Below, one piece after another: positions 1 through 63,850 of a DNA stretch of 63,850 nucleotides. The notes beneath the pieces were generated by a model. That model saw only the letters and a list, made by a program, of their open reading frames with translations. It was not told the origin of the DNA and did not search any database. The position numbers and the translations under genes were made by a program. This DNA is from a virus: positions 1 through 63,850 of the IMG/VR virus record IMGVR_UViG_3300046809_000440; one strand, 5' to 3'. Within the stretch, counting starts at the first letter, position 1. Each line of letters opens with the position of its first letter.

Positions 1-98
1 GGCGCAGAAGCCGGACGGCACGCTCGACCTGTCGAAATACGAGACGTGGTTGAAACAGTACAACGGGGCGCTTTCGGCACGTCCCGAGCTGGCCGCCA
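1..98. repeat. 98-bp exact copy of 42024-42121
   Basis: Bases 1-98 are identical to 42024-42121, which lie inside the large internal virion protein gene at 39667-43473. Identity stops abruptly at base 99. The copy is an internal gene fragment with no start or stop of its own, and it truncates the leftward gene at 99-240. A chimeric contig end or an over-extended assembly is the simplest reading; a genuine terminal duplication is less likely because the matching copy is internal. Confidence 0.9.
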
Positions 99-240
99 CT
101 CGCATGCTGACGGATATCACCTCCATATCGGCGGAGATTGTCTCTGGATTGTCCCGCCATCGGATACCAACATAGGCCTCGCGCTCCAGCGCACCGTCCC
201 GCTCCATCAGCGCTCGGCGGGCTTCCTCGATGTCCGGCAT
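99..240 (-). CDS. Truncated leftward small gene, unknown function
   Basis: ATG at 240 follows a good ribosome site (GGAGGAGATGAGGG). The product begins MPDIEEARRALMERDG and is acidic and helical. After about 47 codons the frame runs into the foreign 98-bp fragment, so the 3' end is lost at base 99. If base 99 is joined to base 63850, the frame would close after four codons (PGDG, stop), about 27 bases before the ATG of the next leftward gene at 63808. No family recognised. Confidence 0.55.
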
Positions 241-263
241 TTTCCCTCATCTCCTCCAAAGTT

Positions 264-340
264 TGGTACGCCCAGCAGGACTCGAACCTGCGACCCTCGG
301 CTTAGAAGGCCGACGCTCTATCCGACTGAGCTATGGGCGC
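264..340 (-). tRNA. tRNA-Arg (anticodon UCU)
   Basis: Read on the minus strand from 340, the sequence folds as a standard 77-nt tRNA with encoded CCA. The 7-bp acceptor stem is GCGCCCA/TGGGCGT, the anticodon loop is CTTCTAA and the T arm contains GGTTCGAGTCC. The anticodon UCU reads AGA, which is rare in GC-rich genomes. It lies six bases from tRNA-Leu within the leftward operon. Confidence 0.95.
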
Positions 341-736
341 GCTGTTGGTGCGAGGGGCCGGACTTGAACCGGCAAGCGGCGCACCCGCGGCGAGGTTTAA
401 GCTCGCTGTGTCTACCGTTCCACCACCCTCGCTAAATCTGCTCATTGCGACCCGATTGCCGGCCTCCGCCATTGCCTTCCAGCGCCGTCGCGCCTTGCCG
501 ATAGCATTAAGGATGCTGAGCGTCCGTTTTGGGGCAGGTTTCATGGCGCTGAGATAGGCCTCCAGCATTGAATTGGTTGGTTCGATTGGACCGATATAGA
601 AGCCTGCCCGTAGTAGCGCGATCAATCCATCGGTCGCCTGAGCCGCCGTGATGTTAAGTGCCTCCGCAAGAACATCGCGAGCGGAGCGTGCTGGACGTTC
701 GTATATTTGCACCCGCTCGCGAGGCTCAGTAGTCAC
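302..736 (-). CDS. Hypothetical protein whose frame runs through two tRNA genes
   Basis: GTG at 736 overlaps the stop of a tiny upstream frame (GTGA). The first 100 or so residues look like a real helical, basic protein (MTTEPRERVQIYERP...). The frame then continues through the whole same-strand tRNA-Leu gene and stops inside tRNA-Arg. The last 40 residues are therefore translated tRNA sequence. The natural product may be cut short by tRNA processing of the transcript. No family recognised. Confidence 0.5.
   Translation of the reverse strand: MTTEPRERVQIYERPARSARDVLAEALNITAAQATDGLIALLRAGFYIGPIEPTNSMLEAYLSAMKPAPKRTLSILNAIGKARRRWKAMAEAGNRVAMSRFSEGGGTVDTASLNLAAGAPLAGSSPAPRTNSAPIAQSDRASAF
346..432 (-). 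tRNA. tRNA-Leu (anticodon UAA)
   Basis: On the minus strand from 432, an 87-nt class II tRNA with CCA: acceptor GCGAGGG/CCCTCGC, anticodon loop CTTAAAC flanked by GCGAG/CTCGC, a long variable arm typical of leucine tRNAs, and T arm GGTTCAAGTCC. It decodes UUA. A second, different tRNA-Leu(UAA) is at 3927-4010. Confidence 0.95.
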
Positions 737-819
737 GACGCGCGCCGCCGTTCCTCGGCCCGACGCGCCAGGTCCGCCGGCGCCCCAAACGGGTATCGGC
801 GGGTGAGATTGCCCCTAAT
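733..819 (-). CDS. Possible 28-residue basic peptide with non-standard start
   Basis: A frame ending at 733 (GTGA overlap with the next gene) encodes IRGNLTRRYPFGAPADLARR and six or so more residues. It has no ATG, GTG or TTG after the preceding stop; the best candidate start is ATT at 819, which overlaps the TAG of the gene at 815-1024. The residues look protein-like and the spacing fits the tightly packed operon, but expression is uncertain. Confidence 0.25.
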   Translation of the reverse strand: MRGNLTRRYPFGAPADLARRAEERRRAS

Positions 820-1024
820 GCCACGACCCAACCGAGAACCCGAATATCGGAGGCGGCTCAGAGAGAAAGCAAGCCACGATAAGGATGCCGCCGAAACAAA
901 AGAACGGGAAACCACAAATGAAAACCGCATAGAAAAACTTACCTCCGCGATCATAAGAGTAGAACAACAGCTTGCTAGAACAAATAATGAGGATGATCCC
1001 CGCAACAAGCATGAGAGGCTTCAT
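815..1024 (-). CDS. Small membrane protein, 69 aa
   Basis: ATG at 1024 overlaps the stop of the previous gene (ATGA) and follows AAGGCGAC. The product MKPLMLVAGIILIICSSKLL... has two hydrophobic segments (residues about 4-22 and 30-52) and a short polar tail, so it should be an integral membrane protein with two spans. Its position just after another one-span peptide suggests a paired membrane function, but there is no evidence for a holin role. Confidence 0.65.
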   Translation of the reverse strand: MKPLMLVAGIILIICSSKLLFYSYDRGGKFFYAVFICGFPFFCFGGILIVACFLSEPPPIFGFSVGSWH

Positions 1025-1131
1025 CGCTGCGTCGCCTTGATAATTGCCCATATTGCCCAGGCAGCTCCAACGATCGCGACGGCGACATCGAAGCAAATCC
1101 CTACGTTGTTGAGAGCTTGTGCCCAGGTCAT
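1021..1131 (-). CDS. Single-span membrane peptide, 36 aa
   Basis: ATG at 1131 preceded by AAAGGG with good spacing. The peptide MTWAQALNNVGICFDVAVAI... has one hydrophobic stretch (about residues 12-30) and a basic end (KATQR), a typical one-span membrane peptide. Its stop overlaps the ATG of the two-span protein downstream, indicating translational coupling. Confidence 0.6.
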   Translation of the reverse strand: MTWAQALNNVGICFDVAVAIVGAAWAIWAIIKATQR

Positions 1132-1143
1132 GCGGCGCACCCT

Positions 1144-1479
1144 TTATTCGACTTTATCAGCGTTTTCAGCTTGCCACGCGGCAATATCTTCGTCGCGAGC
1201 TAGCCGCCATTCAAAGGTAAGCATTTTGCTGACATCGCTAGGCATGTCCCACATCTCTCCAGCAGATTGATCTGTCAGAAGGGACGTGAGTGCGGTAACC
1301 GCTTCTGCTGAAAGTCCAAAGCGGACAGTTTCGACGCCAGCCATTTCAAATCTCACGCCAGTATATTCGTTTCCGTAATCGTCCCGCACTATGCCGACTG
1401 CGACTTGACTGCCGTTGGGGAGCACGATCCGGCGCCCGGTCCATTCCTTGACGACGATGCCTTTGGTGATGCTTGCCAA
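1144..1479 (-). CDS. Hypothetical protein, 111 aa
   Basis: ATG at 1479 with ribosome site GGGAG. The N-terminal half is beta-rich (GIVVKEWTGRRIVLPNGSQV) and could be a small barrel; the C-terminal half is helical and acidic. No known family recognised. It lies 12 bases upstream of the one-span peptide at 1131 in the leftward operon. Confidence 0.7.
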   Translation of the reverse strand: MASITKGIVVKEWTGRRIVLPNGSQVAVGIVRDDYGNEYTGVRFEMAGVETVRFGLSAEAVTALTSLLTDQSAGEMWDMPSDVSKMLTFEWRLARDEDIAAWQAENADKVE

Positions 1480-1505
1480 TAGGAAAACTCCCTTAATTGT
1501 TCATC

Positions 1506-1709
1506 TCAGAAAAACGAGAACGCCAGCGCGATCAGCAACCCGATGATCGTAGCGCCAGCGGCGAACTCCAGCGCGGCCTCGATAAACGCCCGCAGCGGGT
1601 GGCGCGCGGGTTGCCCCGTTGCGTCGTCAGCCCACAGCTCGTCAGCCTCGACCGCCGCCTCTCTGGCGTCAAGTTCAGCGGGAAACGGCCAGCGAATGGG
1701 AGTTGTCAT
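1506..1709 (-). CDS. Small C-terminal-anchored membrane protein, 67 aa
   Basis: ATG at 1709 is set by a strong site (GGAGGAG) and overlaps the stop of the previous gene. The N-terminal 45 residues are acidic and soluble-looking; the C-terminus FAAGATIIGLLIALAFSFF is a hydrophobic anchor. Probably a tail-anchored inner-membrane protein of unknown role. Confidence 0.7.
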   Translation of the reverse strand: MTTPIRWPFPAELDAREAAVEADELWADDATGQPARHPLRAFIEAALEFAAGATIIGLLIALAFSFF

Positions 1710-1912
1710 GGCGTCTCCTCCGGCGGCTCCGGCAGCGGTTGCCAGTGCGTCGGTTGATCGATATGATAAATATGGCAGTGACCACCGAGCCATCCAGGGC
1801 TGTTCGCTTCGCCACGGCGACCCCAATAGGCGATCATCGGGCCGCGCGCTGTAGCCGTCAGGATCAGCGTGCTATCCCTCGGCGTGGTCGAGATCGGCTG
1901 CCACTCGCTCAC
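1706..1912 (-). CDS. DUF551-like protein, 68 aa
   Basis: GTG at 1912 (GTGA overlap with the upstream stop) lies eight bases after GAGGAG. The product has the DUF551 signature: SEWQPISTTPRD at the start, a central AYWG region and the closing THWQPLPEPPEE. Such proteins are common in phage accessory regions and have no established function. An ATG 18 bases upstream is possible but poorly placed. Confidence 0.8.
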   Translation of the reverse strand: MSEWQPISTTPRDSTLILTATARGPMIAYWGRRGEANSPGWLGGHCHIYHIDQPTHWQPLPEPPEETP

Positions 1913-2157
1913 GGCTTCGTCTCCTCGCACGCCGAGATTAACGAGGGGGATAGCTTGGGGCGCACCTTCATGCTGCCTATCTGGCTGGCTACTCTGTCGA
2001 GAACGGCTGCGGTATAGGTGGAGCGCTCAGTCGCGATCTTCTTTCCTGCGTGCATAATAGCCGCGTGATGGCGTTCTGCCGCTGCCGCTCGCTGGACGAA
2101 TTCGGCGATTTGCCGTACCACATCTTGTGACTCGTTGCTTTCGACGATGATATCCAT
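1909..2157 (-). CDS. Hypothetical protein, 82 aa
   Basis: ATG at 2157 follows CGAGGAGACGAATTAAG. The product MDIIVESNESQDVVRQIAEF... is mostly helical, with the ending CEETKP. The neighbouring gene at 2159 ends CEETN, so the 3' ends of these genes share a short sequence that also carries the ribosome site of the following gene. No family recognised. Confidence 0.7.
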   Translation of the reverse strand: MDIIVESNESQDVVRQIAEFVQRAAAAERHHAAIMHAGKKIATERSTYTAAVLDRVASQIGSMKVRPKLSPSLISACEETKP

Positions 2158-2158
2158 C

Positions 2159-2350
2159 TTAATTCGTCTCCTCGCACGCCGGGGTCCGCAACCCGGCCAT
2201 GATCTGTTCAAGGCTGTAGCCGGGGAACGCGTCAAGCAGGCGCCACATCGCCTGAAACTCGGGGAAGGGGTCGAGCGGTTCCAGGTCGCTCTCTGGCCCC
2301 CAGACGCCGCAGCGCTCGATCGCGTCGGCCCGCTCGCAGGGGGTCATCAC
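2159..2350 (-). CDS. Hypothetical protein, 63 aa
   Basis: Starts at GTG 2350 or the adjacent ATG 2347; GGAGAAG precedes with better spacing to the GTG. The product (TPCERADAIERCGVWGPESD...) is acidic with Pro/Trp residues and ends PACEETN. No domain recognised. The start overlaps the stop of the gene at 2347-2529. Confidence 0.6.
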   Translation of the reverse strand: MMTPCERADAIERCGVWGPESDLEPLDPFPEFQAMWRLLDAFPGYSLEQIMAGLRTPACEETN

Positions 2351-2529
2351 GGCAGCTTCTCCGATTCCGCCAGCATTTGGCGTAGGCTTTCGGCGATAAG
2401 GTATGCGTTTGATCCGTCATCGAGGCCGATCGCCGCCCCCTTAATGATACCCTCCAGAAAGCCGACCCGCCGCGCCAGGTTCAGCCGGCGCTCGACCTCT
2501 TCGTGGTAGGCTTTTTGCCATACGTCCAT
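2347..2529 (-). CDS. Hypothetical helical protein, 60 aa
   Basis: ATG at 2529. The product MDVWQKAYHEEVERRLNLAR... is amphipathic helix throughout with no Cys or membrane segment. Its stop overlaps the next start (TGATG), so it is a coupled member of the leftward operon. No family recognised. Confidence 0.65.
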   Translation of the reverse strand: MDVWQKAYHEEVERRLNLARRVGFLEGIIKGAAIGLDDGSNAYLIAESLRQMLAESEKLP

Positions 2530-2535
2530 GTGCGA

Positions 2536-2760
2536 TCACCGATCCATCAGCTTTGCAAGCGTCTCGCCGTTTTCTTCAAACTGTCTTTCCGCAAATCCGC
2601 CGATGATGCCGTGCGGAAGATCGGGATAGCGGTTACCCGAGAGCCACGCATCATAAACGTCGCGGATCATCACGGCCGTCACATCGGGGTAGCCGAATTC
2701 ACGCAGATTGCGCGCGACGGCTTCCATGCCTTGGTTGAGCGTGGGGGTAACCTTTGCCAT
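2536..2760 (-). CDS. Hypothetical protein, 74 aa; first gene of the leftward operon
   Basis: ATG at 2760 preceded by GGAGGA. The product begins MAKVTPTLNQGMEAVARNLR and contains MIRDVYDAWLSGNRYPDLP. It is the promoter-proximal gene of the operon that runs to the left end. No known domain recognised. Confidence 0.7.
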   Translation of the reverse strand: MAKVTPTLNQGMEAVARNLREFGYPDVTAVMIRDVYDAWLSGNRYPDLPHGIIGGFAERQFEENGETLAKLMDR

Positions 2761-2862
2761 CTGCGTCCTCCGCTGTTGGGACGGATGATGCGCACGGTCA
2801 AGAACATGCGTCAACAAGAAAATGATTGACAGTCATGAGATTGTTTCGCTAGCCTCGTGCCC
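2761..2862. promoter_or_regulatory. Divergent control region with two promoters
   Basis: Rightward: TTGACA at 2826-2831, 17-bp spacer, CTAGCC at 2849-2854, giving a start site close to the ATG at 2863, so the regulator mRNA is probably leaderless. Leftward: on the minus strand a TTGACG box, 17-bp spacer and GCATCA lie upstream of the gene at 2760. A phage switch organised as a regulator and an opposing operon is the obvious reading. Confidence 0.6.
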
Positions 2863-3042
2863 ATGACAGGAACCGATCTGCGCATCGCGCTCTGGATGCT
2901 CGGCCTCAGCCAAAAGGATTTTGCCGCCAAGGCCGGTATCCGACCAGAGTCCGTATCTCGTTATATACGCGGCCACGCCCCGGTGCCTCGGCTGGTGGAA
3001 ATGGCGGTGACCAGCCTGAAGAATACGGAGGCAGAACAATGA
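2863..3042 (+). CDS. XRE-family helix-turn-helix regulator, 59 aa
   Basis: Product MTGTDLRIALWMLGLSQKDF... carries a complete Cro/CI-type helix-turn-helix (LSQKDFAAKAGIRPESVSRY, residues about 14-33). At 59 residues it is Cro-sized, with no oligomerisation domain. The ATG at 2863 lies at the predicted transcription start; a GTG two codons earlier is less likely. It probably binds operators in the adjacent divergent region. A second XRE gene is at 14676. Confidence 0.8.
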   Translation: MTGTDLRIALWMLGLSQKDFAAKAGIRPESVSRYIRGHAPVPRLVEMAVTSLKNTEAEQ

Positions 3043-3344
3043 GCGGCGGTCCTGCAATCGGTCAGGATTTGGTTATCCAAGAATGGAGCAAGGAGCTAGT
3101 AAAGCAAATTGCAATGGACATCGGAAAAGAGACAGTAGCCTACGTTGAGGTGATGTACCCCGAGGCTATCACGGCTACCTCATCGACATTCCGACTATCT
3201 CTACGCAACCACATCCATAACGAAATTATGGCAGCTATAGAAGTCACTGACGAAGGAACAATTGTGGCTAGATTGAAGGATCGAAAGGCATTCCGCCGTC
3301 GGTGGGTTGGTGTATATCGAAAAATGCGAAAGGCTGCCCAATGA
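3039..3344 (+). CDS. Hypothetical protein, 101 aa
   Basis: ATG overlaps the stop of the XRE gene (ATGA). The product is helical and mixed in charge, with a basic end (RKAFRRRWVGVYRKMRKAAQ). Base composition is lower in GC than its neighbours. Function unknown; operon position suggests an early role. Confidence 0.7.
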   Translation: MSGGPAIGQDLVIQEWSKELVKQIAMDIGKETVAYVEVMYPEAITATSSTFRLSLRNHIHNEIMAAIEVTDEGTIVARLKDRKAFRRRWVGVYRKMRKAAQ

Positions 3345-3529
3345 CCGGCCGCACCCTGATCGTCTACCAGTGCGACTCGGTCGTCGTGATCGAGGATTGC
3401 GATGAGGCGCATCTGCCATTCACCCGGTCGTTGCTGACGCCGGAAAGCGCGGTGCGGATCGGTGAGCAAATGGCGGCGCTGGGGATGCGGATGCTGGCGC
3501 GTCGGAGGCGGGAGGCGGCTGATGCCTGA
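3341..3529 (+). CDS. Hypothetical protein, 62 aa
   Basis: ATGA overlap with the upstream gene sets the start. The product MTGRTLIVYQCDSVVVIEDC... begins with a beta strand pair, followed by an acidic turn and a basic helix (MLARRRREAADA). No family recognised. Confidence 0.65.
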   Translation: MTGRTLIVYQCDSVVVIEDCDEAHLPFTRSLLTPESAVRIGEQMAALGMRMLARRRREAADA

Positions 3530-3833
3530 GATGGTCCACCGGGTGACGCAGGCGATCGTGGACGAGATGATTCGTCAGTCTGGAAGACAGCCGATCCGCA
3601 ATGCCGCTTTTTTGGATATGAGCCAACGGGTCGCCCGCGCCGCTATCGAGGCCATGCGGACGCCGACCGAGGCAATGGATGTTGCGGGGCGACATTGGTG
3701 CCACGGCGTCGATGTGGGCGATGGTTCGATGCGAATGGCATGCGGCGCGTTTCTGGGCGAGACAGCATCAGAGCAATGGCGGCGCATGATCGACGCGGCG
3801 CTCGCGGAGGAGACGGCTGGGGAAGACCAATGA
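3522..3833 (+). CDS. Hypothetical protein, 103 aa
   Basis: ATG at 3522 lies a few codons before the upstream stop and follows GGAGGCGG. The product (MPEMVHRVTQAIVDEMIRQS...) is largely helical and ends in an acidic tail. No domain recognised. It is coupled to both neighbours. Confidence 0.65.
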   Translation: MPEMVHRVTQAIVDEMIRQSGRQPIRNAAFLDMSQRVARAAIEAMRTPTEAMDVAGRHWCHGVDVGDGSMRMACGAFLGETASEQWRRMIDAALAEETAGEDQ

Positions 3834-4027
3834 TACCAACAGATCGCCTATGTCAGATCGTCGACGTGCAAAACCCACAAGTGGCAAAGCTACTTGCTGA
3901 AATACGGTCTCGTGATGCTCTAATTCGCCGCCTTGGTGGAACGGTAGACACGTTGGACTTAAAATCCGATGCCTCAGTGCGTGAGAGTTCGACTCTCTCA
4001 GGCGGCACCATCATTCCGTTCCGTTAA
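3830..4027 (+). CDS. Hypothetical frame containing tRNA-Leu
   Basis: ATGA overlap with the upstream gene and a helical first half (MIPTDRLCQIVDVQNPQVAK...) support a real gene, but the frame passes straight through the same-strand tRNA-Leu at 3927-4010 and ends 17 bases later. The first 32 codons precede the tRNA. Either the gene is short and its 3' end was replaced by the tRNA, or translation and tRNA maturation compete on one transcript. Confidence 0.4.
   Translation: MIPTDRLCQIVDVQNPQVAKLLAEIRSRDALIRRLGGTVDTLDLKSDASVRESSTLSGGTIIPFR
3927..4010 (+). tRNA. tRNA-Leu (anticodon UAA), second copy
   Basis: 84-nt class II tRNA with encoded CCA: acceptor GCCGCCT/AGGCGGC, anticodon arm TTGGA-CTTAAAA-TCCGA, a variable arm and T arm GAGTTCGACTC. 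It is not a copy of the tRNA at 346-432 although the anticodon is the same. It is embedded in the rightward operon. Confidence 0.93.
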
Positions 4028-4050
4028 AAGCCAAAGGGAAAGTTGTTCAG

Positions 4051-4380
4051 GTGAGCGAAGCTGCATCGGGCATTTCGGCGCGGTTGCTCTCCGCTTGTCA
4101 AACGCAAGGTAACGCCTGCCATTGGTGCGGCCATCAGTTTCGGTTTGACCAAGGGCCTGGGCATGAAATGGCACCGAGTCGCGAGCACGCTACGCCGCGC
4201 AGTCTGGGCGGCACTAAAATCCTCGGGATCGTCCACCGACGATGCAACGCCATTCGTGGCATCATCGATCAAGAAGCGTTCCGGCGGATAATGGACGGGG
4301 AAGCGGTCACGCGCGAGGACTGCTGGCCGCACCTGTTCCCGCGCAACGCTGCCGGCGATGCAAATGTCTCAAATGGTTAG
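4051..4380 (+). CDS. Small HNH nuclease-like protein, 109 aa
   Basis: GTG at 4051 is needed to include the first zinc pair. The product has CHWCGHQF (residues about 23-30), the HNH core SREHATPRSLGG, and VHRRCNAIRG, i.e. a Cys-His-His-Asn order typical of small HNH proteins. It could be a homing-type nuclease or a packaging-related HNH protein; the position, far from terminase and beside a methyltransferase, favours the former. Its stop overlaps the methyltransferase start. Confidence 0.7.
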   Translation: MSEAASGISARLLSACQTQGNACHWCGHQFRFDQGPGHEMAPSREHATPRSLGGTKILGIVHRRCNAIRGIIDQEAFRRIMDGEAVTREDCWPHLFPRNAAGDANVSNG

Positions 4381-6601
4381 TGTCCGCCTCGAACACGACG
4401 ACATGCTGCAGGCGATCCCGCGCCTCGTTGCGGAGGGGGTCGTTGTTGATGCGGTCGTGACCGATCCGCCCTACCATCTGACGGCTACCGTTAAACGCTT
4501 TGGGGCCGCTAATGCTGCGCCAGCGCAAGAGGGGCGCGACGGTGCTATGAAGCGCTTGTCGGGTGGATTCATGAATCAGCAGTGGGACGGAGGCGACATT
4601 GCTTTTCGCCCCGAGACGTGGGCGACAATAGGTTCCATTATGCGGCCTGGCGCGTTCCTCGTGGCGTTCGGCGGGTCCCGCACGCATCACCGCGTCTGGT
4701 GCGCGATCGAGGACGCCGGCTTTGTCATCCAGGACACGATCATGTGGCTGTTCGGGTGTCTCGACGAGGCCACCGAGGCAGTGACGGCAGAAGGCATAAA
4801 GCCATACCATAAAATCAAGGTAGACGATCCGGTATTGTGCTATGATCCGACGATTGGCGAGTACAGCTATCAGCCTGTCCTAGAGGTCGTGGAATATGCC
4901 TACGATGATACCGCCTACCGTCTTATCGGAGATTTTGGCGAGCAAGTTGTCTCCCGAAACCATCGCTGCATTGTTGAACGAGGCGGAAACGAAACATTCC
5001 AGTTCGCCGAGACACTGGAATGCGAGTCGCGTGTACCCGTTCTGGAAAGTTTGCCAGAACTGCAAGAAGCCCTTTCCGACCAATACAATCGAGCAGGCCA
5101 ATCGAAACAAGACCTGCGGGCCAAACTGCGCCGCTGCTTTAATAGCGGTATCGAGAACAGGCGAGATACGGAAGCCGCGTATTCGATGCGCGCATTGCGG
5201 CAAACTGGTGAAAGACCCGCCGCCGTCTCGGCGTGTTCGCCAAGCGAAGGTCTATTGCAGCCGATCATGTCGCGCGAAAGCGAACGTGGTTCATCTGCTG
5301 CCCTTCTCGGGGAATGGCAAGGGCAAGCTGCGCCCAGATATGCCGTGGATGATTGGCGAGCGAAATCCCGCGTGGAAAGGCGGTCTGACTTATCGGAACC
5401 GGAAAGGAGCCTACGTCAATCAGCCGATCCGGTATGTGCGCTGTCCGGCGTTGTTCCTGAGTATGGCGAGGCGCGATGGCTACGTGATGGAGCATCGTCT
5501 GATCGTCGCGATGGCGATTGGGCGGCCCTTAACAAGAGTCGAGACTGTTCACCATCGAAACCATCAAGCCTCAGAGAATGCACAAACGAACCTGATGCTG
5601 TTCGCGACGAACGCGGAACACAAGGCGTTCGAGCATGGCGCGGCCATCGTTCCGCTATGGTGCGGGTGGTGCCATTCCGATACGTCGGCAAGGTCTGGTG
5701 TTTGCGCGTGCCCACCGGGGCCTTTGTTGCTGTCCGCAACGGGGTAGCCTTCCCAACGGGCAACAGCGGCTTCCCGAAGCGCCGCGACATGCTAAAGCCC
5801 GCATTCGAGCCGCTCTGCCTCGCCTACAAGCCGGGCGGCAAGCGGACGATGCAGGTGGATGAGTGTCGGATTGGGACAACTGTTGAGACATGGCCTTCGT
5901 CGCGCGCGCGTCCAATATCCAACGCTTTCTACACGCATAAACTAGCGGGCGATGACCGTACCAAAACTGTGGCGACCGGCGCCGTGCCGCCGGGCCGCTG
6001 GCCCGCCAACATCTGCCACTCGGGAGAGGACGAGGTGCTGGCGGCGTTCCCGCAGAGCGCCGGTAGTGTTGGCGAGTTTCGCCGCGTTGCCTCGAAGAAC
6101 TACGAAAGCACGGTTCAGATTGCTGGGCGGAATCAAGATATAGCAGGAGTCGGGTTTGGCGATAGCGGATCAGCGGCGCGTTTCTTCTGGTCGCCCAAAG
6201 CCGGCGCGGAGGATCGCTGGGGCAGTCGTCATCCGACCGTCAAACCCGTCGAACTAATGAAGTGGCTCGTGGCGCTTGTTTGCCCGCCCGCCGGCCTCGT
6301 GCTCGACCCATTCGCCGGCAGCGGCACGACCGGGGCAGCGGCACTCGCCACTGGCCGGAACGCCATCCTGATTGAGCGGGAATTGGCATATTACGAGGAC
6401 ATCAAGGCGCGGATCGCCCACTACGAGGGCGCGGGGCAACATTCCCGCGTGGCGAAAGGCCGGAGGGCAGCGCCAGAGAGATCAGGGGCAGATGGAACCC
6501 CGCTTTTTGCTTATGCCGCATCGCCCGCAACACAGTCGGAGATGGCTCAACAGCTATGTGACACCGCCGGCATAGAGTCACGAGATTGCTCAGATGATTA
6601 G
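4358..6601 (+). CDS. Beta-class DNA methyltransferase interrupted by an intein
   Basis: The 747-residue frame has a methyltransferase N-part with DPPY (residues 36-39), an intein (134-469), then the C-part with PTVKPVELMKWL and the AdoMet motif DPFAGSGTT near residue 650. This order (catalytic motif before AdoMet motif) fits N6-adenine or N4-cytosine enzymes. Removing the intein restores WLFG-SGFPK, a usual junction in these enzymes, and leaves 411 residues. An internal ATG at 4373 may be the real start; no ribosome site is clear. The last 66 codons overlap an antisense HNH gene, and a diverged second copy of the C-terminus lies at 7162-7332. Confidence 0.85.
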   Translation: MQMSQMVSVRLEHDDMLQAIPRLVAEGVVVDAVVTDPPYHLTATVKRFGAANAAPAQEGRDGAMKRLSGGFMNQQWDGGDIAFRPETWATIGSIMRPGAFLVAFGGSRTHHRVWCAIEDAGFVIQDTIMWLFGCLDEATEAVTAEGIKPYHKIKVDDPVLCYDPTIGEYSYQPVLEVVEYAYDDTAYRLIGDFGEQVVSRNHRCIVERGGNETFQFAETLECESRVPVLESLPELQEALSDQYNRAGQSKQDLRAKLRRCFNSGIENRRDTEAAYSMRALRQTGERPAAVSACSPSEGLLQPIMSRESERGSSAALLGEWQGQAAPRYAVDDWRAKSRVERRSDLSEPERSLRQSADPVCALSGVVPEYGEARWLRDGASSDRRDGDWAALNKSRDCSPSKPSSLRECTNEPDAVRDERGTQGVRAWRGHRSAMVRVVPFRYVGKVWCLRVPTGAFVAVRNGVAFPTGNSGFPKRRDMLKPAFEPLCLAYKPGGKRTMQVDECRIGTTVETWPSSRARPISNAFYTHKLAGDDRTKTVATGAVPPGRWPANICHSGEDEVLAAFPQSAGSVGEFRRVASKNYESTVQIAGRNQDIAGVGFGDSGSAARFFWSPKAGAEDRWGSRHPTVKPVELMKWLVALVCPPAGLVLDPFAGSGTTGAAALATGRNAILIERELAYYEDIKARIAHYEGAGQHSRVAKGRRAAPERSGADGTPLFAYAASPATQSEMAQQLCDTAGIESRDCSDD
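4757..5764 (+). other. Intein in the methyltransferase (336 codons)
   Basis: Starts at Cys134 (CLDEATEAVTAEG, block A-like) and continues with a SRNHRC block B motif. It ends in VPTGAFVAVRNGVAFPTGN before Ser470, the +1 nucleophile. The terminal pair is Gly-Asn rather than the usual His-Asn. The splicing motifs occupy about the first 110 and last 35 codons. The middle shows no LAGLIDADG or HNH motif in this frame; instead it contains a nuclease gene in the +1 frame. Confidence 0.85.
4896..5747 (+). CDS. HNH homing endonuclease nested in the intein in the +1 frame
   Basis: A 283-codon frame, offset +1 from the methyltransferase frame. It has zinc pairs CQNC (53-56), CGPNC (74-78), CAHC (98-101) and CSRSC (121-125), a NPAWKGG motif (158-164) and an HNH core from MEHRL (199) through ETVHHRNH (216-223) to TNLML and NAEHKAFEH. 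The same architecture is seen in the antisense HNH genes at 6402 and 34068. ATG at 4896 has AGAGG 12 bases upstream. The final 35 codons overlap the C-terminal splicing region and look non-functional. Confidence 0.85.
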   Translation: MPTMIPPTVLSEILASKLSPETIAALLNEAETKHSSSPRHWNASRVYPFWKVCQNCKKPFPTNTIEQANRNKTCGPNCAAALIAVSRTGEIRKPRIRCAHCGKLVKDPPPSRRVRQAKVYCSRSCRAKANVVHLLPFSGNGKGKLRPDMPWMIGERNPAWKGGLTYRNRKGAYVNQPIRYVRCPALFLSMARRDGYVMEHRLIVAMAIGRPLTRVETVHHRNHQASENAQTNLMLFATNAEHKAFEHGAAIVPLWCGWCHSDTSARSGVCACPPGPLLLSATG

Positions 6602-7130
6602 AGCGACTGAGGCTCCACGGGACAACGTGATGCACGTCGAGCCGCTTGCGTTTGTCGCCCAAGGCGGTCTGCAAAAGCCCGCATCGTTGGCAGGTATAGC
6701 AATCGCGCTTTCGCGCAGCCTCAGCCTGATCTTTCCAGTCCTGACCTCGCCGATAGTGTTGCGACGACCCGCCCTTCCACGACGGATGCCGTGCTCCTCT
6801 GATGTTTGCTGCTTGCCACGCCGAATAGCATCCCTTCGAGCAGAATTTAGCTCCCGTAGACCGATACGACACAAACGGTCCTCGACAAAATCGGCACACA
6901 GCATCAACCTGGCCACGCCGATTCCAGCATTGCCTAGAGCAATATTTCGCGCTGAGCCGATGGGCGGATACTTCAAAGTAGGTATCGCAACGGACACAGG
7001 ATTTCGTGATTCTGTTTCGTGGTGGACCGACCCTGCCTCTTCCGGCTATCCCGCAGGCATACGAACAAAATCTCCGTTGCGTTCCCTTGATGTTGGCGAG
7101 GTTACCGCAGTGGGCGCAGGTAATCTTCAT
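6402..7130 (-). CDS. Free-standing HNH endonuclease, antisense to the methyltransferase 3' end
   Basis: Read from ATG 7130 the product starts MKITCAHCGN and has three CxxC/CxxxC zinc modules, then HPSWKGG and a canonical HNH core (VHHVVPWSLSRSNHLSNLVT followed by LCRRCH). A longer start at 7184 is possible. Its 3' end overlaps the last codons of the methyltransferase on the other strand. It sits between two diverged versions of the methyltransferase C-terminus, so it is an insertion at the gene's 3' end. Lower GC than the surroundings. Confidence 0.85.
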   Translation of the reverse strand: MKITCAHCGNLANIKGTQRRFCSYACGIAGRGRVGPPRNRITKSCVRCDTYFEVSAHRLSAKYCSRQCWNRRGQVDAVCRFCRGPFVSYRSTGAKFCSKGCYSAWQAANIRGARHPSWKGGSSQHYRRGQDWKDQAEAARKRDCYTCQRCGLLQTALGDKRKRLDVHHVVPWSLSRSNHLSNLVTLCRRCHIAVEPSPTVLRAMRHKQKAGFHLPLISLALPSGLSPRGNVAPRPRSGRSAP

Positions 7131-7161
7131 GTCTGAAATTATAGCAAAAATATCGGGGAGA

Positions 7162-7332
7162 GCCAGAGGATATGTCGCAGACATCCGGGAACGGATCGCC
7201 TTCTATGAAGGAAATGGGTTGCACTCAGCACACGCAAAAAACAGAAACAGAGGAAACGGTGTCAGAGCGCTGCGAGATGGGGGAAGGGGACGACCACTCA
7301 CCGGCTATGGGCCGCTTTTCGATGCTGACTGA
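7162..7332 (+). pseudogene. Displaced second C-terminus of the methyltransferase
   Basis: The plus-strand frame encodes ARGYVADIRERIAFYEGNGL and onward to GPLFDAD. It aligns with the methyltransferase tail AYYEDIKARIAHYEGAGQHS and GTPLF. At DNA level the copies are clearly diverged, so this is not a recent local duplication. There is no methyltransferase start. It appears to be the original or donor 3' end separated by the HNH gene. Confidence 0.75.
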
Positions 7333-7537
7333 GGCTGAGCAAGAGGCCGACTGCATCGGCAGCTATTACGCCGCAATTGAGGCACTTCGACTGCGCGACC
7401 GGGCGAGCAAGCAAATCAGGGTGGAGTGGCTTTCGACTGGCGACGGGCGGCAGTTTGCCTGCGTGGGCAGCCAGTTGGTACATGGTGCCCCAGTCTGGTT
7501 GATTGAGCCGGATATCGGAAAGGATTTTACCTCGTGA
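7322..7537 (+). CDS. Hypothetical protein, 71 aa
   Basis: ATG at 7322 overlaps the end of the displaced methyltransferase tail. The product (MLTEAEQEADCIGSYYAAIE...) is compact, with a helical first half and a beta-rich second half. Upstream ATGs in the same frame would read through the methyltransferase remnant and are less likely. No family recognised. Confidence 0.6.
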   Translation: MLTEAEQEADCIGSYYAAIEALRLRDRASKQIRVEWLSTGDGRQFACVGSQLVHGAPVWLIEPDIGKDFTS

Positions 7538-7767
7538 GATTCCCTGTTTATCTCCGCGATGATCAATGGTTGCTGGTGGATGACCTTTTACGGGAAGCTG
7601 CAACAATTATGGCGAAAGAGGCTGATGTCGGTCAGCATCTAATGATTCAGTTGAAACCGCCTAGCCGGGTCGGACTCCGCTGGTGTGATAGCCGGGTCGC
7701 TGAAATACGAGCCGAAATTGCTCGGCGGCGTGCCAATAAAAATCAATCTGAGAAAGAACCGCGATGA
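7534..7767 (+). CDS. Hypothetical protein, 77 aa
   Basis: GTG overlaps the upstream stop (GTGA). The product MRFPVYLRDDQWLLVDDLLR... is mixed alpha/beta with a highly charged end (KNQSEKEPR). Member of the coupled rightward operon; function unknown. Confidence 0.65.
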   Translation: MRFPVYLRDDQWLLVDDLLREAATIMAKEADVGQHLMIQLKPPSRVGLRWCDSRVAEIRAEIARRRANKNQSEKEPR

Positions 7768-8027
7768 CCGAAACCCCAACCATCGACGACCAGATCGCGG
7801 CGGTGCGCCAAGCAGAAGATGCCCTTGGCGGTATTTTGGGTATAGCGAATACAAAGCTGCGAGGGAATATCCGTGCCGCACTCGCCAGCCTGGAGCAGCA
7901 CAAGCTCGCCCTGGCCGTGGTCGAGGCCGCGCGGCAAGCTGTTCTCCAAATCAGAGTGCATGGCACAACCTACCATCGTCTAACCGACGCACTCGCTGCC
8001 TTTGACGCCGGGGAGAAGCCGCGATGA
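7764..8027 (+). CDS. Hypothetical helical protein, 87 aa
   Basis: ATGA overlap gives the start. Alanine- and leucine-rich helices (IDDQIAAVRQAEDALGGILG) suggest a small helical bundle. No known domain recognised. It is coupled to both neighbours. Confidence 0.65.
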   Translation: MTETPTIDDQIAAVRQAEDALGGILGIANTKLRGNIRAALASLEQHKLALAVVEAARQAVLQIRVHGTTYHRLTDALAAFDAGEKPR

Positions 8028-9139
8028 CCACCGAGCACGAGAGACCCGCCGACGCGCGCGCGGCGCGTGATTTCTTCGCCGATCATGGCTTTCTGGATCG
8101 GGATAATGCTCGTGAGGTTCTACGCTGTCTCACCGCCGCCCGCCTCGCCCTCGCGCAAGCTGGGCCGAACGCCTCGCCCGCCCCCGGCTCCCTCAGCGGG
8201 AAGCTCAACCCGTTCCCGGAAAGGCTGCCAGCCACGCAAGCGACAGAGATCGCCGAGAAGCTGATCCGCGCCTATCTGCTCGATATCGGCGCCGGCATGG
8301 ATGACTTCACGCAACATGAGGTGGAGTTTTCCGAGAAGATAGCAGCCGCCATTGGGGCCGCCGCCCAGGCTCCCGGCTACCTCAGCGGGAAGCTCAACCC
8401 GTTCCCGGAACCTGGCGCCGATGCGATGGCGAGAGCGCGTGCGCTGCTGGATCGGATGGCCATCGCATGGAACGAGCAGGATGATGACTGTGCAATCCTG
8501 GCAGCCGAGTTCGAGGCCGCCGAGGCGCGCGGCCGGGCGGAGCGGGATGCAGAGATCGAGCGACTGAAAGCGGGCTGGGATGTAGCCTTCAGTCGAGCAA
8601 TCGAACTACAGGATGAAGTCGCCCGACTGAAGGCCAACCCTGGAATGAAGGTGCTGGAACACAAGTGGCTTGACCCCGAGTGCGTCGAGAGTGGTTGCCA
8701 ATCGCTGAGGCCCGCCGGCGCCTCCGCGCTGGAGATCGCCGAGCGGTTCCGGCTTTTCTTCTTGCGCCCCTATCCGATGAGCGAGGAGGGGGTTGAGCGC
8801 GCCGTGCAAGCGCTAGCGCAGGAGATCGAGGCCGCCATCAGGCATAACGAAGCCCGGCCCGGCACCTCCGCACTAGAGGCCACGCGCAATCTGTTTCAGT
8901 CGCTTGAGGGGTGGCGGCCGACAGGCGACTGGACCGGAGTGCCCGCCCGCCTCAAGCTGGCGTTCGACCGGGCGCTGCACGCTATCAAGGCTGCCGAGGC
9001 GCGCGGGCGGGCGGAGGCGTTTTTGGCAGGCGAAGAATGCGCAGTGGATAACGTACTAGCCATCCTAGATGAAGAGGGGTGGCTAGGTCAGACAAAGCAT
9101 CGGGTTCGCGCCCTTGTCACCAAGGAGCCTAGCGCATGA
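8024..9139 (+). CDS. Large helical accessory protein with internal repeat, 371 aa
   Basis: ATGA overlap sets the start. The protein is alanine- and glutamate-rich, with a likely coiled coil around residues 155-210 (AEARGRAERDAEIERLKAGW). A 12-residue motif, LSGKLNPFPE preceded by PG, occurs twice (near residues 56 and 120), and AEARGRAE recurs near the end. It looks assembled from repeated small modules. No enzymatic motif seen. Confidence 0.7.
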   Translation: MTTEHERPADARAARDFFADHGFLDRDNAREVLRCLTAARLALAQAGPNASPAPGSLSGKLNPFPERLPATQATEIAEKLIRAYLLDIGAGMDDFTQHEVEFSEKIAAAIGAAAQAPGYLSGKLNPFPEPGADAMARARALLDRMAIAWNEQDDDCAILAAEFEAAEARGRAERDAEIERLKAGWDVAFSRAIELQDEVARLKANPGMKVLEHKWLDPECVESGCQSLRPAGASALEIAERFRLFFLRPYPMSEEGVERAVQALAQEIEAAIRHNEARPGTSALEATRNLFQSLEGWRPTGDWTGVPARLKLAFDRALHAIKAAEARGRAEAFLAGEECAVDNVLAILDEEGWLGQTKHRVRALVTKEPSA

Positions 9140-9291
9140 AACCCCGCCGAGGCCAGTTCATGATCCCCGAAACCGAGAGCGGCGCGATCAAGAAGCCGGC
9201 GGTGAAGCCGAGCGGCACGATCGCGCGGCGACCGCCAACGCGGCCTACGAAGAAGCAGGTCAAGGCTGCATTCGATTTTTTCAAGCCGTGA
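9136..9291 (+). CDS. Small basic protein, 51 aa
   Basis: ATGA overlap with the 371-aa gene. The product MKPRRGQFMIPETESGAIKK... contains repeated TxRRPPTRPTKKQ and ends AFDFFKP. It is lysine/arginine/proline-rich, consistent with a nucleic-acid-binding or structural peptide. Function not recognised. Confidence 0.6.
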   Translation: MKPRRGQFMIPETESGAIKKPAVKPSGTIARRPPTRPTKKQVKAAFDFFKP

Positions 9292-9301
9292 GGGAGCCGA
9301 A

Positions 9302-9529
9302 ATAAGTAAGCAGCCACAGGTCTACACCGACGCGGATTTGGCGCTCTTCGCGCAGTATGTTGCGGCGCGCGCCGATCATCGGCCCGCAGGCTGTACAGGC
9401 GCAGAGATGTGCTGGGTCGAGAAGGGGCCGCCTGGGTTGGACGGCAGGAGCACTAAATGCCTCGGCTGTGGCCTTACGGTAGGAGACGGGAGGCTAGGCA
9501 TGCCGCCGTCGGCAAGCAGGCGCCGATGA
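9302..9529 (+). CDS. Hypothetical Cys-containing protein with unusual start
   Basis: An AGGGAG ribosome site lies seven bases before ATA at 9302, followed by SKQPQVYTDADLALFAQYVA, which reads like a normal N-terminus. The next standard start in frame is TTG at 9338, which has no ribosome site. The rest has two CxxC-like pairs (CTGAEMC, CLGCG), perhaps a zinc ribbon. ATA may be a real rare start or a sequencing change from ATG. Confidence 0.5.
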   Translation: MSKQPQVYTDADLALFAQYVAARADHRPAGCTGAEMCWVEKGPPGLDGRSTKCLGCGLTVGDGRLGMPPSASRRR

Positions 9530-9780
9530 CCCGCCTGCTCCCTCCCGCGCTCGCCCTGGCCTTCGCGCTGTCGTGCTCCGCCGTCTGGGGCGAGCAGACC
9601 GATTGGGCGATCGAGCCGGGGACAATTTGTAGTAAGAGCGAGGCGACGTGTCGCGAAGCCGTCAAGGCGGTCGCCAAGGGGTGGCTGTGGCCGGACCTGC
9701 GCGGGATCGAGCTGCGGTGCGAGCCTCACGCGAATTGCTTTGACCAGCGCTCGCTCTGCATTCAAGGATATTCGTGCTGA
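9526..9780 (+). CDS. Exported cysteine-rich protein, 84 aa
   Basis: ATGA overlap gives MTRLLPPALALAFALSCSAV, a clear Sec signal peptide with likely cleavage after AVWG. The mature part, about 60 residues, has six cysteines (ICSK, ATCRE, LRCE, NCFD, LCIQ, YSC), suggesting disulfides in the periplasm. Such a gene in an early operon could modify the host envelope; that is inference. Confidence 0.65.
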   Translation: MTRLLPPALALAFALSCSAVWGEQTDWAIEPGTICSKSEATCREAVKAVAKGWLWPDLRGIELRCEPHANCFDQRSLCIQGYSC

Positions 9781-10505
9781 TGGGAAATGGAAACTGGCGT
9801 GAGGAAATCATCGGCGACTGCCGGTTGATTCTCGGGGATTGCCGCGAGGTGCTGCCGACGCTTGCGCGCGCCGATGCTGTCGTGACCGACCCACCATATG
9901 GAATTAATCATTCGTCCTCGCACGGTGCGTCGTGGCAAAACACGCGGATCGCTGGCGACAATGATACATCGCTACGAGATGATGCTCTGCTTGGTTTCGA
10001 GAATGTCGCCGCGTTCGGTACATGGAAGACGCCGCCGATCACTGACGCTACGGGATGCCTCGTATTCGACAAAGGGCCTGCCTTCGGTATGGGTGATCTA
10101 TCGTTCCCTTGGAAGCCCTCGTTTGAGTTGATTTATATCCGGGGCCGTGCCTGGCGAGGGAGGCGCGACGAGGGCGTGCTGCGCGGGCACGTCCAGGTGT
10201 CGTGGGAGACGCAGTTTAAGGGCCTCGGTGATCGAGAGGCGCGTAGTCATCCCCACCAAAAGCCGTTTTCGCTATGCGAGGCGTTGCTGCAGAAGTTGCC
10301 GCGCGAGTTTGTCATTCTTGATCCTTTCATGGGTAGCGGCACCACTGGCGTCGCCTGTGCTCGTCTTGGGATGCCGTTTGTCGGGATCGAGGTAGACCCG
10401 CGCCATTTTGAGACAGCGTGTCGGCGAGTCGAGCGAGCACAACGCCAAGGCGACCTGATCCGCGACGTGTACGAGCGCCCGGCTGCATTGGAGCCGATGC
10501 TGTGA
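9780..10505 (+). CDS. DNA adenine-type methyltransferase, 241 aa
   Basis: Start ATG at 9780 overlaps the upstream stop (TGATG). Motifs are DPPYG (about residue 40), KPSFELIYI, HPHQKPFSL and DPFMGSGTTGVACARLG near residue 180, the complete beta-class order. Length is normal for a small phage methyltransferase and there is no intein. Together with the methyltransferase at 4358 it probably protects phage DNA from host restriction. Confidence 0.85.
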   Translation: MGNGNWREEIIGDCRLILGDCREVLPTLARADAVVTDPPYGINHSSSHGASWQNTRIAGDNDTSLRDDALLGFENVAAFGTWKTPPITDATGCLVFDKGPAFGMGDLSFPWKPSFELIYIRGRAWRGRRDEGVLRGHVQVSWETQFKGLGDREARSHPHQKPFSLCEALLQKLPREFVILDPFMGSGTTGVACARLGMPFVGIEVDPRHFETACRRVERAQRQGDLIRDVYERPAALEPML

Positions 10506-10518
10506 ATGGAATTTGACG

Positions 10519-10965
10519 ATGCGCGCGGCCCCCGAACAGCGCCTCCAGCGCGCCGTGGCAGACTATCTCGCGTGGGCGCTCTTGCCACCCGCTATCTCGA
10601 CTTCACACCCGGCAGGCGGGGGCGGGGAGCTGCGCGGGAAGATTTTAAAGGGCACCGGCAACCGAGCCGGCTGGCCCGATATCGAGATCATAGCGAATGA
10701 CGGCAGGTTCTACGGAATCGAGTTGAAATCCGCTCGCGGAGTGCTGTCAGAGGCTCAGCGGCGCACGCTGCCTGCTATCAATGCTGCTGGGGCACCAACA
10801 GCCGTTTGCCGCTCCTTGGATGACGTACAGGCCGCGCTGATGGCCTGGCGCATCGCGACACGCGATACCAAGCCGAGCACCGAGCGCATCCGCGCCGGCC
10901 TCCTCGCGCCGCAGGAGTTTCCGGAGAGCGATCTAATCGGAAGGCGGCGCAGAAGGGCGCAATAG
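10519..10965 (+). CDS. VRR-NUC family nuclease, 148 aa
   Basis: The motif GWPDIEII ... FYGIELKS gives the PD-(D/E)XK residues Asp54, Glu68 and Lys70, and LSEAQRRTLPAINAAG follows, as in phage VRR-NUC proteins. These act as structure-specific nucleases, probably in recombination or replication. ATG at 10519 has only a weak ribosome site. It converges with, and overlaps by 33 bases, the minus-strand gene at 10933. Confidence 0.85.
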   Translation: MRAAPEQRLQRAVADYLAWALLPPAISTSHPAGGGGELRGKILKGTGNRAGWPDIEIIANDGRFYGIELKSARGVLSEAQRRTLPAINAAGAPTAVCRSLDDVQAALMAWRIATRDTKPSTERIRAGLLAPQEFPESDLIGRRRRRAQ

Positions 10966-11187
10966 TGACAGATCAGCGCCAACCTCAATCCCACGGCGCT
11001 CATACGGAACAGTCCATTCCAAGCCCTTCCGCCGTACTTCTTTTCGGAGAGCCCGGTGTGCGGCAGCGAGCGTCCTAAACCGGCGTACATCGTTTCTGAC
11101 AGATGTGCGGACAAGCCAGCCATTGACGGCGACTTCGTATGGGTGTTCGGAGAACCCGGTATGGATAATTTCCAGAAGAGCGCTCAT
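10933..11187 (-). CDS. Hypothetical protein, 84 aa (paralogue of 11203-11391)
   Basis: ATG at 11187. The product MSALLEIIHTGFSEHPYEVA... shares its plan with the next gene: a V/I-A-x-x-x-W-L-x-R start, a helix rich in Ala/Arg and the ending LLRPSAP. The two are probably diverged duplicates. Convergent with the VRR-NUC gene. Confidence 0.6.
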   Translation of the reverse strand: MSALLEIIHTGFSEHPYEVAVNGWLVRTSVRNDVRRFRTLAAAHRALRKEVRRKGLEWTVPYERRGIEVGADLSLLRPSAPPSD

Positions 11188-11202
11188 AGGTTTTCCTAAA
11201 GG

Positions 11203-11391
11203 CTATGTAGGCGCAGACGGTCGTAGCAGTTCTTCGGCTAGCGCCTTAGCGGCGCGGTACTCGCTCCCGCTCGGCCACCGCGGACCTTTGCGCGCGAGCC
11301 TGATCAGCATGACGTAGCGGGTGTTGGCCTCGTTAACCACCTGGCGCGCCAGCCATTCGCGACCGGCGATCTCGAAGGGGGTTTCGTTCAT
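11203..11391 (-). CDS. Hypothetical protein, 62 aa
   Basis: Most likely start is ATG 11391, giving MNETPFEIAGREWLARQVVN; an in-frame upstream extension to 11460 is possible. Ends EELLRPSAPT, matching the paralogue downstream. No known domain. Confidence 0.6.
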   Translation of the reverse strand: MNETPFEIAGREWLARQVVNEANTRYVMLIRLARKGPRWPSGSEYRAAKALAEELLRPSAPT

Positions 11392-11470
11392 TTTACCGAT
11401 AATCAAAGATGGGGAAAGTTGCTGGTTTTCTTCCGCGACAGAGCCAGCGTGTCGGGTCAAGGATCGAGCG

Positions 11471-11725
11471 CTAGGCGCTCACGCCATCTCGGCGCGGAGA
11501 AGACCCCGGAAGAGCGGTATTTTTTTTGACGTGGGTTCGTTGCGCATCCTCAGCCGCCGCTTGCGTGGGGAATAAACCCGCAAAGCATCGATCGTTACCG
11601 AGAAGCGCCACATAGCCACCGCTCACGCGGTAAACGTCCAACCCCTTGTAAACTGTGCCAGACATCAAAACCGCTGTCCGGTCAGTATTGCTCGGGTGCT
11701 GGAAAATCGAAATTATCTCAGGCAT
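11471..11725 (-). CDS. Hypothetical protein, 84 aa
   Basis: ATG at 11725 immediately follows GGAGGACGAG. The product MPEIISIFQHPSNTDRTAVL... has beta-strand character with GGYVALLGNDRCFAGLFPTQ. It is the first gene after a strong leftward promoter that shares a motif with three other sites. Confidence 0.65.
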   Translation of the reverse strand: MPEIISIFQHPSNTDRTAVLMSGTVYKGLDVYRVSGGYVALLGNDRCFAGLFPTQAAAEDAQRTHVKKNTALPGSSPRRDGVSA

Positions 11726-11749
11726 CTCGTCCTCCATTCTGACGATCCC

Positions 11750-11778
11750 ACCCTAGCGCCGTTGCGCGAAGGTGTCAA
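11750..11778 (-). promoter_or_regulatory. Leftward promoter with shared 18-bp dyad
   Basis: Minus strand: TTGACA (11778-11773), 17-bp spacer, TAGGGT (11755-11750), upstream of the gene at 11725. The -35 box and early spacer form TTGACACCTTCGCGCAAC, the element repeated at 13995-14012, 22528-22545 and 24051-24068. Confidence 0.75.
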
Positions 11779-11781
11779 CAC

Positions 11782-11997
11782 CTATTCTCGCTTCTCCCAC
11801 AGTGCAAGCGCTGCCTCCGCCGCCTTTCGCGCCTCCTCATCGCCGGCCCGCTTCTCAAGCTCGACCGGCGGCCCGGCCGCATCGCACTCACGGCAATACA
11901 TCCTGACCTCATCGATCTCGGCGAGGGTGTGATCTTTCCGCTCTTTCCAGACGAAGACTGGCGGTTCCTCGCAGCCGCAAAACGGGCACCGGGTCAC
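11782..11997 (-). CDS. Lar-like restriction alleviation protein, 71 aa
   Basis: GTG at 11997 overlaps the upstream stop (GTGA). The product has the Lar pattern: TRCPFCGCEEPPVFVW near the start, YCRECDAAGP after a spacer and a helix ending ALALWEKRE. In coliphages and prophages Lar-type proteins dampen type I restriction; the zinc-ribbon cysteines are all present. Assignment rests on this pattern only. Confidence 0.7.
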   Translation of the reverse strand: MTRCPFCGCEEPPVFVWKERKDHTLAEIDEVRMYCRECDAAGPPVELEKRAGDEEARKAAEAALALWEKRE

Positions 11998-12140
11998 AGC
12001 AGCGCCCCGCGCCGCAGCAGATGCACCGCCAGCGAGATCACCGCGACGCTGACTAAGAGGATTGCCGTCAGGTTCAGCCAGACCCACTTGTAAGCGAGAC
12101 CGATTTCTATGGCGCCCGCCGCTGCGAATTGCGTGTCCAT
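11994..12140 (-). CDS. Single-span membrane peptide, 48 aa
   Basis: ATG at 12140 with AGAGA upstream. MDTQFAAAGAIEIGLAYKWV is followed by a hydrophobic stretch (WLNLTAILLVSVAVISLAVH) and LLRRGALL, giving one membrane span with a basic C-terminus. Coupled by GTGA to the Lar-like gene. Confidence 0.6.
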   Translation of the reverse strand: MDTQFAAAGAIEIGLAYKWVWLNLTAILLVSVAVISLAVHLLRRGALL

Positions 12141-12164
12141 TTTCTCTTGACGATCCCTGCCGTA

Positions 12165-12644
12165 TCAACGGTCAATATCGCGATCATCCCTCATTTTCTC
12201 GTATTCCTCGTCGGGGTCGAGGCCGTGGATCGGGCACCATTTGTCGGTCTTGCGGACGCCTCCGGCACCCAACTCGCCCGAACAGGTGCAGCCAACCGCC
12301 CGAACCTTTAGCTGATGCGCGGGGTCGTCCCTTTGTAGGCTTGCATCCATTTGTCTAGCCATCCATTCATCGCGTTGTTTTATTGCGGCGTCAGCCTCAG
12401 ACAGGGCATGGTCGCGTTCAGATGCCATCCCGATATTTGCCGATACCATGTTTGCTATCGTCTGTCTGGCCTCGATGAGGGTGGCAATCAAATCATCTAT
12501 AATATCGCGTCCAAGCCCGCGATAAGCCGCGAATGCTTCACGGGCCTCGTCCACAATATCCTTGGTCCCCCGCTTGGGGACGGAACCAAGGAACGCGAGT
12601 CTACCGCTCGACTTCTCGGCCACTGGTGTAGGTCCACGTCTCAT
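12165..12644 (-). CDS. Hypothetical protein with zinc-ribbon-like end, 159 aa
   Basis: ATG at 12644 follows GGAGGGTGAG. N-terminal half is basic then helical (DIVDEAREAFAAYRGLGRDI). The C-terminal part has VGCTCSGELGAGG and KWCPIHGLDPD, a CxC...CxxH arrangement that could bind zinc. No family recognised. Confidence 0.65.
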   Translation of the reverse strand: MRRGPTPVAEKSSGRLAFLGSVPKRGTKDIVDEAREAFAAYRGLGRDIIDDLIATLIEARQTIANMVSANIGMASERDHALSEADAAIKQRDEWMARQMDASLQRDDPAHQLKVRAVGCTCSGELGAGGVRKTDKWCPIHGLDPDEEYEKMRDDRDIDR

Positions 12645-12649
12645 TGTTC

Positions 12650-12904
12650 TCACCCTCCGCCGTGTTTCCTCGCCGCCTTCTCGCGCGCCCGCTTCGCCCG
12701 CATCACGCAGCGAGCCAAGATGACGTGCTTGGCGGCGGCATAAGTCCGGTAATCGGCGAGCAGCTCCGCTATCGCGCGGTCGATCTGCTCAACCTCTTCG
12801 AGATCATCCTCCCGCGCACCCTCGCGCCAATAGGAATGCGCCGGCTCCGGGGCGTCCCGGATCGTGCTGCCCTTGCGCTGAATCTGTGTTCTGATTGAGA
12901 TCAC
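12650..12904 (-). CDS. Hypothetical helical protein, 84 aa
   Basis: GTG at 12904 (GTGA overlap). The product is charged helix (REDDLEEVEQIDRAIAELLA) with a very basic tail (RAKRAREKAARKHGGG). The gene at 14009 has a similar design and ending, so the two may be distant paralogues. Confidence 0.6.
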   Translation of the reverse strand: MISIRTQIQRKGSTIRDAPEPAHSYWREGAREDDLEEVEQIDRAIAELLADYRTYAAAKHVILARCVMRAKRAREKAARKHGGG

Positions 12905-13089
12905 GGGGGCGCGCCATCGTGCGGGGGTCGGCCACGTTTATAGAAGCGGTCAGGGGTGATACCGCGTCTGCGGCGAGCGCCGTCTCTTTTACAAGTGCGG
13001 CACTCTAAAGAGCCGCGTTTGTGCAAGAAAGCATCAGCCAACAAATGCCCCTTTGGGCAAGTGTCTTGACGTGTACGCCGCGCCATCAT
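12901..13089 (-). CDS. Zinc-ribbon protein, 62 aa
   Basis: ATGA overlap with the upstream 28-aa frame. The product has TCPKGHLLADAF ... LECRTCKRDGARRRR, a CxxGH...CxxC ribbon seen at the N-terminus of some HNH proteins, but here no HNH core follows. Probably DNA binding; it could be a fragment of a former HNH gene. Confidence 0.6.
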   Translation of the reverse strand: MMARRTRQDTCPKGHLLADAFLHKRGSLECRTCKRDGARRRRGITPDRFYKRGRPPHDGAPP

Positions 13090-13172
13090 TCAGTCTCCCG
13101 GATTTGGTCGAGCCGATCCTGCCGCCGCGCTTCGTCGCGCTCAAACTCGGCGAACCATTGAGGGCTGGTCAC
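13086..13172 (-). CDS. 28-residue charged peptide
   Basis: GTG at 13172 lies in a GTGA overlap with the upstream stop, and the stop at 13086 lies in an ATGA overlap with the next start. The peptide VTSPQWFAEFERDEARRQDR (plus eight residues) is a single charged helix. Coupling on both sides supports expression. Confidence 0.5.
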   Translation of the reverse strand: MTSPQWFAEFERDEARRQDRLDQIRETE

Positions 13173-13573
13173 TGTACCCTCCCCGTTTCTTCAGGTTCAG
13201 GAATAGCTGGTGCCGGTTCCTCAATCACGGCGACAGCGGTTTCGGCGATCTCTCGGATCAACGCGATATTGTTGCCATTCTCCGCGAGCACGAGGATCGT
13301 TCGCATTGCACAGTCGAGAAGCGGAAGGGCGCGCAGGGCCATCGTAATCTGCCCTTCTGTCTCATCGTCAATGTCGCCTCGCGGATTAACGAGGGCAACA
13401 TCTCGCCCGCGCCATTCGATTGAACGCGTCACCGATCCTGGCGCTGCGGTTGCGATCCACTCTCCCCCTGGTGGGGTGAGCGCAGCAGAAAGGCTTGTGT
13501 CTAACCTATACGGGCGCCGATCCTGCGCTTGGTGGAATGCACGGTAAATCAGGTTTTTGTGTTCTGTTATCAT
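13169..13573 (-). CDS. Hypothetical protein, 134 aa
   Basis: ATG at 13573 with GGGAG upstream. The product begins MITEHKNLIYRAFHQAQDRR, has a helical centre (GQITMALRALPLLDCAMRTI) and an acidic proline-rich end. No family recognised. Confidence 0.65.
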   Translation of the reverse strand: MITEHKNLIYRAFHQAQDRRPYRLDTSLSAALTPPGGEWIATAAPGSVTRSIEWRGRDVALVNPRGDIDDETEGQITMALRALPLLDCAMRTILVLAENGNNIALIREIAETAVAVIEEPAPAIPEPEETGRVQ

Positions 13574-13596
13574 CTCTGGTCTCCCGTTCTGGCGGG

Positions 13597-13956
13597 TTAT
13601 CGATCGTTTGCAGGCAATTGTCTCTCAAACCCCAGCGATTCGAGGCCGCTCACCACCTCTTCAATACGGGGAACATGCCCTAGCTTGCGCTCCGACAATG
13701 CGGCAAGCATCTCGATAAACGCCGGTCCCAATTCCGCCAGCGCGTCCCAGCCATCCGCGAATGTCTCGAACTTAGGATACGGTTCGCCTTTGATGAAGAT
13801 GAAGGAGAATTTCGCGTCGAGTTGCGCCTTGGTCAGCGGGTTCCAGTAAGCGACTAAAATCTCGTCGGCGACATCGCCGGATAGCGTACTCGCAACCCAC
13901 GCATTGGCCTTGATCATCTCGCTGGTGACCCAAAATTTGCGCTCAATTTTTTGCAT
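13597..13956 (-). CDS. Hypothetical protein, 119 aa
   Basis: ATG at 13956 follows AAAGGGAGAGCACGAG, a leader also seen before the gene at 22488. The product MQKIERKFWVTSEMIKANAW... is acidic alpha/beta. It is the first gene behind the promoter at 13984-14012. Function unknown. Confidence 0.65.
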   Translation of the reverse strand: MQKIERKFWVTSEMIKANAWVASTLSGDVADEILVAYWNPLTKAQLDAKFSFIFIKGEPYPKFETFADGWDALAELGPAFIEMLAALSERKLGHVPRIEEVVSGLESLGFERQLPANDR

Positions 13957-13983
13957 CTCGTGCTCTCCCTTTTTGACCCGCGC

Positions 13984-14012
13984 ATCCTGGCAGCGTTGCG
14001 CGAGGGTGTCAA
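13984..14012 (-). promoter_or_regulatory. Leftward promoter with shared 18-bp dyad
   Basis: Minus strand TTGACA (14012-14007), 17-bp spacer, CAGGAT (13989-13984). Contains TTGACACCCTCGCGCAAC. The promoter begins inside the last codons of the gene at 14009-14191, so it separates two leftward transcription units. Confidence 0.7.
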
Positions 14013-14191
14013 CGTTTATTTTCGGCCTTGCGCCGATCACGCGCCCGCCTATGGCCTCGCGCCAAAATACGATGCTTTTCTGCCGCTATCGCGCGGCGTG
14101 CTTCGTCGAGACGCAACCATGCGGCGTCCAATTCGGCGACGCGCCGTAACTCTGCCGGGGTTGCTCCTTCGCGCCATGCAGGTTCAGTCAT
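14009..14191 (-). CDS. Hypothetical basic helical protein, 60 aa
   Basis: ATGA overlap with the GIY-YIG gene and GGGGGAAG upstream. The product MTEPAWREGATPAELRRVAE... ends in a strongly basic helix (RGHRRARDRRKAENKR), like the gene at 12650. Could bind nucleic acid. Confidence 0.6.
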   Translation of the reverse strand: MTEPAWREGATPAELRRVAELDAAWLRLDEARRAIAAEKHRILARGHRRARDRRKAENKR

Positions 14192-14679
14192 GAAACTTCC
14201 CCCTGGCGAACCATCGTCGCAAACGCCTCGGCGTCAGCTATGAGACGGTCGAGAGCCTCCTCCTCAGATGTTCGGTTATGGAGCGGCAGGCTCTCTCGAT
14301 ACGGAATGAATTTACCGCGCACCCGACATCGTTTGCTGATGTACGGTCTAGCCACAATCGTTTCGTCCCATATGCGCACACTAGCAATAGGAGAAGCGAA
14401 CATGCTCCGTTTGATACGGCGCCTAACTATCGGGTCTAGTGTTTCTTTGGTTACGTCTAGCATTTCTGGTGTAAAATTATACCATTCCCCTTTAATCCTA
14501 TGCGGCTCAAAAAGACAGTGCATCTTTTTTTCGTATCCTGCTGGGACATCTATTTTATGAATGACACGAATAACACCGGGATTGCTAACATTTAGAGAAT
14601 TCAATCGCCTTTTCAGATTTTGCGTGCATCCGATCTTAACGGGTCCATCGTCGCTTACCTGAATAATATAAATAATCAT
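14188..14679 (-). CDS. GIY-YIG-type nuclease, 163 aa
   Basis: N-terminus MIIYIIQVSDDGPVKIGCTQ followed by NLKRRLNSLN matches the GIY-YIG/MUG113 group (strand-IYIIQ, V-K-I-G, R-R-L). HCLFEPHRIKGEWYNF provides the conserved Glu-Trp-Tyr region. The gene is AT-rich compared with its surroundings, a sign of recent arrival. It lies between a regulator and a basic protein, with ATGA overlaps on both sides. Probably a homing-type nuclease. Confidence 0.8.
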   Translation of the reverse strand: MIIYIIQVSDDGPVKIGCTQNLKRRLNSLNVSNPGVIRVIHKIDVPAGYEKKMHCLFEPHRIKGEWYNFTPEMLDVTKETLDPIVRRRIKRSMFASPIASVRIWDETIVARPYISKRCRVRGKFIPYRESLPLHNRTSEEEALDRLIADAEAFATMVRQGEVS

Positions 14680-14879
14680 TTAGTGTCCTCGATGGCCTGT
14701 AATAGATAACGAATAGACATTTCTACTGTCGTTGGTATCTTTGCCTCCGTTTGGCGTCGTCTAGTAATACCGCTTTCATAATCTGATAGACGACTAAGGG
14801 ATATTCCAAGCCGTGCTGATAGCTGCTTTTGTGTCATCCGCAACTGATGGCGCGCGAGCCGTAATTCATGATTTGTCAT
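14676..14879 (-). CDS. XRE-family repressor-like protein, 67 aa
   Basis: ATG at 14879 gives MTNHELRLARHQLRMTQKQL followed by SARLGISLSRLSDYESG, a classic helix-turn-helix at residues about 13-37. It lies directly at a predicted transcription start, so its mRNA is probably leaderless. It faces the rightward replication operon across a dyad-rich control region and is the best candidate for its regulator. Confidence 0.8.
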   Translation of the reverse strand: MTNHELRLARHQLRMTQKQLSARLGISLSRLSDYESGITRRRQTEAKIPTTVEMSIRYLLQAIEDTK

Positions 14880-14957
14880 GCCGGAATAATGCGACTGTCG
14901 CACAAAAAATGCAACATCGTATTTTTCGTTGCAATCCAGCCGGCACCGTGCGCTAGG
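14880..14957. promoter_or_regulatory. Divergent promoters and operator of the replication module
   Basis: Leftward: TTGCAT (14914-14909), 17 bp, CATTAT (14891-14886), firing the XRE gene. Rightward: TTGCAA (14929-14934), 17 bp, GCTAGG (14952-14957). A perfect 13-bp dyad (TGCGACAGTCGCA on the minus strand) at 14890-14902 covers the leftward -10, and a GCAAC/GTTGC inverted pair links the two -35 regions. This is the expected design of a repressor-controlled switch. Confidence 0.7.
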
Positions 14958-15070
14958 ATGGCGGCGGCGGCAGGAGCCGGTCGGGGTAGCTCCCCGGCTC
15001 GACACTCTCTGGCGCGGCGCTACGAGATTGCTCCTGCCTCCCCCTCGCGCCGCCCGAGGAGCGCCGCGCG

Positions 15071-15265
15071 TTGACCGACGACGAAATCCTTGCCCCTGGC
15101 ATGATCACGTTTCCAAATGGGGGCGCGGTCGATGTCCATTCAGTAGACGCTGTACAGGTCTTTTTCGCTCTCCGCAGGCCGGGGACCGACGAGTGGGTGT
15201 TGCTAAGGAAAAGAATCGGGCTGTTTCTAACCGGCGTCAGGGACGCGAAAGGCGAGCGGCCATGA
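15071..15265 (+). CDS. Hypothetical protein, 64 aa; first gene of the replication operon
   Basis: TTG at 15071 with GAGGAG upstream. The product MTDDEILAPGMITFPNGGAV... is beta-rich and ends in a basic tail. Its stop overlaps the ATG of the truncated nuclease start at 15262. No family recognised. Confidence 0.6.
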   Translation: MTDDEILAPGMITFPNGGAVDVHSVDAVQVFFALRRPGTDEWVLLRKRIGLFLTGVRDAKGERP

Positions 15266-15357
15266 TTAAGGCTACCCTTGCCAATTTCGCCGCGATGACC
15301 AATCGCGAATTCAGCCATGACCGAGCCAGCGAGAAGAGGGTTCGCCTAAATGGCTAG
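15262..15357 (+). pseudogene. Orphan N-terminus of the Cas4/RecB-like nuclease
   Basis: ATGA overlap with the preceding gene, then MIKATLANFAAMTNREFSHD, which aligns with the N-terminus of the nuclease at 15841 (MIKAILSEYATSSNKVFAHD). After about 21 codons the frame enters unrelated sequence and stops at TAG 15355-15357, overlapping the HNH start. It is GC-rich like the phage core, whereas the functional copy starts AT-rich. Confidence 0.8.
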
Positions 15358-15844
15358 GAAATTGAATATAGTTGTCATTCCGCTTGAGGATCGGTTTTGG
15401 GCTAAAGTAGCAAAAACTGACGATCCAAATGAATGTTGGTTATGGAGAGCACATATATCACCAAACGGATACGGCTCTATTTTTCATGGCGTAAACCGTA
15501 AACCTCGCATGTTGCAGGCGCACATAGCTTCATATTTATTAAACAATGGAGGAATACCTACAGGATATGACGTAATGCACTCCTGCGATGTTCGGCACTG
15601 TGTCAATCCAAATCATCTTTCTGTTGGAACAAGAAAAGATAACATGGAGGACGCTGCTAAAAAAAATAGACTTAGACATGGTGAAAATCACTACAATACA
15701 AAAATTACTGATGAGCAGGTGAAAGAAATCAGAAATATGCCTATTTATCACGGGTGTATGACAAAATACGCACGTATATATAACGTGTCCAAAGAACAAA
15801 TTAGAGATATTATTCGGAATAAAAGACGGGTGAATGTAAAATGA
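15350..15844 (+). CDS. HNH homing endonuclease, 164 aa, AT-rich
   Basis: ATG at 15350 with GAGGG upstream. The product has ECWLWRAHISPNGYG, the HNH_3 core YDVMHSCDVRHCVNPNHLSV, and a C-terminal DNA-binding part (KITDEQVKEIRNMPI ... SKEQIRDIIRNKRR). It is very AT-rich in a GC-rich genome and rich in TTA and AGA codons, so it is a recent import. Its stop overlaps the start of the intact nuclease gene. Confidence 0.9.
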   Translation: MARKLNIVVIPLEDRFWAKVAKTDDPNECWLWRAHISPNGYGSIFHGVNRKPRMLQAHIASYLLNNGGIPTGYDVMHSCDVRHCVNPNHLSVGTRKDNMEDAAKKNRLRHGENHYNTKITDEQVKEIRNMPIYHGCMTKYARIYNVSKEQIRDIIRNKRRVNVK

Positions 15845-16869
15845 TAAAAGCAATTCTATCTGAATATGCAACATCATCTAACAAAGTATTTGCACATGAC
15901 CGCAATAATACCGTTGGGGCTTCAGATGTGGGAGCCTGCCTGCGGAAAACATGGTTCGCCAAGAACGAGACGCCACACGATCCCGGCTATATCGACCGCT
16001 ATGGCGCCAGGCTGCGCGGCAATCTTATAGAAGATTTCTACGTCGTCCCGGCGTTGCGGCAAGCCTATGGCGACCGGTTCCACATAGGCGGGGACCAGCA
16101 ATCGACAGTCGTTGACGGCTATCTCTCAGCCACCCCGGACGGCGTGATCGTCGGCGTCGAACGCGATTGCCTCGCCGACCTCGGCGTGCCCGACATTGGC
16201 GACTCGTCGTGCATCGCAATCGAAATTAAATCAATCGATCCCCGCGCTGAATTGAATGACCGCGCCCGGCCACAGCACACGTTTCAGACCCAGGTGCAGA
16301 TGGGGCTCTTACGCGCTCACACACCCTACCGGCCCGACTACGCGCTGATCTGTTACGTTGACGCGAGCTTTCTTGACGAATGCGCCGAATTCCCCGTCGC
16401 GTTCGACCCGTCGATATTCGCCGCCGCCCACTATCGCGCCGAGGCGATCATGGTCGCGACGGATCCGCAAGAGTTATGGCCGGAGGGTAAGCTCGCGGGC
16501 GGCGCCGAATGCCGGTTCTGCCCCTACGCCTCGCACTGCGCCGCGGTCACGGTTAGCGGCATTCCGCGCGAGGAACACCCGCTCGGCGATAACGTGATGG
16601 CCGAATTCAAGGCGCTGCACGATCGCGAGCGCCAAGCCAGCACGCAGGTCGATGTTGACGGAAACCTGCTCAGCATTATTCGTCAAGAGATAAAAGACCT
16701 GCTGCGCACCAATGGCGTGCGCCGGGTTCACGGTGATGGCTGGAGCATTGAATGGTCACCGGTTAAGGGGCGGCAGACCCTCGACATTAAGGCGGTCGAG
16801 GCAGCCGGAATCGACCTTTCCGAATATCGCAAAGAGGGGCAAGCGGGCGATCGCTTGGTTGTGAAATGA
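15841..16869 (+). CDS. Cas4/RecB-like PD-(D/E)XK nuclease, 342 aa
   Basis: Motifs: GASDVGACLRKTWF with Cys33, ATPDGVIVG (Asp near 101), AIEIKS (Glu and Lys near 127-129) and CRFCPYASHC (three Cys near 223-232). Together these suggest a RecB-family nuclease with a Cas4-like iron-sulphur cluster, likely for processing DNA ends in recombination or replication. The first roughly 25 codons are AT-rich like the HNH gene upstream and replace the older N-terminus left at 15262. Confidence 0.85.
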   Translation: MIKAILSEYATSSNKVFAHDRNNTVGASDVGACLRKTWFAKNETPHDPGYIDRYGARLRGNLIEDFYVVPALRQAYGDRFHIGGDQQSTVVDGYLSATPDGVIVGVERDCLADLGVPDIGDSSCIAIEIKSIDPRAELNDRARPQHTFQTQVQMGLLRAHTPYRPDYALICYVDASFLDECAEFPVAFDPSIFAAAHYRAEAIMVATDPQELWPEGKLAGGAECRFCPYASHCAAVTVSGIPREEHPLGDNVMAEFKALHDRERQASTQVDVDGNLLSIIRQEIKDLLRTNGVRRVHGDGWSIEWSPVKGRQTLDIKAVEAAGIDLSEYRKEGQAGDRLVVK

Positions 16870-17372
16870 CTGAATGGCGAACGATCGACGAATTTCCTGA
16901 ATATCAAATTTCGGAACATGGCAAGATGCGCCGCGTTTCTGGCGGGCGCTATAGAGCCGCCATACTCAATGGCTCAGTAGATATTCATGGGTATGTCGGA
17001 TTTACATTCAACCGCAAACATTTACACAAAGCCGAAAAGCGGAAAATACATCGGCTAGTGGCATTAGCCTTTTTGGGAGCGCAACCATCCGCCGCCCACG
17101 AAGTGGCCCATATTGATGGCGACAAAACTAATAATCACTATACTAATTTGCGATGGTGTACTCATATAGAGAATGAAAAGGACAAAATTAATCATGGGAC
17201 ACTAAAAGCAGGCGAAACCAATCATTTATCAAAGCTGACATCATCCGATATCTTGTTAATTAGATCAGAATTCGCCAACGGCGTTGCGATACGGCAATTG
17301 GCGGATAAGATGGGCGTTACGTTCCAGAATATCTGGTACATCGTCCATAGGCAGACGTGGAAACATGTCTAA
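16866..17372 (+). CDS. NUMOD4-HNH endonuclease, 168 aa
   Basis: ATGA overlap with the nuclease. N-terminal NUMOD4 motif (EWRTIDEFPEYQISEHGKMR), HNH core (HEVAHIDGDKTNNHYTNLRW followed by CTHIENEKD) and a C-terminal helix-turn-helix-like part (IRQLADKMGVTFQNIWYIVH). AT-rich. It separates the nuclease from the SSB-like gene, which belong together functionally. Confidence 0.9.
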   Translation: MTEWRTIDEFPEYQISEHGKMRRVSGGRYRAAILNGSVDIHGYVGFTFNRKHLHKAEKRKIHRLVALAFLGAQPSAAHEVAHIDGDKTNNHYTNLRWCTHIENEKDKINHGTLKAGETNHLSKLTSSDILLIRSEFANGVAIRQLADKMGVTFQNIWYIVHRQTWKHV

Positions 17373-17404
17373 AACATCAACCAGTAAAAGGAAAGCAAAC
17401 CCAA

Positions 17405-18154
17405 ATGACAAATGCATTAGCCCCCATCGATACGTCTGATCCGTACTTGGCGTACGCGGCTAAAACCGTTACACAGGAAGGATCATTTCTTTCCTTCAAG
17501 GGGGGAGAATGGCTATTCGGCCAGGACGGCGCCATGCTGGCGCTCGGCACCCGCCTCGCCTGCAATATGGAGGGGCTGAAAATCGGTTGGCGGCGCTGGT
17601 GGAATAAGGAGATCACCGACGATCTGCTGGAACTCCTTTCCGACCAGAAACCGGTCCCGATGCGCAACAGCCTCGGCGATCCCGATCCCGGCATGTGGGA
17701 GGTCGGCACCGACGCCAAGCCTCGTGACCCGTGGGTGTTCACCAATCAGCTGCAATTGATCGACGCCGAGGGCAACCTCTACCTCTACTCGACCAACAGC
17801 AAAGGCGGGCTCAACGCCATCGGGCAGTTGTGCAAAGCCTACGGCCAGGAGCGCCGGCAGCGGCCCGGCATGATCCCGATCGTGGAGTTGTCGAACGACT
17901 ACTACATGCACCGTGAGTATGGCAAAACCTATGTGCCGAAGTTCGAGCTGGTTGGCTGGACGGAGGCCAACACGCTCGATATGGATGGCGGAGCCGAACT
18001 GCCGCCGCCTGCCGCCGAGCCGGCCAAGGCTACGGGTCAGCGTGCCGCAAACCCTACCAAGGGCGCGACCAAGCCGACAGCGGCGACGGCGGCGGGGAAC
18101 GGGACGAACTCGACGACGACATCTCCGACATCCCGTTCGGTTAGGCGCTTCTAG
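17405..18154 (+). CDS. Probable ssDNA-binding protein with frame-disrupted tail, 249 aa
   Basis: The start MTNALAPIDTSDPYLAYAAK at 17405 opens a protein of about 190 folded residues, then a Pro/Ala/Thr-rich linker. As read, it ends in a Thr/Ser-rich basic tail. In the -1 frame the same DNA at 18103-18144 reads DELDDDISDIPFG then stop, the typical acidic tip of SSB proteins. One base missing in the G/C-rich linker (about 18050-18102) would restore it. Position between a recombination nuclease and the primase-helicase supports an SSB-like role. Confidence 0.6.
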   Translation: MTNALAPIDTSDPYLAYAAKTVTQEGSFLSFKGGEWLFGQDGAMLALGTRLACNMEGLKIGWRRWWNKEITDDLLELLSDQKPVPMRNSLGDPDPGMWEVGTDAKPRDPWVFTNQLQLIDAEGNLYLYSTNSKGGLNAIGQLCKAYGQERRQRPGMIPIVELSNDYYMHREYGKTYVPKFELVGWTEANTLDMDGGAELPPPAAEPAKATGQRAANPTKGATKPTAATAAGNGTNSTTTSPTSRSVRRF

Positions 18155-18157
18155 CCA

Positions 18158-18550
18158 ATGACCGAGGTATGGCGCTCCACCCCAAGCTTGCCAGAATACG
18201 AAGCCAGCAATTTTGGCCGAGTGCGGCGGCGTGAGTTTTGGGGCGCCTTACCTAACGGGGGGACAAGAAAACATGGCGGGGTCGCTCGGGCAGGCGCGTC
18301 TTGCGCAAGCGACCCTCGGCCTGTTTTGGTATTCCGGGGGAAAACATATAGGATTTCAAAATTAATTTGTGAGGCTTTTCACGGTCCCAAACCATTCCCT
18401 AAAGCAGTTGTGATGCACATTGACGATGATGTGCAAAACAATGCGGAAGATAATATAAAGTGGGGCACTCAGAAGGAAAATCTAAATACAGAAAAATATC
18501 TAGCATATCGTCGGTCGCGCAAAGGTATCAAACTGCGCAAATCTTTATAG
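18158..18550 (+). CDS. NUMOD4-HNH endonuclease, 130 aa
   Basis: Product starts MTEVWRSTPSLPEYEASNFG (NUMOD4) and carries VVMHIDDDVQNNAEDNIKWG plus TQKENLNTEKY, an HNH core. The C-terminal half is AT-rich. It is inserted between the SSB-like gene and the primase-helicase, and its stop lies in the stem of a terminator. Confidence 0.85.
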   Translation: MTEVWRSTPSLPEYEASNFGRVRRREFWGALPNGGTRKHGGVARAGASCASDPRPVLVFRGKTYRISKLICEAFHGPKPFPKAVVMHIDDDVQNNAEDNIKWGTQKENLNTEKYLAYRRSRKGIKLRKSL

Positions 18551-18584
18551 CCGCCCGAACACAACCGGGCGGCTGTTTTCTTTT
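18549..18584 (+). terminator. Rho-independent terminator
   Basis: Stem AGCCGCCCG / CGGGCGGCT with an 8-base loop, followed by TGTTTTCTTTT. It overlaps the stop of the HNH gene and lies 18 bases before the primase-helicase start. It would limit read-through into the replication gene, or act as an attenuator. Confidence 0.85.
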
Positions 18585-18601
18585 CAGGGGAGGAGCGCCC
18601 G

Positions 18602-21154
18602 GTGCGCGATTTCGACTATGCCGCTGCCGCCGATTTTCTCGGCCTCCTGTTCAGCGAAACCAGGCAAGCGGTCGAAATTCGCGCACTCCCCAACGACTAC
18701 GGTGCGGGCCCGGCGCGTCCATTGTTCACCCGCGATCCCGATCTCGTGCAGCGGCATTGCGAGAAGTGGGACGACATCGGGCGAGCGGTTTACTTTGGGG
18801 TAGCGACACGCGCCGGCGGGACGGCTAAGGGCGATCGGGCGCACGTCCGCGAGCTTCCGGCGCTGTGGAGCGATATCGATTGCTACAAGCTCGGGATCTC
18901 GACCGACGAGGCCGTTGCCGCGCTGCTGAGCTTTAGCATCCCGCCTAGCGCGATCGTCCTGTCGGGCGGCGGTGTTCACGCCTACTGGCTGCTGGCGCGT
19001 CCGCTCGACGTCAGCCAAACCGACCCCGCGACCTGGCCGGCGGTCGAGCTTGCCGCGGTCGGCGCGATGAAACAGCTTGCCGGGGTCTTTGCCGGCGATC
19101 TCGCGGTGTGCGACCTCGCCCGCGTCATGCGGCTGCCGGGCACTCACAACACCAAGGACGGCACGCTGCGGGCTTGCTCGGTGCTGCCGTGCTCGACCTG
19201 GGCTTGCGTTGATTTTGAGGAGTTGGTCGAGCAGCTCGACATTCAGGGGCCGCTGCTCACCGTACCGGTCGAGATGCGGCCGGCGCCGCTGGACAACCCC
19301 TGGCTGGCGCACGCAAAAGCTTTCACGTGGTCGATGGGCGTCGATGTCAGGGCCGAACTCGACGCGATGAAATACAAGGGGGCGAGTCCTCATTCATGCA
19401 CTGAGACACGCTGCCGGGTATCGTCGAGCCTATCCGCGCGCGGCGTCCCGAACGACGAGATTTTTACCATGTTGATGGCCGAGACGCGCCGGGTTACGGC
19501 CGAGGCCGGGGTCGATGTCTATCTGAATTGGGCAAACGAAGAGAAAAAAGTATGGGCCCAGGTCATCAGCGCCGAACGGAAATTTGCACCCGAAACCGGC
19601 ACCAAGCGCCAGAGAAGCGGCACCGTGATAGCGCTGCGCGGCGGCGGTGCCAAGCCTGCGCCCGACGATCCTCTCGAAGACCACAGCGATGCCCCGCCCG
19701 AACCACCGGCGCCCGAGAGCATCGCCGGAATTATCGATCTGTTCAATTCCCGCTATATGGTCGTCAACGAAGATGGACGCGCAATCATCTATGAGCCTGT
19801 CCACGATACGCGCCTGAACCGGCGCTACTATCTCAGGATCACATTCGAGGATTTGAAGCGCTTTCACCTCAACCGGCGCGCCATAGCCTATTACAAGCGC
19901 GACAAACGCACCGGCAAGCAAGAGCCGGTCATCAAGACAATGGCCGAAATCTGGCTAGAACATGCCGACCGGCGCGAATATCTCGGCGGCGTGGTTTTTG
20001 ATCCCGCCGGCAGCGCCGCGTCGGGAACGCTTAATCTATGGCAAGGGTTCTCGGTTGCCGCCGCTGCCGGTCGCTGGGATCTGCTGAAGGCGCATATCCG
20101 AGACGTGATCTGCGCCGGTGATCCCGATCACTTTTCGTTTTTGCTGGGTTGGATGGCGCGGCTCGTGCAGTTGCCCGCCGAACAGGGCGAGGTCGCCGTG
20201 GTCATGAAGGGCGGCGAGGGAACCGGCAAAGGCACGCTCGCCCGCGCGCTCTTACGCATCCTCGGCCAGCACGGACTGGCGATATCGAACGCCAAGCACC
20301 TCACCGGCTCCTTTAACGGCCACCTGCGGGACACGGTGTTCCTGTTCGCCGATGAGGCGTTCTGGGCCGGCGACAAGCAGCATACGGGTGTCCTGAAGGC
20401 GCTGATCACCGAGCCATTCCTGACGATCGAGGCCAAATACCAGACACCCGTACAAATGCCTAACTTTGTGCACCTGATGATGGCGTCGAACGAGGATTGG
20501 GTTGTACCGGCATCGCTTGACGCGCGCCGATTCTTTGTGCTGGAGGTCGCCGCCGACCATGCGAACGACCACGCCTACTTTGACGCGATCTGGGCCGAGA
20601 TGATAGCCGGCGGTTTCGAGGCCATGCTGTTTGATCTGCTTAACTACGATCTATCTAACTACAACCATCGGCATGTGCCGCAGACCAGTGGATTGCACGA
20701 ACAGCGTAAATTGTCGCTCCCGGTGATTGACGAATGGTGGAAGGATTGCTTGTCGCGCGGGTTTGTATATCAATCGCGCATCGGGCTTGAGGATTATTTT
20801 GAGCAATGGCGCGAGGTTGTTTCCACGGCGTTGTTGTATTCGTCATATCTTGTTTTTGCCAAAGAGCGCCACGAGCGCCGGCCAATGTCGCGAGAATGGT
20901 TTGGCCGGTATATGAGATCACAGGGCGCGAAGGCCATCCGGCCGCTGACCGGAGCGACCGGCGAGCATGTCGGATCGGAGGCCAATTCGTTCGGCGGCAC
21001 AACCAAAACGGCTAAGGTGATCGAGGTGGAGCGGCCACCGAGCTATGTCGTGGGCAGCCTAGTCACTGCCCGAGGTGCGTTCGAGGCCAGCACGCGACTT
21101 GCGATCGAGTGGGAGCCGGAAGAGCACCCCGACCCGTTTGAGCCGCCGTTTTAG
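18602..21154 (+). CDS. Primase-polymerase / SF3 helicase, 850 aa
   Basis: GTG at 18602 follows GGGGAGGAG. The N-terminal part has LWSDIDCYK (Asp pair near residues 90-92) and SGGGVHAYWLL, the signature of archaeo-eukaryotic-type primase domains. The C-terminal part has a Walker A GGEGTGKGT (about 537), a Walker B LFADEA (about 581) and MASNEDW, typical of D5/DUF5906 SF3 helicases. It is probably the replication initiator and fork helicase. No separate DNA polymerase gene is recognisable in the window. Confidence 0.85.
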   Translation: MRDFDYAAAADFLGLLFSETRQAVEIRALPNDYGAGPARPLFTRDPDLVQRHCEKWDDIGRAVYFGVATRAGGTAKGDRAHVRELPALWSDIDCYKLGISTDEAVAALLSFSIPPSAIVLSGGGVHAYWLLARPLDVSQTDPATWPAVELAAVGAMKQLAGVFAGDLAVCDLARVMRLPGTHNTKDGTLRACSVLPCSTWACVDFEELVEQLDIQGPLLTVPVEMRPAPLDNPWLAHAKAFTWSMGVDVRAELDAMKYKGASPHSCTETRCRVSSSLSARGVPNDEIFTMLMAETRRVTAEAGVDVYLNWANEEKKVWAQVISAERKFAPETGTKRQRSGTVIALRGGGAKPAPDDPLEDHSDAPPEPPAPESIAGIIDLFNSRYMVVNEDGRAIIYEPVHDTRLNRRYYLRITFEDLKRFHLNRRAIAYYKRDKRTGKQEPVIKTMAEIWLEHADRREYLGGVVFDPAGSAASGTLNLWQGFSVAAAAGRWDLLKAHIRDVICAGDPDHFSFLLGWMARLVQLPAEQGEVAVVMKGGEGTGKGTLARALLRILGQHGLAISNAKHLTGSFNGHLRDTVFLFADEAFWAGDKQHTGVLKALITEPFLTIEAKYQTPVQMPNFVHLMMASNEDWVVPASLDARRFFVLEVAADHANDHAYFDAIWAEMIAGGFEAMLFDLLNYDLSNYNHRHVPQTSGLHEQRKLSLPVIDEWWKDCLSRGFVYQSRIGLEDYFEQWREVVSTALLYSSYLVFAKERHERRPMSREWFGRYMRSQGAKAIRPLTGATGEHVGSEANSFGGTTKTAKVIEVERPPSYVVGSLVTARGAFEASTRLAIEWEPEEHPDPFEPPF

Positions 21155-21473
21155 GGGTGTGTCAGGGCTTACTCTGACGGCGATTTTGGCCGATGTCCTG
21201 TAACGAATTGCAATTACAGGTGTTTTTCGCCCGTCAGGGCATACCCTGGTATTTCGTTTCCAAAAACTTTCACGTGAAAAACGTGTGCGCATCCACGTGA
21301 TGTGAGACGTTTCTCCTTATGTAGTATATTATATTCTCTGTATACACAGGATACCCTGACATGATAAGGGTTTGAAAGGAGATTTAACGGACAGAGTTGA
21401 GCAGCCTACGGTGCCGGTTCACTGATGGTTGCAGAAAGGCGCGCGGCGCGCGCAATGCCAAGGGGAGAGAGAA
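21155..21473. other. Non-coding region with repeated dyads; candidate origin
   Basis: No gene in 319 bases. Three related 18-bp elements, consensus GTCAGGGCATACCCTGAC, lie at 21161-21178, 21233-21250 and 21343-21360; each is a full or half dyad. TTTCACGTGAAA (21268-21279) is a perfect 12-bp palindrome and a second CACGTG lies at 21294. An AT-rich stretch (about 21317-21345) precedes the third element. Position directly after the primase-helicase suits a replication origin; operators are an alternative. Confidence 0.5.
21197..21227 (+). terminator. Likely terminator after the primase-helicase
   Basis: CCTGTAA (21197-21203) pairs with TTACAGG (21214-21220), followed by TGTTTTT. Located 43 bases after the primase-helicase stop. 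Confidence 0.6.
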
Positions 21474-22160
21474 ATGATCGATTACACGCTGATTAAGGCC
21501 AGGCCGACCCGCTATCGCGGCGTCATGTTCAGGTCGCGCCTGGAGGCGACCTGGGCGGCGTTCTTTGATCAATTGCAATGGCCGTGGGAATATGAGCCGT
21601 TCGAGTTGAATGGTTGGCTGCCGGATTTCGTAATCAAGGGGGAAACGAAAGATGTGCTTGTTGAAGTCAAACCAACGACAACACCGGATCTCGATACATT
21701 AGAAAAGATAACAAGAGCAGTGGGATTGTCGGCTCATTTGGTTTATTGCGGATCGGGATTTGTGGATGAATATTTTGCGGGTGAGCGAATGCCGTTCGCT
21801 TCAATTTATTCGTGTTGCATGTGTGAGTCGGGCGCGAGGTATGAATTGGTGGTAAAAGATCAGCCAGCTTATGATTGGGGGGCCGCTGAAAAGATAATAT
21901 CCAAGATGGTTATTCCTCCTGAAATCAAAGAATTGTTGGCTAAGATGAAATACACCGGGCAATGCGTTTGGATGAATCGGTATATCGTAAAAATAAATGG
22001 TAAGTTCGATATCGTGTTCGGTCATTGGCCGACTTACACCGGGTTCAGAACAGGAATCGAGGTGACTGATGGCGGGGACGACCCGTATGTGGGCGATGAA
22101 GTGCGCGATTTGTGGGCGCGAGCGAAGAACGCGACGCAATGGCGCCCGCATGGCTGGTGA
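21474..22160 (+). CDS. PD-(D/E)XK nuclease-like protein, 228 aa
   Basis: ATG at 21474 follows AGGGGAGAGAG. The N-terminal part has RSRLEATWAAFFDQL, WEYEPFELNGWLPDF (Asp51) and VLVEVKP (Glu64, Lys66), a phage family with an endonuclease-like core. The remainder contains several Cys (YSCCMCESG) and is lower in GC. It could be a resolvase-like or DNA-end nuclease. It is convergent with the leftward genes at 22246. Confidence 0.7.
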   Translation: MIDYTLIKARPTRYRGVMFRSRLEATWAAFFDQLQWPWEYEPFELNGWLPDFVIKGETKDVLVEVKPTTTPDLDTLEKITRAVGLSAHLVYCGSGFVDEYFAGERMPFASIYSCCMCESGARYELVVKDQPAYDWGAAEKIISKMVIPPEIKELLAKMKYTGQCVWMNRYIVKINGKFDIVFGHWPTYTGFRTGIEVTDGGDDPYVGDEVRDLWARAKNATQWRPHGW

Positions 22161-22180
22161 GCATGACCCCCAAAAGCGAA

Positions 22181-22250
22181 GGGCGCCCGACCGCGCCCGC
22201 TCGTGGCGCTATCGCCGCGTTCTGCCGCTCGGCTAAGCGTTGCGCTTAGC
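22181..22250. terminator. Inter-operon stem-loops between convergent genes
   Basis: GGGCGC-ccgacc-GCGCCC-like stem near 22183, then a perfect stem GCTAAGCG-TTG-CGCTTAGC at 22232-22250 that contains the stop of the leftward gene. No T-run follows, so termination efficiency is uncertain. A sister stem (GGGCGCC-cgat-GGCGCCC) lies near 22593. Confidence 0.4.
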
Positions 22251-22488
22251 AACCGTATTCGTCGCTTGCCTGCGTCTTGAACCCATAGCGCTCGATGATG
22301 AATTCGATGAACGCGCCGCGCGGGATGCAGCGATTGATCTCGACGACATCGTGCTCGCCATCGGCAAGGCGGTCAGCGTGCGTCTTACCGGCCACCGCGT
22401 CGCGCACCCACGAGCCATAGATGCCGGCGTAATGCTCGATCTGTTCGGCTTGGATGCGAAGCGCCTCGGCTTTGGTCATTTTGATCAT
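22246..22488 (-). CDS. Hypothetical protein, 80 aa
   Basis: ATG at 22488 follows AAAGGGAGAACACGAG, almost the same leader as the gene at 13956. The product MIKMTKAEALRIQAEQIEHY is helical, with INRCIPRGAFIEFIIERYGF. Single-gene unit with its own promoter. Function unknown. Confidence 0.7.
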   Translation of the reverse strand: MIKMTKAEALRIQAEQIEHYAGIYGSWVRDAVAGKTHADRLADGEHDVVEINRCIPRGAFIEFIIERYGFKTQASDEYGC

Positions 22489-22516
22489 CTCGTGTTCTCC
22501 CTTTCTGACAATCCCG

Positions 22517-22545
22517 AACCTATCCCTGTTGCGCGAGAACGTCAA
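22517..22545 (-). promoter_or_regulatory. Leftward promoter with shared 18-bp dyad
   Basis: Minus strand TTGACG (22545-22540), 17-bp spacer, TAGGTT (22522-22517). Contains TTGACGTTCTCGCGCAAC. The downstream leader GTCAGAAAGGGAG resembles those at the two other leftward sites. Confidence 0.75.
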
Positions 22546-22642
22546 CATAATTGTGAGCTAATCGCCAATTTTCTTAAGCCATTCCCCACAAGGCGAAGGG
22601 CGCCCGATGGCGCCCTCCCGCGCGGCGCTCCCGCGTGGTCTC

Positions 22643-22813
22643 TCAAAATCGGAAATAACGGGTGTGTTTGGCGAACGCAGCGCTCAAATCATTTGCTATT
22701 TTGAATCGACCCGAGGCTCGTAAAATGATGGCTGCGATCCGTACGCCGATTAACAAAATGACCAGCGCACCCATTGCCCACGCTATAGGTGTGGCAAATT
22801 CATGCCACGGCAT
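22643..22813 (-). CDS. Single-span membrane protein, 56 aa
   Basis: ATG at 22813 with GGGAG upstream. MPWHEFATPIAWAMGALVIL followed by LIGVRIAAIIL is one long membrane span; the tail is basic. Lies just downstream of the repeat-containing membrane protein and is probably co-expressed. Confidence 0.65.
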   Translation of the reverse strand: MPWHEFATPIAWAMGALVILLIGVRIAAIILRASGRFKIANDLSAAFAKHTRYFRF

Positions 22814-22815
22814 AG

Positions 22816-23073
22816 CTATCTCCCAGCCGAAATGCCGGCTATCAATCCAGCAATGCCGACCACAACCCCAGCCGCAATGCCGGCTATCAATCCAGCAACG
22901 CCCACCACAACCCCAGCCGCAATGCCGGCTATCAATCCAGCAATGCCGACCACAACCCCAGCCCAGCCACAAAACAAACACAGCACCGCCATCCCGTCGC
23001 AGCGCCGATAGGCACCTAGCAACAGGAACACGAAGCCGACAATCAGCGCCGCGCCGAACGCCATCATTTGCAT
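22816..23073 (-). CDS. Membrane protein built from tandem 15-residue repeats, 85 aa
   Basis: ATG at 23073 with GGAGGGGG upstream. After an N-terminal membrane span, the chain contains three near-identical GVVVGIAGLIAGIAA units (residues about 38-83), all hydrophobic and Gly/Ala-rich with GxxxG spacing. It should form tightly packed helices in the membrane. A holin-like role is possible but unproven. Confidence 0.65.
   Translation of the reverse strand: MQMMAFGAALIVGFVFLLLGAYRRCDGMAVLCLFCGWAGVVVGIAGLIAGIAAGVVVGVAGLIAGIAAGVVVGIAGLIAGISAGR
22831..22965. repeat. Three 45-bp tandem repeats
   Basis: Units 22831-22875, 22876-22920 and 22921-22965 are nearly identical (AATGCCGGCTATCAATCCAG and so on) with very few differences. 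They lie in frame in the membrane protein gene and encode 15 residues each. Copy number could change by slippage without frameshift. Confidence 0.9.
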
Positions 23074-23083
23074 CGTCCCCCTC

Positions 23084-23311
23084 CTACGCGTAACCGCGAT
23101 TGCCGCATGTGTTCGCAAGCCGCTCCCGCTCATCCCGAGCCGTCATCCGCTCGACCCGGTAGCCGCTCTTGAACGGCCGCAGATGCATCCCGAACTCCGA
23201 TAGCCTGTAGTGGCAAACGCAATTCGATTGCGTCTCAGTCAGAAAATCGCCCACAAACAAATCCCGCGCCCAAGGCCGATCGTCCGGTGTCTTCGTGTAA
23301 TTCGTTGCCAT
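23084..23311 (-). CDS. Hypothetical protein, 75 aa
   Basis: ATG at 23311 after GGGGGGGG. The product MATNYTKTPDDRPWARDLFV... includes CVCHYRLSEFG and a charged end ERLANTCGNRGYA. It is preceded by the conserved ISSAA-stop-ribosome-site boundary of the gene at 23322. Confidence 0.6.
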   Translation of the reverse strand: MATNYTKTPDDRPWARDLFVGDFLTETQSNCVCHYRLSEFGMHLRPFKSGYRVERMTARDERERLANTCGNRGYA

Positions 23312-23321
23312 CGTCCCCCCC

Positions 23322-23507
23322 CTACGCCGCGCTGCTGATGAAAACACTGATTTGGCGCTCGGCAACCCGCGCGTCGCGCTCAGTCTCGTAACCCCTGTCG
23401 TACATGGCAAACGCCGCCTTGTTCGCGAGGATTGCCGAAAACAGATCGCGGCGGCTGGTCATCAGCGATATGTGCCAGCGCCCGTCATTCATTTGCCAAA
23501 CGTACAT
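23322..23507 (-). CDS. Hypothetical protein, 61 aa, ending ISSAA
   Basis: ATG at 23507 directly after TAGGAGGGGATGAGCG. The product MYVWQMNDGRWHISLMTSRR... resembles a small alpha/beta fold. It shares the C-terminal pentapeptide ISSAA and the following ribosome site with two neighbours. Confidence 0.65.
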   Translation of the reverse strand: MYVWQMNDGRWHISLMTSRRDLFSAILANKAAFAMYDRGYETERDARVAERQISVFISSAA

Positions 23508-23520
23508 CGCTCATCCCCTC

Positions 23521-23796
23521 CTACGCCGCGCTGCTGATGTGAGGCAGTTCGCCATCCTGACGAGCCTGCAATTGCGTCCGACCCGTAAAGCCGAATTCCC
23601 ATTCCGCCGCGATGTACCGCTTCCGCGCCCGATCCCAAGCCGCATCGGTCGGAGCAATCAATCGCTCGATCATCGGATGCACCTTCGCGAAATTCTCGCA
23701 AATGTTCCGCTGCGTGTGCCGCTCCGTGTACGCCACCAGCCAGCGCTTGCCGCTCGTGTCGCGTACCGCAATTTCGTACCGTGTCGTGTGTTGCAT
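23521..23796 (-). CDS. Hypothetical protein, 91 aa, ending ISSAA
   Basis: ATG at 23796 after GGAGGGGATGAGCG. Product MQHTTRYEIAVRDTSGKRWL... starts with two beta strands and has a helical, aromatic centre (DAAWDRARKRYIAAEWEFGF). Unknown function. Confidence 0.65.
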   Translation of the reverse strand: MQHTTRYEIAVRDTSGKRWLVAYTERHTQRNICENFAKVHPMIERLIAPTDAAWDRARKRYIAAEWEFGFTGRTQLQARQDGELPHISSAA

Positions 23797-23809
23797 CGCT
23801 CATCCCCTC

Positions 23810-24022
23810 CTACGCCGCGCTGCTGATCGAACGCCGGCCTTGCTCCAGCCGCCAATCGTCGCCAGCAATCCCGTCATCCCGACCGTTCTGATAAATGTCC
23901 AGCATTTCGGTCGTCATGTGCGGGTAGCGCGTCAAAACCTCTCTCGCGCTAACCGATACGCCTGTCTGCTGCCCATGCCGGAAACCAAGCTCGAATGTCA
24001 TCTGCCGAAGTGTCGTGTCCAT
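23810..24022 (-). CDS. Hypothetical protein, 70 aa, ending ISSAA
   Basis: ATG at 24022 after AGGAGATGAGCG. Product MDTTLRQMTFELGFRHGQQT... includes GRDDGIAGDDWRLEQGRR. First gene of this leftward set, next to the divergent region that faces the terminase genes. Confidence 0.65.
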   Translation of the reverse strand: MDTTLRQMTFELGFRHGQQTGVSVSAREVLTRYPHMTTEMLDIYQNGRDDGIAGDDWRLEQGRRSISSAA

Positions 24023-24125
24023 CGCTCATCTCCTTTTGACAGGATGCATGTTGACACACTCGCGCAACAGACGCAACAACAAAATCGTTGCGCTCAACAG
24101 AAAATCGGCGTAATCGCCCTTCCCC
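24023..24125. promoter_or_regulatory. Divergent region before terminase, with the 18-bp dyad
   Basis: TTGACACACTCGCGCAAC at 24051-24068 is the same element as at three leftward promoters, here in the opposite orientation, facing the terminase operon. As a rightward promoter it would have a weak -10 (CAACAA). The leftward leader GTCAAAAGGAG matches the other leftward units, so the element probably serves both directions. ACAACAAAATCG-like repeats follow. Confidence 0.5.
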
Positions 24126-24683
24126 ATGCCAGCAGGTCGGCCAAGCAATTACTCGGATGAACTCGCCGATGAGATTTGCAGCCTCGTCCGAGATGGTCTG
24201 CCTATCCGCGAAATCGCGTTGTTCGACGGACTGCCAACAGACCGAACAATCTGGCGGTGGCTCGACGAGAAGCCGGAATTCCGTCAGAAATACGCGAGTG
24301 CCAAAGAGGTGCAGGCTGAGCGGCAAGCCGAGGAATTGCTTGAGATTGCCGACGATGGCCGCAACGATTGGATGGAGCGTCATCAGGACGGTGAGGCTGT
24401 CGGTATTGTCCCGGATCACGAGCACATCAACCGGTCTAGACTGCGGGTCGATACTCGCAAGTGGTTGATGTCGAAGATGCTTCCGAAAAAGTACGGCGAC
24501 CGGACTTCGATCGAGCATTCCGGCGCTGTTTCGGTGGACATGCTGACGGATTCCGCGCTGTCGGTGCGGCTATTCGCCGAGCTTGTGGCGTTCGGGATTG
24601 CTGAGGATCAGGCTCGGGCGCTGGTCGAGGATCAGCGCGGCTCGGCGATCGAGCATGTAGCCGCGCAGGACGATGAGGGTTGA
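24126..24683 (+). CDS. Terminase small subunit, 185 aa
   Basis: MPAGRPSNYSDELADEICSL and GLPIREIALFDGLPTDRTIW form a helix-turn-helix of the kind found in phage small terminases. These are followed by KYASAKEVQAERQAEELLEI, DTRKWLMSKMLPKKYGDRTS and an acidic C-terminus. Length and position directly before TerL fit. It recognises the packaging site and recruits the large subunit. Confidence 0.85.
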   Translation: MPAGRPSNYSDELADEICSLVRDGLPIREIALFDGLPTDRTIWRWLDEKPEFRQKYASAKEVQAERQAEELLEIADDGRNDWMERHQDGEAVGIVPDHEHINRSRLRVDTRKWLMSKMLPKKYGDRTSIEHSGAVSVDMLTDSALSVRLFAELVAFGIAEDQARALVEDQRGSAIEHVAAQDDEG

Positions 24684-24808
24684 CCTCGCGAGGAGTCAGC
24701 GGAGACTCCCTCCGCCTACCTATGCCGGTTGCGGTAATGTTTCCAATGACATAGCGCCTGACGGTAGCCGCTACCTATCATTATACCTATCATTGCGCAG
24801 GCGTAGCG
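24684..24808. other. Intergenic region before TerL
   Basis: No gene seen. Contains a hairpin GGAGTC-AGCGGA-GACTCC (24692-24709) and two direct copies of TACCTATCA (24772-24780 and 24784-24792), a motif that recurs as an inverted repeat at 62397-62432. Could hold an operator or a packaging signal. Confidence 0.4.
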
Positions 24809-27439
24809 ATGCCTGACGGCGCCGACATTCGCCCCGTTCTGCTCAAGCCCAGCCCGGCTTTGCGCCCCCTGCTGTTCGAGTTTGCGCGGCGGCGGGAACG
24901 GCGGGAATGCGAGGGGTCGTTGCTTGCCTTCCTGGCTCGGGCGTGGCGCGAATTCGACCCGTCGCCGTTCATCTTCAACTGGCATCACAAGGTACTTTGC
25001 GAGGAACTGGAGGCGCTCGCGCGGGGCGAGATCAGGGATTCGGTGATCAACATCCCGCCGCGGACGGGGAAGACGAACATCATCTCGGTGGCGTTCCCGG
25101 CCTGGCTATGGGTGCAGCCGGAGGAGCGACAGGCGCCGCTGATGGGGCCGCACGTCCGGTTCCTCTGCGTTTCCTACGGCTCGACGCTGGCGGAGGTGGC
25201 CGCGGTCAAGATGCGCCGGCTGGTTATGGGGCCGTGGTATCAGGCTCACTGGGGCAAGCGGGTGCAGATCAGGGCCGATCAGGCTGGGCGCAGCGATTTC
25301 GGCAACACGGCCGGCGGTGAACGCATCTCGAATTCGATCGAAGGAGGCATCCTCGGGCGAGGCGGCGACATTCAGATCATCGACGATCCGCACAAGGTTG
25401 ACGGGGCGGAGTCCGATGTCGAGCGGGATCGCACGCTGCGGGCGCTGGCGGAAGGTCTGACGACTCGTATCACCGACCCGAGGATCGCTGCGCGCGTGCT
25501 GGTGATGCAGCGGCTGCACTCGGACGACGCGACGAACCATGCGCTGGAGCGCTGGCCCGACCCGTCGCATGTCATGTTGCCGATGCGGTTCGATCCAGAG
25601 CGGGCGACGGAGGCTGATCCGCGGAACGAGCCGGGGGAGCTGCTGTGGCCCGAGGTATGGGACGAGGAGTCGGTGCTGCGAGAGGAGCGCGAGCTAGGGA
25701 GTTATGGCGCAGCGGGGCAGCTGCAGCAGATGCCGGTGCCGCGGGGCGGTGGGATCATCCTGGAGGAGTGGTGGCAGTTCTGGCCGGATGGTGATTTCCC
25801 GCCATTTGGCACTTGTGTTGCGGCGCTGGATACGGCGTACAAGTTGAAAGAGGAGTCGGATTATAACGCGTTGACGGTGTGGTCTGCGTTTGCGCATCCA
25901 GAAACGGACAAGCCGAAGGTGATGTTGCGGGACGCATGGCAGGTACGGGCGACGCTTGCTGATCTGGTGGCGAAGGTAATAAAGACATGCCTGCTCCACA
26001 AGGTTGATACGTTGTTGATCGAGGACTCGGCGCGCGGGTCCGATGTCGCGGACGAGATACACCGCTTAGTAAGCAAGCGGGAGATACACATCGAGCTTGT
26101 ACCTCCGGCGGGCGATAAGGCATCTCGGCTTAGTGCGGTTTCGCCGTTGTTCGAGAACGAGATCATCTACGCGCCGGATCGGGAATGGTCGCAGATGGTG
26201 ATTGATCAGGTGGCGAAGTTTCCTCGTGTGCGCCACGACGATTTGTGCTTCGTGGCAGGGACGGCTATAGCGACGAGGCGGGGCGCGGTTCCGATAGAGG
26301 AAGTCGTCGCGGGGGATTTTGTCGTCACGCCGCTAGGATGGCGGCGGGTAACGGCGCAGTCGGCGACAGGGGTTAAAGCGGTGGTCAGCCGCGGTGCGCT
26401 CTGCGGGACGGCTGGGCACCCTGTCTATACGTTTGATGCAGGATACCGCCACCTATATAGTATCAACTCAGTATCATTATTGAGCGAGTTGACGCTATGC
26501 GGCTTGATGCGGCAAATCCTCCCGAGACGGTGGAATTCATGGGTGTTGTCTACCGCCGCATGGGAGGGAAGCGGCGGTATTATCTCTCGCAATCCACGTC
26601 TAATGCGGGGCGTAGGGAAGCCAAAGGTTTGCACGTTGCCATCTGGGAGCACAAAGAGCGGCGCCCGGCCCCTCCTGGTCATGAGGTGCATCACAGGGAC
26701 CACGATACGTTTAATTGTGATCCTGACAACTTGGAGTGTTTACCGAAAGGCGTGCATCGCCGCCAATCTAAGAACGTGGACGAGGTTGCGCAGCGAACGC
26801 ATCTGGAGCGTATTCGGCCGCTGGCTGCTGTGTGGCACCGCTCTAACGAAGGGCGCGAGTGGCATCGAGGGCATGCAAAAAATAGTTTCCGGCAAGAAGG
26901 GGCGGCCAAGCCTTATTCGTTGGTTGTGCCAACTAAGCTGCTGTGCGATTGGTGCGGAAACGAATACAGCACAGTACAGCCGGGGGTATCAAGGTTTTGT
27001 GGTCAGCGATGCGCTTCGGCATGTTTGGCTTTTGAGCGTGGAAAGAATAAGAAAGTTAGTAGGTATTACGCTTCCGCTAGAGGAATTCGCTTTGACTGCA
27101 CCTGCGAATGGTGCGGCACTATTTTCACTCCCGCCGATCAGCCAAAATCACGGACGCGAAGGTTTTGCGAGCAGCCATGCTCGTCTGCATTCTTCAGGTA
27201 CAAATACGGCCTTACAAAAACCATCCACCCTCACTATGCAGCCGGTTTACAACCTGAAGGTTGAGGATGCGGGTTGCTACTACGCGAATGGCGTACTGGT
27301 GCATAACTGTGACACTGTGGCGCTGGCCCTGTCGTATCTCCGCAAGACGGGTGTAGTGGTGCGGCGCGAGGAGCATGATGATGAGGTTACGGAGCGGCTG
27401 CGGTATCGGAAACAGCCTACGGCGGTTTACGATGTCTAG
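24809..27439 (+). CDS. Terminase large subunit interrupted by an intein, 876 codons
   Basis: The ATPase part has Walker A NIPPRTGKTN (81-90) and Walker B IQIIDDPHK (about 190). The RNase-H-like nuclease part has AALDTAYK (about 339), LLIEDSARGSD (about 402) and the final HDDL-CDTVALAL. The intein (residues 480-833) splits this last motif immediately before its catalytic-region Asp. Removing it leaves 522 residues, a normal TerL length. ATG at 24809 has only AGGCG upstream. Packaging therefore depends on splicing if the frame is read as shown. Confidence 0.9.
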   Translation: MPDGADIRPVLLKPSPALRPLLFEFARRRERRECEGSLLAFLARAWREFDPSPFIFNWHHKVLCEELEALARGEIRDSVINIPPRTGKTNIISVAFPAWLWVQPEERQAPLMGPHVRFLCVSYGSTLAEVAAVKMRRLVMGPWYQAHWGKRVQIRADQAGRSDFGNTAGGERISNSIEGGILGRGGDIQIIDDPHKVDGAESDVERDRTLRALAEGLTTRITDPRIAARVLVMQRLHSDDATNHALERWPDPSHVMLPMRFDPERATEADPRNEPGELLWPEVWDEESVLREERELGSYGAAGQLQQMPVPRGGGIILEEWWQFWPDGDFPPFGTCVAALDTAYKLKEESDYNALTVWSAFAHPETDKPKVMLRDAWQVRATLADLVAKVIKTCLLHKVDTLLIEDSARGSDVADEIHRLVSKREIHIELVPPAGDKASRLSAVSPLFENEIIYAPDREWSQMVIDQVAKFPRVRHDDLCFVAGTAIATRRGAVPIEEVVAGDFVVTPLGWRRVTAQSATGVKAVVSRGALCGTAGHPVYTFDAGYRHLYSINSVSLLSELTLCGLMRQILPRRWNSWVLSTAAWEGSGGIISRNPRLMRGVGKPKVCTLPSGSTKSGARPLLVMRCITGTTIRLIVILTTWSVYRKACIAANLRTWTRLRSERIWSVFGRWLLCGTALTKGASGIEGMQKIVSGKKGRPSLIRWLCQLSCCAIGAETNTAQYSRGYQGFVVSDALRHVWLLSVERIRKLVGITLPLEEFALTAPANGAALFSLPPISQNHGREGFASSHARLHSSGTNTALQKPSTLTMQPVYNLKVEDAGCYYANGVLVHNCDTVALALSYLRKTGVVVRREEHDDEVTERLRYRKQPTAVYDV
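26246..27307 (+). other. Intein in TerL (354 codons)
   Basis: Begins CFVAGTAIATRRGAVPIEEV (block A) with a block B TAGHPVYT; ends with QPVYNLKVEDAGCYYANGVL and VHN, followed by Cys as +1 residue. These are complete class 1 splicing motifs. Between them about 250 codons show no recognisable endonuclease in the intein frame, but hold an HNH gene in another frame. Confidence 0.92.
26497..27264 (+). CDS. HNH homing endonuclease nested in the TerL intein in the +2 frame
   Basis: A 255-codon frame, offset +2 (-1) from TerL. The HNH core is GHEVHHRDHDTFNCDPDNLE (61-80) followed by CLPKGVHRRQS. Two zinc modules follow: CDWC...FCGQRC (150-172) and CEWC...FCEQPC (203-228). ATG at 26497 has GAGCGAG upstream. 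The nuclease would be made independently of TerL and not fused to the intein. The last few codons overlap the C-terminal splicing region. Confidence 0.9.
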   Translation: MRLDAANPPETVEFMGVVYRRMGGKRRYYLSQSTSNAGRREAKGLHVAIWEHKERRPAPPGHEVHHRDHDTFNCDPDNLECLPKGVHRRQSKNVDEVAQRTHLERIRPLAAVWHRSNEGREWHRGHAKNSFRQEGAAKPYSLVVPTKLLCDWCGNEYSTVQPGVSRFCGQRCASACLAFERGKNKKVSRYYASARGIRFDCTCEWCGTIFTPADQPKSRTRRFCEQPCSSAFFRYKYGLTKTIHPHYAAGLQPEG

Positions 27440-27511
27440 GGCGGGGGGAAGCTCGGGGCGTTCGACCCCTGGGGTGCGGGAGGTGATTGCGGTTCTGCGG
27501 TTGGTCGGCGG

Positions 27512-27823
27512 ATGAGCGAGGAGCGCTATCTCGGTCTTGCTCGTCTGCGTGCGGAGGGGCAGCCGACCAAATTCGATGAAGGCAGCAGCGGGCGTGATGA
27601 GCCGCGATATCCTGTCGGGCCGCCGGTTTATCCGCCGGACGCGAGCAAGCCAGGGCTTCATTGGCTCCGTGATTGCGTTGGAGCGCTAAATATAGCCGAG
27701 TGGGAAACGGAATGGGGTTCCTCGCGGTGGCTGCTATTTGGCACTGAAATTGATCGTAGCGCCGAGGAGATTGGGGCCGAGGGGTTCACCTATCACTCGG
27801 CCGTGATTGTTCCGGAGGACTGA
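27512..27823 (+). CDS. Hypothetical protein, 103 aa
   Basis: Product MSEERYLGLARLRAEGQPTK... is acidic, with a Pro-rich centre and SSRWLLFGTEIDRSAEEIGA. It lies 72 bases after TerL and overlaps the next start (TGATG). No family recognised. Confidence 0.6.
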   Translation: MSEERYLGLARLRAEGQPTKFDEGSSGRDEPRYPVGPPVYPPDASKPGLHWLRDCVGALNIAEWETEWGSSRWLLFGTEIDRSAEEIGAEGFTYHSAVIVPED

Positions 27824-28053
27824 TGCCTAGCCGCCGGGTAAAGCGCCGCGCTGCGGCTGTTCGACGGCAGCAGGAGTGGCGGCACGCCATGAGCCGGCGC
27901 GCTCTGCCCGAGCCGGCTGACATGTGGATATTCGATCAGATCGAAACTGAGGTCAGCCTCGGCTATTCGATCGCGCGAGAGATGCTCGACAACAATCTCT
28001 ACCGCGGGATGTTCGGAGCGGAGCCGGTTCCGGGCTTTAGGGCGAGAAAGTGA
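27823..28053 (+). CDS. Hypothetical basic protein, 76 aa
   Basis: ATG overlaps the upstream stop. The product has a strongly basic N-terminus (MPSRRVKRRAAAVRRQQEWR) and an acidic helical C-terminal part. Possibly nucleic-acid or virion associated. Unknown function. Confidence 0.6.
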   Translation: MPSRRVKRRAAAVRRQQEWRHAMSRRALPEPADMWIFDQIETEVSLGYSIAREMLDNNLYRGMFGAEPVPGFRARK

Positions 28054-28060
28054 CAGATTG

Positions 28061-28348
28061 ATGACCGAACCCAACGGCGTGCCGGCATCGCCTTCCTGCG
28101 AGACGTGCGATTTCATGCGGCGAGAGGGCAATTCGATGCGGTGCTACTGGGACCCGCCGGTGCCGATGTATCTTGGACTGGTGGGGGGGCATGATGGCGG
28201 TGCGCCGACGCTGCTATCGACTGGGGTTTACCCCGAGGTGTATCCGGGGCGGTTTTGCCGGCATCATTCGGAGTTGCGAGGGGATGGGCAGCTATCTCCT
28301 GGGGTTGAGCGGTCGGCGGTTTCGGCGCATGAGGGAGTATCGCACTGA
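28061..28348 (+). CDS. Small Cys-containing protein, 95 aa
   Basis: ATG at 28061. SCETCDFMRREGNSMRCYWD followed by RFCRHH gives a Cys2-Cys-Cys/His pattern that could bind zinc or a cluster. Similar short CxxC proteins occur among phage structural operons. Function unknown. Confidence 0.6.
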   Translation: MTEPNGVPASPSCETCDFMRREGNSMRCYWDPPVPMYLGLVGGHDGGAPTLLSTGVYPEVYPGRFCRHHSELRGDGQLSPGVERSAVSAHEGVSH

Positions 28349-28899
28349 TGGGTAAATGGCCCGGCGCGAACGCGGAACTGTGGCGCTCAAACTACCGATG
28401 GCCCCTATTGCCGGCCTCTGTTGCTGACATGCACTTCGTCCGTACTGGGATGTCGGCTACGCGGGTTGATGAGACGCCTTCTGGCGAGGATGCGCCCGAT
28501 TTCCGCGACGCGGTAATTGCGGGGCTACGAGAGCGTGGCTGGCCGGAGCATGGGTTGGACGACAATGATTGCGTTGTCTGGTGTGGTACGGAGGGCGGCT
28601 CGGTCAGGTTTGGGCGCGGCGAGTGGGGGCATGTTTTTGAATATGGGACAGCGGACGGATCGGAGGGAGGGCGGACGAGCTTTGCGGATGGCGTGTCGCC
28701 TGAGCGGGTGGTTGAGGCGATTGACCGTATGCGCTGGGTGATTGGGCTGCCGGCGCTAGAGGAGGGGGGGGTCGTCGTCGTGCCGGTCGAGGCGACCTCG
28801 ACCATGTGCAGCGCGGGGTCGGATGCCGCAGGCGGAGACATTGGAATCGTCGGTGCATCAAGCGTCTACGAGGCGATGGTGGGGGCGAGGCCGCGATGA
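28348..28899 (+). CDS. Hypothetical protein, 183 aa
   Basis: ATG overlaps the upstream stop; GAGGGAG precedes. Starts MGKWPGANAELWRSNYRWPL, with a middle region of Gly-rich strands and a C-terminal low-complexity part (EEGGVVVVPVEATSTMCSAG). No family recognised. Confidence 0.6.
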   Translation: MGKWPGANAELWRSNYRWPLLPASVADMHFVRTGMSATRVDETPSGEDAPDFRDAVIAGLRERGWPEHGLDDNDCVVWCGTEGGSVRFGRGEWGHVFEYGTADGSEGGRTSFADGVSPERVVEAIDRMRWVIGLPALEEGGVVVVPVEATSTMCSAGSDAAGGDIGIVGASSVYEAMVGARPR

Positions 28900-28994
28900 T
28901 CTTCATCGATCGCCGTCAGCGGTGCCTGCTGCGGTCGAGGCCGGCGGCGAAGGAAGACCTGGCGTATGTGCCGACGCGGTGGATTGGGGAATGA
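28896..28994 (+). CDS. FIDRRQ peptide 1, 32 aa
   Basis: ATGA overlap. MIFIDRRQRCLLRSRPAAKE and 12 more residues. Its first ten codons are nearly identical to those of the genes at 28991 and 29241. Its stop overlaps the next start. Confidence 0.5.
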   Translation: MIFIDRRQRCLLRSRPAAKEDLAYVPTRWIGE

Positions 28995-29239
28995 CCTTCA
29001 TTGATCGCCGGCAAGGGGTGGTGCAACGGCGATCGGCAGATGTGGTCAACGCAATAGATCGCGAGAAGGTAGCGGCGTTGATGATAAGGTTGTCGATTGC
29101 AACAGGGCACGGAGATACTATTGATGATCTTATCTCTGAATTAGAAGCCGCGATTGTGGATCGATGCGAGCGTTATTATGAGCGTGGGGTAGATGACGGC
29201 ATCAGTCTAGTGACTGGGCGAATTGAAAGGGTTATCTGA
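28991..29239 (+). CDS. FIDRRQ protein 2, 82 aa
   Basis: ATGA overlap. MTFIDRRQGVVQRRSADVVN, then a helical acidic body (DTIDDLISELEAAIVDRCER). Shares the FIDRRQ start with its neighbours; the rest is unrelated. Unknown function. Confidence 0.6.
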   Translation: MTFIDRRQGVVQRRSADVVNAIDREKVAALMIRLSIATGHGDTIDDLISELEAAIVDRCERYYERGVDDGISLVTGRIERVI

Positions 29240-29240
29240 G

Positions 29241-29507
29241 GTGTTCATTGATCGCCGTCAGCGGTGCCTGCAGTGTGGGAAGGTGCTGACGAGGCGGAGG
29301 CACAGCATAATCAGCGGCAAGTTTTGCAGCATGTCGCATAGCCTGACCTTTCTCCGTGAGCATGGGATCGCTGCGGGTGATTTGGCGCATCGACAGCCGG
29401 TCGAGGGTCGGCCGCAGGGGTGCGAGACGGTGGAGGCGTGGTTGCTGGCTGGGGGTCGGGTGTACCGGGAGGATGACCCGGCGCTACGGGCGCGGGGGAT
29501 TGGGTGA
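29241..29507 (+). CDS. FIDRRQ protein 3 with zinc-finger-like motif, 88 aa
   Basis: GTG at 29241 is placed so that the product starts VFIDRRQRCLQCGKVLTRRR, matching the other two genes. CLQCG and KFCSMSH form a CxxC...C arrangement. A longer in-frame start at 29223 exists but lacks the match. Confidence 0.55.
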   Translation: MFIDRRQRCLQCGKVLTRRRHSIISGKFCSMSHSLTFLREHGIAAGDLAHRQPVEGRPQGCETVEAWLLAGGRVYREDDPALRARGIG

Positions 29508-29776
29508 TGGGCGGAGTACGCAAGCGCGGCGTTGGTGCTGTGATGGGGCGGGATCGTTCCGTGGGGGTTTGGACGGCGCGCGGTCTGGCGTTGGCGCAAA
29601 AACATTTTCCCCCCGAGGTGCTGGCAAGCCTGCCGGTGTTTGTGTCTGGCGAGTGCAAGGGTTTGCCAAAAGCGGTTGTTGTTCGCCGTGTTTCGGCTGT
29701 AAATGGCCTCGCCAGCATTGGCTTGGCTGATCTCGCGGGACTGCTTTATATGCCGAGCGTGCCATGCTCACGGTAG
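29507..29776 (+). CDS. Hypothetical protein, 89 aa
   Basis: Start overlaps the previous stop (TGATG). Basic N-terminus (MGGVRKRGVGAVMGRDRSVG) and hydrophobic end (ASIGLADLAGLLYMPSVPCS). Contains LPKAVVVRRVSAV. No family recognised. Confidence 0.55.
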   Translation: MGGVRKRGVGAVMGRDRSVGVWTARGLALAQKHFPPEVLASLPVFVSGECKGLPKAVVVRRVSAVNGLASIGLADLAGLLYMPSVPCSR

Positions 29777-29801
29777 TAACCTGGGTGGCCGAGGGGTCGG
29801 C

Positions 29802-30521
29802 GTGAATTACACGCAGAACATGACCTATCTCGCTGGTTATGCGGGGGATTCCGGCTATGTGACGGACCCGGATTTTCTGGAGATGTTGCCGATCTGGATC
29901 AACTCGGCGGAGCAGCGGATTCTACGTGATCTGGATTTGCTGTCTACGCGGGTTTACGACACGCAGGTTCCGACGATCAACAACAGGTTGCTGACGCTGC
30001 CGACTGCGGACGGGTCGTTCAACCTGATTGTGGCGTGTGGATTGATCGAGACGGTGAACGGGACGCAGTACAAGCGGGCGCCGCTGCTGCCTATGTCGTT
30101 TGAGGCGCTGTGCGCGGTGTACCCGGATGATCATGGGGTTGGGGCGCCGAGTGTGCCGCGGTATTGGGCGCCGTTCACGGCGGCTCAGATTGCGCTGGGG
30201 CCGGCGCCGAACCCGGTGGTGGGGGTGGAAGTTTGGCTGTACGGGCCGAAAGACCCGGCGAGTTTGAGCGTGACGGTAACTGAGACGTGGCTGTCGGTGA
30301 ACGTGCCGGACATTTTGCTGGCGGCGGAGATGATCCTAGTATCCGCTTGGCAACGCCAATTCTCAGGCATGGCCGACGATCCTGCACAAGCTAGAAATTG
30401 GACTCAGGAATATGATAAGTTAATAGCTGGCGAGAACATTCAAGAACTTAGACGTAAGGTCGAGGCATCTGGATTCGGTACTCGTCAGCCAAACCCAATA
30501 GCTATGAGCACTACCGCCTAA
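29802..30521 (+). CDS. Putative head-tail adaptor or tail accessory protein, 239 aa
   Basis: GTG at 29802 follows GAGGGGTC. The product starts MNYTQNMTYLAGYAGDSGYV and includes WINSAEQRILRDLDLLSTRV and ILLAAEMILVSAWQRQF, a pattern shared with phage adaptor proteins. The C-terminus RQPNPIAMSTTA is repeated at the end of the HNH gene that follows. It is one of two adaptor-like genes; the other is at 55806. Confidence 0.55.
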   Translation: MNYTQNMTYLAGYAGDSGYVTDPDFLEMLPIWINSAEQRILRDLDLLSTRVYDTQVPTINNRLLTLPTADGSFNLIVACGLIETVNGTQYKRAPLLPMSFEALCAVYPDDHGVGAPSVPRYWAPFTAAQIALGPAPNPVVGVEVWLYGPKDPASLSVTVTETWLSVNVPDILLAAEMILVSAWQRQFSGMADDPAQARNWTQEYDKLIAGENIQELRRKVEASGFGTRQPNPIAMSTTA

Positions 30522-30536
30522 TGAAAATAGGTCCGA
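30483..30536. repeat. 54-bp direct repeat, left copy
   Basis: Covers the last 12 codons and stop of the adaptor-like gene plus the start of the next reading frame (ATGAAAATAGGTCCGA). Matches 30989-31042 in 50 of 54 positions. The four differences are all third-codon-position silent changes in RQPNPIAMSTTA. Confidence 0.9.
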
Positions 30537-31027
30537 TGCCAGACATCCACGAGCTTCGGCGATATCTCGCCTATGATCCGGCATCTGGATTGCTGAGGTG
30601 GATTAGCAAGCCTGCACGCGGGACGAATGCAGGAGCCATTGCGGGACGAATAGGCGTAGATGGGTATGCGGTTGTTGGGTTTAAAAAGAAAACGTATAAA
30701 GCGCATCGTTTAGCGTGGTTTCTTATGACAGGTGAGTGGCCTGAAACGATTGACCATATAGATGGAGATAAGGCAAATAACCGTTTGTCAAATTTGCGTC
30801 CTGCCACATATTCGCAAAATCAGGCTAACAAGGATGTACGGGGCGCCCATTTCTGCAAACGCAATGGTCGATGGCAGGCAGCGGTTAAAATCATGGGGCG
30901 TAGCGTTTGGTTGGGTTATTTTGACAATCCTCAATCTGCACAAGCGGCATACACAGAAGCAGCCGCTAGGATTTTTGGCGAATTCGCGCGACAGCCGAAC
31001 CCAATAGCTATGAGCACCACTGCCTAA
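30521..31027 (+). CDS. HNH-AP2 homing endonuclease, 168 aa
   Basis: N-terminal MKIGP comes from the duplicated flank. Then come IHELRRYLAYDPASGLLRWI, the HNH core ETIDHIDGDKANNRLSNLRP, and an AP2-like DNA-binding domain (NGRWQAAVKIMGRSVWLGYF). The last 12 residues are a second copy of the upstream gene's C-terminus. AT-rich. The whole 506-bp cassette lies between two 54-bp repeats. Confidence 0.9.
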   Translation: MKIGPMPDIHELRRYLAYDPASGLLRWISKPARGTNAGAIAGRIGVDGYAVVGFKKKTYKAHRLAWFLMTGEWPETIDHIDGDKANNRLSNLRPATYSQNQANKDVRGAHFCKRNGRWQAAVKIMGRSVWLGYFDNPQSAQAAYTEAAARIFGEFARQPNPIAMSTTA

Positions 31028-31042
31028 TGAAAATAGGTCCGA
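30989..31042. repeat. 54-bp direct repeat, right copy
   Basis: Second copy of the flank. Here it ends the HNH gene and starts the 80-aa gene MKIGPRAVICDG. Differs from 30483-30536 only at four silent positions. Confidence 0.9.
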
Positions 31043-31269
31043 GGGCTGTAATCTGCGACGGAAAGATCGTCGGCCATTTGACCGCAGACGAGGCGGAGGC
31101 ACTGCGTTACCAGCCTCATTTTATTGTCGAGAAGCCGGCGACCTCGCACACCTATTGCGGCGACTGCCTGCAATGTCGCACCTATTGGCAACAGTGCCTC
31201 GATGAACTAGGCTTCGTGGCTGACGACGACCTCGCGGCGATCACCCGCGACATCGCGAGGGGCGATTAG
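31027..31269 (+). CDS. Hypothetical Cys-containing protein, 80 aa
   Basis: TAATG overlap with the HNH stop. MKIGPRAVICDGKIVGHLTA, then HTYCGDCLQCRTYWQQCLDE, a CxxCxxC motif plus a fourth Cys that could bind zinc. Before the HNH insertion this gene would have followed the adaptor-like gene directly. Confidence 0.65.
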   Translation: MKIGPRAVICDGKIVGHLTADEAEALRYQPHFIVEKPATSHTYCGDCLQCRTYWQQCLDELGFVADDDLAAITRDIARGD

Positions 31270-31272
31270 CGG

Positions 31273-32721
31273 ATGCCCCTCGTCTCCCTCAAGCTGAAAG
31301 CGGGTATCAACACGGTGCAGTCGCCGACGTTGAACGAGCTTGGCTGGTCGGCGGCGAGCAACGTGCGGTTTTTTCAAGGTCTGCCGCAGAAGGATGGGGG
31401 GTTTGTAGATAAGATTAAGGACCCGACGATAGGGATAATTCGCGCGTTGAAGGCGTGGACATCGACGGTGGCGGGGCCATTGAATTGGTTGGCGGTGGGG
31501 GGTACGGATAAGCTGGTGGTGTGGAATAGCGTGACAGAAAGCGATATTTCGCCGACGCCGTTTCCGGGGATAGCGTCCTCGCTGGTGACGATGGATAATT
31601 GGGGCGGAATTATTCTTGTTTGTTATACGGGTGGTCCTGTTTATGTGTGGACGCCGCCGACGATTACGGCGGCCACGAATGTAGCGACGGCGCCGCAGGT
31701 CAGTTCGTTTATTTTTATTGCCGTCCAACAGCAGATGTTGATTTGTTGCGGAGCGCAGCCGCTTGGGGGAGGCCCGACGACATCTGATCCGATGCTGGTG
31801 CGATGGTCGGATGTTGGAGATTATACCAGTTTCACGCCCACGGTCAGCAATCAGGCGGGGAGTTTTCGGTTATCGATTGGGTCGTTGATTACGGCGGGGT
31901 TAGTTGTGCCGGGGATGAACCTGCTGTGGACCGATTTGGCGCTTTACTCGATGCAGTACATTCAATTTCCGCTGGTATGGGGGTTCCAGCCGGTAGGGTT
32001 GAACTGCGGGGCGCTGGGGCCACACTCGGTCGGTGTGGTTGGTGGTTCGGTGTTCTGGATGAGTCGGAACCAGTTTTTTACGTTGAGCAGTGGTTCGGTA
32101 CAGATGTTGGAATGTCCGGTTTGGGACAGTGTGTTTCCGAACCTGGATGTGGATGCGGCGGTGGGTGTGGCTTGCGAGACCGATAGTTTTTACGGCGAGG
32201 TGGGGTGGTCGGTGCCGCAGGTGGATGGATCGTTTATTTTTGTGCGGTTGCAGATTCAGACGGGGGCGTGGACGGCATCGAGTTATCATCATCATACGGC
32301 GTGGCTGGATCAGAATCAGTTTGGGGCGCCGCTGGGGGGGCACGAGGACGGGACGGTTGACCAGCACGACGTTGGGTACGACGCGGACAGGGTGGCGGCG
32401 CCGTGGAGTTTGACTTCGGGGATGGTGATGATCTCGGAGGGTGATGAGGCGGTTTTTGTACGGGACCTGATCTGGGATTTGGAGACGCAGGGGACGGCGC
32501 CGACAGCGAAGGTGATTTTGGAGTTTTACGATTATCCGAATTCGCCGCCGCGGGTTCATGGGCCGTACACGTTGACGGACACGACGACGGTGATTCATCC
32601 GAGGGGCCGTGGGCGGGGGGTGAGGTTCTTGTTTTCTGGGGATACGAGCAATGCCAATTTGGGGGCGTTTGTGCGCTTGGGGAATGTTCGCTATCGTGCG
32701 CAGCCTGACGGGCGGCGGTGA
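31273..32721 (+). CDS. Putative tail hub or DNA-stabilisation protein, 482 aa
   Basis: ATG three bases after the upstream stop. The product is beta-rich throughout with recurring Trp/Gly strands (LKAWTSTVAGPLNWLAVGGT, YHHHTAWLDQNQFGAPLGGH), as expected of a propeller-like tail protein. Length and position match gp10-type packaged-DNA stabilisation or tail tube proteins of podoviruses. Assignment is by pattern only. Confidence 0.55.
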   Translation: MPLVSLKLKAGINTVQSPTLNELGWSAASNVRFFQGLPQKDGGFVDKIKDPTIGIIRALKAWTSTVAGPLNWLAVGGTDKLVVWNSVTESDISPTPFPGIASSLVTMDNWGGIILVCYTGGPVYVWTPPTITAATNVATAPQVSSFIFIAVQQQMLICCGAQPLGGGPTTSDPMLVRWSDVGDYTSFTPTVSNQAGSFRLSIGSLITAGLVVPGMNLLWTDLALYSMQYIQFPLVWGFQPVGLNCGALGPHSVGVVGGSVFWMSRNQFFTLSSGSVQMLECPVWDSVFPNLDVDAAVGVACETDSFYGEVGWSVPQVDGSFIFVRLQIQTGAWTASSYHHHTAWLDQNQFGAPLGGHEDGTVDQHDVGYDADRVAAPWSLTSGMVMISEGDEAVFVRDLIWDLETQGTAPTAKVILEFYDYPNSPPRVHGPYTLTDTTTVIHPRGRGRGVRFLFSGDTSNANLGAFVRLGNVRYRAQPDGRR

Positions 32722-32963
32722 TGCTCGATCTTCTTGCCAGGTTTGGAGGCGAGCGCGGGTTGGAAGACGCGTTTGCGGTGAATCGCAGCGGGTTGGAGCC
32801 GGAGGTAAGGGCGGAACTTGACGGGTTGCGCGGCGGTAAGATTTGGGAACGGGATCACACGGTTCGGCAGTACATGGCGTTGCTGGCTCGGCTGCTGGCC
32901 GAACCGTTTGATCCTGAGAAAGAGCACGCGGAGAAGATGGATGCGGCGTTGAGGAAAGAGTGA
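32721..32963 (+). CDS. Small helical protein, 80 aa
   Basis: TGATG overlap with the tail gene. MLDLLARFGGERGLEDAFAV..., all helical and charged, with WERDHTVRQYMALLARLLAE. Possibly a chaperone or connector. No family recognised. Confidence 0.6.
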   Translation: MLDLLARFGGERGLEDAFAVNRSGLEPEVRAELDGLRGGKIWERDHTVRQYMALLARLLAEPFDPEKEHAEKMDAALRKE

Positions 32964-33353
32964 GTGGACATCAACGATGTAGCGATTGCGCTGCAAAACC
33001 TTGATCAGTTGATTGGGCGGCTCGTCACGAACACGGAGGGGTTGCCGGCTTTCGCGCCGGGGGTTTTTACTTATTCTGCCCCTATATCCGGGGCGACGGT
33101 GACGATGGCGCAGGGCGATCAGCGGGTTATCATTGATCCAGCGGGGGCTATCGCTGCTTTAACGGTAACGCTGCCGTCCGCGCCTCAGGACGGTAACACG
33201 GTGGAGATGATGACATCGCAGGCGATAACCGCGTTGACGGTCAATGCCCCTGGAGGCGCTTCGGTCAACGGTGGTGCCTTTATGTTGACGGCCAACGGGG
33301 GAGCCAGTTGGCTTTATCGTAGCGTCAACACGACTTGGTATCGGAGGTATTAG
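32964..33353 (+). CDS. Hypothetical structural protein, 129 aa
   Basis: GTG directly after the upstream stop, with GAGGAAAGAG upstream. The first 30 residues are helical; the rest is Thr/Ala/Gly-rich beta (GATVTMAQGDQRVIIDPAGA) ending in WLYRSVNTTWYRRY, as in phage fibre or head decoration domains. Confidence 0.6.
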   Translation: MDINDVAIALQNLDQLIGRLVTNTEGLPAFAPGVFTYSAPISGATVTMAQGDQRVIIDPAGAIAALTVTLPSAPQDGNTVEMMTSQAITALTVNAPGGASVNGGAFMLTANGGASWLYRSVNTTWYRRY

Positions 33354-33354
33354 G

Positions 33355-34008
33355 GTGATACGGGCTATGCTTCACCGGTGGGGTGATTTTGCGGCTCGGC
33401 TGGGGGCGCTTAGTGCTGTGCTCGTGCTGGTCGCCGCGACGACGGTTTCTGGGCCGATCACGTTCTCAAACACGTTTTCGGTAATTGCCGGCACGGTTGA
33501 TGTGGCGGCGGGCGCGATCACGAATACGATGCTGGCGGGTTCGATCGCGGCATCCAAGTTGATCGGGAGCGACATCGCAACGGTCGGGACGGTCGTTACG
33601 GGGACTTGGAACGCGACTACGGTAGCCGTGGCACATGGGGGCACCGGAGATACCGGCACAGCATGGGGTGCTTACACGCCGACACTCAGTTGCGGTAGCG
33701 GCACCCTCACAACATCGTTTGCATCGGGTGTCTATAAGACGCTTGGAAAGCAGGTTTGGGTGCGGGCGCAAGCAGTCCTTACGACGATTGGTACCTGTGC
33801 CCAAGTTACTATTGCGCCGCCAGTTACTGCTGACGTTAGTGCTCTGAACATTTCTCAGCTTATTGTCTGTCGTGAAACCGCGGTTGGCGGGTTTTTGTGG
33901 ATGTGGGTTCTTAGCGGCGGCAATGGTGTTTTGTTGCGGTATGATAATACAAACGGCTTGTCAAATGGTATGACCTTTCAGTGCAATGGTACTTACGAGG
34001 CGAGTTAA
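33355..34008 (+). CDS. Tail fibre-like protein, 217 aa
   Basis: GTG at 33355 follows GGAGG. N-terminal hydrophobic segment (LGALSAVLVLVAATTVSG), then TGTWNATTVAVAHGGTGDT, a motif common in phage tail fibres. The C-terminal part (YTPTLSCGSGTLTTSFASGV) matches the C-terminal domain of the tailspike at 57425. Likely a receptor-binding or decoration protein. Confidence 0.65.
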   Translation: MIRAMLHRWGDFAARLGALSAVLVLVAATTVSGPITFSNTFSVIAGTVDVAAGAITNTMLAGSIAASKLIGSDIATVGTVVTGTWNATTVAVAHGGTGDTGTAWGAYTPTLSCGSGTLTTSFASGVYKTLGKQVWVRAQAVLTTIGTCAQVTIAPPVTADVSALNISQLIVCRETAVGGFLWMWVLSGGNGVLLRYDNTNGLSNGMTFQCNGTYEAS

Positions 34009-34050
34009 ATAGAGATTTTCGGGCACCTTAATTCGGTGAGGATCGGCTGA

Positions 34051-34071
34051 TGCCGCTGCAAGCCGGTTTAT
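34051..34071 (+). pseudogene. Orphan start of the gene at 34787
   Basis: GAGGATCGGCTG is followed by ATGCCGCTGCAAGCCGGT, encoding MPLQAG, the same residues that begin the gene at 34787 (GTGCCACTACAAGCGGGA). The differences are silent except for the start codon. The frame then runs into the antisense HNH gene. Confidence 0.7.
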
Positions 34072-34763
34072 GCATCGAATGCCAGTTGTTCTCGTCGCGC
34101 GCGAACCGTCGCGGCTCGACCCTTAAAATTATGAGGCATAGGAAGAAGAAGCGAGGGTTGCGCTACTTTGTTATTTTCGTCGGCGGCTAACATGGTTGCT
34201 AATAACGGTGCCAGTGTTCTCGCTCGTTCAAAATCTCGTTTTCTAGTGGGGGAATCTTGCCTGTGTTCTCGCTCATGGCAATTGGCGCATAACGTAATAA
34301 GATTACTTGCCCCGTCACCTGCATTTCGTCCATTTATGTGGTGAGCATGGAGAGTCCAGATGTCGTCTATCCCGCATCGTTCGCAAGCGAGTGTCCCTAA
34401 TTTTATAATAGTGTAAGCAAAACATCTCAATCGATACGTTTTGGAACCAACTTTTAGGAGACTATTAAAAATGGATGCACATCGGCGCGAGCAAAAACGT
34501 CGCGGGCGCCCATTCATATTCTCTCGTCCTAGAATTATGTTGCCACAAACAACGCATGGAGAGCGTTCTATACATTCTCTGGAACAATATTCTCTGTTTT
34601 TTTTCAAATGGTAAACTTCAAAAGATTTTCCACAGGCTTTGCACGAAAGGACAACTCTGTGTTTTGCTGCCCACACACATTTGCGACAGCAAAAAATCTG
34701 GCGCTTGCCTTTCTTGCTATAATGACGGACGAATGGTGTGTCGCAGTTGGCGCATATATCCAT
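34068..34763 (-). CDS. Free-standing HNH endonuclease, antisense
   Basis: ATG at 34763 gives MDICANCDTPFVRHYSKKGK with zinc modules CANC...CCRKC, CKAC...CSREC and CVVC...CSRRC. The HNH core is LHAHHINGRNAGDGASNLIT followed by LCANCHEREH. The same architecture is found at 6402-7130. AT-rich. It lies between two copies of the start of the gene at 34787. A GTG start at 34793 is possible. Confidence 0.88.
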   Translation of the reverse strand: MDICANCDTPFVRHYSKKGKRQIFCCRKCVWAAKHRVVLSCKACGKSFEVYHLKKNREYCSRECIERSPCVVCGNIILGRENMNGRPRRFCSRRCASIFNSLLKVGSKTYRLRCFAYTIIKLGTLACERCGIDDIWTLHAHHINGRNAGDGASNLITLCANCHEREHRQDSPTRKRDFERARTLAPLLATMLAADENNKVAQPSLLLPMPHNFKGRAATVRARREQLAFDA

Positions 34764-34786
34764 GCCGCTACAGTAGGGAGTAATTA

Positions 34787-35734
34787 GTGCCACTACAAGC
34801 GGGAATTGCGCCCTCCGTAATAGGCAATAACATTCGCGAGATGATCGCCAGCGGACACCCTCGCGCCCAGGCTATTGCGGCGTCGCTGTCGAATGCCGAT
34901 CGGCACCCGAGGATGGCATTCGGGGGGATCGCGCCGTGGCAGGCGCCGATGCCGCAACAAGGCATGCCGTCCGGTGCCCCTACGGGCGGTGTTGCGCCGG
35001 GGGGCGGGGCGATGCTGGGAAGGATCGTACCACCGCCGCCTGTGCAGCCGGGGATGATGCCGATGCAGACGCCTGTAGCGCCGCCTCCGGCACTCGGTCC
35101 CCCGCAGATGGCGCCGGGGATTGCGCCGTTGCCGCGCCCGATGGGCGAGCAGATGGGGCAGCCTACGATGGCGCAGCGCGGTCCGGCGATGGCTGAGGGT
35201 GGCGAGTTGTCGTGGGAGCAGGGCGCGAAGCTGGCGGCGCATATCGGCAACGAGCACGGGACGATCGGGTTTCTACATTCGGCGGTGCCGGGTCGAACCG
35301 ATCTGATCCACGCGCAACCGCCGGTTGGCAGCTTTGTCGTGCCGGCTGATGTGGTGTCGGGCGTTGGCGCTGGAAATTCGCTGGCTGGCGCGGCGATTTT
35401 GCAAAAGGCGTTCACGGTCGGGCCGTATGGAACGACGCTCCCGAAGGCGGGGTCTGGCGGGGTCGGTATCCCGAAGCCGCCGCCGCGGTTTACCGGCTCG
35501 TTTCTGGCACCGGCGGCGAAGCGCGGCGGCCGGCAACGGAAGAATGAGGAGCATGTCGGCGAGCCGACACCGATCTTGGCGGCGGGGGGAGAGTTTATCA
35601 TTCATCCGCAGGCGGTGCGGGAGGTCGGCGGCGGCGACCTGACCCGTGGGCACACGGCCCTTGATCATTGGGTTGTGACCAAGCGCAAGGAGATCGCGGG
35701 GACGATGATGCGGTTGCCGGGGCCGAAGAAATGA
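34787..35734 (+). CDS. Putative virion protein, 315 aa
   Basis: GTG at 34787 after AGGGAG. Starts MPLQAGIAPSVIGNNIREMI and ASGHPRAQAIAASL, a motif found at the start of many phage tail or internal proteins, then a Pro/Gly/Met-rich linker. The folded C-terminal half includes GRTDLIHAQPPVGSFVVPAD and GGEFIIHPQAVREVGGGDLT. Probably structural; its start was rebuilt by the HNH insertion. Confidence 0.65.
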   Translation: MPLQAGIAPSVIGNNIREMIASGHPRAQAIAASLSNADRHPRMAFGGIAPWQAPMPQQGMPSGAPTGGVAPGGGAMLGRIVPPPPVQPGMMPMQTPVAPPPALGPPQMAPGIAPLPRPMGEQMGQPTMAQRGPAMAEGGELSWEQGAKLAAHIGNEHGTIGFLHSAVPGRTDLIHAQPPVGSFVVPADVVSGVGAGNSLAGAAILQKAFTVGPYGTTLPKAGSGGVGIPKPPPRFTGSFLAPAAKRGGRQRKNEEHVGEPTPILAAGGEFIIHPQAVREVGGGDLTRGHTALDHWVVTKRKEIAGTMMRLPGPKK

Positions 35735-36222
35735 TCAACGGCACGCCGCCACGCTGCCCGACAACCGTGCGGATCGCGCAGCCGCCGGACGAGCAACGCG
35801 TCTATGACCTGTTTATGATGGCGGCTTCTGAAAACGCGATGGCTCCGGTGTGTGAGGCAAATGTATGGGAGGCCATTCGGAACGCTACGAACAAGAAAGG
35901 TGCCGTGATTGGAGTAATTGATGGAAATAATGGTAACTTGGCCGGCGCGGTTGGGCTTGTCATGGCGCCGTTCTGGTATAGCAAGGAATGGCATTGCGAG
36001 GAATTACTTAATTTTGTTCATCCCGATTACCGTAGGGGCCAAGTGCATCATGCGTCGGACTTGATAGAGTTTGCGAAGTGGTGGGCTAACCAGTTGGGAA
36101 TGAAACTGCTCATGGGAGTGCTGACGCATACGCGCACCGAGGGGAAGGTGAGGCTTTACCGCCGGCAGCTTCCCTATGCCGGTGCGCTGTTCCTCTATCA
36201 AGGGGATGCCTTGAATGGGTAA
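35731..36222 (+). CDS. GNAT-like acetyltransferase, 163 aa
   Basis: ATGA overlap. CEELLNFVHPDYRRGQVHHA and SDLIEFAKWWANQLGMKLLM resemble GNAT motif A (V-H-P-x-Y-R-R-G) and the following helix. Similar proteins are often found between phage tail genes. It may modify a virion or host protein; the substrate is unknown. Confidence 0.65.
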   Translation: MINGTPPRCPTTVRIAQPPDEQRVYDLFMMAASENAMAPVCEANVWEAIRNATNKKGAVIGVIDGNNGNLAGAVGLVMAPFWYSKEWHCEELLNFVHPDYRRGQVHHASDLIEFAKWWANQLGMKLLMGVLTHTRTEGKVRLYRRQLPYAGALFLYQGDALNG

Positions 36223-39200
36223 GGGCAGTAGCGGCGGCGGCACGAACACCGTCACGAACAATTCGCAGCCGCCCGCAGCGGTGATGGCGGCTTATACGGA
36301 TGCCTACCAGCGCGCACAGAGCGCAGCGAATCAGCCATACACGCCTTATGGTGGGCAGGTCGTCGCGGATTGGAACCCCTACCAGGACCTTGCGCTAACT
36401 GAAGCGGGAACAAACTCGGGGAACTGGCAACCGTTTGCGAATTCCGCCCAGGATCAGCTAGCGCAGGCGAACCAGCCGCTTTACAACCAGACCGGGCTCT
36501 ACATGAGTCCGTACATACAAAGTGTCGTCGATGCGACGCAAAACCAGTTCAACAACCAGAACGCGATTCAGCAGGCAGGGATCGTCGGCAATGCCGTCAC
36601 GCAGGGCGCGTGGGGCGGTGATCGTTCGGCTGTCGCGCAAGCGCTAACGGCGGGGCAGCAACAGACCGCGCAGGCTCCGGTCATCGCCGGGCTTTACAAT
36701 CAGGGCTATCAGCAGGCGATGAGCGCCGCCGAGGCGCAGGCATGGCTACACAGTCAGGCGGCGGGGCAGTACGGGCAGCTGGGGACGCAGAATTTCGCCG
36801 TCGATCAGGCGACGTTGAACCAGCTGATGCAGTTTGGGCAGTTGTCGCAGGCGCAGCAGCAGGCGCAGCTCAACGTGCCGTACTACCAGTATCAGGCGGG
36901 ACAGGCGTACCCGTTCCAGACCGCGGGCTTCCTCGCAAATGTCGCGGAGGGGATCGGATCGGGGATGGGGGGGTCGTCGAGCACGACCTCGCCGGGACCG
37001 AGCACGTTCAGCCAGATTGCCGGCGTCGGGATCGGTGGGTTGGGGCTTGCCGGTGCGCTTGGGTTCTTGAACCGCGGCGGTCGAATCCCACGACGCGCTC
37101 CTGGTGGCTTTATTCCCTACCAGCAGCCAGACCCGATTATGGGTGGCGTGCCGGATATGTCGGTCTCGATAGTGCCGAGTGTCCAGGGCGGCGGTGTCCG
37201 TGGAATGGGGCCGCCGAAACCGCCTGCAGTGCCGAGCACGTCCTCGACCGGGCTTGATCTCAGCCCGAGCGGGATATTGAAACTTGGAAGTCAGAGCGGT
37301 GCATTTGGCGCGAATGGCTGGCTGACGGGGATGCGGGGAGCTGGCGGGCAATCGCTCAGTGGCCCGACCGATCTTACGAGCGCGGGGAATTACGGCGGCG
37401 GCGGCGATTGGTCAACCGGCGGCATTGTCGGGATGACGGCGCGCCCGTATGTCTTGCCGCAGTACGATGAGGGTGGTGATGTCAACAGTATTGAAGGCAA
37501 AGTCGTCGGCGAGCCGATCCCGCTTGATTCGCTGGACACAACCGAGCCGGCTGCTACAGCAGTTCGCGCCGGGATCGCCCCCACGCTGCAAGGTATTGAC
37601 CCGTCGCTGAACGGGATCGTTAAGCGCGAAAGTGCCGGTCGGCCCTTCGTCGGGTACACGTCGCCCGAAACGCTGGCGAGGACAGGTCATTATACCGATC
37701 TCAGCAACGCGCCGGTAGACGAAACCGGAGCACCGATCTGGGATGGCGACATGGGGCCAGCCGGTGTTTCGACTGCGTTTGGTCCGGCGCAGATTACTCG
37801 GACGACATGGGCGCCGATCGCCAAACAGTTGGGGATTACCGATTGGCGGGCACCTGGTGCCTATGCGGCGGTGGCGAACGCGCTCCATGCGCAGGAAGGC
37901 GATGCGCCTTGGGCTGCGTCGGCGCCCGGCGGTGGCGGGGTAGCGGGTCGCCGCATCCAACTGGCGCAAGCCAATACGGGGATTGCGAGCGATGCATCTC
38001 CTCCGTTGATGGGAAGCGGGATCGATCCGCGCGATTCCGTGACGCCGGCAGCGACGGAAACACCCTCGCGGTGGGATAATCTGACGCGAGCCGGCGTCAA
38101 TCCGTGGCTTGCTGTGGCGGCGGCAGGGTTCGGCATGGCGGCAGGACGCTCGCCGTCAGCGCTCCAGAACATCGGCGCCGGGGCGTTGGAGGGGATCAAG
38201 TTCCTCGAATCCGAGCGGCAGTCGGGGCCGAAACTCGCCAAGGAAGCCGCAGAAGCCGAGCTTGCGAGAGCGCAGGTTGGCGCGTATCGAGCGCAGCAGG
38301 TGTGGACGAAAGAGGGTGCAGTTGACAACATCAACAACCGGATCACTGCGGCCGGAAAGATTGTCGGTGGCAGCGGAGAGAGCGTCGCCGTCCCCTCGCC
38401 AACGGGCCAGGGAGCCGTAACCGCACCGGTCGCGGGCTCGGCAACAAATCCGGCGCCGGTAACAGGCGGGACTACTGCCGCAGCGGCTCCGGTAGCGCAA
38501 CCCGGCGCGGCGGCGCCAGCGGCTCCGCAAAACGCGGCTATTCCGTACGGAGCGGCGGATCAGGCCGGGACACCGGCATGGTACGACCAGCAATATGCGG
38601 GCATCCAACACGACATCGACCGGCTGCGCACCTTCCCGGCGATGCCTAATCAAGCGCTTCAGCTGCAGGAGCAGATCATCGCCAAGAACGCGCAACTCGT
38701 GCAGTTGCGGCAGCATGATCCGCGAGTTGTGGCGGCAGAAGCTGCGGCGAAGATCCAGGGCGAAAACCCTGGGATGATTCAGCGCGCTGGAGGAGAGCAG
38801 CAGGCTAAGACCGCAGAAACGATCGAGATCGGTGGTCCAAATCGCTCTTATGTTTTGAAGGGGGGCGTTCCGATCGCTGCGCTGCCGCAGGTCCGCACTG
38901 TTATTGATCCCGTTACCGGGGCTGAACATCAGGAGTATTACACGCCCCCACTGCCCCAGCAGATGGGGGGGGTGCCGCAACCTGTGATGGGACCGGGGGG
39001 ACAGCCGGCGCTGTTGAAATTAGGTCCGGCGACAACAGAAGAGTTGAAGGGGCGCGGCGAGAAGGCAACGGTAGAACGAGAAAAAATAATCACCGATGCC
39101 GAGAGCGCTCGGGCGCAAGATGCTATCCTCACTAATATGGATGCCAACGCCGACAAGTTCTGGTCTGGTAAATTCAGCGATTTTGCCGGTGATGCTAAAG

Positions 39201-39667
39201 CATACCTGCGGATAATCAATCCAGCCTACAACGATTCGGTCGCCTCGCGTGAGCAATTCGTCAAGGATGCCGGAAATCTTACCCGACAGGCTACTCATGA
39301 TGTTTCGCCGCGAGCGGCGTATCAGGAGGTGCAATTTATTCAGAGTACGTTGCCAAATCCGGAGATGTCGCCGTTGGGTATCCATCGTGTCATAGGAGAA
39401 CTGCGTGGTCTCAACGATTACAAGGCTGCGAAAGCGCAGGCGTTGAACAGTTGGATGGGACAGCACAGCAACAGCGCGCTTGGCTTTGAGGACGCATGGC
39501 AGTCGCAGCCGCCGGTTACGCCGTACACCTTCGTCATCGCACGGATGGGACAGCCGGAGCGGCAGCAGCTTTTCGCGAAGTGGAACCAGACGCCGGAAGG
39601 GCGCGCTGAACTGCAACGCATCAGGGGGCAGATGACCGCGGCCTCGCAAGCCGGGTGGCTGCGATAA
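36215..39667 (+). CDS. Large virion protein with lysozyme-like domain, 1150 aa
   Basis: ATG at 36215 after AAGGGG. The N-terminal 250 residues are Gln/Ala-rich (NQFNNQNAIQQAGIVGNAVT). Around residues 465-570 lies a muramidase/transglycosylase-like segment, IVKRESAGRPFVGYTSPETL with the candidate catalytic Glu, then DMGPAGVSTAFGPAQITRTT. After this come a Pro/Ala linker and long helices. It is probably an ejection protein that opens the peptidoglycan during DNA entry. No separate endolysin is obvious elsewhere. Confidence 0.7.
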   Translation: MGKGSSGGGTNTVTNNSQPPAAVMAAYTDAYQRAQSAANQPYTPYGGQVVADWNPYQDLALTEAGTNSGNWQPFANSAQDQLAQANQPLYNQTGLYMSPYIQSVVDATQNQFNNQNAIQQAGIVGNAVTQGAWGGDRSAVAQALTAGQQQTAQAPVIAGLYNQGYQQAMSAAEAQAWLHSQAAGQYGQLGTQNFAVDQATLNQLMQFGQLSQAQQQAQLNVPYYQYQAGQAYPFQTAGFLANVAEGIGSGMGGSSSTTSPGPSTFSQIAGVGIGGLGLAGALGFLNRGGRIPRRAPGGFIPYQQPDPIMGGVPDMSVSIVPSVQGGGVRGMGPPKPPAVPSTSSTGLDLSPSGILKLGSQSGAFGANGWLTGMRGAGGQSLSGPTDLTSAGNYGGGGDWSTGGIVGMTARPYVLPQYDEGGDVNSIEGKVVGEPIPLDSLDTTEPAATAVRAGIAPTLQGIDPSLNGIVKRESAGRPFVGYTSPETLARTGHYTDLSNAPVDETGAPIWDGDMGPAGVSTAFGPAQITRTTWAPIAKQLGITDWRAPGAYAAVANALHAQEGDAPWAASAPGGGGVAGRRIQLAQANTGIASDASPPLMGSGIDPRDSVTPAATETPSRWDNLTRAGVNPWLAVAAAGFGMAAGRSPSALQNIGAGALEGIKFLESERQSGPKLAKEAAEAELARAQVGAYRAQQVWTKEGAVDNINNRITAAGKIVGGSGESVAVPSPTGQGAVTAPVAGSATNPAPVTGGTTAAAAPVAQPGAAAPAAPQNAAIPYGAADQAGTPAWYDQQYAGIQHDIDRLRTFPAMPNQALQLQEQIIAKNAQLVQLRQHDPRVVAAEAAAKIQGENPGMIQRAGGEQQAKTAETIEIGGPNRSYVLKGGVPIAALPQVRTVIDPVTGAEHQEYYTPPLPQQMGGVPQPVMGPGGQPALLKLGPATTEELKGRGEKATVEREKIITDAESARAQDAILTNMDANADKFWSGKFSDFAGDAKAYLRIINPAYNDSVASREQFVKDAGNLTRQATHDVSPRAAYQEVQFIQSTLPNPEMSPLGIHRVIGELRGLNDYKAAKAQALNSWMGQHSNSALGFEDAWQSQPPVTPYTFVIARMGQPERQQLFAKWNQTPEGRAELQRIRGQMTAASQAGWLR

Positions 39668-42600
39668 TGCCTTACGCGGACGCCCTGTCAGATATCGACG
39701 CGACACTGAGCGCACCGGGGCAGGGCGCGGGTAATGCTGCGCCTGCACCGCAGCATCCGGCCATTGCCGATGCGGACGCGGCGCTTGAGGGGTACACGCC
39801 GCCCGAGGCTCCGACACCGAAATACAGCGCGGCAACTCATGTGTTGGCTGGGGCGAATACCGGGTTAGTGGCGTCAACCCTCGGAATGCCGGTCGATCTT
39901 GCCGCCGGGGCGCTTAACCTTGGCTACCGCACGGCTCGCGGACTTGCTCACAACATCACGAGTCCGTTTTCAGGCGAATCGCCAAGCGATTGGCTGCAGA
40001 CTGAAAAACAGATAGCCGCGGAGCCGCTCTATACCAATCCAATCGGCGGCAGCGGCTGGATCAATCAGCAGATGGGGCGGGTCGGCATCGGCGAGGCGGG
40101 CGTGCCAGCCGTAACCCCGGAGGAACACGTTGAACAACGTGTCGGCGAAAACATCGGCATGATGCTGGCGCCGAATATGATGGGAAAGGCGCGGCTGCTA
40201 TCAGGAATCGTCGGGCGTTCGGCGCGTCCGCTGGAACAGGCGATTTCTGCCGGCTCGCTTCCCGCCAATGCCGCGATCGGTGCCGCCTCGGGTGCGGCAG
40301 GCGGTATCGGTGAGGAAATGGCGCCGGAGCCGTACAGGCCGCTCGCCTACATGGCAGGCAATCTTGTGGGCGGCTTCGGAACAGGTGCGCTGCTGGAAGG
40401 GGCAAATGCTGCGGGTCGCGGCGCGCGTTATCTCTACCGCAGCACGCCGCCGCTGCGGGGTTCGGCGCGCGAGACAGCCGCAGGAGCTGGTGCGACCGAA
40501 CGGTTCATGGCCGCAACAGCCGACCCCGGCGCCGCAATGCAGAACATCGAAACCGCACCGCGCGAATTGGTGCCGGGATCGTTGCCGACAACGGCTGAAC
40601 TATCGGGCGATGTCGGATTGCTGGGGGCGCAGCGCGATCGTCAAACGCAATCGCCTGAGTTTGGTCGCGATGTGCTGGAACAGCGGGCCGCGGGCGACAC
40701 CGCGCGGATGGGATACCTCGAAGGGCAGGCACCGGCTGCCGCCTCGATCGAGGATACGCAAAACTACTTACGCCGCTATCTGGCTGATCTCGATACGACG
40801 ACAGAGAGCGATGTCGCGGCAGCGCGCCGCGGCGCGTCGGGATCGATGCTGACGATGCATCTGACGCCGGAAGAGGCGGGGGCAGCAGCACGCGGCGCGG
40901 TCGAGGCTGAACGGGCGCCAGAAACGGCGGCGCTGACTTCGGCGGAACAGACCGCAGGGGCTAATCTCAACAAGGCGACAGGTCAATTCGGTGGCGTGGA
41001 AGCGCTTGGCAGCCCCGAGGAACGCGCCTTGGCTCCGGCCGGGTACGGTGCGGCCATGCGCGAGCCATTGGCTGCTGCCTATGCCACGGAACAGCAGCGT
41101 TTGCGTGCCATGCGGGAAGCGATTGATCCTTCCGGCACGATGGGGATGCGACCGGACCCGATCAAGACAGCTGTTTCGCAGATTGGCACGATGTTTCCGG
41201 CTGAGGGCGGCGCAACGCTGAGCGGTGCCGAGCGGAATCTGTACAACACGGTCGGTGAATGGGGCAACCTGATCCCGGTCGAGCGGGCGTTTCAGCTTCG
41301 CGCCAACATCAACGGCAGACTGCGAGGGTTACAAGGGTCGGACCCGCAGGAAGCCTTGCGTTTGGGGATTTTGAAGCAAGGGGTAGATCAGGCGATTGCG
41401 GAGGCTGCTGCCCATATCGATGTCGGTGAGCAGGCGGGGGTCATTCATCAGGGAATGCCGGGAATAACCGCGCGCATCGGAGACCTTGCAAACCAGGGGC
41501 AGGTGGGACCATCTTTTGCTCGTGATGTCGCCCGAGCCTACGCAGCAAATCCCGCCGCTCTCCGCGCCGCAGGACGAGACGAGACAGGGCGTGGAATACT
41601 TGAAACAGCAAACCAGCCAACTGAGCCGGTACGAGCGGGAGCGATACCTCCGGGTGGTGGAAGACCTGGCGAAGGAAGCGGGGGACTTGGGGGTGGTGCG
41701 AGCGATCAGGGAATTCCGCAAACTCCCAGCCTAACCCCACTCACACCCGAAGCCCGCGAGCGGTTCGCCGAATGGAATGCCGGCTACCGCCAGATGGGGC
41801 AGACCTTCCGTGGCGAAACTCCCGGCACCCTGCACGCGGTCGGCAAAATCCTCCAGAAAGGCGGGGCTTACGACAGTTACCGCCTAACCGATGCGGAGGT
41901 GCCGTGGATTGTTGCCAACAAAGGCGCGAACGCTCGGCAGGCGGTTGACCGGTTTCTTGCGGCGGCACCGGAAGAGGCGCACGGCGCGCTTGATGACGCG
42001 CTGGCGTTCTCGCTGCGACGAGCGGCGCAGAAGCCGGACGGCACGCTCGACCTGTCGAAATACGAGACGTGGTTGAAACAGTACAACGGGGCGCTTTCGG
42101 CACGTCCCGAGCTGGCCGCCAAGTTCAACACGGCAGCCAAGGCGCAGCAAAGCCTTGACGATATCCGGCAATCGCTGGCGCAACACACCCGCGATCATCC
42201 GCTGAAACCAGGCTGGTCGGATGCCGGATTGCTGCCGCGGTTTTTCCGCCCCGGCGCGGAGGGGGCAACCGGGATGCGGGAATACGCGCGCATCACTGGC
42301 GGGCGACCGGAGGCATTGGATGCGGCGACTGACTATGCGGCGTTTTCGTTCGCACAGGCGGCGGTTCGCGACGGCGAGGTCGTGCCGGGGAAGGCTGATA
42401 CTTGGCTGAGAACACATGAGAGCGCGCTATCCGAAATGCCAGGGCTGCGTGATCGTTTTGCCAATGCTACGGAGGCGCAACGCTCCGTAGAGCGAGCGAT
42501 TGAGGCACATCAGGCGGCGCGGAATGAATTTACCAAATCGGTAGCGGGGATGTTCCTGCAAGATGACCCTGCGCGCGCCATCGAGCGTGTTTTCGACGGC

Positions 42601-43473
42601 GCGAACCGACAGCAGAAAGCCGCGCTCCTGATGAATTTGACGAAAGGCGAGGCGGCGGCACAGGAAGGTTTGCGGCGGGCAGCGGTCGATTATATCAGGC
42701 GCCGTTTTGAGGGTGCGTTGACAGCCGGGAGCGAAGACGGCGCGTTGATGCCAAAGCGGCTCAGTAATTTTGTCGATCAGAACCGCGATGTTCTCTCGAC
42801 ACTGTTCCCCGGTCGGATCGGCAACTTCGATGCACTCGTGCGCGATCTCGAACGCTCCAGTCAGGTGGCGCGAGCGAAGGTCAACAAGGGCGGGTCCGAT
42901 ACCGCCGAGTTGACCGCAGGCCGCGGGCACGGCGAAGGCCACGGCACGGATATCGGAACAGCAACCGCGGCGATCCTCGCCGAGCGGATGGGCGAGCATG
43001 TCGGACATCACCTGAGCGGTATTCTCGGGCCGTTGGGGCATATCTTCGGAACCGCGGCGGCGGCGGGGAGTGTCGCCGGCAAGATCATGTTTAGCCGGGC
43101 GCGGAATGCGTTACAGGCACGGCAGGATGCGTTGTTCGATCAAATGCTGCTCAGTCCCGATTTTGCGCTGGAGATGAGCCGCGCGCACCCGATGAAATCG
43201 GCCGCTGGCGCTGATGGCGCGGCACAACGGTTGCGGGGACGGGTAATTCAGCAAATGATCCTGTCGGCTCGCGGTGCCGGAATCGGAGGTAATGAAACGC
43301 CGCCTGCGCCTTCGAGAGTTCCGGGGTTGGCGCGAGGGGGCGTAGCGCGGCATGTATCGGGGAAGAAGACGAAGATTAAGTCTTCCCCTGTGCCTAATGC
43401 GCGACTCGCGCCTGACGGTCGGCATTATGTCGCTGATCCGCGCCGGCCGGGCAAATATCTCATGATCGTATAA
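39667..43473 (+). CDS. Giant internal virion protein, 1268 aa
   Basis: ATG overlaps the upstream stop (TAATG). The product MPYADALSDIDATLSAPGQG... is Ala/Gly-rich and helical, with low-complexity turns and a basic tail (SGKKTKIKSSPVPNARLAPD). Such giant genes after a lysozyme-containing gene encode podovirus ejection proteins. Bases 42024-42121 are duplicated at the left end of the window. No enzyme motif identified. Confidence 0.65.
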   Translation: MPYADALSDIDATLSAPGQGAGNAAPAPQHPAIADADAALEGYTPPEAPTPKYSAATHVLAGANTGLVASTLGMPVDLAAGALNLGYRTARGLAHNITSPFSGESPSDWLQTEKQIAAEPLYTNPIGGSGWINQQMGRVGIGEAGVPAVTPEEHVEQRVGENIGMMLAPNMMGKARLLSGIVGRSARPLEQAISAGSLPANAAIGAASGAAGGIGEEMAPEPYRPLAYMAGNLVGGFGTGALLEGANAAGRGARYLYRSTPPLRGSARETAAGAGATERFMAATADPGAAMQNIETAPRELVPGSLPTTAELSGDVGLLGAQRDRQTQSPEFGRDVLEQRAAGDTARMGYLEGQAPAAASIEDTQNYLRRYLADLDTTTESDVAAARRGASGSMLTMHLTPEEAGAAARGAVEAERAPETAALTSAEQTAGANLNKATGQFGGVEALGSPEERALAPAGYGAAMREPLAAAYATEQQRLRAMREAIDPSGTMGMRPDPIKTAVSQIGTMFPAEGGATLSGAERNLYNTVGEWGNLIPVERAFQLRANINGRLRGLQGSDPQEALRLGILKQGVDQAIAEAAAHIDVGEQAGVIHQGMPGITARIGDLANQGQVGPSFARDVARAYAANPAALRAAGRDETGRGILETANQPTEPVRAGAIPPGGGRPGEGSGGLGGGASDQGIPQTPSLTPLTPEARERFAEWNAGYRQMGQTFRGETPGTLHAVGKILQKGGAYDSYRLTDAEVPWIVANKGANARQAVDRFLAAAPEEAHGALDDALAFSLRRAAQKPDGTLDLSKYETWLKQYNGALSARPELAAKFNTAAKAQQSLDDIRQSLAQHTRDHPLKPGWSDAGLLPRFFRPGAEGATGMREYARITGGRPEALDAATDYAAFSFAQAAVRDGEVVPGKADTWLRTHESALSEMPGLRDRFANATEAQRSVERAIEAHQAARNEFTKSVAGMFLQDDPARAIERVFDGANRQQKAALLMNLTKGEAAAQEGLRRAAVDYIRRRFEGALTAGSEDGALMPKRLSNFVDQNRDVLSTLFPGRIGNFDALVRDLERSSQVARAKVNKGGSDTAELTAGRGHGEGHGTDIGTATAAILAERMGEHVGHHLSGILGPLGHIFGTAAAAGSVAGKIMFSRARNALQARQDALFDQMLLSPDFALEMSRAHPMKSAAGADGAAQRLRGRVIQQMILSARGAGIGGNETPPAPSRVPGLARGGVARHVSGKKTKIKSSPVPNARLAPDGRHYVADPRRPGKYLMIV

Positions 43474-43475
43474 AA

Positions 43476-44786
43476 ATGGTAGACTTGATCCCAGTAGAGC
43501 ACGATCCGTTTGCGCTGCTGGCGCCGGTAGATCACGACCCGTGGGCGCAATACGTCGAGCCGCCAGCCGCAGGACAGCGCCCGATGCCGGCATCCGATGC
43601 GGGAACGCAGGATGTGCCGACCGCGCAGGAGTATCTACTCAGTCCGGCGGGGCAAGCTGCGGGGATGGCGCTCGCGGCGAAGGCGCGGGGCGATATCGGC
43701 GAGGCGCAGAACGCGCTTTGGGGGATGACGGGCGTTCCTGACATTCAGCAGGGCGCGCAGGCATGGCAGCGGGGCGAGTATCTGCCGGCGTTCGGGCAGA
43801 TGGCGACAGGGGCGGCGCAGTTGGGATCGCTGGCTGCCCCGGCGGCGAGAGGTACCGCGTCGCTGGGACGCGAGGCGCTCGGTGCTGTACCTGGGGTGAT
43901 GGGCGATACGGCGGGGACGCTGCGGCTGTTTCACGGTTCGCCACACGATTTTGATGCGTTTGACAGCAGCAAGATCGGGACCGGCGAGGGCGCTCAGGCT
44001 TACGGACATGGGCTATATTTTGCGGGAAATCCCGCGGTAGCTGAGAGTTATCGCCAGCCCCCTAGTCAGGCGCCAGTCGGGCAAAGTTCATATTCTTGGG
44101 TATTGGCGAAGACCGCCGCCAATAAGGCGACCGATGCCGGGCTTGTGGGGGATGATGCCAAACAATCTGCGCTAAATTGGTTGAATGAACAAGCGCTTAG
44201 CCGGCCGAATGATCGTCAGGCAGCTTATGATGCCATGAATAATTTTGATGCATTGTTAGCACCTAAAGGCCGCATGTACGAAGCCCAGATCAACGCGGAT
44301 CCCGAGCACTTCCTCGATTGGGATAAGCCGTTTAACGAGCAATCTCCACAAGTCAAAGCAGCAATAAATGGGTTAGCCGATAGCAATCCGGTTCTTCGTG
44401 ATATAAAGGGACCAGCAGGTTCCGACTATTACAGGTCAATAGCTGAGGGATTAGCTAAAAAACAGCCTGAACCGCCTCCTGGCTGGACCTCCGTTCCAGG
44501 TGGTCCTGTTTCATACGACGCCCAAATTCACGATCCTACGGCAGCGGCAAATGCCCTCCGCGACGCTGGCATCCCCGGCATCCGCTATCTCGACCAGAGG
44601 AGCCGAGGTGCAGGCGAGGGAACGCACAATTACGTCGTGTTCGACGACAAGCTGATCGACATCATTAAGAAATACGGCTTGGCGGGTTTGATCGCGGGCG
44701 GCGCGGCAACGGTTGGTGGTAGCCCAGCGGGCGCAACGCATGTTATCCCGGTCGCGCATGATCCTTTCGCCGGAGCGCAGCCATGA
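43476..44786 (+). CDS. Virion protein with ADP-ribosyltransferase-like domain, 436 aa
   Basis: ATG two bases after the upstream stop. Residues about 150-185 read LRLFHGSPHDFDAFD and AYGHGLYFAGNP, resembling the His and Tyr motifs of H-Y-type ADP-ribosyltransferases; NYVVFDDKLIDIIKKYG closes the domain. Similar modules occur in phage polyvalent proteins. LIPVEHDPFA at the N-terminus and VIPVAHDPFAG at the C-terminus are matching tags. It may be injected and act on a host target; enzymatic activity is unproven. Confidence 0.6.
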   Translation: MVDLIPVEHDPFALLAPVDHDPWAQYVEPPAAGQRPMPASDAGTQDVPTAQEYLLSPAGQAAGMALAAKARGDIGEAQNALWGMTGVPDIQQGAQAWQRGEYLPAFGQMATGAAQLGSLAAPAARGTASLGREALGAVPGVMGDTAGTLRLFHGSPHDFDAFDSSKIGTGEGAQAYGHGLYFAGNPAVAESYRQPPSQAPVGQSSYSWVLAKTAANKATDAGLVGDDAKQSALNWLNEQALSRPNDRQAAYDAMNNFDALLAPKGRMYEAQINADPEHFLDWDKPFNEQSPQVKAAINGLADSNPVLRDIKGPAGSDYYRSIAEGLAKKQPEPPPGWTSVPGGPVSYDAQIHDPTAAANALRDAGIPGIRYLDQRSRGAGEGTHNYVVFDDKLIDIIKKYGLAGLIAGGAATVGGSPAGATHVIPVAHDPFAGAQP

Positions 44787-44806
44787 GCGATATATAGGCG
44801 AGCAAA

Positions 44807-47110
44807 ATGCAGTCAGGTTTAGGCAGATTTCAGCCCGTTGTGGTGGATGGTGGCGTTGGCGAACCGCGCCTCCCGTCGTCCTCAACGGCAGAATTGACGC
44901 GTCTGCACGCCATCGCCAACGATGTCAGGAAGATTGCCGACGATATCGACCCGCCCGAAGATGACGACGATGAGGGGCCGAAGCCTGAATTTCTCCGCGG
45001 CGAATTCGATGCGAACCTGGCCGAGCACGTCGATCCGATGGTGCTCAATCGGCTGGCTTCCGATCTCCTACAGGGGATCGAGGCTGATCTGACCTCCCGC
45101 TCGCAATGGGAAAAGATGGCCGAGAAAGCGATCGAATTCCTCGGGCTGATCTACGAAGAGGCCAGCGGACAGGTTTCGGCATCGGGGAATGTGTCAAAGG
45201 TTTGGCACACGCTGATGCTGGAAGCCTCGATCACGTTCTGGGCGAATGCCCACGCTGAGTTCCTGCCGGCTGATGGCCCGGTCAAGGTGCGGGATGATAG
45301 CACCCAGGCGGCAAAGCCACGAGGGATCGGCGACAATGGTGGTCCTCCGCTGGATGTCGCCGAGGCAGGACAGCAGAATCAGAACCGGGACGAGACCGCC
45401 GAGGATTTCGAGACTGATTTCAACCACTACCTGACGACCGGCGACCGGCAGTATTACCGTGATTTCTCGCGCATGCTGTTCTCGCTGGGGCCGATGGGGA
45501 CGCAGTTCCGCAAGGTCTATTACAACCCGCTTCGCCGGATGGCGGTTAGCGAATGGGTCAAGGCAGAGAATCTGATCGTCAGCAACGATGCAGTGCACCT
45601 CGCGACGGCGGGGCGTGTCACCGAGCGCATTCCGATGCGACACGCCGATGTCAAGCGGCTGCAATTTATGGGATGGTGGCTCAACCAGCCGCTATCGCAA
45701 CCAACCGATACGCCGACGACAATGGAGCGCGTTGTCGGGCAGGTCGAAGGCATCCGCCCCGGTGCCGAGCTTCCTGCCGATCATCGGCACACGATCTATG
45801 AGTGCTACACAGAAATCGATCTCCAGGGGTTTGAGCATACCGACGATGAGGGAAATCTGAGCGGACTTCCGCTACCGTACCGGGTAACGCTCGACAAGGA
45901 TTCGCGGCGTGTTCTCGAAATTCGTCGCAACTGGCGTGAAGACGACGACGCAATGCAGCCGCGGTCTCGTTATGTGATGTTCGGGCTGATCCCCGGTCTC
46001 GGGTTCTACTATCTCGGGTTTGCTCATATCCTCGGCAACACCGAACGGGCGCTGACTGTTCTGGAGCGGGAGATCATCGATGCCGGGATGTACGCGATTT
46101 TCCCCGGCTTCGTCCACGCCAAGGGCACGTTCCGCGCCGATTCGACACAGATCAGGCCGTCGCCGGGCGGATCGCTTGAGGTCAATGTAGGACTGAAGAA
46201 GTCGATCAACGACGTGCTGATGCCGATTCCGTATCGGGACGTGTCGGCGAACGTCATGGCCCTGGCTCAGAAGTTGGAGGATAACGGGCGCAAGCTGTCG
46301 CAGGCGATCGAAATTCCGGTCGGTGAGGGGACGGCGAACATCCCAGTCGGAACCATGATTTCCCTTATCGAAGAGGGTACGAAGGTCATGGCTGCGGTGC
46401 ACAAGGGCATCCATCAATCCCGTACCGAAGAATTCGAGATGCTGAAAGAGTTGATCGCCGAAGACCCGTCACTGCTGTCTCGGTTCAATAAGTCGCCGCA
46501 ACGGTTTTGGCAGACCGCGGAGGAATTTCAAGACCTCGATCTGGTGCCGGCGAGCGATCCGAATACGCCGTCGCACGTCCATCGTGTGATGCGCGCGGTG
46601 GCGTTGGGCCAGGTCGCGCAGATGTTCCCGGACTTGATGAGCCTCCCGAACGCTTCGGGCAAGCCTATCCGTGAGGAAGTGCTTGAAGAGATTATGCGGG
46701 TTATTCGGGTGCCTGACCCGGCGCGGTTTACGCCGGCACCAGGAGCCTCGGCACAGGTCGGCACGCAACCGAACCCGAAGGCGCAGGATAACCAAACCCG
46801 TCTCTCGGTAGCGCAACTGACCAGCCAAGCGAAGTTGCAGGGTGATGCAATAAGAGAGCAGGGAGCGGCAGCCGATCGAGCTAGCAAGGAGCGGATAGCC
46901 TTGGCCGGCGAGCAAACAGAGCGTATTAAGGCTTCTGCTGATGCACAGGACGATTATGTGAGGATGCACGACAGCGCGGCTGAACGGGCGCAGGATGCGC
47001 AATTGGCTGGCGCTGATTTGCAGCACAAGGCTGAGCAGAACGCCCTGGATAGGGTACACGACCGGACGAAGATGGCTTTCCCCACGACTACACCGCCGAG
47101 GGCTTTCTGA
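44807..47110 (+). CDS. Portal protein (P22-like), 767 aa
   Basis: Large, acidic N-terminus, then SRSQWEKMAEKAIEFLGLIY and MLEASITFWANAHAEFLPAD, which match P22-type portals. The long C-terminal helical barrel region (KLQGDAIREQGAAADRASKE) is also typical. Length is in the range for these portals. It forms the dodecameric ring at the packaging vertex. The ribosome site is weak (AGGCGAG). Unusually, it lies 17 kb downstream of TerL. Confidence 0.8.
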   Translation: MQSGLGRFQPVVVDGGVGEPRLPSSSTAELTRLHAIANDVRKIADDIDPPEDDDDEGPKPEFLRGEFDANLAEHVDPMVLNRLASDLLQGIEADLTSRSQWEKMAEKAIEFLGLIYEEASGQVSASGNVSKVWHTLMLEASITFWANAHAEFLPADGPVKVRDDSTQAAKPRGIGDNGGPPLDVAEAGQQNQNRDETAEDFETDFNHYLTTGDRQYYRDFSRMLFSLGPMGTQFRKVYYNPLRRMAVSEWVKAENLIVSNDAVHLATAGRVTERIPMRHADVKRLQFMGWWLNQPLSQPTDTPTTMERVVGQVEGIRPGAELPADHRHTIYECYTEIDLQGFEHTDDEGNLSGLPLPYRVTLDKDSRRVLEIRRNWREDDDAMQPRSRYVMFGLIPGLGFYYLGFAHILGNTERALTVLEREIIDAGMYAIFPGFVHAKGTFRADSTQIRPSPGGSLEVNVGLKKSINDVLMPIPYRDVSANVMALAQKLEDNGRKLSQAIEIPVGEGTANIPVGTMISLIEEGTKVMAAVHKGIHQSRTEEFEMLKELIAEDPSLLSRFNKSPQRFWQTAEEFQDLDLVPASDPNTPSHVHRVMRAVALGQVAQMFPDLMSLPNASGKPIREEVLEEIMRVIRVPDPARFTPAPGASAQVGTQPNPKAQDNQTRLSVAQLTSQAKLQGDAIREQGAAADRASKERIALAGEQTERIKASADAQDDYVRMHDSAAERAQDAQLAGADLQHKAEQNALDRVHDRTKMAFPTTTPPRAF

Positions 47111-47757
47111 TGAGCGATTTCGCCGAGCTGCGCAGAAAAGAACAGAGCAGCGCCGAGGATTACTGCCGGAAGGCTGGGTACAAGTCCGGCGGCGGCGTCA
47201 AGTCGGATGCCGCGCAGGATCGCGCATCGATCGCGGGAGCTGTGCATAAGCATGAGCGCCACGATCATCCCGGCGAGCCGCTGACCAAATTGCGAGGCGG
47301 CGGGAAAGTCGGCGGCAGCAAGGCAAAGCCTCGGCTTGATCGTTTCGCCCGCGGCGGCAAGGTCGGTAAAGGACCGATCAATATCATCATCTCGACCGGT
47401 GGCGGCGAGCCGGAACGCCAGATGGCGTTTCAGCAGGGGGCCAAGGTCGGCGCGGCGGTGGGCGGAGCTGCGGGGGCACCGCGTCCGCCAATGATGCCGC
47501 CTCCCGGTGGGCCGGGAATGCCGCCCCCTGGTGCCGGAATGCCGCCGGGGGGACCGCCACCTATGGCTGGGCCGATGGCTCCGGCGATGGCTGGAGTGCC
47601 GCCGATGGCTCGCCCGCCGATGAAGCGTGGCGGCTCGGTCAAGGTCAACACCGTTGGCGGTTCGGAAAGCGGTATCGGTCGCCTCGAAAAATCCGGGATG
47701 GATGATCTTGTGCCGGTGAAGGCGCATGCGCGCCGCCGCGCTGGAGGACGTGTTTGA
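47110..47757 (+). CDS. Pro/Gly/Met-rich structural protein, 215 aa
   Basis: Start overlaps the portal stop (TGATG). N-terminal half is basic (SKAKPRLDRFARGGKVGKGP); residues about 118-175 are repeats of Pro, Gly and Met (MMPPPGGPGMPPPGAGMPPG). The KPRLDxxARGG motif recurs in the gene at 54703. A head or minor virion protein is likely. Confidence 0.6.
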   Translation: MSDFAELRRKEQSSAEDYCRKAGYKSGGGVKSDAAQDRASIAGAVHKHERHDHPGEPLTKLRGGGKVGGSKAKPRLDRFARGGKVGKGPINIIISTGGGEPERQMAFQQGAKVGAAVGGAAGAPRPPMMPPPGGPGMPPPGAGMPPGGPPPMAGPMAPAMAGVPPMARPPMKRGGSVKVNTVGGSESGIGRLEKSGMDDLVPVKAHARRRAGGRV

Positions 47758-47951
47758 TCCCTCTTCCCGAGTTTGTGCACCGCTTGCGATTACAACTGGA
47801 TAAAGCAATCGCCGAAACTTCCGAGGGTCTGCTTGGCGGCGATCCTGATAATTTTGCCGACTACAAGATGGCGGTAGGCCAGATTGCGGGACTCAGGCAG
47901 GCACGACAGGAAATTGATGATCTAGTCAAAGCTGTAAATGAGGGAGGATAA
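47754..47951 (+). CDS. Small helical protein, 65 aa
   Basis: TTG at 47754 (TTGA overlap) with GGAGG six bases upstream. The product MIPLPEFVHRLRLQLDKAIA... is a helical hairpin with YKMAVGQIAGLRQARQEIDD, like small proteins that follow portals in related phages. Function unknown. Confidence 0.65.
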   Translation: MIPLPEFVHRLRLQLDKAIAETSEGLLGGDPDNFADYKMAVGQIAGLRQARQEIDDLVKAVNEGG

Positions 47952-48482
47952 GTGAGTAAGGAACTTTTTGCTACATCAGTACTGCACAGAATGGTTCGGT
48001 ATGATGCCAAATCCGAGATTATGACAAGTCTTGGCGATATCACTGGCATTGAACTATTCGGGACGCAGGTCATTATCGCGCCATACATCCACAGCGGCGT
48101 GTTATGGTCGTCTCGGCTGGAGATACCGGCAGATTCGGTGTTGTCGTCAGATAACATGGCCGAGCTGATCAAGACCGGCAAAGGGCTGGTCACGCACAAG
48201 TTGTCAGTGGAAGACATCTTTCAGGGGAAGGTGGCGCTCGTCGTCAAGATCGGCCTTGACGTTGATGTAAGCGATCCAAAATACGGCGATAACCCGCTGA
48301 AAATCGGCGACTGGGTTTTTTCATTACAGGAAAATACGCGCGGTGTTTCTCTTTGCGGCCCCGGAGCTATCAAAAGTCAGGTTTTGGGAGCGCTGAATGT
48401 CGATTACACGGGATACCCGTGCAAGCTAATCTATTCTTCTGACATTTACGGCAGAGTTTCCGATCCCAACGTGCTGGTGTAA
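47952..48482 (+). CDS. Conserved phage structural-region protein, 176 aa
   Basis: GTG after GAGGGA. Beta-rich protein (GIELFGTQVIIAPYIHSGVL) with KIGDWVFSLQENTRGVSLCG. Position between portal and scaffold suggests a head assembly role. The gene is lower in GC than its neighbours. No family named with confidence. Confidence 0.6.
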   Translation: MSKELFATSVLHRMVRYDAKSEIMTSLGDITGIELFGTQVIIAPYIHSGVLWSSRLEIPADSVLSSDNMAELIKTGKGLVTHKLSVEDIFQGKVALVVKIGLDVDVSDPKYGDNPLKIGDWVFSLQENTRGVSLCGPGAIKSQVLGALNVDYTGYPCKLIYSSDIYGRVSDPNVLV

Positions 48483-48485
48483 CCG

Positions 48486-49493
48486 ATGAGCGATGTTCCG
48501 AACGGCGACCTCTTAACCCGCCAGCCGGGGACGGCTACTTCACCGCCGCCTGAACACGATAACTCCTCGCCCGAACAGGCTGTCGAGGAAATCCGCGCTC
48601 AACTCGACACCGAGCGCCGCAGCCGCGAGGCTGCCGAGGCAGATGCGCGCAATGCGACCAGGGAGGCGGCTGACGCCAAGGCGCGCGCCACGGCAGCCGA
48701 TACTGGTGCATGGGCAGCGCAAGAGCAGGCGGTTGATACCGGCCTCAAAGCGCAGGCGTCGCTCGTCGATCAGGCGAAGCGGACGATCGCCGAGGCGACG
48801 GCTGCTGGCGACGGTTCGGCCGCAGCCGAAGCCTATCAATTATTGGCCGAGGCCACGAGCAATCTCGGGCGGCTGAACGATCGCAAGGCGTGGCTTGAAA
48901 GCCAGAAAACGCAACGTCAGACGCAGCCGGCTCAGCAACCCGCCAGCAACGCGGTGCGTGTTACGACGCCAGGCGGTGCGATGGAGGTTGATCCGGCATC
49001 GAAGCAATGGATGGACGATCATGCGCGGTTTTACACCGATGGCGCCTACTACAACCACGCCGTCGCGGCGCACTCGACGGTCGTTGCGGATGGCATTCAG
49101 CCTGGCTCTCCGGCCTATTTTCGAGCGCTGACCGATCAAATGCAGCGGTTCGAGCGGTTCGAGGCGTATGAGCGCGGCGAAGCGCAACCTAACGGGAATG
49201 GACAGCAGCCGATGCCTCAACACCGATCACAACCTCGCGCCTCCTCGATGGGGGCGCCGGTCTCGCGCTCTACGACGCCAGTTTCTCGTGACGGGACGCA
49301 TGATCCGCTGGCGATTGCCCGCAAGATCGGGGCGAATGTGACGGTCGATGATTTGCGGGAGTTTGCTCGCGTCAACGGTTACGGACGGGACGAAACCGGA
49401 TTTCAGCGCTACCTCAAGGATCAGCAGGAGATCGCTGATATCGAGCGAACGGGGGGCGATACCGGCTTGCGGGTTGACGGGGTGTACCGATGA
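48486..49493 (+). CDS. Putative scaffolding protein, 335 aa
   Basis: Long coiled-coil helices (residues about 25-150, EEIRAQLDTERRSREAAEAD), a Gln/Pro-rich linker and a helical C-terminus (DPLAIARKIGANVTVDDLRE). This composition and the location between portal and capsid genes fit scaffolds. No protease gene is visible, so scaffold removal may be non-proteolytic, as in P22. Confidence 0.65.
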   Translation: MSDVPNGDLLTRQPGTATSPPPEHDNSSPEQAVEEIRAQLDTERRSREAAEADARNATREAADAKARATAADTGAWAAQEQAVDTGLKAQASLVDQAKRTIAEATAAGDGSAAAEAYQLLAEATSNLGRLNDRKAWLESQKTQRQTQPAQQPASNAVRVTTPGGAMEVDPASKQWMDDHARFYTDGAYYNHAVAAHSTVVADGIQPGSPAYFRALTDQMQRFERFEAYERGEAQPNGNGQQPMPQHRSQPRASSMGAPVSRSTTPVSRDGTHDPLAIARKIGANVTVDDLREFARVNGYGRDETGFQRYLKDQQEIADIERTGGDTGLRVDGVYR

Positions 49494-49720
49494 CACCCTA
49501 CGAGGTCCGCAATCAGATCGCCGTCGAGCGGGCGCTGATCGACGAATCGAAACTGACCCGGCTTGCGTTGGCCCGCGAGCGCCGGGACCGGATGATCGCA
49601 GCAGCATTCGGGAGCGTTCCGGCACCCGATGGCTATCGTCTGAAAACGGCTTCCGTATCGATCGAAATCGACAACGAGACAATTGATTTGACCGCCGATA
49701 TGGAGAATCCAAATGAGTGA
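49490..49720 (+). CDS. Hypothetical protein, 76 aa
   Basis: ATGA overlap with the scaffold. MTPYEVRNQIAVERALIDES is helical, then a beta hairpin (LKTASVSIEIDNETIDLTAD). Likely head-assembly related by position. Confidence 0.6.
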   Translation: MTPYEVRNQIAVERALIDESKLTRLALARERRDRMIAAAFGSVPAPDGYRLKTASVSIEIDNETIDLTADMENPNE

Positions 49721-50318
49721 TGATTTGATTGGCGGTCTGGCTGACAAGCCGAAGCGCAGCCGGGGGCGCCCCGCGTCGCGGCGGGAAGCAACTCCGATGC
49801 CGGCAGAGCGAGAAATGCCGGTAAGTGCACGCTCTCCGAATCCGACCGACGATCTCGAAGCCTTTATTGACGGCCTGGGAGACGGCAGGACACTGACCCG
49901 CGAAGGCCGGCGCGGCGGTGCCGATACGACATTTGAAGTCCCACAGCAGGGGCGCCGTCAAGGCTGGGATTACCAGTGGTGGGTGACTCATGTGACGGGG
50001 CAGGAGGAAGACCCGTCATATTTTGTGCGGATTCAGAATGGCGGCTGGGTTCCGACCCCGGCAGCGCATTTTCCGCAGCTCTGCCCGGTCGGCTGGGCGC
50101 GCAAGACAATCGATCGCGAAGGCCAGCGGCTTTTTATGCGGCCGCAGCGGTTGACCGACGAAGCGAACGCCGAACAGCGGCAGATGGCTTATGAGCAGAA
50201 AGCCAATCGTCTTGCAGCGGCGCAATCGGGCGATTCAGGGCGAGATTTTGCTCGCCGTGTCAATCTCGACGGCAGCCCGGCGGCGCAAATCGATGTCGAT
50301 ATCCGCCCGCTGATGTAA
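49713..50318 (+). CDS. Hypothetical protein, 201 aa
   Basis: Overlaps the previous gene by eight bases. Basic N-terminal stretch (KPKRSRGRPASRREATPMPA), then a folded part with WDYQWWVTHVTGQEEDPSYF and ARKTIDREGQRLFMRPQRLT. Last gene before the capsid promoter. Function not recognised. Confidence 0.6.
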   Translation: MSDDLIGGLADKPKRSRGRPASRREATPMPAEREMPVSARSPNPTDDLEAFIDGLGDGRTLTREGRRGGADTTFEVPQQGRRQGWDYQWWVTHVTGQEEDPSYFVRIQNGGWVPTPAAHFPQLCPVGWARKTIDREGQRLFMRPQRLTDEANAEQRQMAYEQKANRLAAAQSGDSGRDFARRVNLDGSPAAQIDVDIRPLM

Positions 50319-50326
50319 GTATTTGC

Positions 50327-50355
50327 TTGACAGCGCGCGGAGGCGCGTCTAGCTA
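50327..50355 (+). promoter_or_regulatory. Capsid promoter
   Basis: TTGACA (50327-50332), 17-bp spacer, TAGCTA (50350-50355), in the 143-bp gap before the capsid-region genes. The best sigma70-like match inside the late operon; it would boost expression of the major capsid genes. No other clear element in the gap. Confidence 0.7.
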
Positions 50356-50461
50356 CCCTTCCAACGGGCTACATTTCGCGCTGGAATGTGCCTGATCCTC
50401 TAAATCAGCGAACCGATCCCGAGGGCGCTCTGAGGGGGTAGGTCGCGGCAAGGACAATGCC

Positions 50462-51112
50462 GTGGCAACTCTCACACTCGCGCCGTTCGGGTTGCGCCCG
50501 ATCAGGGCGCTGCGCCCTTCGGCGGGGAATTTCAGCGCTAATCTCTATCATATTAAGGCGGGTACGTCCGGGGCAATCGGATTCGGCGATCTTGTCGAAA
50601 CCCGTAGTGGCAGCACCGTCTATGGCTATGTCGGCATCTATACTGCCGCCGACACCCATGCGCTCGGCGTTTTCGGCGGCTGTCTGCCGTATTTCGATAC
50701 GGTCTTGCAGCAGGTCGTCAACAAGCAATGGTACGCCGGGACCGAGAGTCCATCGGGTGATATTGCCTGCCTGATCTACGATGACCCGACGATGGTGTTC
50801 ACCGCTCAGCTCGGCGGAACAGACGCATCGAACCCCGGCAACATCCTCGATCGCGGCGGCAATATCGATCTGGCGCAGAACGGGTCGCCGAATACCACCA
50901 CGGGCATCTCGACGGCTTATCTTAATGCCGCGACGTTCAACCTCACCACGGCGACGCTCCCGCTTCGCATCGTCGGCATCTCGCAGATGTTCCAGCCCGG
51001 TTACGACCCGGTTGGCTCGTTCTTCCTGCCGACCGCCGCCGGGCAACCCACCAACAATTATCTCGATGTCGTGCTCAACACGTCTGAGTACCGCACGAGT
51101 ACCGGCATCTAG
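50462..51112 (+). CDS. Head protein (possible decoration), 216 aa
   Basis: GTG at 50462; AAGGA lies upstream. ATLTLAPFGLRPIRALRPSA opens a beta-rich protein with GYVGIYTAADTHALGVFGGC. Similar proteins precede the major capsid gene in several podoviruses and are often abundant in virions. It is the first gene after the capsid promoter. Confidence 0.6.
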   Translation: MATLTLAPFGLRPIRALRPSAGNFSANLYHIKAGTSGAIGFGDLVETRSGSTVYGYVGIYTAADTHALGVFGGCLPYFDTVLQQVVNKQWYAGTESPSGDIACLIYDDPTMVFTAQLGGTDASNPGNILDRGGNIDLAQNGSPNTTTGISTAYLNAATFNLTTATLPLRIVGISQMFQPGYDPVGSFFLPTAAGQPTNNYLDVVLNTSEYRTSTGI

Positions 51113-51124
51113 GAGGGCTGAGAT

Positions 51125-52033
51125 ATGGCTATCACGACAGGCCAAATCCCGGCGATGCTTCTGCCGGGTGTTCGCAAGATCAAGGGCGACTACCAGCAGA
51201 TTCCGACACAGTGGTCGCAGATTTTTGCGCAGTCGCACTCAGACCTCCAGGTCGAGCGCACCGTCTCGGCACGCTATCTGCCGCTCGCCGGTCTCAAGAA
51301 TACCGGCATGCCGACCAACTTCGATCAGGGTGCCGGGCAGCGTTACGTCTATTCGCACATCCACGTCGCGATCGGCCTCGGCTACTCGTGGACCCGTGAA
51401 GCGATCGACGACAACCTCTACAAGCAGCAGTTCGATCCGACGAACCTTGGCCTGATCAAATCGTTTCGCCAGACGAAAGAGATCATCGCGGCCGATGTCT
51501 TCAACAACGGCAACGTCGTCAATCCGGCGATCGGCGGCGACGGGCAGGCTCTGTTCTCGACGGCGCATCCGGTTGACGGTGCCAGCGTCCCGAATATGCC
51601 GACGACGCAGATGGGTCTCAACGAAGCCGGGCTGCTCTACCTCAACAATCTGGTCCGCCGCTTCCGCGACAATGCCGCGCTGCTGATCGGCGCGCAGGGC
51701 AAGAAGCTGGTGGTTCCTGTCGAGCTTCGCCACACCGCCAAGCGGCTTCTCGAAACCCCACTCCGGGTTGGCACCGCGAACAACGACATCAACGCGATCA
51801 AGGAAAACCAAGACCTCGCCGATGGCTATCTGGTCATGGACTTCCTGACGAGCGCCTTCGCGTGGTTCGTCTGCTCGGATCAGGGCGGCTTTATCTATCT
51901 CGATCGCGTGCCCTTTGAAACCAGCATGCAGGTGGACTTCACCACAGACAATCTGTTGGTGAAAGCCTACGAAAGATACTATCTTGGCTATGACGATTGG
52001 CGTGCCGCTGCCGGAACATTCCCGAGCAATTGA
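51125..52033 (+). CDS. Major capsid protein, 302 aa
   Basis: Strong site AGGAGGG before ATG. The product (MAITTGQIPAMLLPGVRKIK...) includes VERTVSARYLPLAGLKNTGM, AQGKKLVVPVELRHTAKRLL and a C-terminal DGYLVMDFLTSAFAWFVCSD, a pattern shared with Mu gpT-like and HK97-fold capsid proteins. Length is typical. Followed directly by an inserted HNH gene. Confidence 0.75.
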   Translation: MAITTGQIPAMLLPGVRKIKGDYQQIPTQWSQIFAQSHSDLQVERTVSARYLPLAGLKNTGMPTNFDQGAGQRYVYSHIHVAIGLGYSWTREAIDDNLYKQQFDPTNLGLIKSFRQTKEIIAADVFNNGNVVNPAIGGDGQALFSTAHPVDGASVPNMPTTQMGLNEAGLLYLNNLVRRFRDNAALLIGAQGKKLVVPVELRHTAKRLLETPLRVGTANNDINAIKENQDLADGYLVMDFLTSAFAWFVCSDQGGFIYLDRVPFETSMQVDFTTDNLLVKAYERYYLGYDDWRAAAGTFPSN

Positions 52034-52121
52034 GCCATTTTTGCTCTTGAGATAAACCACAAATCGGTTATCATGGAGTGTACGAGATAGCCGATAGGTG
52101 AGAAGGATGGACGAGGAACCG

Positions 52122-52976
52122 ATGCGGCGGGTCGAGGACAATTCGATGTGGGAACCGAACTCAGGCTGTCGCCTGTGGCTCGGCGCGTCGATCCGCGGCC
52201 ACGGCGCTATCAAGTGGCAAGGTAAATCGGAGCGTGTGCACCGTATCGCGTGGGCGCACGCCTGCGGGCGTGAACTGCACGAAATCCCGAAGGGGCTTTT
52301 TGTGCTGCACAAGTGCGGAATTGGCGTGTGCTCAAACCCTGATCATTTGTATCTCGGCACGCGTTTGCAGAATGCCGCTGATCGCCGGGCACATGGTGGT
52401 TATCAGGGCGGCTTTCAGGGGAGCGACCCGCAGCGTGTTTTCGATACGCCATTCAAGCGTACCACGAGGCCAAGCTTTGGCGTCCCAACCGCTGAGGAAT
52501 TGCGACGAGTTCTGGCTTACGATCCGAACACTGGAGATTTTCGGTGGCTTGTTCGCGAAGACCGTGAGCGGGATTGGAACACGCGGTGGGCTGGCAAGGT
52601 AGCGGGCGCCATCCTGCCGGTCGGCTATCGTTACATCAATGTCGGGAGCAAGCTTCAGTTAGCGCACCGGCTGGCGTGGCTGTGGATGACTGGATCGTGG
52701 CCAGCGGCGCAGATTGACCATATCAACCGAGATCGGGCTGACAACCGTTGGGTGAACCTGCGGGAAGCGACGAACCAGCAGAACCAACTTAATGTCGGGT
52801 TGCGCTCGACCAACGGATCGGGCGTCACAGGCGTTTCGTGGGACAAGCGAAAGCATCGCTGGTACGCGACTATCACCGTTGATGGTCACATGAAGAACCT
52901 GGGCCGATATGAGGACATCGCCGACGCTATCGCCGCTCGCCAAGCTGCTGAGGCTCGATATCGAGTGGCCGCCTAA
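52122..52976 (+). CDS. Double HNH endonuclease (HNH plus HNH-AP2 fusion), 284 aa
   Basis: ATG at 52122 after GACGAGGAACC; earlier starts at 52107 and 52098 are possible. The first half is HNH_3 (GCRLWLGASIRGHGAIKW, FVLHKCGIGVCSNPDHLYLG). The second half is a complete HNH-AP2 enzyme (LRRVLAYDPNTGDFRWLVRE, AQIDHINRDRADNRWVNLRE, HRWYATITVDGHMKNLGRYE). Its composition is close to the phage core, so it is an older resident. It separates the capsid gene from the next structural genes. Confidence 0.88.
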   Translation: MRRVEDNSMWEPNSGCRLWLGASIRGHGAIKWQGKSERVHRIAWAHACGRELHEIPKGLFVLHKCGIGVCSNPDHLYLGTRLQNAADRRAHGGYQGGFQGSDPQRVFDTPFKRTTRPSFGVPTAEELRRVLAYDPNTGDFRWLVREDRERDWNTRWAGKVAGAILPVGYRYINVGSKLQLAHRLAWLWMTGSWPAAQIDHINRDRADNRWVNLREATNQQNQLNVGLRSTNGSGVTGVSWDKRKHRWYATITVDGHMKNLGRYEDIADAIAARQAAEARYRVAA

Positions 52977-53018
52977 AATGTTTCCCGCTACTGTGAAGAA
53001 CCGTGAGGAGTAGCGAAA

Positions 53019-53054
53019 GTGCCTTACATGCCCCTCATGGATGAGGCGATCTGA
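53019..53054 (+). CDS. 11-residue leader peptide or gene remnant
   Basis: GAGGAG precedes GTG at 53019; the peptide is VPYMPLMDEAI and its stop overlaps the ATG at 53054 (TGATG). It could couple translation of the next gene, or be the residue of a gene cut by the HNH insertion. Confidence 0.4.
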   Translation: MPYMPLMDEAI

Positions 53055-53995
53055 TGGCGATTACTGGATTTTCCGGTCCGTTGGTTAGCTATGGCCTTAG
53101 CTCGTTTGGCGCGGCGATTGAGTCTACCGTGAGCAATCCTAGCCAGTCGCCGTCGATCTTTGATCAGGGCATTGGGATATTGGACCCGCGCGTCCCGTAT
53201 GCGTACCAGCCGGGTCGTTCAAACGATTCGTTGACTGGTGCGGACCCTGGCGCGTATGGGTGGTGGGGAACGAGTCCTATTTGCATCTGCAATCAGGTGC
53301 CGTCAACCCTCAGCACGGTATCGATTGCCGCTGCGCAGGTTCCGGTTGCTGGGACGAAGCTAACCCTCGTATCGGCCACGGGCGGTGGGATTACGGTCGG
53401 CACGTCGATCACCAGCGCTACGACCAGGTTGGCGGTCACGGGGCTACTCGCCATCGATGTGGCGATGGCGCCGGTACGAAATGGTTCGTCAGGCGGCAAT
53501 CTGTTCTGGGACCCGACGAAGGCGTTGGCTAGGACGCTGCAAATTCTTTCGGTCGGCGACGACCACTTGGCGACGGTCACGGTTGCTGGATATGATGTTT
53601 ACAGCTATCCAATGACCGAAACGATTACGCTGACCAATGCAAGCACGGCGACAGGCAAAAAGGCGTTCAAGTACATCACCTCTATCACGCCAGCGGGGAC
53701 GCTATCCGGCGCCAACATCTCGGTGGGACAGAGCGACACGATCGGCCTCTTGATGCGCTGCGACCTGTTTCAATTCCTCAAGATTTACTCGCCGGATACG
53801 ACGCTGATTTCGGCGACGACTGGCTTTACCGCCGCTGTCACGACCAGCCCGGCGACTGCGATAACGGGCGACGTTCGCGGGACGTTTGCGCTTCAGACGG
53901 CATCGAATAACACGCGGCGGCTTGTGATCTTTCTTGAATTGCCGCTGGCAAACATCGGGACGGCGGCAGGTCTTGTCGGCGTTACGCAATTCTAG
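53054..53995 (+). CDS. Structural protein, 313 aa
   Basis: Start set by TGATG overlap. MAITGFSGPLVSYGLSSFGA, then Thr/Ser/Gly-rich beta sequence with several Ig-like stretches (VAGYDVYSYPMTETITLTNA). Probably a head or tail surface protein. Homologous in style to the 234-aa gene that follows. Confidence 0.6.
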   Translation: MAITGFSGPLVSYGLSSFGAAIESTVSNPSQSPSIFDQGIGILDPRVPYAYQPGRSNDSLTGADPGAYGWWGTSPICICNQVPSTLSTVSIAAAQVPVAGTKLTLVSATGGGITVGTSITSATTRLAVTGLLAIDVAMAPVRNGSSGGNLFWDPTKALARTLQILSVGDDHLATVTVAGYDVYSYPMTETITLTNASTATGKKAFKYITSITPAGTLSGANISVGQSDTIGLLMRCDLFQFLKIYSPDTTLISATTGFTAAVTTSPATAITGDVRGTFALQTASNNTRRLVIFLELPLANIGTAAGLVGVTQF

Positions 53996-53998
53996 GTA

Positions 53999-54703
53999 AT
54001 GAACCCGCTCCGTATCTCGTACAAGCTCGCGGCAGCCGTCAGCAATGGGTTGGCGCAGACGCAGAGCCTTGGCGCGGCCGGGAACCTGACGCTAAACGGT
54101 TCGCTGGTTACTGGCGGGGTGGGGACGCTCGATAGCGGCGGTGTCGCGCGCCGGGTCGTGATCACGTCAGCTGCGGATGATTCGGCTCTTACCTGGACGA
54201 TCACAGGAACAGATCGCCTTGGTATCGCGCAAACCGATACCGTCAGCGGCGCGGCTGTCGCCGTCAAATCGGCGCTAGACTTCAAGACTGTTACACGGAT
54301 CAGAGGTAGCGCCGCCACGGCTGGAAATGTTATCGCCGGCACTGACGGCACTGGCTCGACGCAATGGTTCATCCGCGAATGGATGTCGATGGGGGCGCTC
54401 GGCGTCCTGATGTATTTTGCGCCGGGGGTGACGGCGACGGCGAATTTCGAGGTCACGTTGGATGATCCCAATGTGATTCAGGATTTGACGCCGTATCAGG
54501 CATCGCCGGAGTCGCAGAGCGCTTACCCGCCGATCGCTGTTTCGCCGACAGGCTGGTCCGCATTGAACGCGTCGAAGATCGACACGGTAATCGTACCGCA
54601 TTTCGCGTGGAGGATGACGATCACTGCGGGGACCGATCCGGTGGTGCTCCAGGTTATCGAGACTGTCCAGGCTCGCGAAGGCTCTGGTCAAGGAGGAATA
54701 TGA
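53999..54703 (+). CDS. Structural protein, 234 aa
   Basis: ATG four bases after the upstream stop. Beta-rich (RVVITSAADDSALTWTITGT), ending in PHFAWRMTITAGTDPVVLQV. Likely forms part of the head or neck surface. The stop overlaps the next start, which has AGGAGG. Confidence 0.6.
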   Translation: MNPLRISYKLAAAVSNGLAQTQSLGAAGNLTLNGSLVTGGVGTLDSGGVARRVVITSAADDSALTWTITGTDRLGIAQTDTVSGAAVAVKSALDFKTVTRIRGSAATAGNVIAGTDGTGSTQWFIREWMSMGALGVLMYFAPGVTATANFEVTLDDPNVIQDLTPYQASPESQSAYPPIAVSPTGWSALNASKIDTVIVPHFAWRMTITAGTDPVVLQVIETVQAREGSGQGGI

Positions 54704-55190
54704 TGAAGAGCGGCCGACACATGAAAGCCGATGGCGGCAAGGTCATGGGCGAAGAAAAGAAAAGCGCTGTCCCCGAGGACGAGCGCACTAAGGCGATGAT
54801 TGCGCGCGAGGAAGAGGTGCGCAAGCACGGCGGCAAAGTCAAGGGCCATGCCTCCAAGCCTCGCCTCGACAAGCGCGCCCGCGGCGGCCGGATGACACCG
54901 AAAAGCCCGTTCAGCGGAGCCGGTGACGCGCCGAAGATGGGCTATGAATCTCGGCTTGACCATATCGATGTGGGGGGCAAGGGAACGTCCCAGCCACACC
55001 CTTAGCGACCGGCGGTCGTGCAAATTGGATCGCCGGGGCTGTCACGCACAAAGGCGCGCTGCATCGTGAATTGCATGTACCTGAAGGCGAAAAGATACCG
55101 GCGAAGAAACTAGCCAAGGCGGAGCACTCTGACAACCCGACGCTGGCGCGACGGGCGCGCTTGGCGAAGACACTGAAATCGTTTCACTGA
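54703..55190 (+). CDS. Basic virion protein made by -1 frameshift (100-aa and about 162-aa forms)
   Basis: Zero-frame product: MKSGRHMKADGGKVMGEEKK, KPRLDKRARGG and a stop at 55003-55005. A canonical slippery heptamer G-GGG-GGC lies in phase at 54972-54978. A -1 shift there joins 92 codons to a second open stretch (54978-55187) encoding QGNVPATPLATGGRANWIAG and a domain ending ARRARLAKTLKSFH. A small hairpin (GGGA-ACG-TCCC, 54981-54991) and a 6-bp stem (55005-55019) follow. Either programmed frameshifting or a single missing G explains the split. Confidence 0.65.
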
Positions 55191-55202
55191 GCGAGGTCTC
55201 CG

Positions 55203-55796
55203 ATGGCTGATTTTACCACTCTTGCGCATGACTGGCTCGTGCGCGTCAACGACGGCTTCCACGTCGCCGAGTACCGGATCGAGAACGCGTCGAGCGAGGC
55301 GGAAGCGTTTAGCCGAGCCGCAACCCTTTGGGCTACCGGCGAAGGCAAGCAGCCGCACGGTGGCGATCCGGGTAATCCGAAGGTGCCGATGCCTTCCATC
55401 GATCAGGCGCGGGCTGCCACGGGCGGGCTCAACGCACCGTTGACGGCTGAGGAAACGGCTCGTCTCGCTGTTCTGAGCGGTCAGGAGACTCGTACCCCGG
55501 CGGAACAGGCGGAGATGGATGCGCTGGATGCGCGCCGGCCGCTGACGGATGTGGAGAGAGAGCGCCTTGGCGTTCTCCGCGATCAGGTGACCCGCACGCC
55601 GGCAGAGCAGACTGAAATGGATGCACTGAGTGCGCGGGAGAAAGTCGCGCCGGTCGGCTCTCCGCTGACCGATGACGAGAAAAAGCGTCGCGATGTGCTT
55701 CTCGCCATGACCCCGCGGACCGCGATGCAGCAGGCGGAACTTGACGCGCTGCTCGCCCGCGATAGCCAACCCGCTCCCGTCGCGCCGGTAGTGTAA
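55203..55796 (+). CDS. Repeat-containing virion protein, 197 aa
   Basis: ATG after GCGAGG. After an 80-residue N-terminal part, three repeats of about 34-38 residues follow: PLTAEETARLAVLSGQETRT, PLTDVERERLGVLRDQVTRT and PLTDDEKKRRDVLLAMTPRT, each continuing into PAEQAEMDALxAR. These form charged helices. Function unknown; possibly a head or connector component. Confidence 0.6.
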   Translation: MADFTTLAHDWLVRVNDGFHVAEYRIENASSEAEAFSRAATLWATGEGKQPHGGDPGNPKVPMPSIDQARAATGGLNAPLTAEETARLAVLSGQETRTPAEQAEMDALDARRPLTDVERERLGVLRDQVTRTPAEQTEMDALSAREKVAPVGSPLTDDEKKRRDVLLAMTPRTAMQQAELDALLARDSQPAPVAPVV

Positions 55797-55805
55797 GCGT
55801 GCAAG

Positions 55806-56627
55806 ATGCCTCAAGGCGTTCCGGGTACGACATCGGGGGCGTATAATTTCCAGCTTTCCAACGGGGAGCTGATGCTTGAGGCATGGTCGCGGTGTGGTAT
55901 CCGGCCGACGCAATTAGAGGTTCACCACACCGCAGACGCATCTCGAAGTCTGAACCTTGCGCTGCAAAGCTGGACGAACAAGGGTCTTAATCTCTTTGCG
56001 CTTGAGCAGCTTGTCGTCGAGCTTGTGGCGGGTCAGGCAACCTATGTGCTTCCGCCGGAAGTGATCTCGCTTGCGGATACCTATTACAACACGATCCTCT
56101 CGACGGGTCAGGGACCGGACATGGATGCCCCGCTATATGATCCGTCCGAGCCGATCGTCAGCAACGATCCGCAGGTTGTCATCACGGGGAGCCAGGATCG
56201 GTGGTTGCGGCCGCGAGGTCGCGCCGATTACGCACGTATCCCGAACAAGCAAATGCAGGGGTTGCCGACGCTATTCTGGCTGGATCGATTGGGGCCGCCG
56301 TACCGAACGACTATGACGCTGTGGCCGGTGCCCTTTGTCGGCTACCCGAGCGCGGCGGTGACGTGCTTTGCGTTGCGGCAGGCTCAGGACGCCAATCTGC
56401 CGAATGGCGAAACTCCTGACGCGCCCACGCGCTTTCTCGATGCGCTGGCAGCGGAACTGGCATGGCGCCTGGCACGGAAATATGCTCCGGCATTGATTGG
56501 TGCAGCGGGTGCCGGCGGACTGCTGGACGACCGCACTGAGGCGTGGGAGTGGGCTACGGCAGAGGACGTAGATAAGGGTGCCCCCGTTATGGTGTCGCCG
56601 GACCTGTCAGGGTACTGGAACCTCTAG
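55806..56627 (+). CDS. Head-tail adaptor (P22 gp4-like), 273 aa
   Basis: LMLEAWSRCGIRPTQLEVHH, SLNLALQSWTNKGLNLFALE and QATYVLPPEVISLADTYYNT reproduce the helical N-terminus of gp4-type adaptors. YRTTMTLWPVPFVGYPSAAV and LAAELAWRLARKYAP are also conserved in this group. It would bind under the portal and close the head after packaging. Confidence 0.75.
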   Translation: MPQGVPGTTSGAYNFQLSNGELMLEAWSRCGIRPTQLEVHHTADASRSLNLALQSWTNKGLNLFALEQLVVELVAGQATYVLPPEVISLADTYYNTILSTGQGPDMDAPLYDPSEPIVSNDPQVVITGSQDRWLRPRGRADYARIPNKQMQGLPTLFWLDRLGPPYRTTMTLWPVPFVGYPSAAVTCFALRQAQDANLPNGETPDAPTRFLDALAAELAWRLARKYAPALIGAAGAGGLLDDRTEAWEWATAEDVDKGAPVMVSPDLSGYWNL

Positions 56628-57424
56628 TGGCCTACGCCGATCGCGCGCACCAGGTTAGGGTTAATCCTTACTCGCCATCAGCGGCGGCAGTTTGTGATTT
56701 TTGCGGCGGGTGGTTCAACAGGGTAAACCTCCAGCCGCAAATGGAATTCCAGGGTTCATCTTTGGCGGATACCGGGTTCCGTGCTTGCTGGCAGTGCTTG
56801 TCTCAGCCGCAGCCGCAGTTGAAGCCGGTCATCCTGCCGCCCGATCCGGTGCCGATCAACGACCCGCGACCGGAAGTGGCACAGAGCGGGTTGGGTGAAA
56901 TTTCGGGGCAGCTGCCGTATCCGCCGCTGTACGGCAATCAAAACGGTTTCGCGTTGATCGTGGGGCCGCAGGGTTCTTCGATCGATCAGCCGGTGTTGAC
57001 TGAGCTTAACCCCACCGCGCCGTTCAAGCTGCATCCCGAAGTGATCGTTTCAGCCTTTACGGGGTGGGGACTGCCGGCACCGTCTTTGACTTTTCATTCG
57101 GGGACTATAGCGCTTTCGGGTGTTGGGCAGCAGGCGATCCCGGCTAATGCCAACCGGACTTATCTCCTGATCTATAACCCGGCCAACGCAGTTCTGGCGG
57201 TTGCACAGGACGGGTCGCCGACGCTCGGTATCTCTACCTCCAGCATTCCAACGATAGCGATACCGTTTCCTCCAACGCCGGTAGAGGCGAAAACGGTTAT
57301 GGCGGGAACCGGAACGGCGTTGCTGCAAAATGCCGGCTGGACGCCGCCATCGGCTGTCTGGTTGGGATCAATTTGGGTGCTTGGTCTCGTGTCTGGTGCG
57401 CCCTGGTGGATTTGGGAAGGTTAG
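56627..57424 (+). CDS. Structural protein with N-terminal zinc-finger-like motif, 265 aa
   Basis: GTG overlaps the upstream TAG. CDFCGGWFNRVNLQ and RACWQCL form a CxxC...CxxC pair in the first 65 residues. The remainder is beta-rich with NRTYLLIYNPANAVLAVAQD, as seen in tail-associated proteins. Located between adaptor and tailspike, so it may link the two. Confidence 0.6.
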   Translation: MAYADRAHQVRVNPYSPSAAAVCDFCGGWFNRVNLQPQMEFQGSSLADTGFRACWQCLSQPQPQLKPVILPPDPVPINDPRPEVAQSGLGEISGQLPYPPLYGNQNGFALIVGPQGSSIDQPVLTELNPTAPFKLHPEVIVSAFTGWGLPAPSLTFHSGTIALSGVGQQAIPANANRTYLLIYNPANAVLAVAQDGSPTLGISTSSIPTIAIPFPPTPVEAKTVMAGTGTALLQNAGWTPPSAVWLGSIWVLGLVSGAPWWIWEG

Positions 57425-59296
57425 ATGCGGCCAATCCGTATAGCGGCACTTGGGCTCTTTCTGGCTGTCATCGCCGGAACGGCCTATTCCCAATCGACGA
57501 TCGATCCAAACCTGCCGGCATCGGGGTTGCCGTATAGCTCCACGCCTATCCGCAATAATTTCCAGGCGGCGATAAACGATATCAACGCCCTCTCAAACGA
57601 TATCAATGACCTAACGGGGATGGCATCGACGCTGGCAACGCTGAAAATCCCCGGAACCGATGGCACTTGCGCAGCAGATGATACAGCGGCGATTACCGCG
57701 GCGATTGCCAGGGCTTACGCGAGAGGCCCAACTAAAGGTGGGATGGCCGAACTATATCTCGGGAACGCCTGCTATCTGATTGGCGGAACAGGCGCCGAGG
57801 TGTTGCTGTTCCAGCACCCGATTCACCTCTGGGGTCCGGCGACATTCCAGATAGCCGACACGACGGGCAGCGCGACAGACATTTTCCACACCAAGCCCGC
57901 CGCGATTGCGGATAGCGGCCCCTGGCTGTTCGAGGATTTTACCGTGATGCCGAAGCTGCTGGGCAACGGCAACAGCGGCGTCGGCTCGGCCGGTCACGAT
58001 GTCTTCTTGCTCGACACCTCGGCCTCGACCGGGTTGCAACTTGAGCAGCCGACGATCCGCAACATCACGGAAATCACCGGCCAGAACGGCGTCACCGGTG
58101 GCGAGTTCATCCGCGCCGTGACGGCGATCGGGCAGACCAACGGCCAGATTTTCCGGGGCATCTTTGCCGACAACCACGCCTATCACTGCATCGATCTGTC
58201 GGCCAGCGTCTCCGACAGCAACCGCATCGAGCGCAATACGATCATCGCCCCGACGCCGGGGGACACTAATTGCGGGATTAAGCTGCAGATGATCAGCGGT
58301 GCCGGCAATGGCGTTGTGCAACGAAATAATGTCTCCGCCAACGGCGGCAACATAATCTCGGGCGGCATCAATATGGATGTCTCCTTCAATGAGTTCGAGA
58401 ACATCTACACATCGACGGAAGCCAACAGCACCCAGCTTGACTTGCCGGCAACCACGACGCTCGACTCGGTGTGGGTCCACAACAACCAGTTTCAGTCAGT
58501 CGTCAGCGTCATCGGCAAGACCACGGTGCAGTTGACCTCTATAACCGGGATCGCCGCTGGGCAGTCGGTGACGGGGACCGGCGTTCCGGGTGCCTGCACC
58601 GTGAGCACGGTTTCGACCCTGCCTCAGAAATGGGTTTACCTCTCCTGCTATCAGACCGCCCAGATCGTCTCGGGGGCGACGCTGACGATCGGCGGCGTGG
58701 GGTTCACCGTCGCCAAAACTGCGGGGCAGGCGAGCGGGGTCAACATCGGCGACGCAACCGCGATCCGTAACACGGCGACGGGCGCTGTCCTCGGGCCAAA
58801 TCGCTTCGGCTCAACGATGGGCTCCCCATACATTACCAACGTCTCCCCGACCACCGGCTGCCTGCTGATGCCCGGTAACCTATTCCTGGGGGCGGCTGTG
58901 GTGATCTCCGATACGGGCGGAGGTTGCGTAAATCTCGCCACCCTCGGTCAGGTGGCCAATTATACGCCAACGCTTTCGTGCAGCGCTGGAACGCTGACCA
59001 GCGCCGCCGCGCAAGGGACTTATTCCCGGATGTCGGCGCAAAGTCTGGTGACAATCACCATCGCCATTACGAATGCGGGCACCTGCACGGGGTCGGTTTT
59101 TGCCACTCTGCCATCCACTATCGTATCCGGGGCAGACAATACGTTTCTCATCGGGCGGGTGATCGGGAACAGCAAGGCTGTTACCGGCCTCTTGGCTGGC
59201 GGGGGCAGCCCAGTCGTTGGTGTTCTTTACTATGATGGTACAACCATAGCGGCGAATGGTGCCAACGCCGCCCTTTCCGGCTGGGTGAGGACATAG
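57425..59296 (+). CDS. Tailspike (pectate-lyase-like), 623 aa
   Basis: Starts MRPIRIAALGLFLAVIAGTA, a signal-like hydrophobic stretch, followed by GTDGTCAADDTAAITAAIAR, the usual start of a phage right-handed beta helix. Regular strand repeats follow (VSDSNRIERNTIIAPTPGDT). The C-terminal domain (YTPTLSCSAGTLTSAAAQGT) is shared with the protein at 33355. It should bind, and possibly cleave, a surface polysaccharide of the host. Confidence 0.75.
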   Translation: MRPIRIAALGLFLAVIAGTAYSQSTIDPNLPASGLPYSSTPIRNNFQAAINDINALSNDINDLTGMASTLATLKIPGTDGTCAADDTAAITAAIARAYARGPTKGGMAELYLGNACYLIGGTGAEVLLFQHPIHLWGPATFQIADTTGSATDIFHTKPAAIADSGPWLFEDFTVMPKLLGNGNSGVGSAGHDVFLLDTSASTGLQLEQPTIRNITEITGQNGVTGGEFIRAVTAIGQTNGQIFRGIFADNHAYHCIDLSASVSDSNRIERNTIIAPTPGDTNCGIKLQMISGAGNGVVQRNNVSANGGNIISGGINMDVSFNEFENIYTSTEANSTQLDLPATTTLDSVWVHNNQFQSVVSVIGKTTVQLTSITGIAAGQSVTGTGVPGACTVSTVSTLPQKWVYLSCYQTAQIVSGATLTIGGVGFTVAKTAGQASGVNIGDATAIRNTATGAVLGPNRFGSTMGSPYITNVSPTTGCLLMPGNLFLGAAVVISDTGGGCVNLATLGQVANYTPTLSCSAGTLTSAAAQGTYSRMSAQSLVTITIAITNAGTCTGSVFATLPSTIVSGADNTFLIGRVIGNSKAVTGLLAGGGSPVVGVLYYDGTTIAANGANAALSGWVRT

Positions 59297-59328
59297 CCGT
59301 GAAGTGGTTGGCAAACAAGGAGAGATTG

Positions 59329-59925
59329 ATGCGGAAAATTATTAGATACGGGCCGCTGATTCTCTTGCTGCTGGCGCCGGGGGTCGCAGATGCGCAGCAG
59401 GCGGTGACGACATACCCGGCACCGTGGTCGCAGGTCGGGAACACCGTCTCGCTTGCCGTGACCAATTCGACCGGGAATGTGAAATTGGGGTGGGCATCGG
59501 TTACGCCGGCTCCAAACCCACCGCCTCCGGCCCTGCGCGTTTGCAATACCGGCACGGTCGCGGCTTCTGTCGCCGTGGGCGGCTCCTCGATAACGGTGGT
59601 GGCAACCACGGGTATCCCGGTGAGCGCGGGAGCGTGTTCGCTGATCGCGCTCAATGGGGCGACCTATGTTGCCGCGATTACCGCGTCGAGCACGACGACG
59701 ATCACGGCGCAGACCGGAACCGGGACCCCATACGCCGGCGATTCAAGGGGAACCGGCGTCCTTACCGGATATGCGATCGGGAGCCTGCCCTCGGGGACGA
59801 TTGGGATGCTTGCCTATGTTACTGATCAACTTGGTGGTTGCCCGGTGATTGGAGCTGGGCCGACTCCTGGTGGGGCAGGTAAATGCCGAGTTTGGTATAA
59901 TGGCTCGGCCTGGGTGGGGGATTAG
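59329..59925 (+). CDS. Exported or tail-tip protein, 198 aa
   Basis: ATG at 59329 after AAGGAGAG; a GTG at 59299 is less likely. Signal-like start MRKIIRYGPLILLLLAPGVA, cleavage after ADA. The rest is Thr/Gly/Ser-rich beta (SSITVVATTGIPVSAGACSL), ending with GKCRVWYNGSAWVGD, common at the end of phage tail proteins. Possibly a tailspike accessory or tip protein. Confidence 0.6.
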   Translation: MRKIIRYGPLILLLLAPGVADAQQAVTTYPAPWSQVGNTVSLAVTNSTGNVKLGWASVTPAPNPPPPALRVCNTGTVAASVAVGGSSITVVATTGIPVSAGACSLIALNGATYVAAITASSTTTITAQTGTGTPYAGDSRGTGVLTGYAIGSLPSGTIGMLAYVTDQLGGCPVIGAGPTPGGAGKCRVWYNGSAWVGD

Positions 59926-59984
59926 CGGCACCCAGCGTTCCAATTGGTGTGGCCCTGCAATCCGCGCCTGCGCCTGGATAAAGT

Positions 59985-60500
59985 TTATTCCAGCCATCCC
60001 CAAAGAGTTCGCCTGTGTATACGAGAAATTGTGCCGTTATGTACCATGAAAATTTCGGATATTTCGGTCTGAGTCATCCCATTTTTCAGCATTTCCCTAA
60101 TTTTAAGGACATGCTCTGGCTTCAGCACATGAGACGCGTTGCGCATTCCACGAGGCGCGTTGCCGTGCCGAATTGTATCGGCACTATTTTCGGCGGGAGT
60201 CGCCCATCTAAGGTTGCTCGCTGCGGGATTAAGCTTGTTGCCGTCCCAATGGGCAACCCCATGAAATGGGGTAGGGGCAGCCCCGTGGAAAGCTGCGCAA
60301 ACAAGAGCATGTATTTGCTTACAAAAATTCTTGCCATCGCGCCTCAGCGTCACGCGTGGATAGCCCCTGATGCCGAGAGGAGTTTTAAGAATTTTGAATC
60401 CATACAATTTCCGGCTTCTCACGCGCCCGAGGTTGCTAACTTCGTAACCAGGGAAGTCAGCGACGCCGCGCCATTCTTCGGGTATAAGGGTGTCAGCCAT
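59985..60500 (-). CDS. NUMOD4-HNH endonuclease, 171 aa
   Basis: ATG at 60500 after GGAGGAGG. NUMOD4 motif EEWRGVADFPGYEVSNLGRV, HNH core HGVAHWDGNKLNPAASNLRW followed by ATPAENSAD, and a C-terminal helix-turn-helix (QTEISEIFMVHNGTISRIHR). It lies between the tail and the small-membrane-protein genes, on the opposite strand. Confidence 0.88.
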   Translation of the reverse strand: MADTLIPEEWRGVADFPGYEVSNLGRVRSRKLYGFKILKTPLGIRGYPRVTLRRDGKNFCKQIHALVCAAFHGAAPTPFHGVAHWDGNKLNPAASNLRWATPAENSADTIRHGNAPRGMRNASHVLKPEHVLKIREMLKNGMTQTEISEIFMVHNGTISRIHRRTLWGWLE

Positions 60501-60590
60501 TCCGCCCTCCTCCTGTGGCGAGATTTGGTTAGGGGCGCCGCGCCGGAGGCAAACCCGGCGCCGCGTTCCGCACTATAGCAGGAGATTGGC

Positions 60591-60887
60591 ATGGCGCTCA
60601 TCCTCGAAATCGTCCTGATCGTCTGCATGCTGCTGTGGCTATTCGCGGCTCTACCGGTCCCGGCCTCGTCATGGGCCGCACCGTATCACCCGCTGCTCGC
60701 TTGGATCAGCGTAGCGATCATCTGTTACTTCATGTTCGCGGACGGGATACCGGCGCGCCGAGCGGGAGCCGTATCGCTTAACCCTAGCACTGCGCTCTTT
60801 TCAACAGATCAGGTTCGCCCTTGGATCGGAGAGGGTGATATATGGAAGAATGTAACTTTTTCTAATCGGATGGGAACGCTAAATTGA
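60591..60887 (+). CDS. Membrane protein with two spans, 98 aa
   Basis: ATG after AGGAGATTGGC. MALILEIVLIVCMLLWLFAA is one span and YHPLLAWISVAIICYFMFAD a second; the C-terminal half is soluble. Topology would fit a holin, but no family match is claimed. Confidence 0.6.
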   Translation: MALILEIVLIVCMLLWLFAALPVPASSWAAPYHPLLAWISVAIICYFMFADGIPARRAGAVSLNPSTALFSTDQVRPWIGEGDIWKNVTFSNRMGTLN

Positions 60888-61027
60888 ACCTGCTCCTCGT
60901 CTTAATCGTCCTGATCATCCTGTTCGGAGGCGGCGGGTTCTACTACGGCGGCCCGGCTATGGGCATCGGCCTCGGCGGTATCCTCCTCATCATTTTGGTC
61001 ATCTTACTTGTGACCGGCCGGCTCTAA
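60884..61027 (+). CDS. DUF3309-like small membrane protein, 47 aa
   Basis: TTG in a TTGA overlap. NLLLVLIVLIILFGGGGFYY, then GGPAMGIGLGGILLIILVIL and LVTGRL. The two hydrophobic halves around a glycine-rich turn match the DUF3309 pattern of tiny membrane proteins. Confidence 0.65.
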   Translation: MNLLLVLIVLIILFGGGGFYYGGPAMGIGLGGILLIILVILLVTGRL

Positions 61028-61339
61028 ATGCGCTGGCAGCCCCGGCCAGTTCGTATCGAAGCGATGGTCAAAACGATCCTCGCCAACCAAGGCGCAATCC
61101 TCGCTCAACTGGAGAATATCATGTCCGACCTCTCACACCTCAACACCGCCCTTTCCGACCTGTAAACCGAAGTCGCCGCGATCGGCACGCAGATGGACAC
61201 CCTATTCGCCGACCTGAAGGCAGCCATGGCCGGCGGCGACCAGGCGGCAATCGACGCCGCGACGGCGGCGCTCCAGGCTCAGACGCAGGCGCTCCGGGAC
61301 ATCGGCACGCGGGACACGCTGGCCGCGCCGGCGCCGTAA
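61028..61339 (+). CDS. Coiled-coil protein interrupted by an in-frame TAA
   Basis: ATG directly after the previous stop: MRWQPRPVRIEAMVKTILAN ... MSDLSHLNTALSDL, then TAA (61163-61165). The frame continues open and in register as TEVAAIGTQMDTLFADLKAA, AAIDAATAALQAQTQALRDI and ends at 61339. Restoring Gln (CAA) would give one coiled-coil protein of 103 residues. As it stands there is either a 45-aa product, readthrough, or a damaged gene. Confidence 0.5.
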
Positions 61340-61360
61340 CGCATTTTTAGAGTAATCGCC

Positions 61361-61696
61361 ATGCCGTTCGATGGAACGCCGCCGCTCAACGACGGTCGCG
61401 CGGTGCTGATCGAGGCCACGCGACTACTACGCAAGCACGGAGTTGCGGCTGGCGCGGGGTATAAAAGGGGGAGTTACTGTCCGATGCAGGCCATCCTCGT
61501 CGCAGCCGGCTCCAGGGAGAGTTGGGCCGCGCCCCTGACGTATTGGCCCGCCGACGCCAGACAGGCCCTGGCCGCGGTGTCCCGCGCCGCGGGGGTGACT
61601 CCCACGAGGCTGTGGCTATGGAGCGACGAGTTGCTCTGGTTCAGGAAGACCCGCATCCTGCGGGCGATGAACCGCGCGCTTGAAATCGTACAGTAA
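61361..61696 (+). CDS. DUF6197-like hypothetical protein, 111 aa
   Basis: MPFDGTPPLNDGRAVLIEAT, then KRGSYCPMQAILVAAGSRES and a helical, Trp-rich end (TPTRLWLWSDELLWFRKTRI). The pattern resembles small proteins found in phages and actinobacteria (DUF6197), but the match is weak. Function unknown. Confidence 0.55.
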   Translation: MPFDGTPPLNDGRAVLIEATRLLRKHGVAAGAGYKRGSYCPMQAILVAAGSRESWAAPLTYWPADARQALAAVSRAAGVTPTRLWLWSDELLWFRKTRILRAMNRALEIVQ

Positions 61697-61702
61697 TCCG
61701 CC

Positions 61703-61804
61703 ATGAGGTTCGTGAGGCTCTGGCTGATGGCCGTGTTTATCGTGTTCGTCGTCCTCGTCCTCACGTTCCTTGTAATCGGGCCGCTCGCTACTCTCGGAGA
61801 ATGA
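61703..61804 (+). CDS. Single-span membrane peptide, 33 aa
   Basis: MRFVRLWLMAVFIVFVVLVL followed by TFLVIGPLATLGE: basic start, one long membrane span. ATGA overlap with the lipoprotein gene; no clear ribosome site. Confidence 0.55.
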   Translation: MRFVRLWLMAVFIVFVVLVLTFLVIGPLATLGE

Positions 61805-62112
61805 ACATGAACCGCCTTACCCTCGCCGCCGCCCTCGCCCTGCCGCTAGGCTGCCAGCAGGCGGCGCAGGTGGCCGATACGGTCTGCACCGATATGGCGG
61901 CGATGCCGCCGGCTGCCGCTGCGGCGCTCAACAGCACCGACCAGCACAGTGCCCTTGGCATTTACTGGCTTGACGCCAAAAGCGCCTGCCTCAACGGCGT
62001 GCCGACTGTGGGGGTATCGGGCGACTGGCGCGGGCAGATGTGGCAGGCTGTGAAGATGCTGATCCCGCAGGTGTTGCCGAGCTTGCTGCCGATGCTGGTG
62101 GGGCTGCTGTAA
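61801..62112 (+). CDS. Putative lipoprotein, 103 aa
   Basis: MNMNRLTLAAALALPLGCQQ has a signal peptide and lipobox (LPLGC), so the mature protein should start at Cys18 and be lipid-anchored. The C-terminus is hydrophobic (VLPSLLPMLVGLL). Together with the adjoining membrane peptides it could be part of a lysis or envelope cassette. Confidence 0.6.
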   Translation: MNMNRLTLAAALALPLGCQQAAQVADTVCTDMAAMPPAAAAALNSTDQHSALGIYWLDAKSACLNGVPTVGVSGDWRGQMWQAVKMLIPQVLPSLLPMLVGLL

Positions 62113-62115
62113 AGG

Positions 62116-62400
62116 TTACACCGCGAGCCTTTCCTGACGCGCTTCAGCCTCGATCCGGCGGCAGGCGATATCAAACCAGCGCTCGTCTTTCTCAATGCCG
62201 ATAAATCGGCCTCTCTGCCGCAGTACGGCGACGCCTGTTGTGCCTGACCCCATGAATGGATCAATCGTCAGAGACCCCGGCTCCACAAGCGCGCGGGCGA
62301 TGCGCGCCATGACAGCGATCGGCGTTTGCGTCGGATGCCCGTTCTTCTCGGCGTTGCCGTGTCGGAGCGCATCCCTATATGTTAGACCCCTAGAACGTAC
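62116..62400 (-). pseudogene. 3' fragment of a DNA methyltransferase
   Basis: Minus-strand frame open from 62400 contains HGNAEKNGHPTQTPIAVMAR and LTIDPFMGSGTTGVAVLRQR, ending in IACRRIEAEARQERLAV. These are the final motifs of a beta-class methyltransferase, but the N-terminal half with DPPY is missing. The break lies at an inverted repeat (62397-62432). An ATG at 62310 could start a 64-aa remnant. Confidence 0.75.
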
Positions 62401-62432
62401 CTATCAGGTATATAGGTAATTTTGATAGGTAC
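62397..62432. repeat. 10-bp inverted repeat between a gene fragment and a small gene
   Basis: GTACCTATCA (62397-62406) pairs with TGATAGGTAC (62423-62432) around an AT-rich centre with GGTATATAGGTA. Lies 16 bases upstream of the gene at 62448. The arm TACCTATCA also occurs twice before TerL. Operator or insertion scar. Confidence 0.6.
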
Positions 62433-62447
62433 GCAAGGAGAACGCGA

Positions 62448-62696
62448 ATGGTCGCGACTGTCTTGCCATTCCATAAGCGTAAGCCGCGCAAACCCTTGGC
62501 GAAGGACCTTGCGCGGCGTGTTCGAAAAATGCTTCGGAAAGGGAAGATGGTAGTAGCTCATCCGCGTGTGAAAGAGCGGTTACTTTCCCGGGGTATTACA
62601 GCCATGCAAATGCTAACGACAATGGACGTCGCGGCGCGGCTTGCGGTGATGCGGCTGCGTCTCAGCAAGAACCCGGGCCGCGATGTTTGGCAGTAG
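62448..62696 (+). CDS. Small basic protein, 82 aa
   Basis: ATG with AAGGAG upstream. Strongly basic (FHKRKPRKPLAKDLARRVRK), then MVVAHPRVKERLLSRGITAM. The last 28 codons overlap an opposing gene and may not be original. Possibly DNA binding. Confidence 0.55.
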   Translation: MVATVLPFHKRKPRKPLAKDLARRVRKMLRKGKMVVAHPRVKERLLSRGITAMQMLTTMDVAARLAVMRLRLSKNPGRDVWQ

Positions 62697-62936
62697 CTGC
62701 TCGAACGATTCCTTCAGGCCCGTGCCGACCGGAGCCGGCTCCGCGACCGGCACCTCGGCAAAGTCCGGGTCATCGCCCGGCCCAAGTAGATCGAGCACAA
62801 ACGCGATCTCGCCTCGCCGCGCGGCTATCATCTCCCTCCGCTTCTCCAGCACGATCATGTCGTGCCGCGCCTCATGGGAAGAATCTGTCCGGGCGGCTTG
62901 AGGGCATCCCAGACGATCGTGAGCTGCGCCAATCAC
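62613..62936 (-). CDS. Hypothetical protein, 107 aa
   Basis: GTG overlaps the upstream stop (GTGA). MIGAAHDRLGCPQAARTDSS, then LEKRREMIAARRGEIAFVLD and an acidic, Pro-rich part. The final residues (HHRKPRRDVHCR) are encoded antisense to the small basic gene, so the natural 3' end may have been lost at this junction. Confidence 0.5.
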   Translation of the reverse strand: MIGAAHDRLGCPQAARTDSSHEARHDMIVLEKRREMIAARRGEIAFVLDLLGPGDDPDFAEVPVAEPAPVGTGLKESFEQLLPNIAARVLAETQPHHRKPRRDVHCR

Positions 62937-63325
62937 CGCTCCTTTGCTTTATCTATAGCCTGCAGCCGCTTTAGGCGAGAGGCGGAGATTTTCTGCGAGG
63001 CCGCCAGCCTCCGTTTTAACTCCTTGTTGTCAGCCTCGAGCGAGCGCGCCTGCCGCCCCTCCCATGATCCGTACACCAACTCCCTAGCCGCATCGACGCC
63101 AAAACTCCGATCCCGGGATTCATAACGAGCACAGAAATGCTCCGCCGATGCTTCCACCCATGCGGGATCCGCAGTGCATTGCCCCTCCACCCATTTATCG
63201 TTGTCCCGGATCCACGCCTGCACCGCATGAAGACCTACGGTAAATTCTTGACCCTTATAACGGGGCTTCCAGCCAAGAGGGATTGTGGGAAGCCACCGAC
63301 CGCAACCCAAACAGCAGCGCCCCAT
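62933..63325 (-). CDS. Hypothetical protein, 130 aa
   Basis: Start adjoins the upstream stop (TGAATG). MGRCCLGCGRWLPTIPLGWK has a CCxxC pair; the C-terminal third is a coiled coil (QARSLEADNKELKRRLAASQ). Possibly related to phage terminase-associated or DNA-binding small proteins, but not recognised. Confidence 0.6.
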   Translation of the reverse strand: MGRCCLGCGRWLPTIPLGWKPRYKGQEFTVGLHAVQAWIRDNDKWVEGQCTADPAWVEASAEHFCARYESRDRSFGVDAARELVYGSWEGRQARSLEADNKELKRRLAASQKISASRLKRLQAIDKAKER

Positions 63326-63808
63326 TCACCGTCCCCCGCCCATCATCTCATACGGCACCCGGCAGCCCTCCTGCCCCGGCCGCGGTCCCCACCCAGGCGC
63401 CCAGATGCGGTTCTCGCGCCACATACCCAGCCGGCGCCGCCACAGGTCGGCCTCGTCAGGTTCGGGCGGCGGTTCGTCCTCGTCCTCGGCGAGCTCGGCG
63501 CGCATCTCGTCGAACGGGTCGATATTATCTTCGGCTGCGATCACCTCTTCGGAATTCTGGGTGCCTGCGTTAATTGGGTCACCAAGCAATAGATCGCGTT
63601 CGATGCGCTCCTCGCGAGTCAGCGGCTCTTGCGCACGATCCGGCTCCGCGTCAGGGTGCGGGTCCACCTCGACCCCCATCACCCGCAGGAGATCCGCGGT
63701 CGCCTGCATCTGCATCTCCGCTATCTGCGCCAGGCGCGTGAGGTGGTCCGTCAACGCCTCGATCTTGGCGGTCAGCGACGCTACCTGGTGGTCGACGCGG
63801 GTCTTCAT
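63326..63808 (-). CDS. Hypothetical acidic protein, 160 aa
   Basis: ATG after GGAGGAATC. N-terminal coiled coil (QVASLTAKIEALTDHLTRLA), then a very acidic middle (AELAEDEDEPPPEPDEADLW) and a Trp/Gly-rich end. It is the first gene read leftward from the right end of the window; its upstream promoter is not in view. Confidence 0.6.
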   Translation of the reverse strand: MKTRVDHQVASLTAKIEALTDHLTRLAQIAEMQMQATADLLRVMGVEVDPHPDAEPDRAQEPLTREERIERDLLLGDPINAGTQNSEEVIAAEDNIDPFDEMRAELAEDEDEPPPEPDEADLWRRRLGMWRENRIWAPGWGPRPGQEGCRVPYEMMGGGR

Positions 63809-63850
63809 GATTCCTCCGGGGGAACGTCTCTTCCGTCATCCGTCGCCTGG
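63809..63850. other. Right edge, 42 bases
   Basis: Contains the ribosome site of the gene at 63808. If joined to base 99 it would close the truncated gene at 99-240 with a stop shortly before this ribosome site. Nothing else is visible. Confidence 0.4.

Follow-up and report, generated by a model that had tools for sequence, protein, structure and literature searches.

How can a gene keep the frame of an intein open while the same DNA, read in another frame, appears to encode a homing nuclease? Inteins are usually described as a splicing domain with an endonuclease fused in frame, and how the endonuclease is acquired is an old question. We pursued it in the terminase large subunit (TerL) gene of a viral sequence, the 63,850-nucleotide IMG/VR record IMGVR_UViG_3300046809_000440, analyzed over its whole length (hereafter, the window).

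The TerL open reading frame (ORF; 24809–27439, +) encodes 876 aa and matched the PHROG terminase large subunit family (E=3e-74). It is stop-free through an insert of 354 aa (26246–27307, +) that was assigned as an intein from its splice blocks, predicted Hint fold and fold matches in the PDB. Upstream, the N-extein (24809–26245, +; PHROG terminase large subunit) comprises the ATPase together with the bulk of the nuclease domain, with a Terminase_6C match directly before the intein, while the C-extein (27308–27439, +) begins at Cys+1 (CDTVALALSYL). The N-terminal splicing half (26246–26494, +), which is conserved in the splice frame, opens with CFVAGT, supplying Cys1, and has TAGHP at the block-B position; the C-terminal splicing block PVYNLKVEDAGCYYANGVLVHN, ending in ANGVLVHN and followed by Cys+1 (27241–27310, +), overlaps the last HNH codons by ~24 nt. 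The splicing residues of a class 1 intein (Cys/Ser1, block-B TxxH, penultimate His, terminal Asn and Cys/Ser/Thr at +1) were present in the window (C1, TAGH, VHN and C+1), and the conserved columns across 59 aligned inteins were C1, T55, H58 and N354. A Pfam match to Hint_2 (E=6.7e-6) covered intein residues 1–29, the splice-block Pfam scores of the window's TerL intein being under the gathering cut-offs. The insertion point falls in the last nuclease motif (HDD|..), at which a TerL 73% identical to that of the window (locus L095) carries uninterrupted HDDYVDSTSQAL; the joined HDDL-CDTVALALSYL has the same length as the intact HDDYVDSTSQALNYL of that relative, and excision of the 354 aa in silico left a TerL of 522 aa. 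An open splice frame with good terminal blocks, a split last nuclease motif and a length of 522 residues for TerL minus the insert had all been proposed in the first-pass annotation of this DNA, and each was borne out, as were its coordinates and frames. The two halves of the intein lie on a single continuous ORF in the window, rather than on separate ORFs as in a split intein.

In the +2 frame relative to TerL, the insert encodes a protein of 255 aa (26497–27264, +) with matches to Pfam HNH_3 (E=1.9e-9) and the PHROG HNH family (1.2e-26). The protein contains the HNH motif (26689–26757, +; HH at residues 65/66, D68, N73, N78 and H87, in columns that are invariant or nearly so) and eight zinc-ligand cysteines in two modules, the first at 26944–27012 (+; C150, C153, C168 and C172, invariant columns) and the second at 27103–27180 (+; C203, C206, C224 and C228, nearly invariant or invariant columns). 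Motif and ligands alike are those of HNH_3 homing endonucleases, in agreement with the earlier description of a complete HNH protein with two zinc modules at this position, and the second module is missing in the closest relative (L013/L144). The same-frame endonuclease domain of canonical large inteins was not encountered in the window's TerL intein, where the HNH is in +2.

When the intein or the HNH protein of the window was searched against IMG/VR at the protein level alone, no matches were returned, and an HNH profile built from distant phage matches was needed to find relatives there; loci were gathered by HNH sequence alone, not by intein or TerL. Using tblastn of the HNH protein against phages, we recovered three annotated terL genes (from Tetrasphaera phage TJE1, Acinetobacter phage Highwayman and Rhodobacteraceae phage LS06-2018-MD07) and one unannotated contig, and in all four a continuous TerL-intein ORF held the HNH in its +2 frame, with no HNH annotated in TJE1, Highwayman or LS06. 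In Microbacterium and Klebsiella phages, the longer tblastn matches to TerL proved to be C-exteins only and not inteins, and were set aside. Taking the best 80 of 502 relatives from the IMG/VR profile search together with the phages, 78 loci including the window (a few being near-duplicates or cut by a contig end) had the HNH inside one ORF bearing both intein blocks. The register was that of the window in 77 of these and opposite in one (L086; 3245–4090), the insertion was in all cases at TerL nuclease motif III or a few codons from it, and the arrangement spanned very divergent TerLs. GTDB genomes contributed 51 loci, among which 18 further ones were nested. The latter bear names such as Rhizobium, Prevotella, Glycomyces, Bacteroides, Acidobacteria and Omnitrophota, and two of them are from archaeal metagenome-assembled genomes that are possibly mis-binned. 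Homologues with the nuclease in frame with the intein, which the first-pass annotation had named as evidence against its reading, did not occur among the loci that the HNH profile retrieved (the best 80 of 502 IMG/VR relatives and 51 from GTDB).

The HNH was seen in three arrangements: nested in another reading frame, free-standing (frequently adjacent to terL) and between apparent split-intein halves. At the split-looking loci (L074, L081, L093, L094, L152, L154, L166, L170 and L171) the intein N-half ends in a stop, the HNH forms its own ORF and the C-half follows in another frame; at L094 the C-terminal zinc part is all that remains of the HNH. Free-standing relatives adjoin terL in several phages, one of them lying beside terS-terL. 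In the HNH tree, nested loci clustered strongly and supported branches forced at least four changes; the L086 sequence grouped with the free-standing genes, which suggests a separate entry of its nested HNH, probably of independent origin. Two other configurations were noted. At L172 (~3209–4191) the HNH is present with an open overlap while the N and C intein blocks are in different frames, which may reflect an assembly error, decay or a frameshift; and L075, L077 and L080 each have a second intein-like N/C block pair ~2 kb (1.7–2 kb) upstream of the nested one.

Presence of the element was sporadic. The nested intein locus L097 and loci L098–L104 have identical or near-identical DNA flanking the site, which is empty in the latter (CAC|GGA) and occupied in the former (CAC|intein|TGT). 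Phages whose TerL is 99–100% identical to that of a carrier had neither intein nor HNH at the site, and the intein was absent from most of the 47 relatives fetched. A different nested intein occupied the L097 site in L109, L110 and L113, and in some pairs the element was more alike than the TerL that hosts it (between L066 and L090 the HNH proteins were 70% identical against 50% for TerL). Clean empty alleles were available for L097 against L098 and others, the window's comparator being the 73% relative L095. It is this distribution that suggests homing of the TerL element.

To estimate the stops expected by chance, the HNH protein and its codon usage were held fixed and synonymous codons shuffled, with terL codon usage as the alternative. 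Nested loci, a class that presupposes an open ORF even though its members were collected by HNH similarity, had 0 splice-frame stops, whereas the shuffle predicted 2.1 per locus on average and terL codon usage 4.0; free-standing relatives, a set that includes kin of three split-type loci, had 5.15 in the same frame against 5.23 expected. The third frame was as expected in the nested and free-standing sets (17.3 stops versus 18.3), L086 had 0 stops in its own splice frame against 10–15 expected, and loci with both intein blocks but a broken frame were nearly all of the split type. The window's TerL element alone would be expected to hold ~1.8–2.2 stops, and the probability of finding none was 0.08–0.09. 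The initial claim that the splice frame is open beyond chance therefore stands across the TerL-intein family, and chance openness was also rejected for the methylase element described below on its own, but it could not be rejected for the window's TerL element taken singly.

Classical dN/dS is invalid where genes overlap, and codon-position differences were used instead, alongside the synonymous shuffles. For 14 pairs, differences at positions 1/2/3 were.28/.21/.52 in the extein,.27/.22/.49 in the intein N-part and.14/.05/.41 in the C-block, all in the splice frame, while the overlap gave.26/.21/.44 when read as HNH codons, so that along the element constraint passes from the splice frame to the HNH frame and back, switching at the HNH boundaries. 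Between the window and L013, the overlap gave.39/.37/.69 when read as HNH codons and.33/.62/.45 when read as those of the intein. The HNH protein is accordingly constrained, as are the splice blocks in their own frame. The overlapped splice frame is held mainly to openness; its amino acids are not conserved, and the stretch may thus be a mere tolerated linker. Purifying selection on both frames, as first envisaged, is hence indicated for the HNH frame and the splice blocks, while in the overlap it would extend to the openness of the splice frame and not to its residues.

A strong Shine-Dalgarno sequence preceded the first HNH start in 48% of 67 distinct loci, as compared to 11% of out-of-frame control starts, and the maximum of 2000 random draws was 25%, an enrichment that favours internal initiation. 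In the window itself, the match at the 26497 start is moderate (-5.0), and the HNH frame is closed 12 codons upstream.

An AlphaFold model of the splice frame, built with the 59 aligned inteins, had pLDDT 89–98 for approximately residues 1–90 and 94–98 for the last 24, and was mostly poor across the HNH overlap. Its PDB fold matches, among the matches listed, were inteins or intein-like domains, and a Hint fold is predicted for the TerL splice frame. A long helix modelled at intein residues 141–194, in the overlap, probably just mirrors the conserved HNH coding and was given no weight. The HNH model was confident (pLDDT 85), and its best match to solved structures was a weak one to I-HmuI (probability 0.57).

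From the computed dual coding, an arrangement kept throughout the family, the avoidance of stops, constraint on the HNH frame, ribosome-binding site enrichment, predicted folds and empty alleles, we infer that this is very probably a composite mobile element: a class-1-like TerL intein whose homing endonuclease is a separate, complete gene overprinted on its middle and not an in-frame domain. Ribosomes starting at terL would translate the splice frame, from which the Hint domain would excise itself, joining HDDL to CDTV in a 522-aa TerL. Other ribosomes would start at the ATG at 26497 in the +2 frame and produce a free zinc/HNH nuclease, which would cut or nick intein-free terL specifically at nuclease motif III, whereupon repair would copy the whole element into the cut gene. 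Any stop arising in the splice frame would inactivate terL, which is essential, and selection would for that reason keep both readings open.

Other explanations were weighed against the same evidence. HNH proteins of the HK97 gp74 type lie next to terL and are packaging co-factors, and the overlap might likewise serve to co-express TerL with a co-factor in place of a homing enzyme. The free-standing HNH relatives that directly adjoin terL in several phages fit such a role, which has been suggested for brucellaphages (PMC4422536), but we consider it unlikely given that TerLs nearly or fully identical to a carrier's lack both intein and HNH at the site, that the protein belongs to HNH_3, widespread in phage homing enzymes, and that an unrelated nested HNH resides in methylases, which are not packaging genes. 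A decayed or chance overlap, with one frame non-functional in the window, would agree with the P of ~0.08 for an open frame in the window's TerL element alone and with the relative L172, in which both halves are in different frames; it is nevertheless quite improbable, since all HNH, zinc and splice residues are intact in the window, change in the HNH frame relative to L013 is wobble-biased and the record is clean across the family.

Programmed ribosomal frameshifting from terL, yielding a TerL-HNH fusion and no free protein, would account for overlapping frames in a register that is constant in the TerL-intein HNH family. However, the HNH ORFs have their own starts, enriched in Shine-Dalgarno sequences, the HNH frame is shut shortly upstream in the window, and the same HNH also occurs as free-standing genes, making frameshifting a highly improbable source of the arrangement. 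Phage group I introns often carry HNH_3 enzymes, and an RNA intron with an HNH ORF was therefore considered in place of an intein. Against it, an Rfam scan of the window at the gathering threshold reported no intron family and only three tRNAs, the ends of the insert are conserved as protein across divergent loci and are predicted to fold as Hint, and an open splice frame would serve no purpose in an intron, leaving this a negligible chance. The composite intein with an overprinted nuclease gene remains our preferred reading.

The first-pass annotation understated the extent of this architecture, which is widespread and has a second, unrelated example in the phage of the window. A DNA methylase ORF of 747 aa (4358–6601, +; N6_N4_Mtase, 4e-24) contains an intein of 336 aa (4757–5764, +; MWLFG / CLDE...FPTGN / SGFPK). 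Nested within this intein is an HNH gene of 283 aa (4896–5747, +), which lies in +1 relative to the methylase. The register is opposite to that of the TerL element and the HNH type unrelated. The methylase splice frame had 0 stops against 10.3 or 8.4 expected, a result matched in 0/2000 shuffles, and the element taken singly is statistically decisive. The HNH it carries is homologous to that of the ShiLan domain of mycobacteriophages, and a profile search gave 80 loci, of which 73 were non-redundant. In 71 of the 73, nearly all clearly in methylases, the HNH was nested in one register, with 0 splice-frame stops against 724 expected. A simple pattern recognized an intein C-block in ~39 of the nested loci, and the others included true ShiLan-like insertions (such as L205–L207) and some that the pattern missed (such as L214). 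At L205 (3438–4052), L206 (3396–4019) and L207 (3444–4025), no intein blocks accompany the HNH, which is inserted straight into the methylase in another frame, the host frame still being open.

Several known systems resemble these elements in part. The ShiLan domain of mycobacteriophage methylases, in which its authors found no splicing element (PMC11855218; 2025), likewise conceals a zinc-module HNH in another frame of an insert through which the host frame stays open, whereas both window elements carry intein blocks and are not of that splicing-free type. Phage ShiLan also has a separate methylase intein, at the same G|C...TGN|S site and with a C-block similar to that of the window's methylase intein; unlike the latter, with its out-of-frame HNH, it has an in-frame LAGLIDADG-like domain (weak Pfam match). 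Mycobacteriophage TerL inteins, some of which splice and cleave intein-free alleles (PMC5050341), lie in the ATPase domain with the endonuclease, where identified, as part of the intein, while those described here are in the nuclease motif with the HNH out of frame. Fractured genes, as presented where PMC10448857 cites Dassa et al. 2009, are split inteins whose halves are separated by a homing-endonuclease gene; they share with our loci a separate endonuclease gene embedded in an intein, and L074, L081, L093, L094 and others match them, but the nested loci differ in having the intein as one continuous polypeptide and the genes overlapping.

Priority is not clean. A putatively intein-encoded HNH, out of frame in the TerL of a brucellaphage and alike by description, was the subject of a passing remark in 2015 (PMC4422536), which concerned one phage group and offered neither an analysis of splice blocks nor a family, a test of selection, empty alleles or a mechanism; our HNH similarity search returned no brucellaphage record. 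The ShiLan domain is a close analogue, and a 2025 preprint (Gosselin) on non-canonical actinobacteriophage inteins, cited in PMC11855218, may overlap with the finding of inteins with nested HNH genes. Apart from the brucellaphage remark and ShiLan as precedents, our literature search met no description of overprinted-HNH inteins as a class, their extent, the selection on them or their two independent lineages.

We think it somewhat probable that overprinted homing genes represent a general second intein design, with at least two unrelated HNH lineages (in TerL and in DNA methylase) in opposite registers, one of them also found intein-free in its host gene, and with the nested, split and free-standing forms as live intermediates of endonuclease gain, swap and loss. 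That the relatives display nested, split, free-standing and intein-less states makes the steps of endonuclease acquisition directly comparable, and the loci provide a clear set of long overlapping genes held open by selection. They also explain hidden ORFs that annotation pipelines overlooked, as in TJE1, Highwayman and LS06, and tie the puzzling ShiLan domain to inteins.

Finally, the window encodes a free-standing HNH protein of other families (34068–34793, -; PF01844, 6e-7) and, overlapping the 3′ end of the methylase, a zinc-finger/HNH-like protein (6402–7184, -) judged by eye only. Its tRNA genes are at 267–340 (-), 349–432 (-) and 3927–4007 (+).
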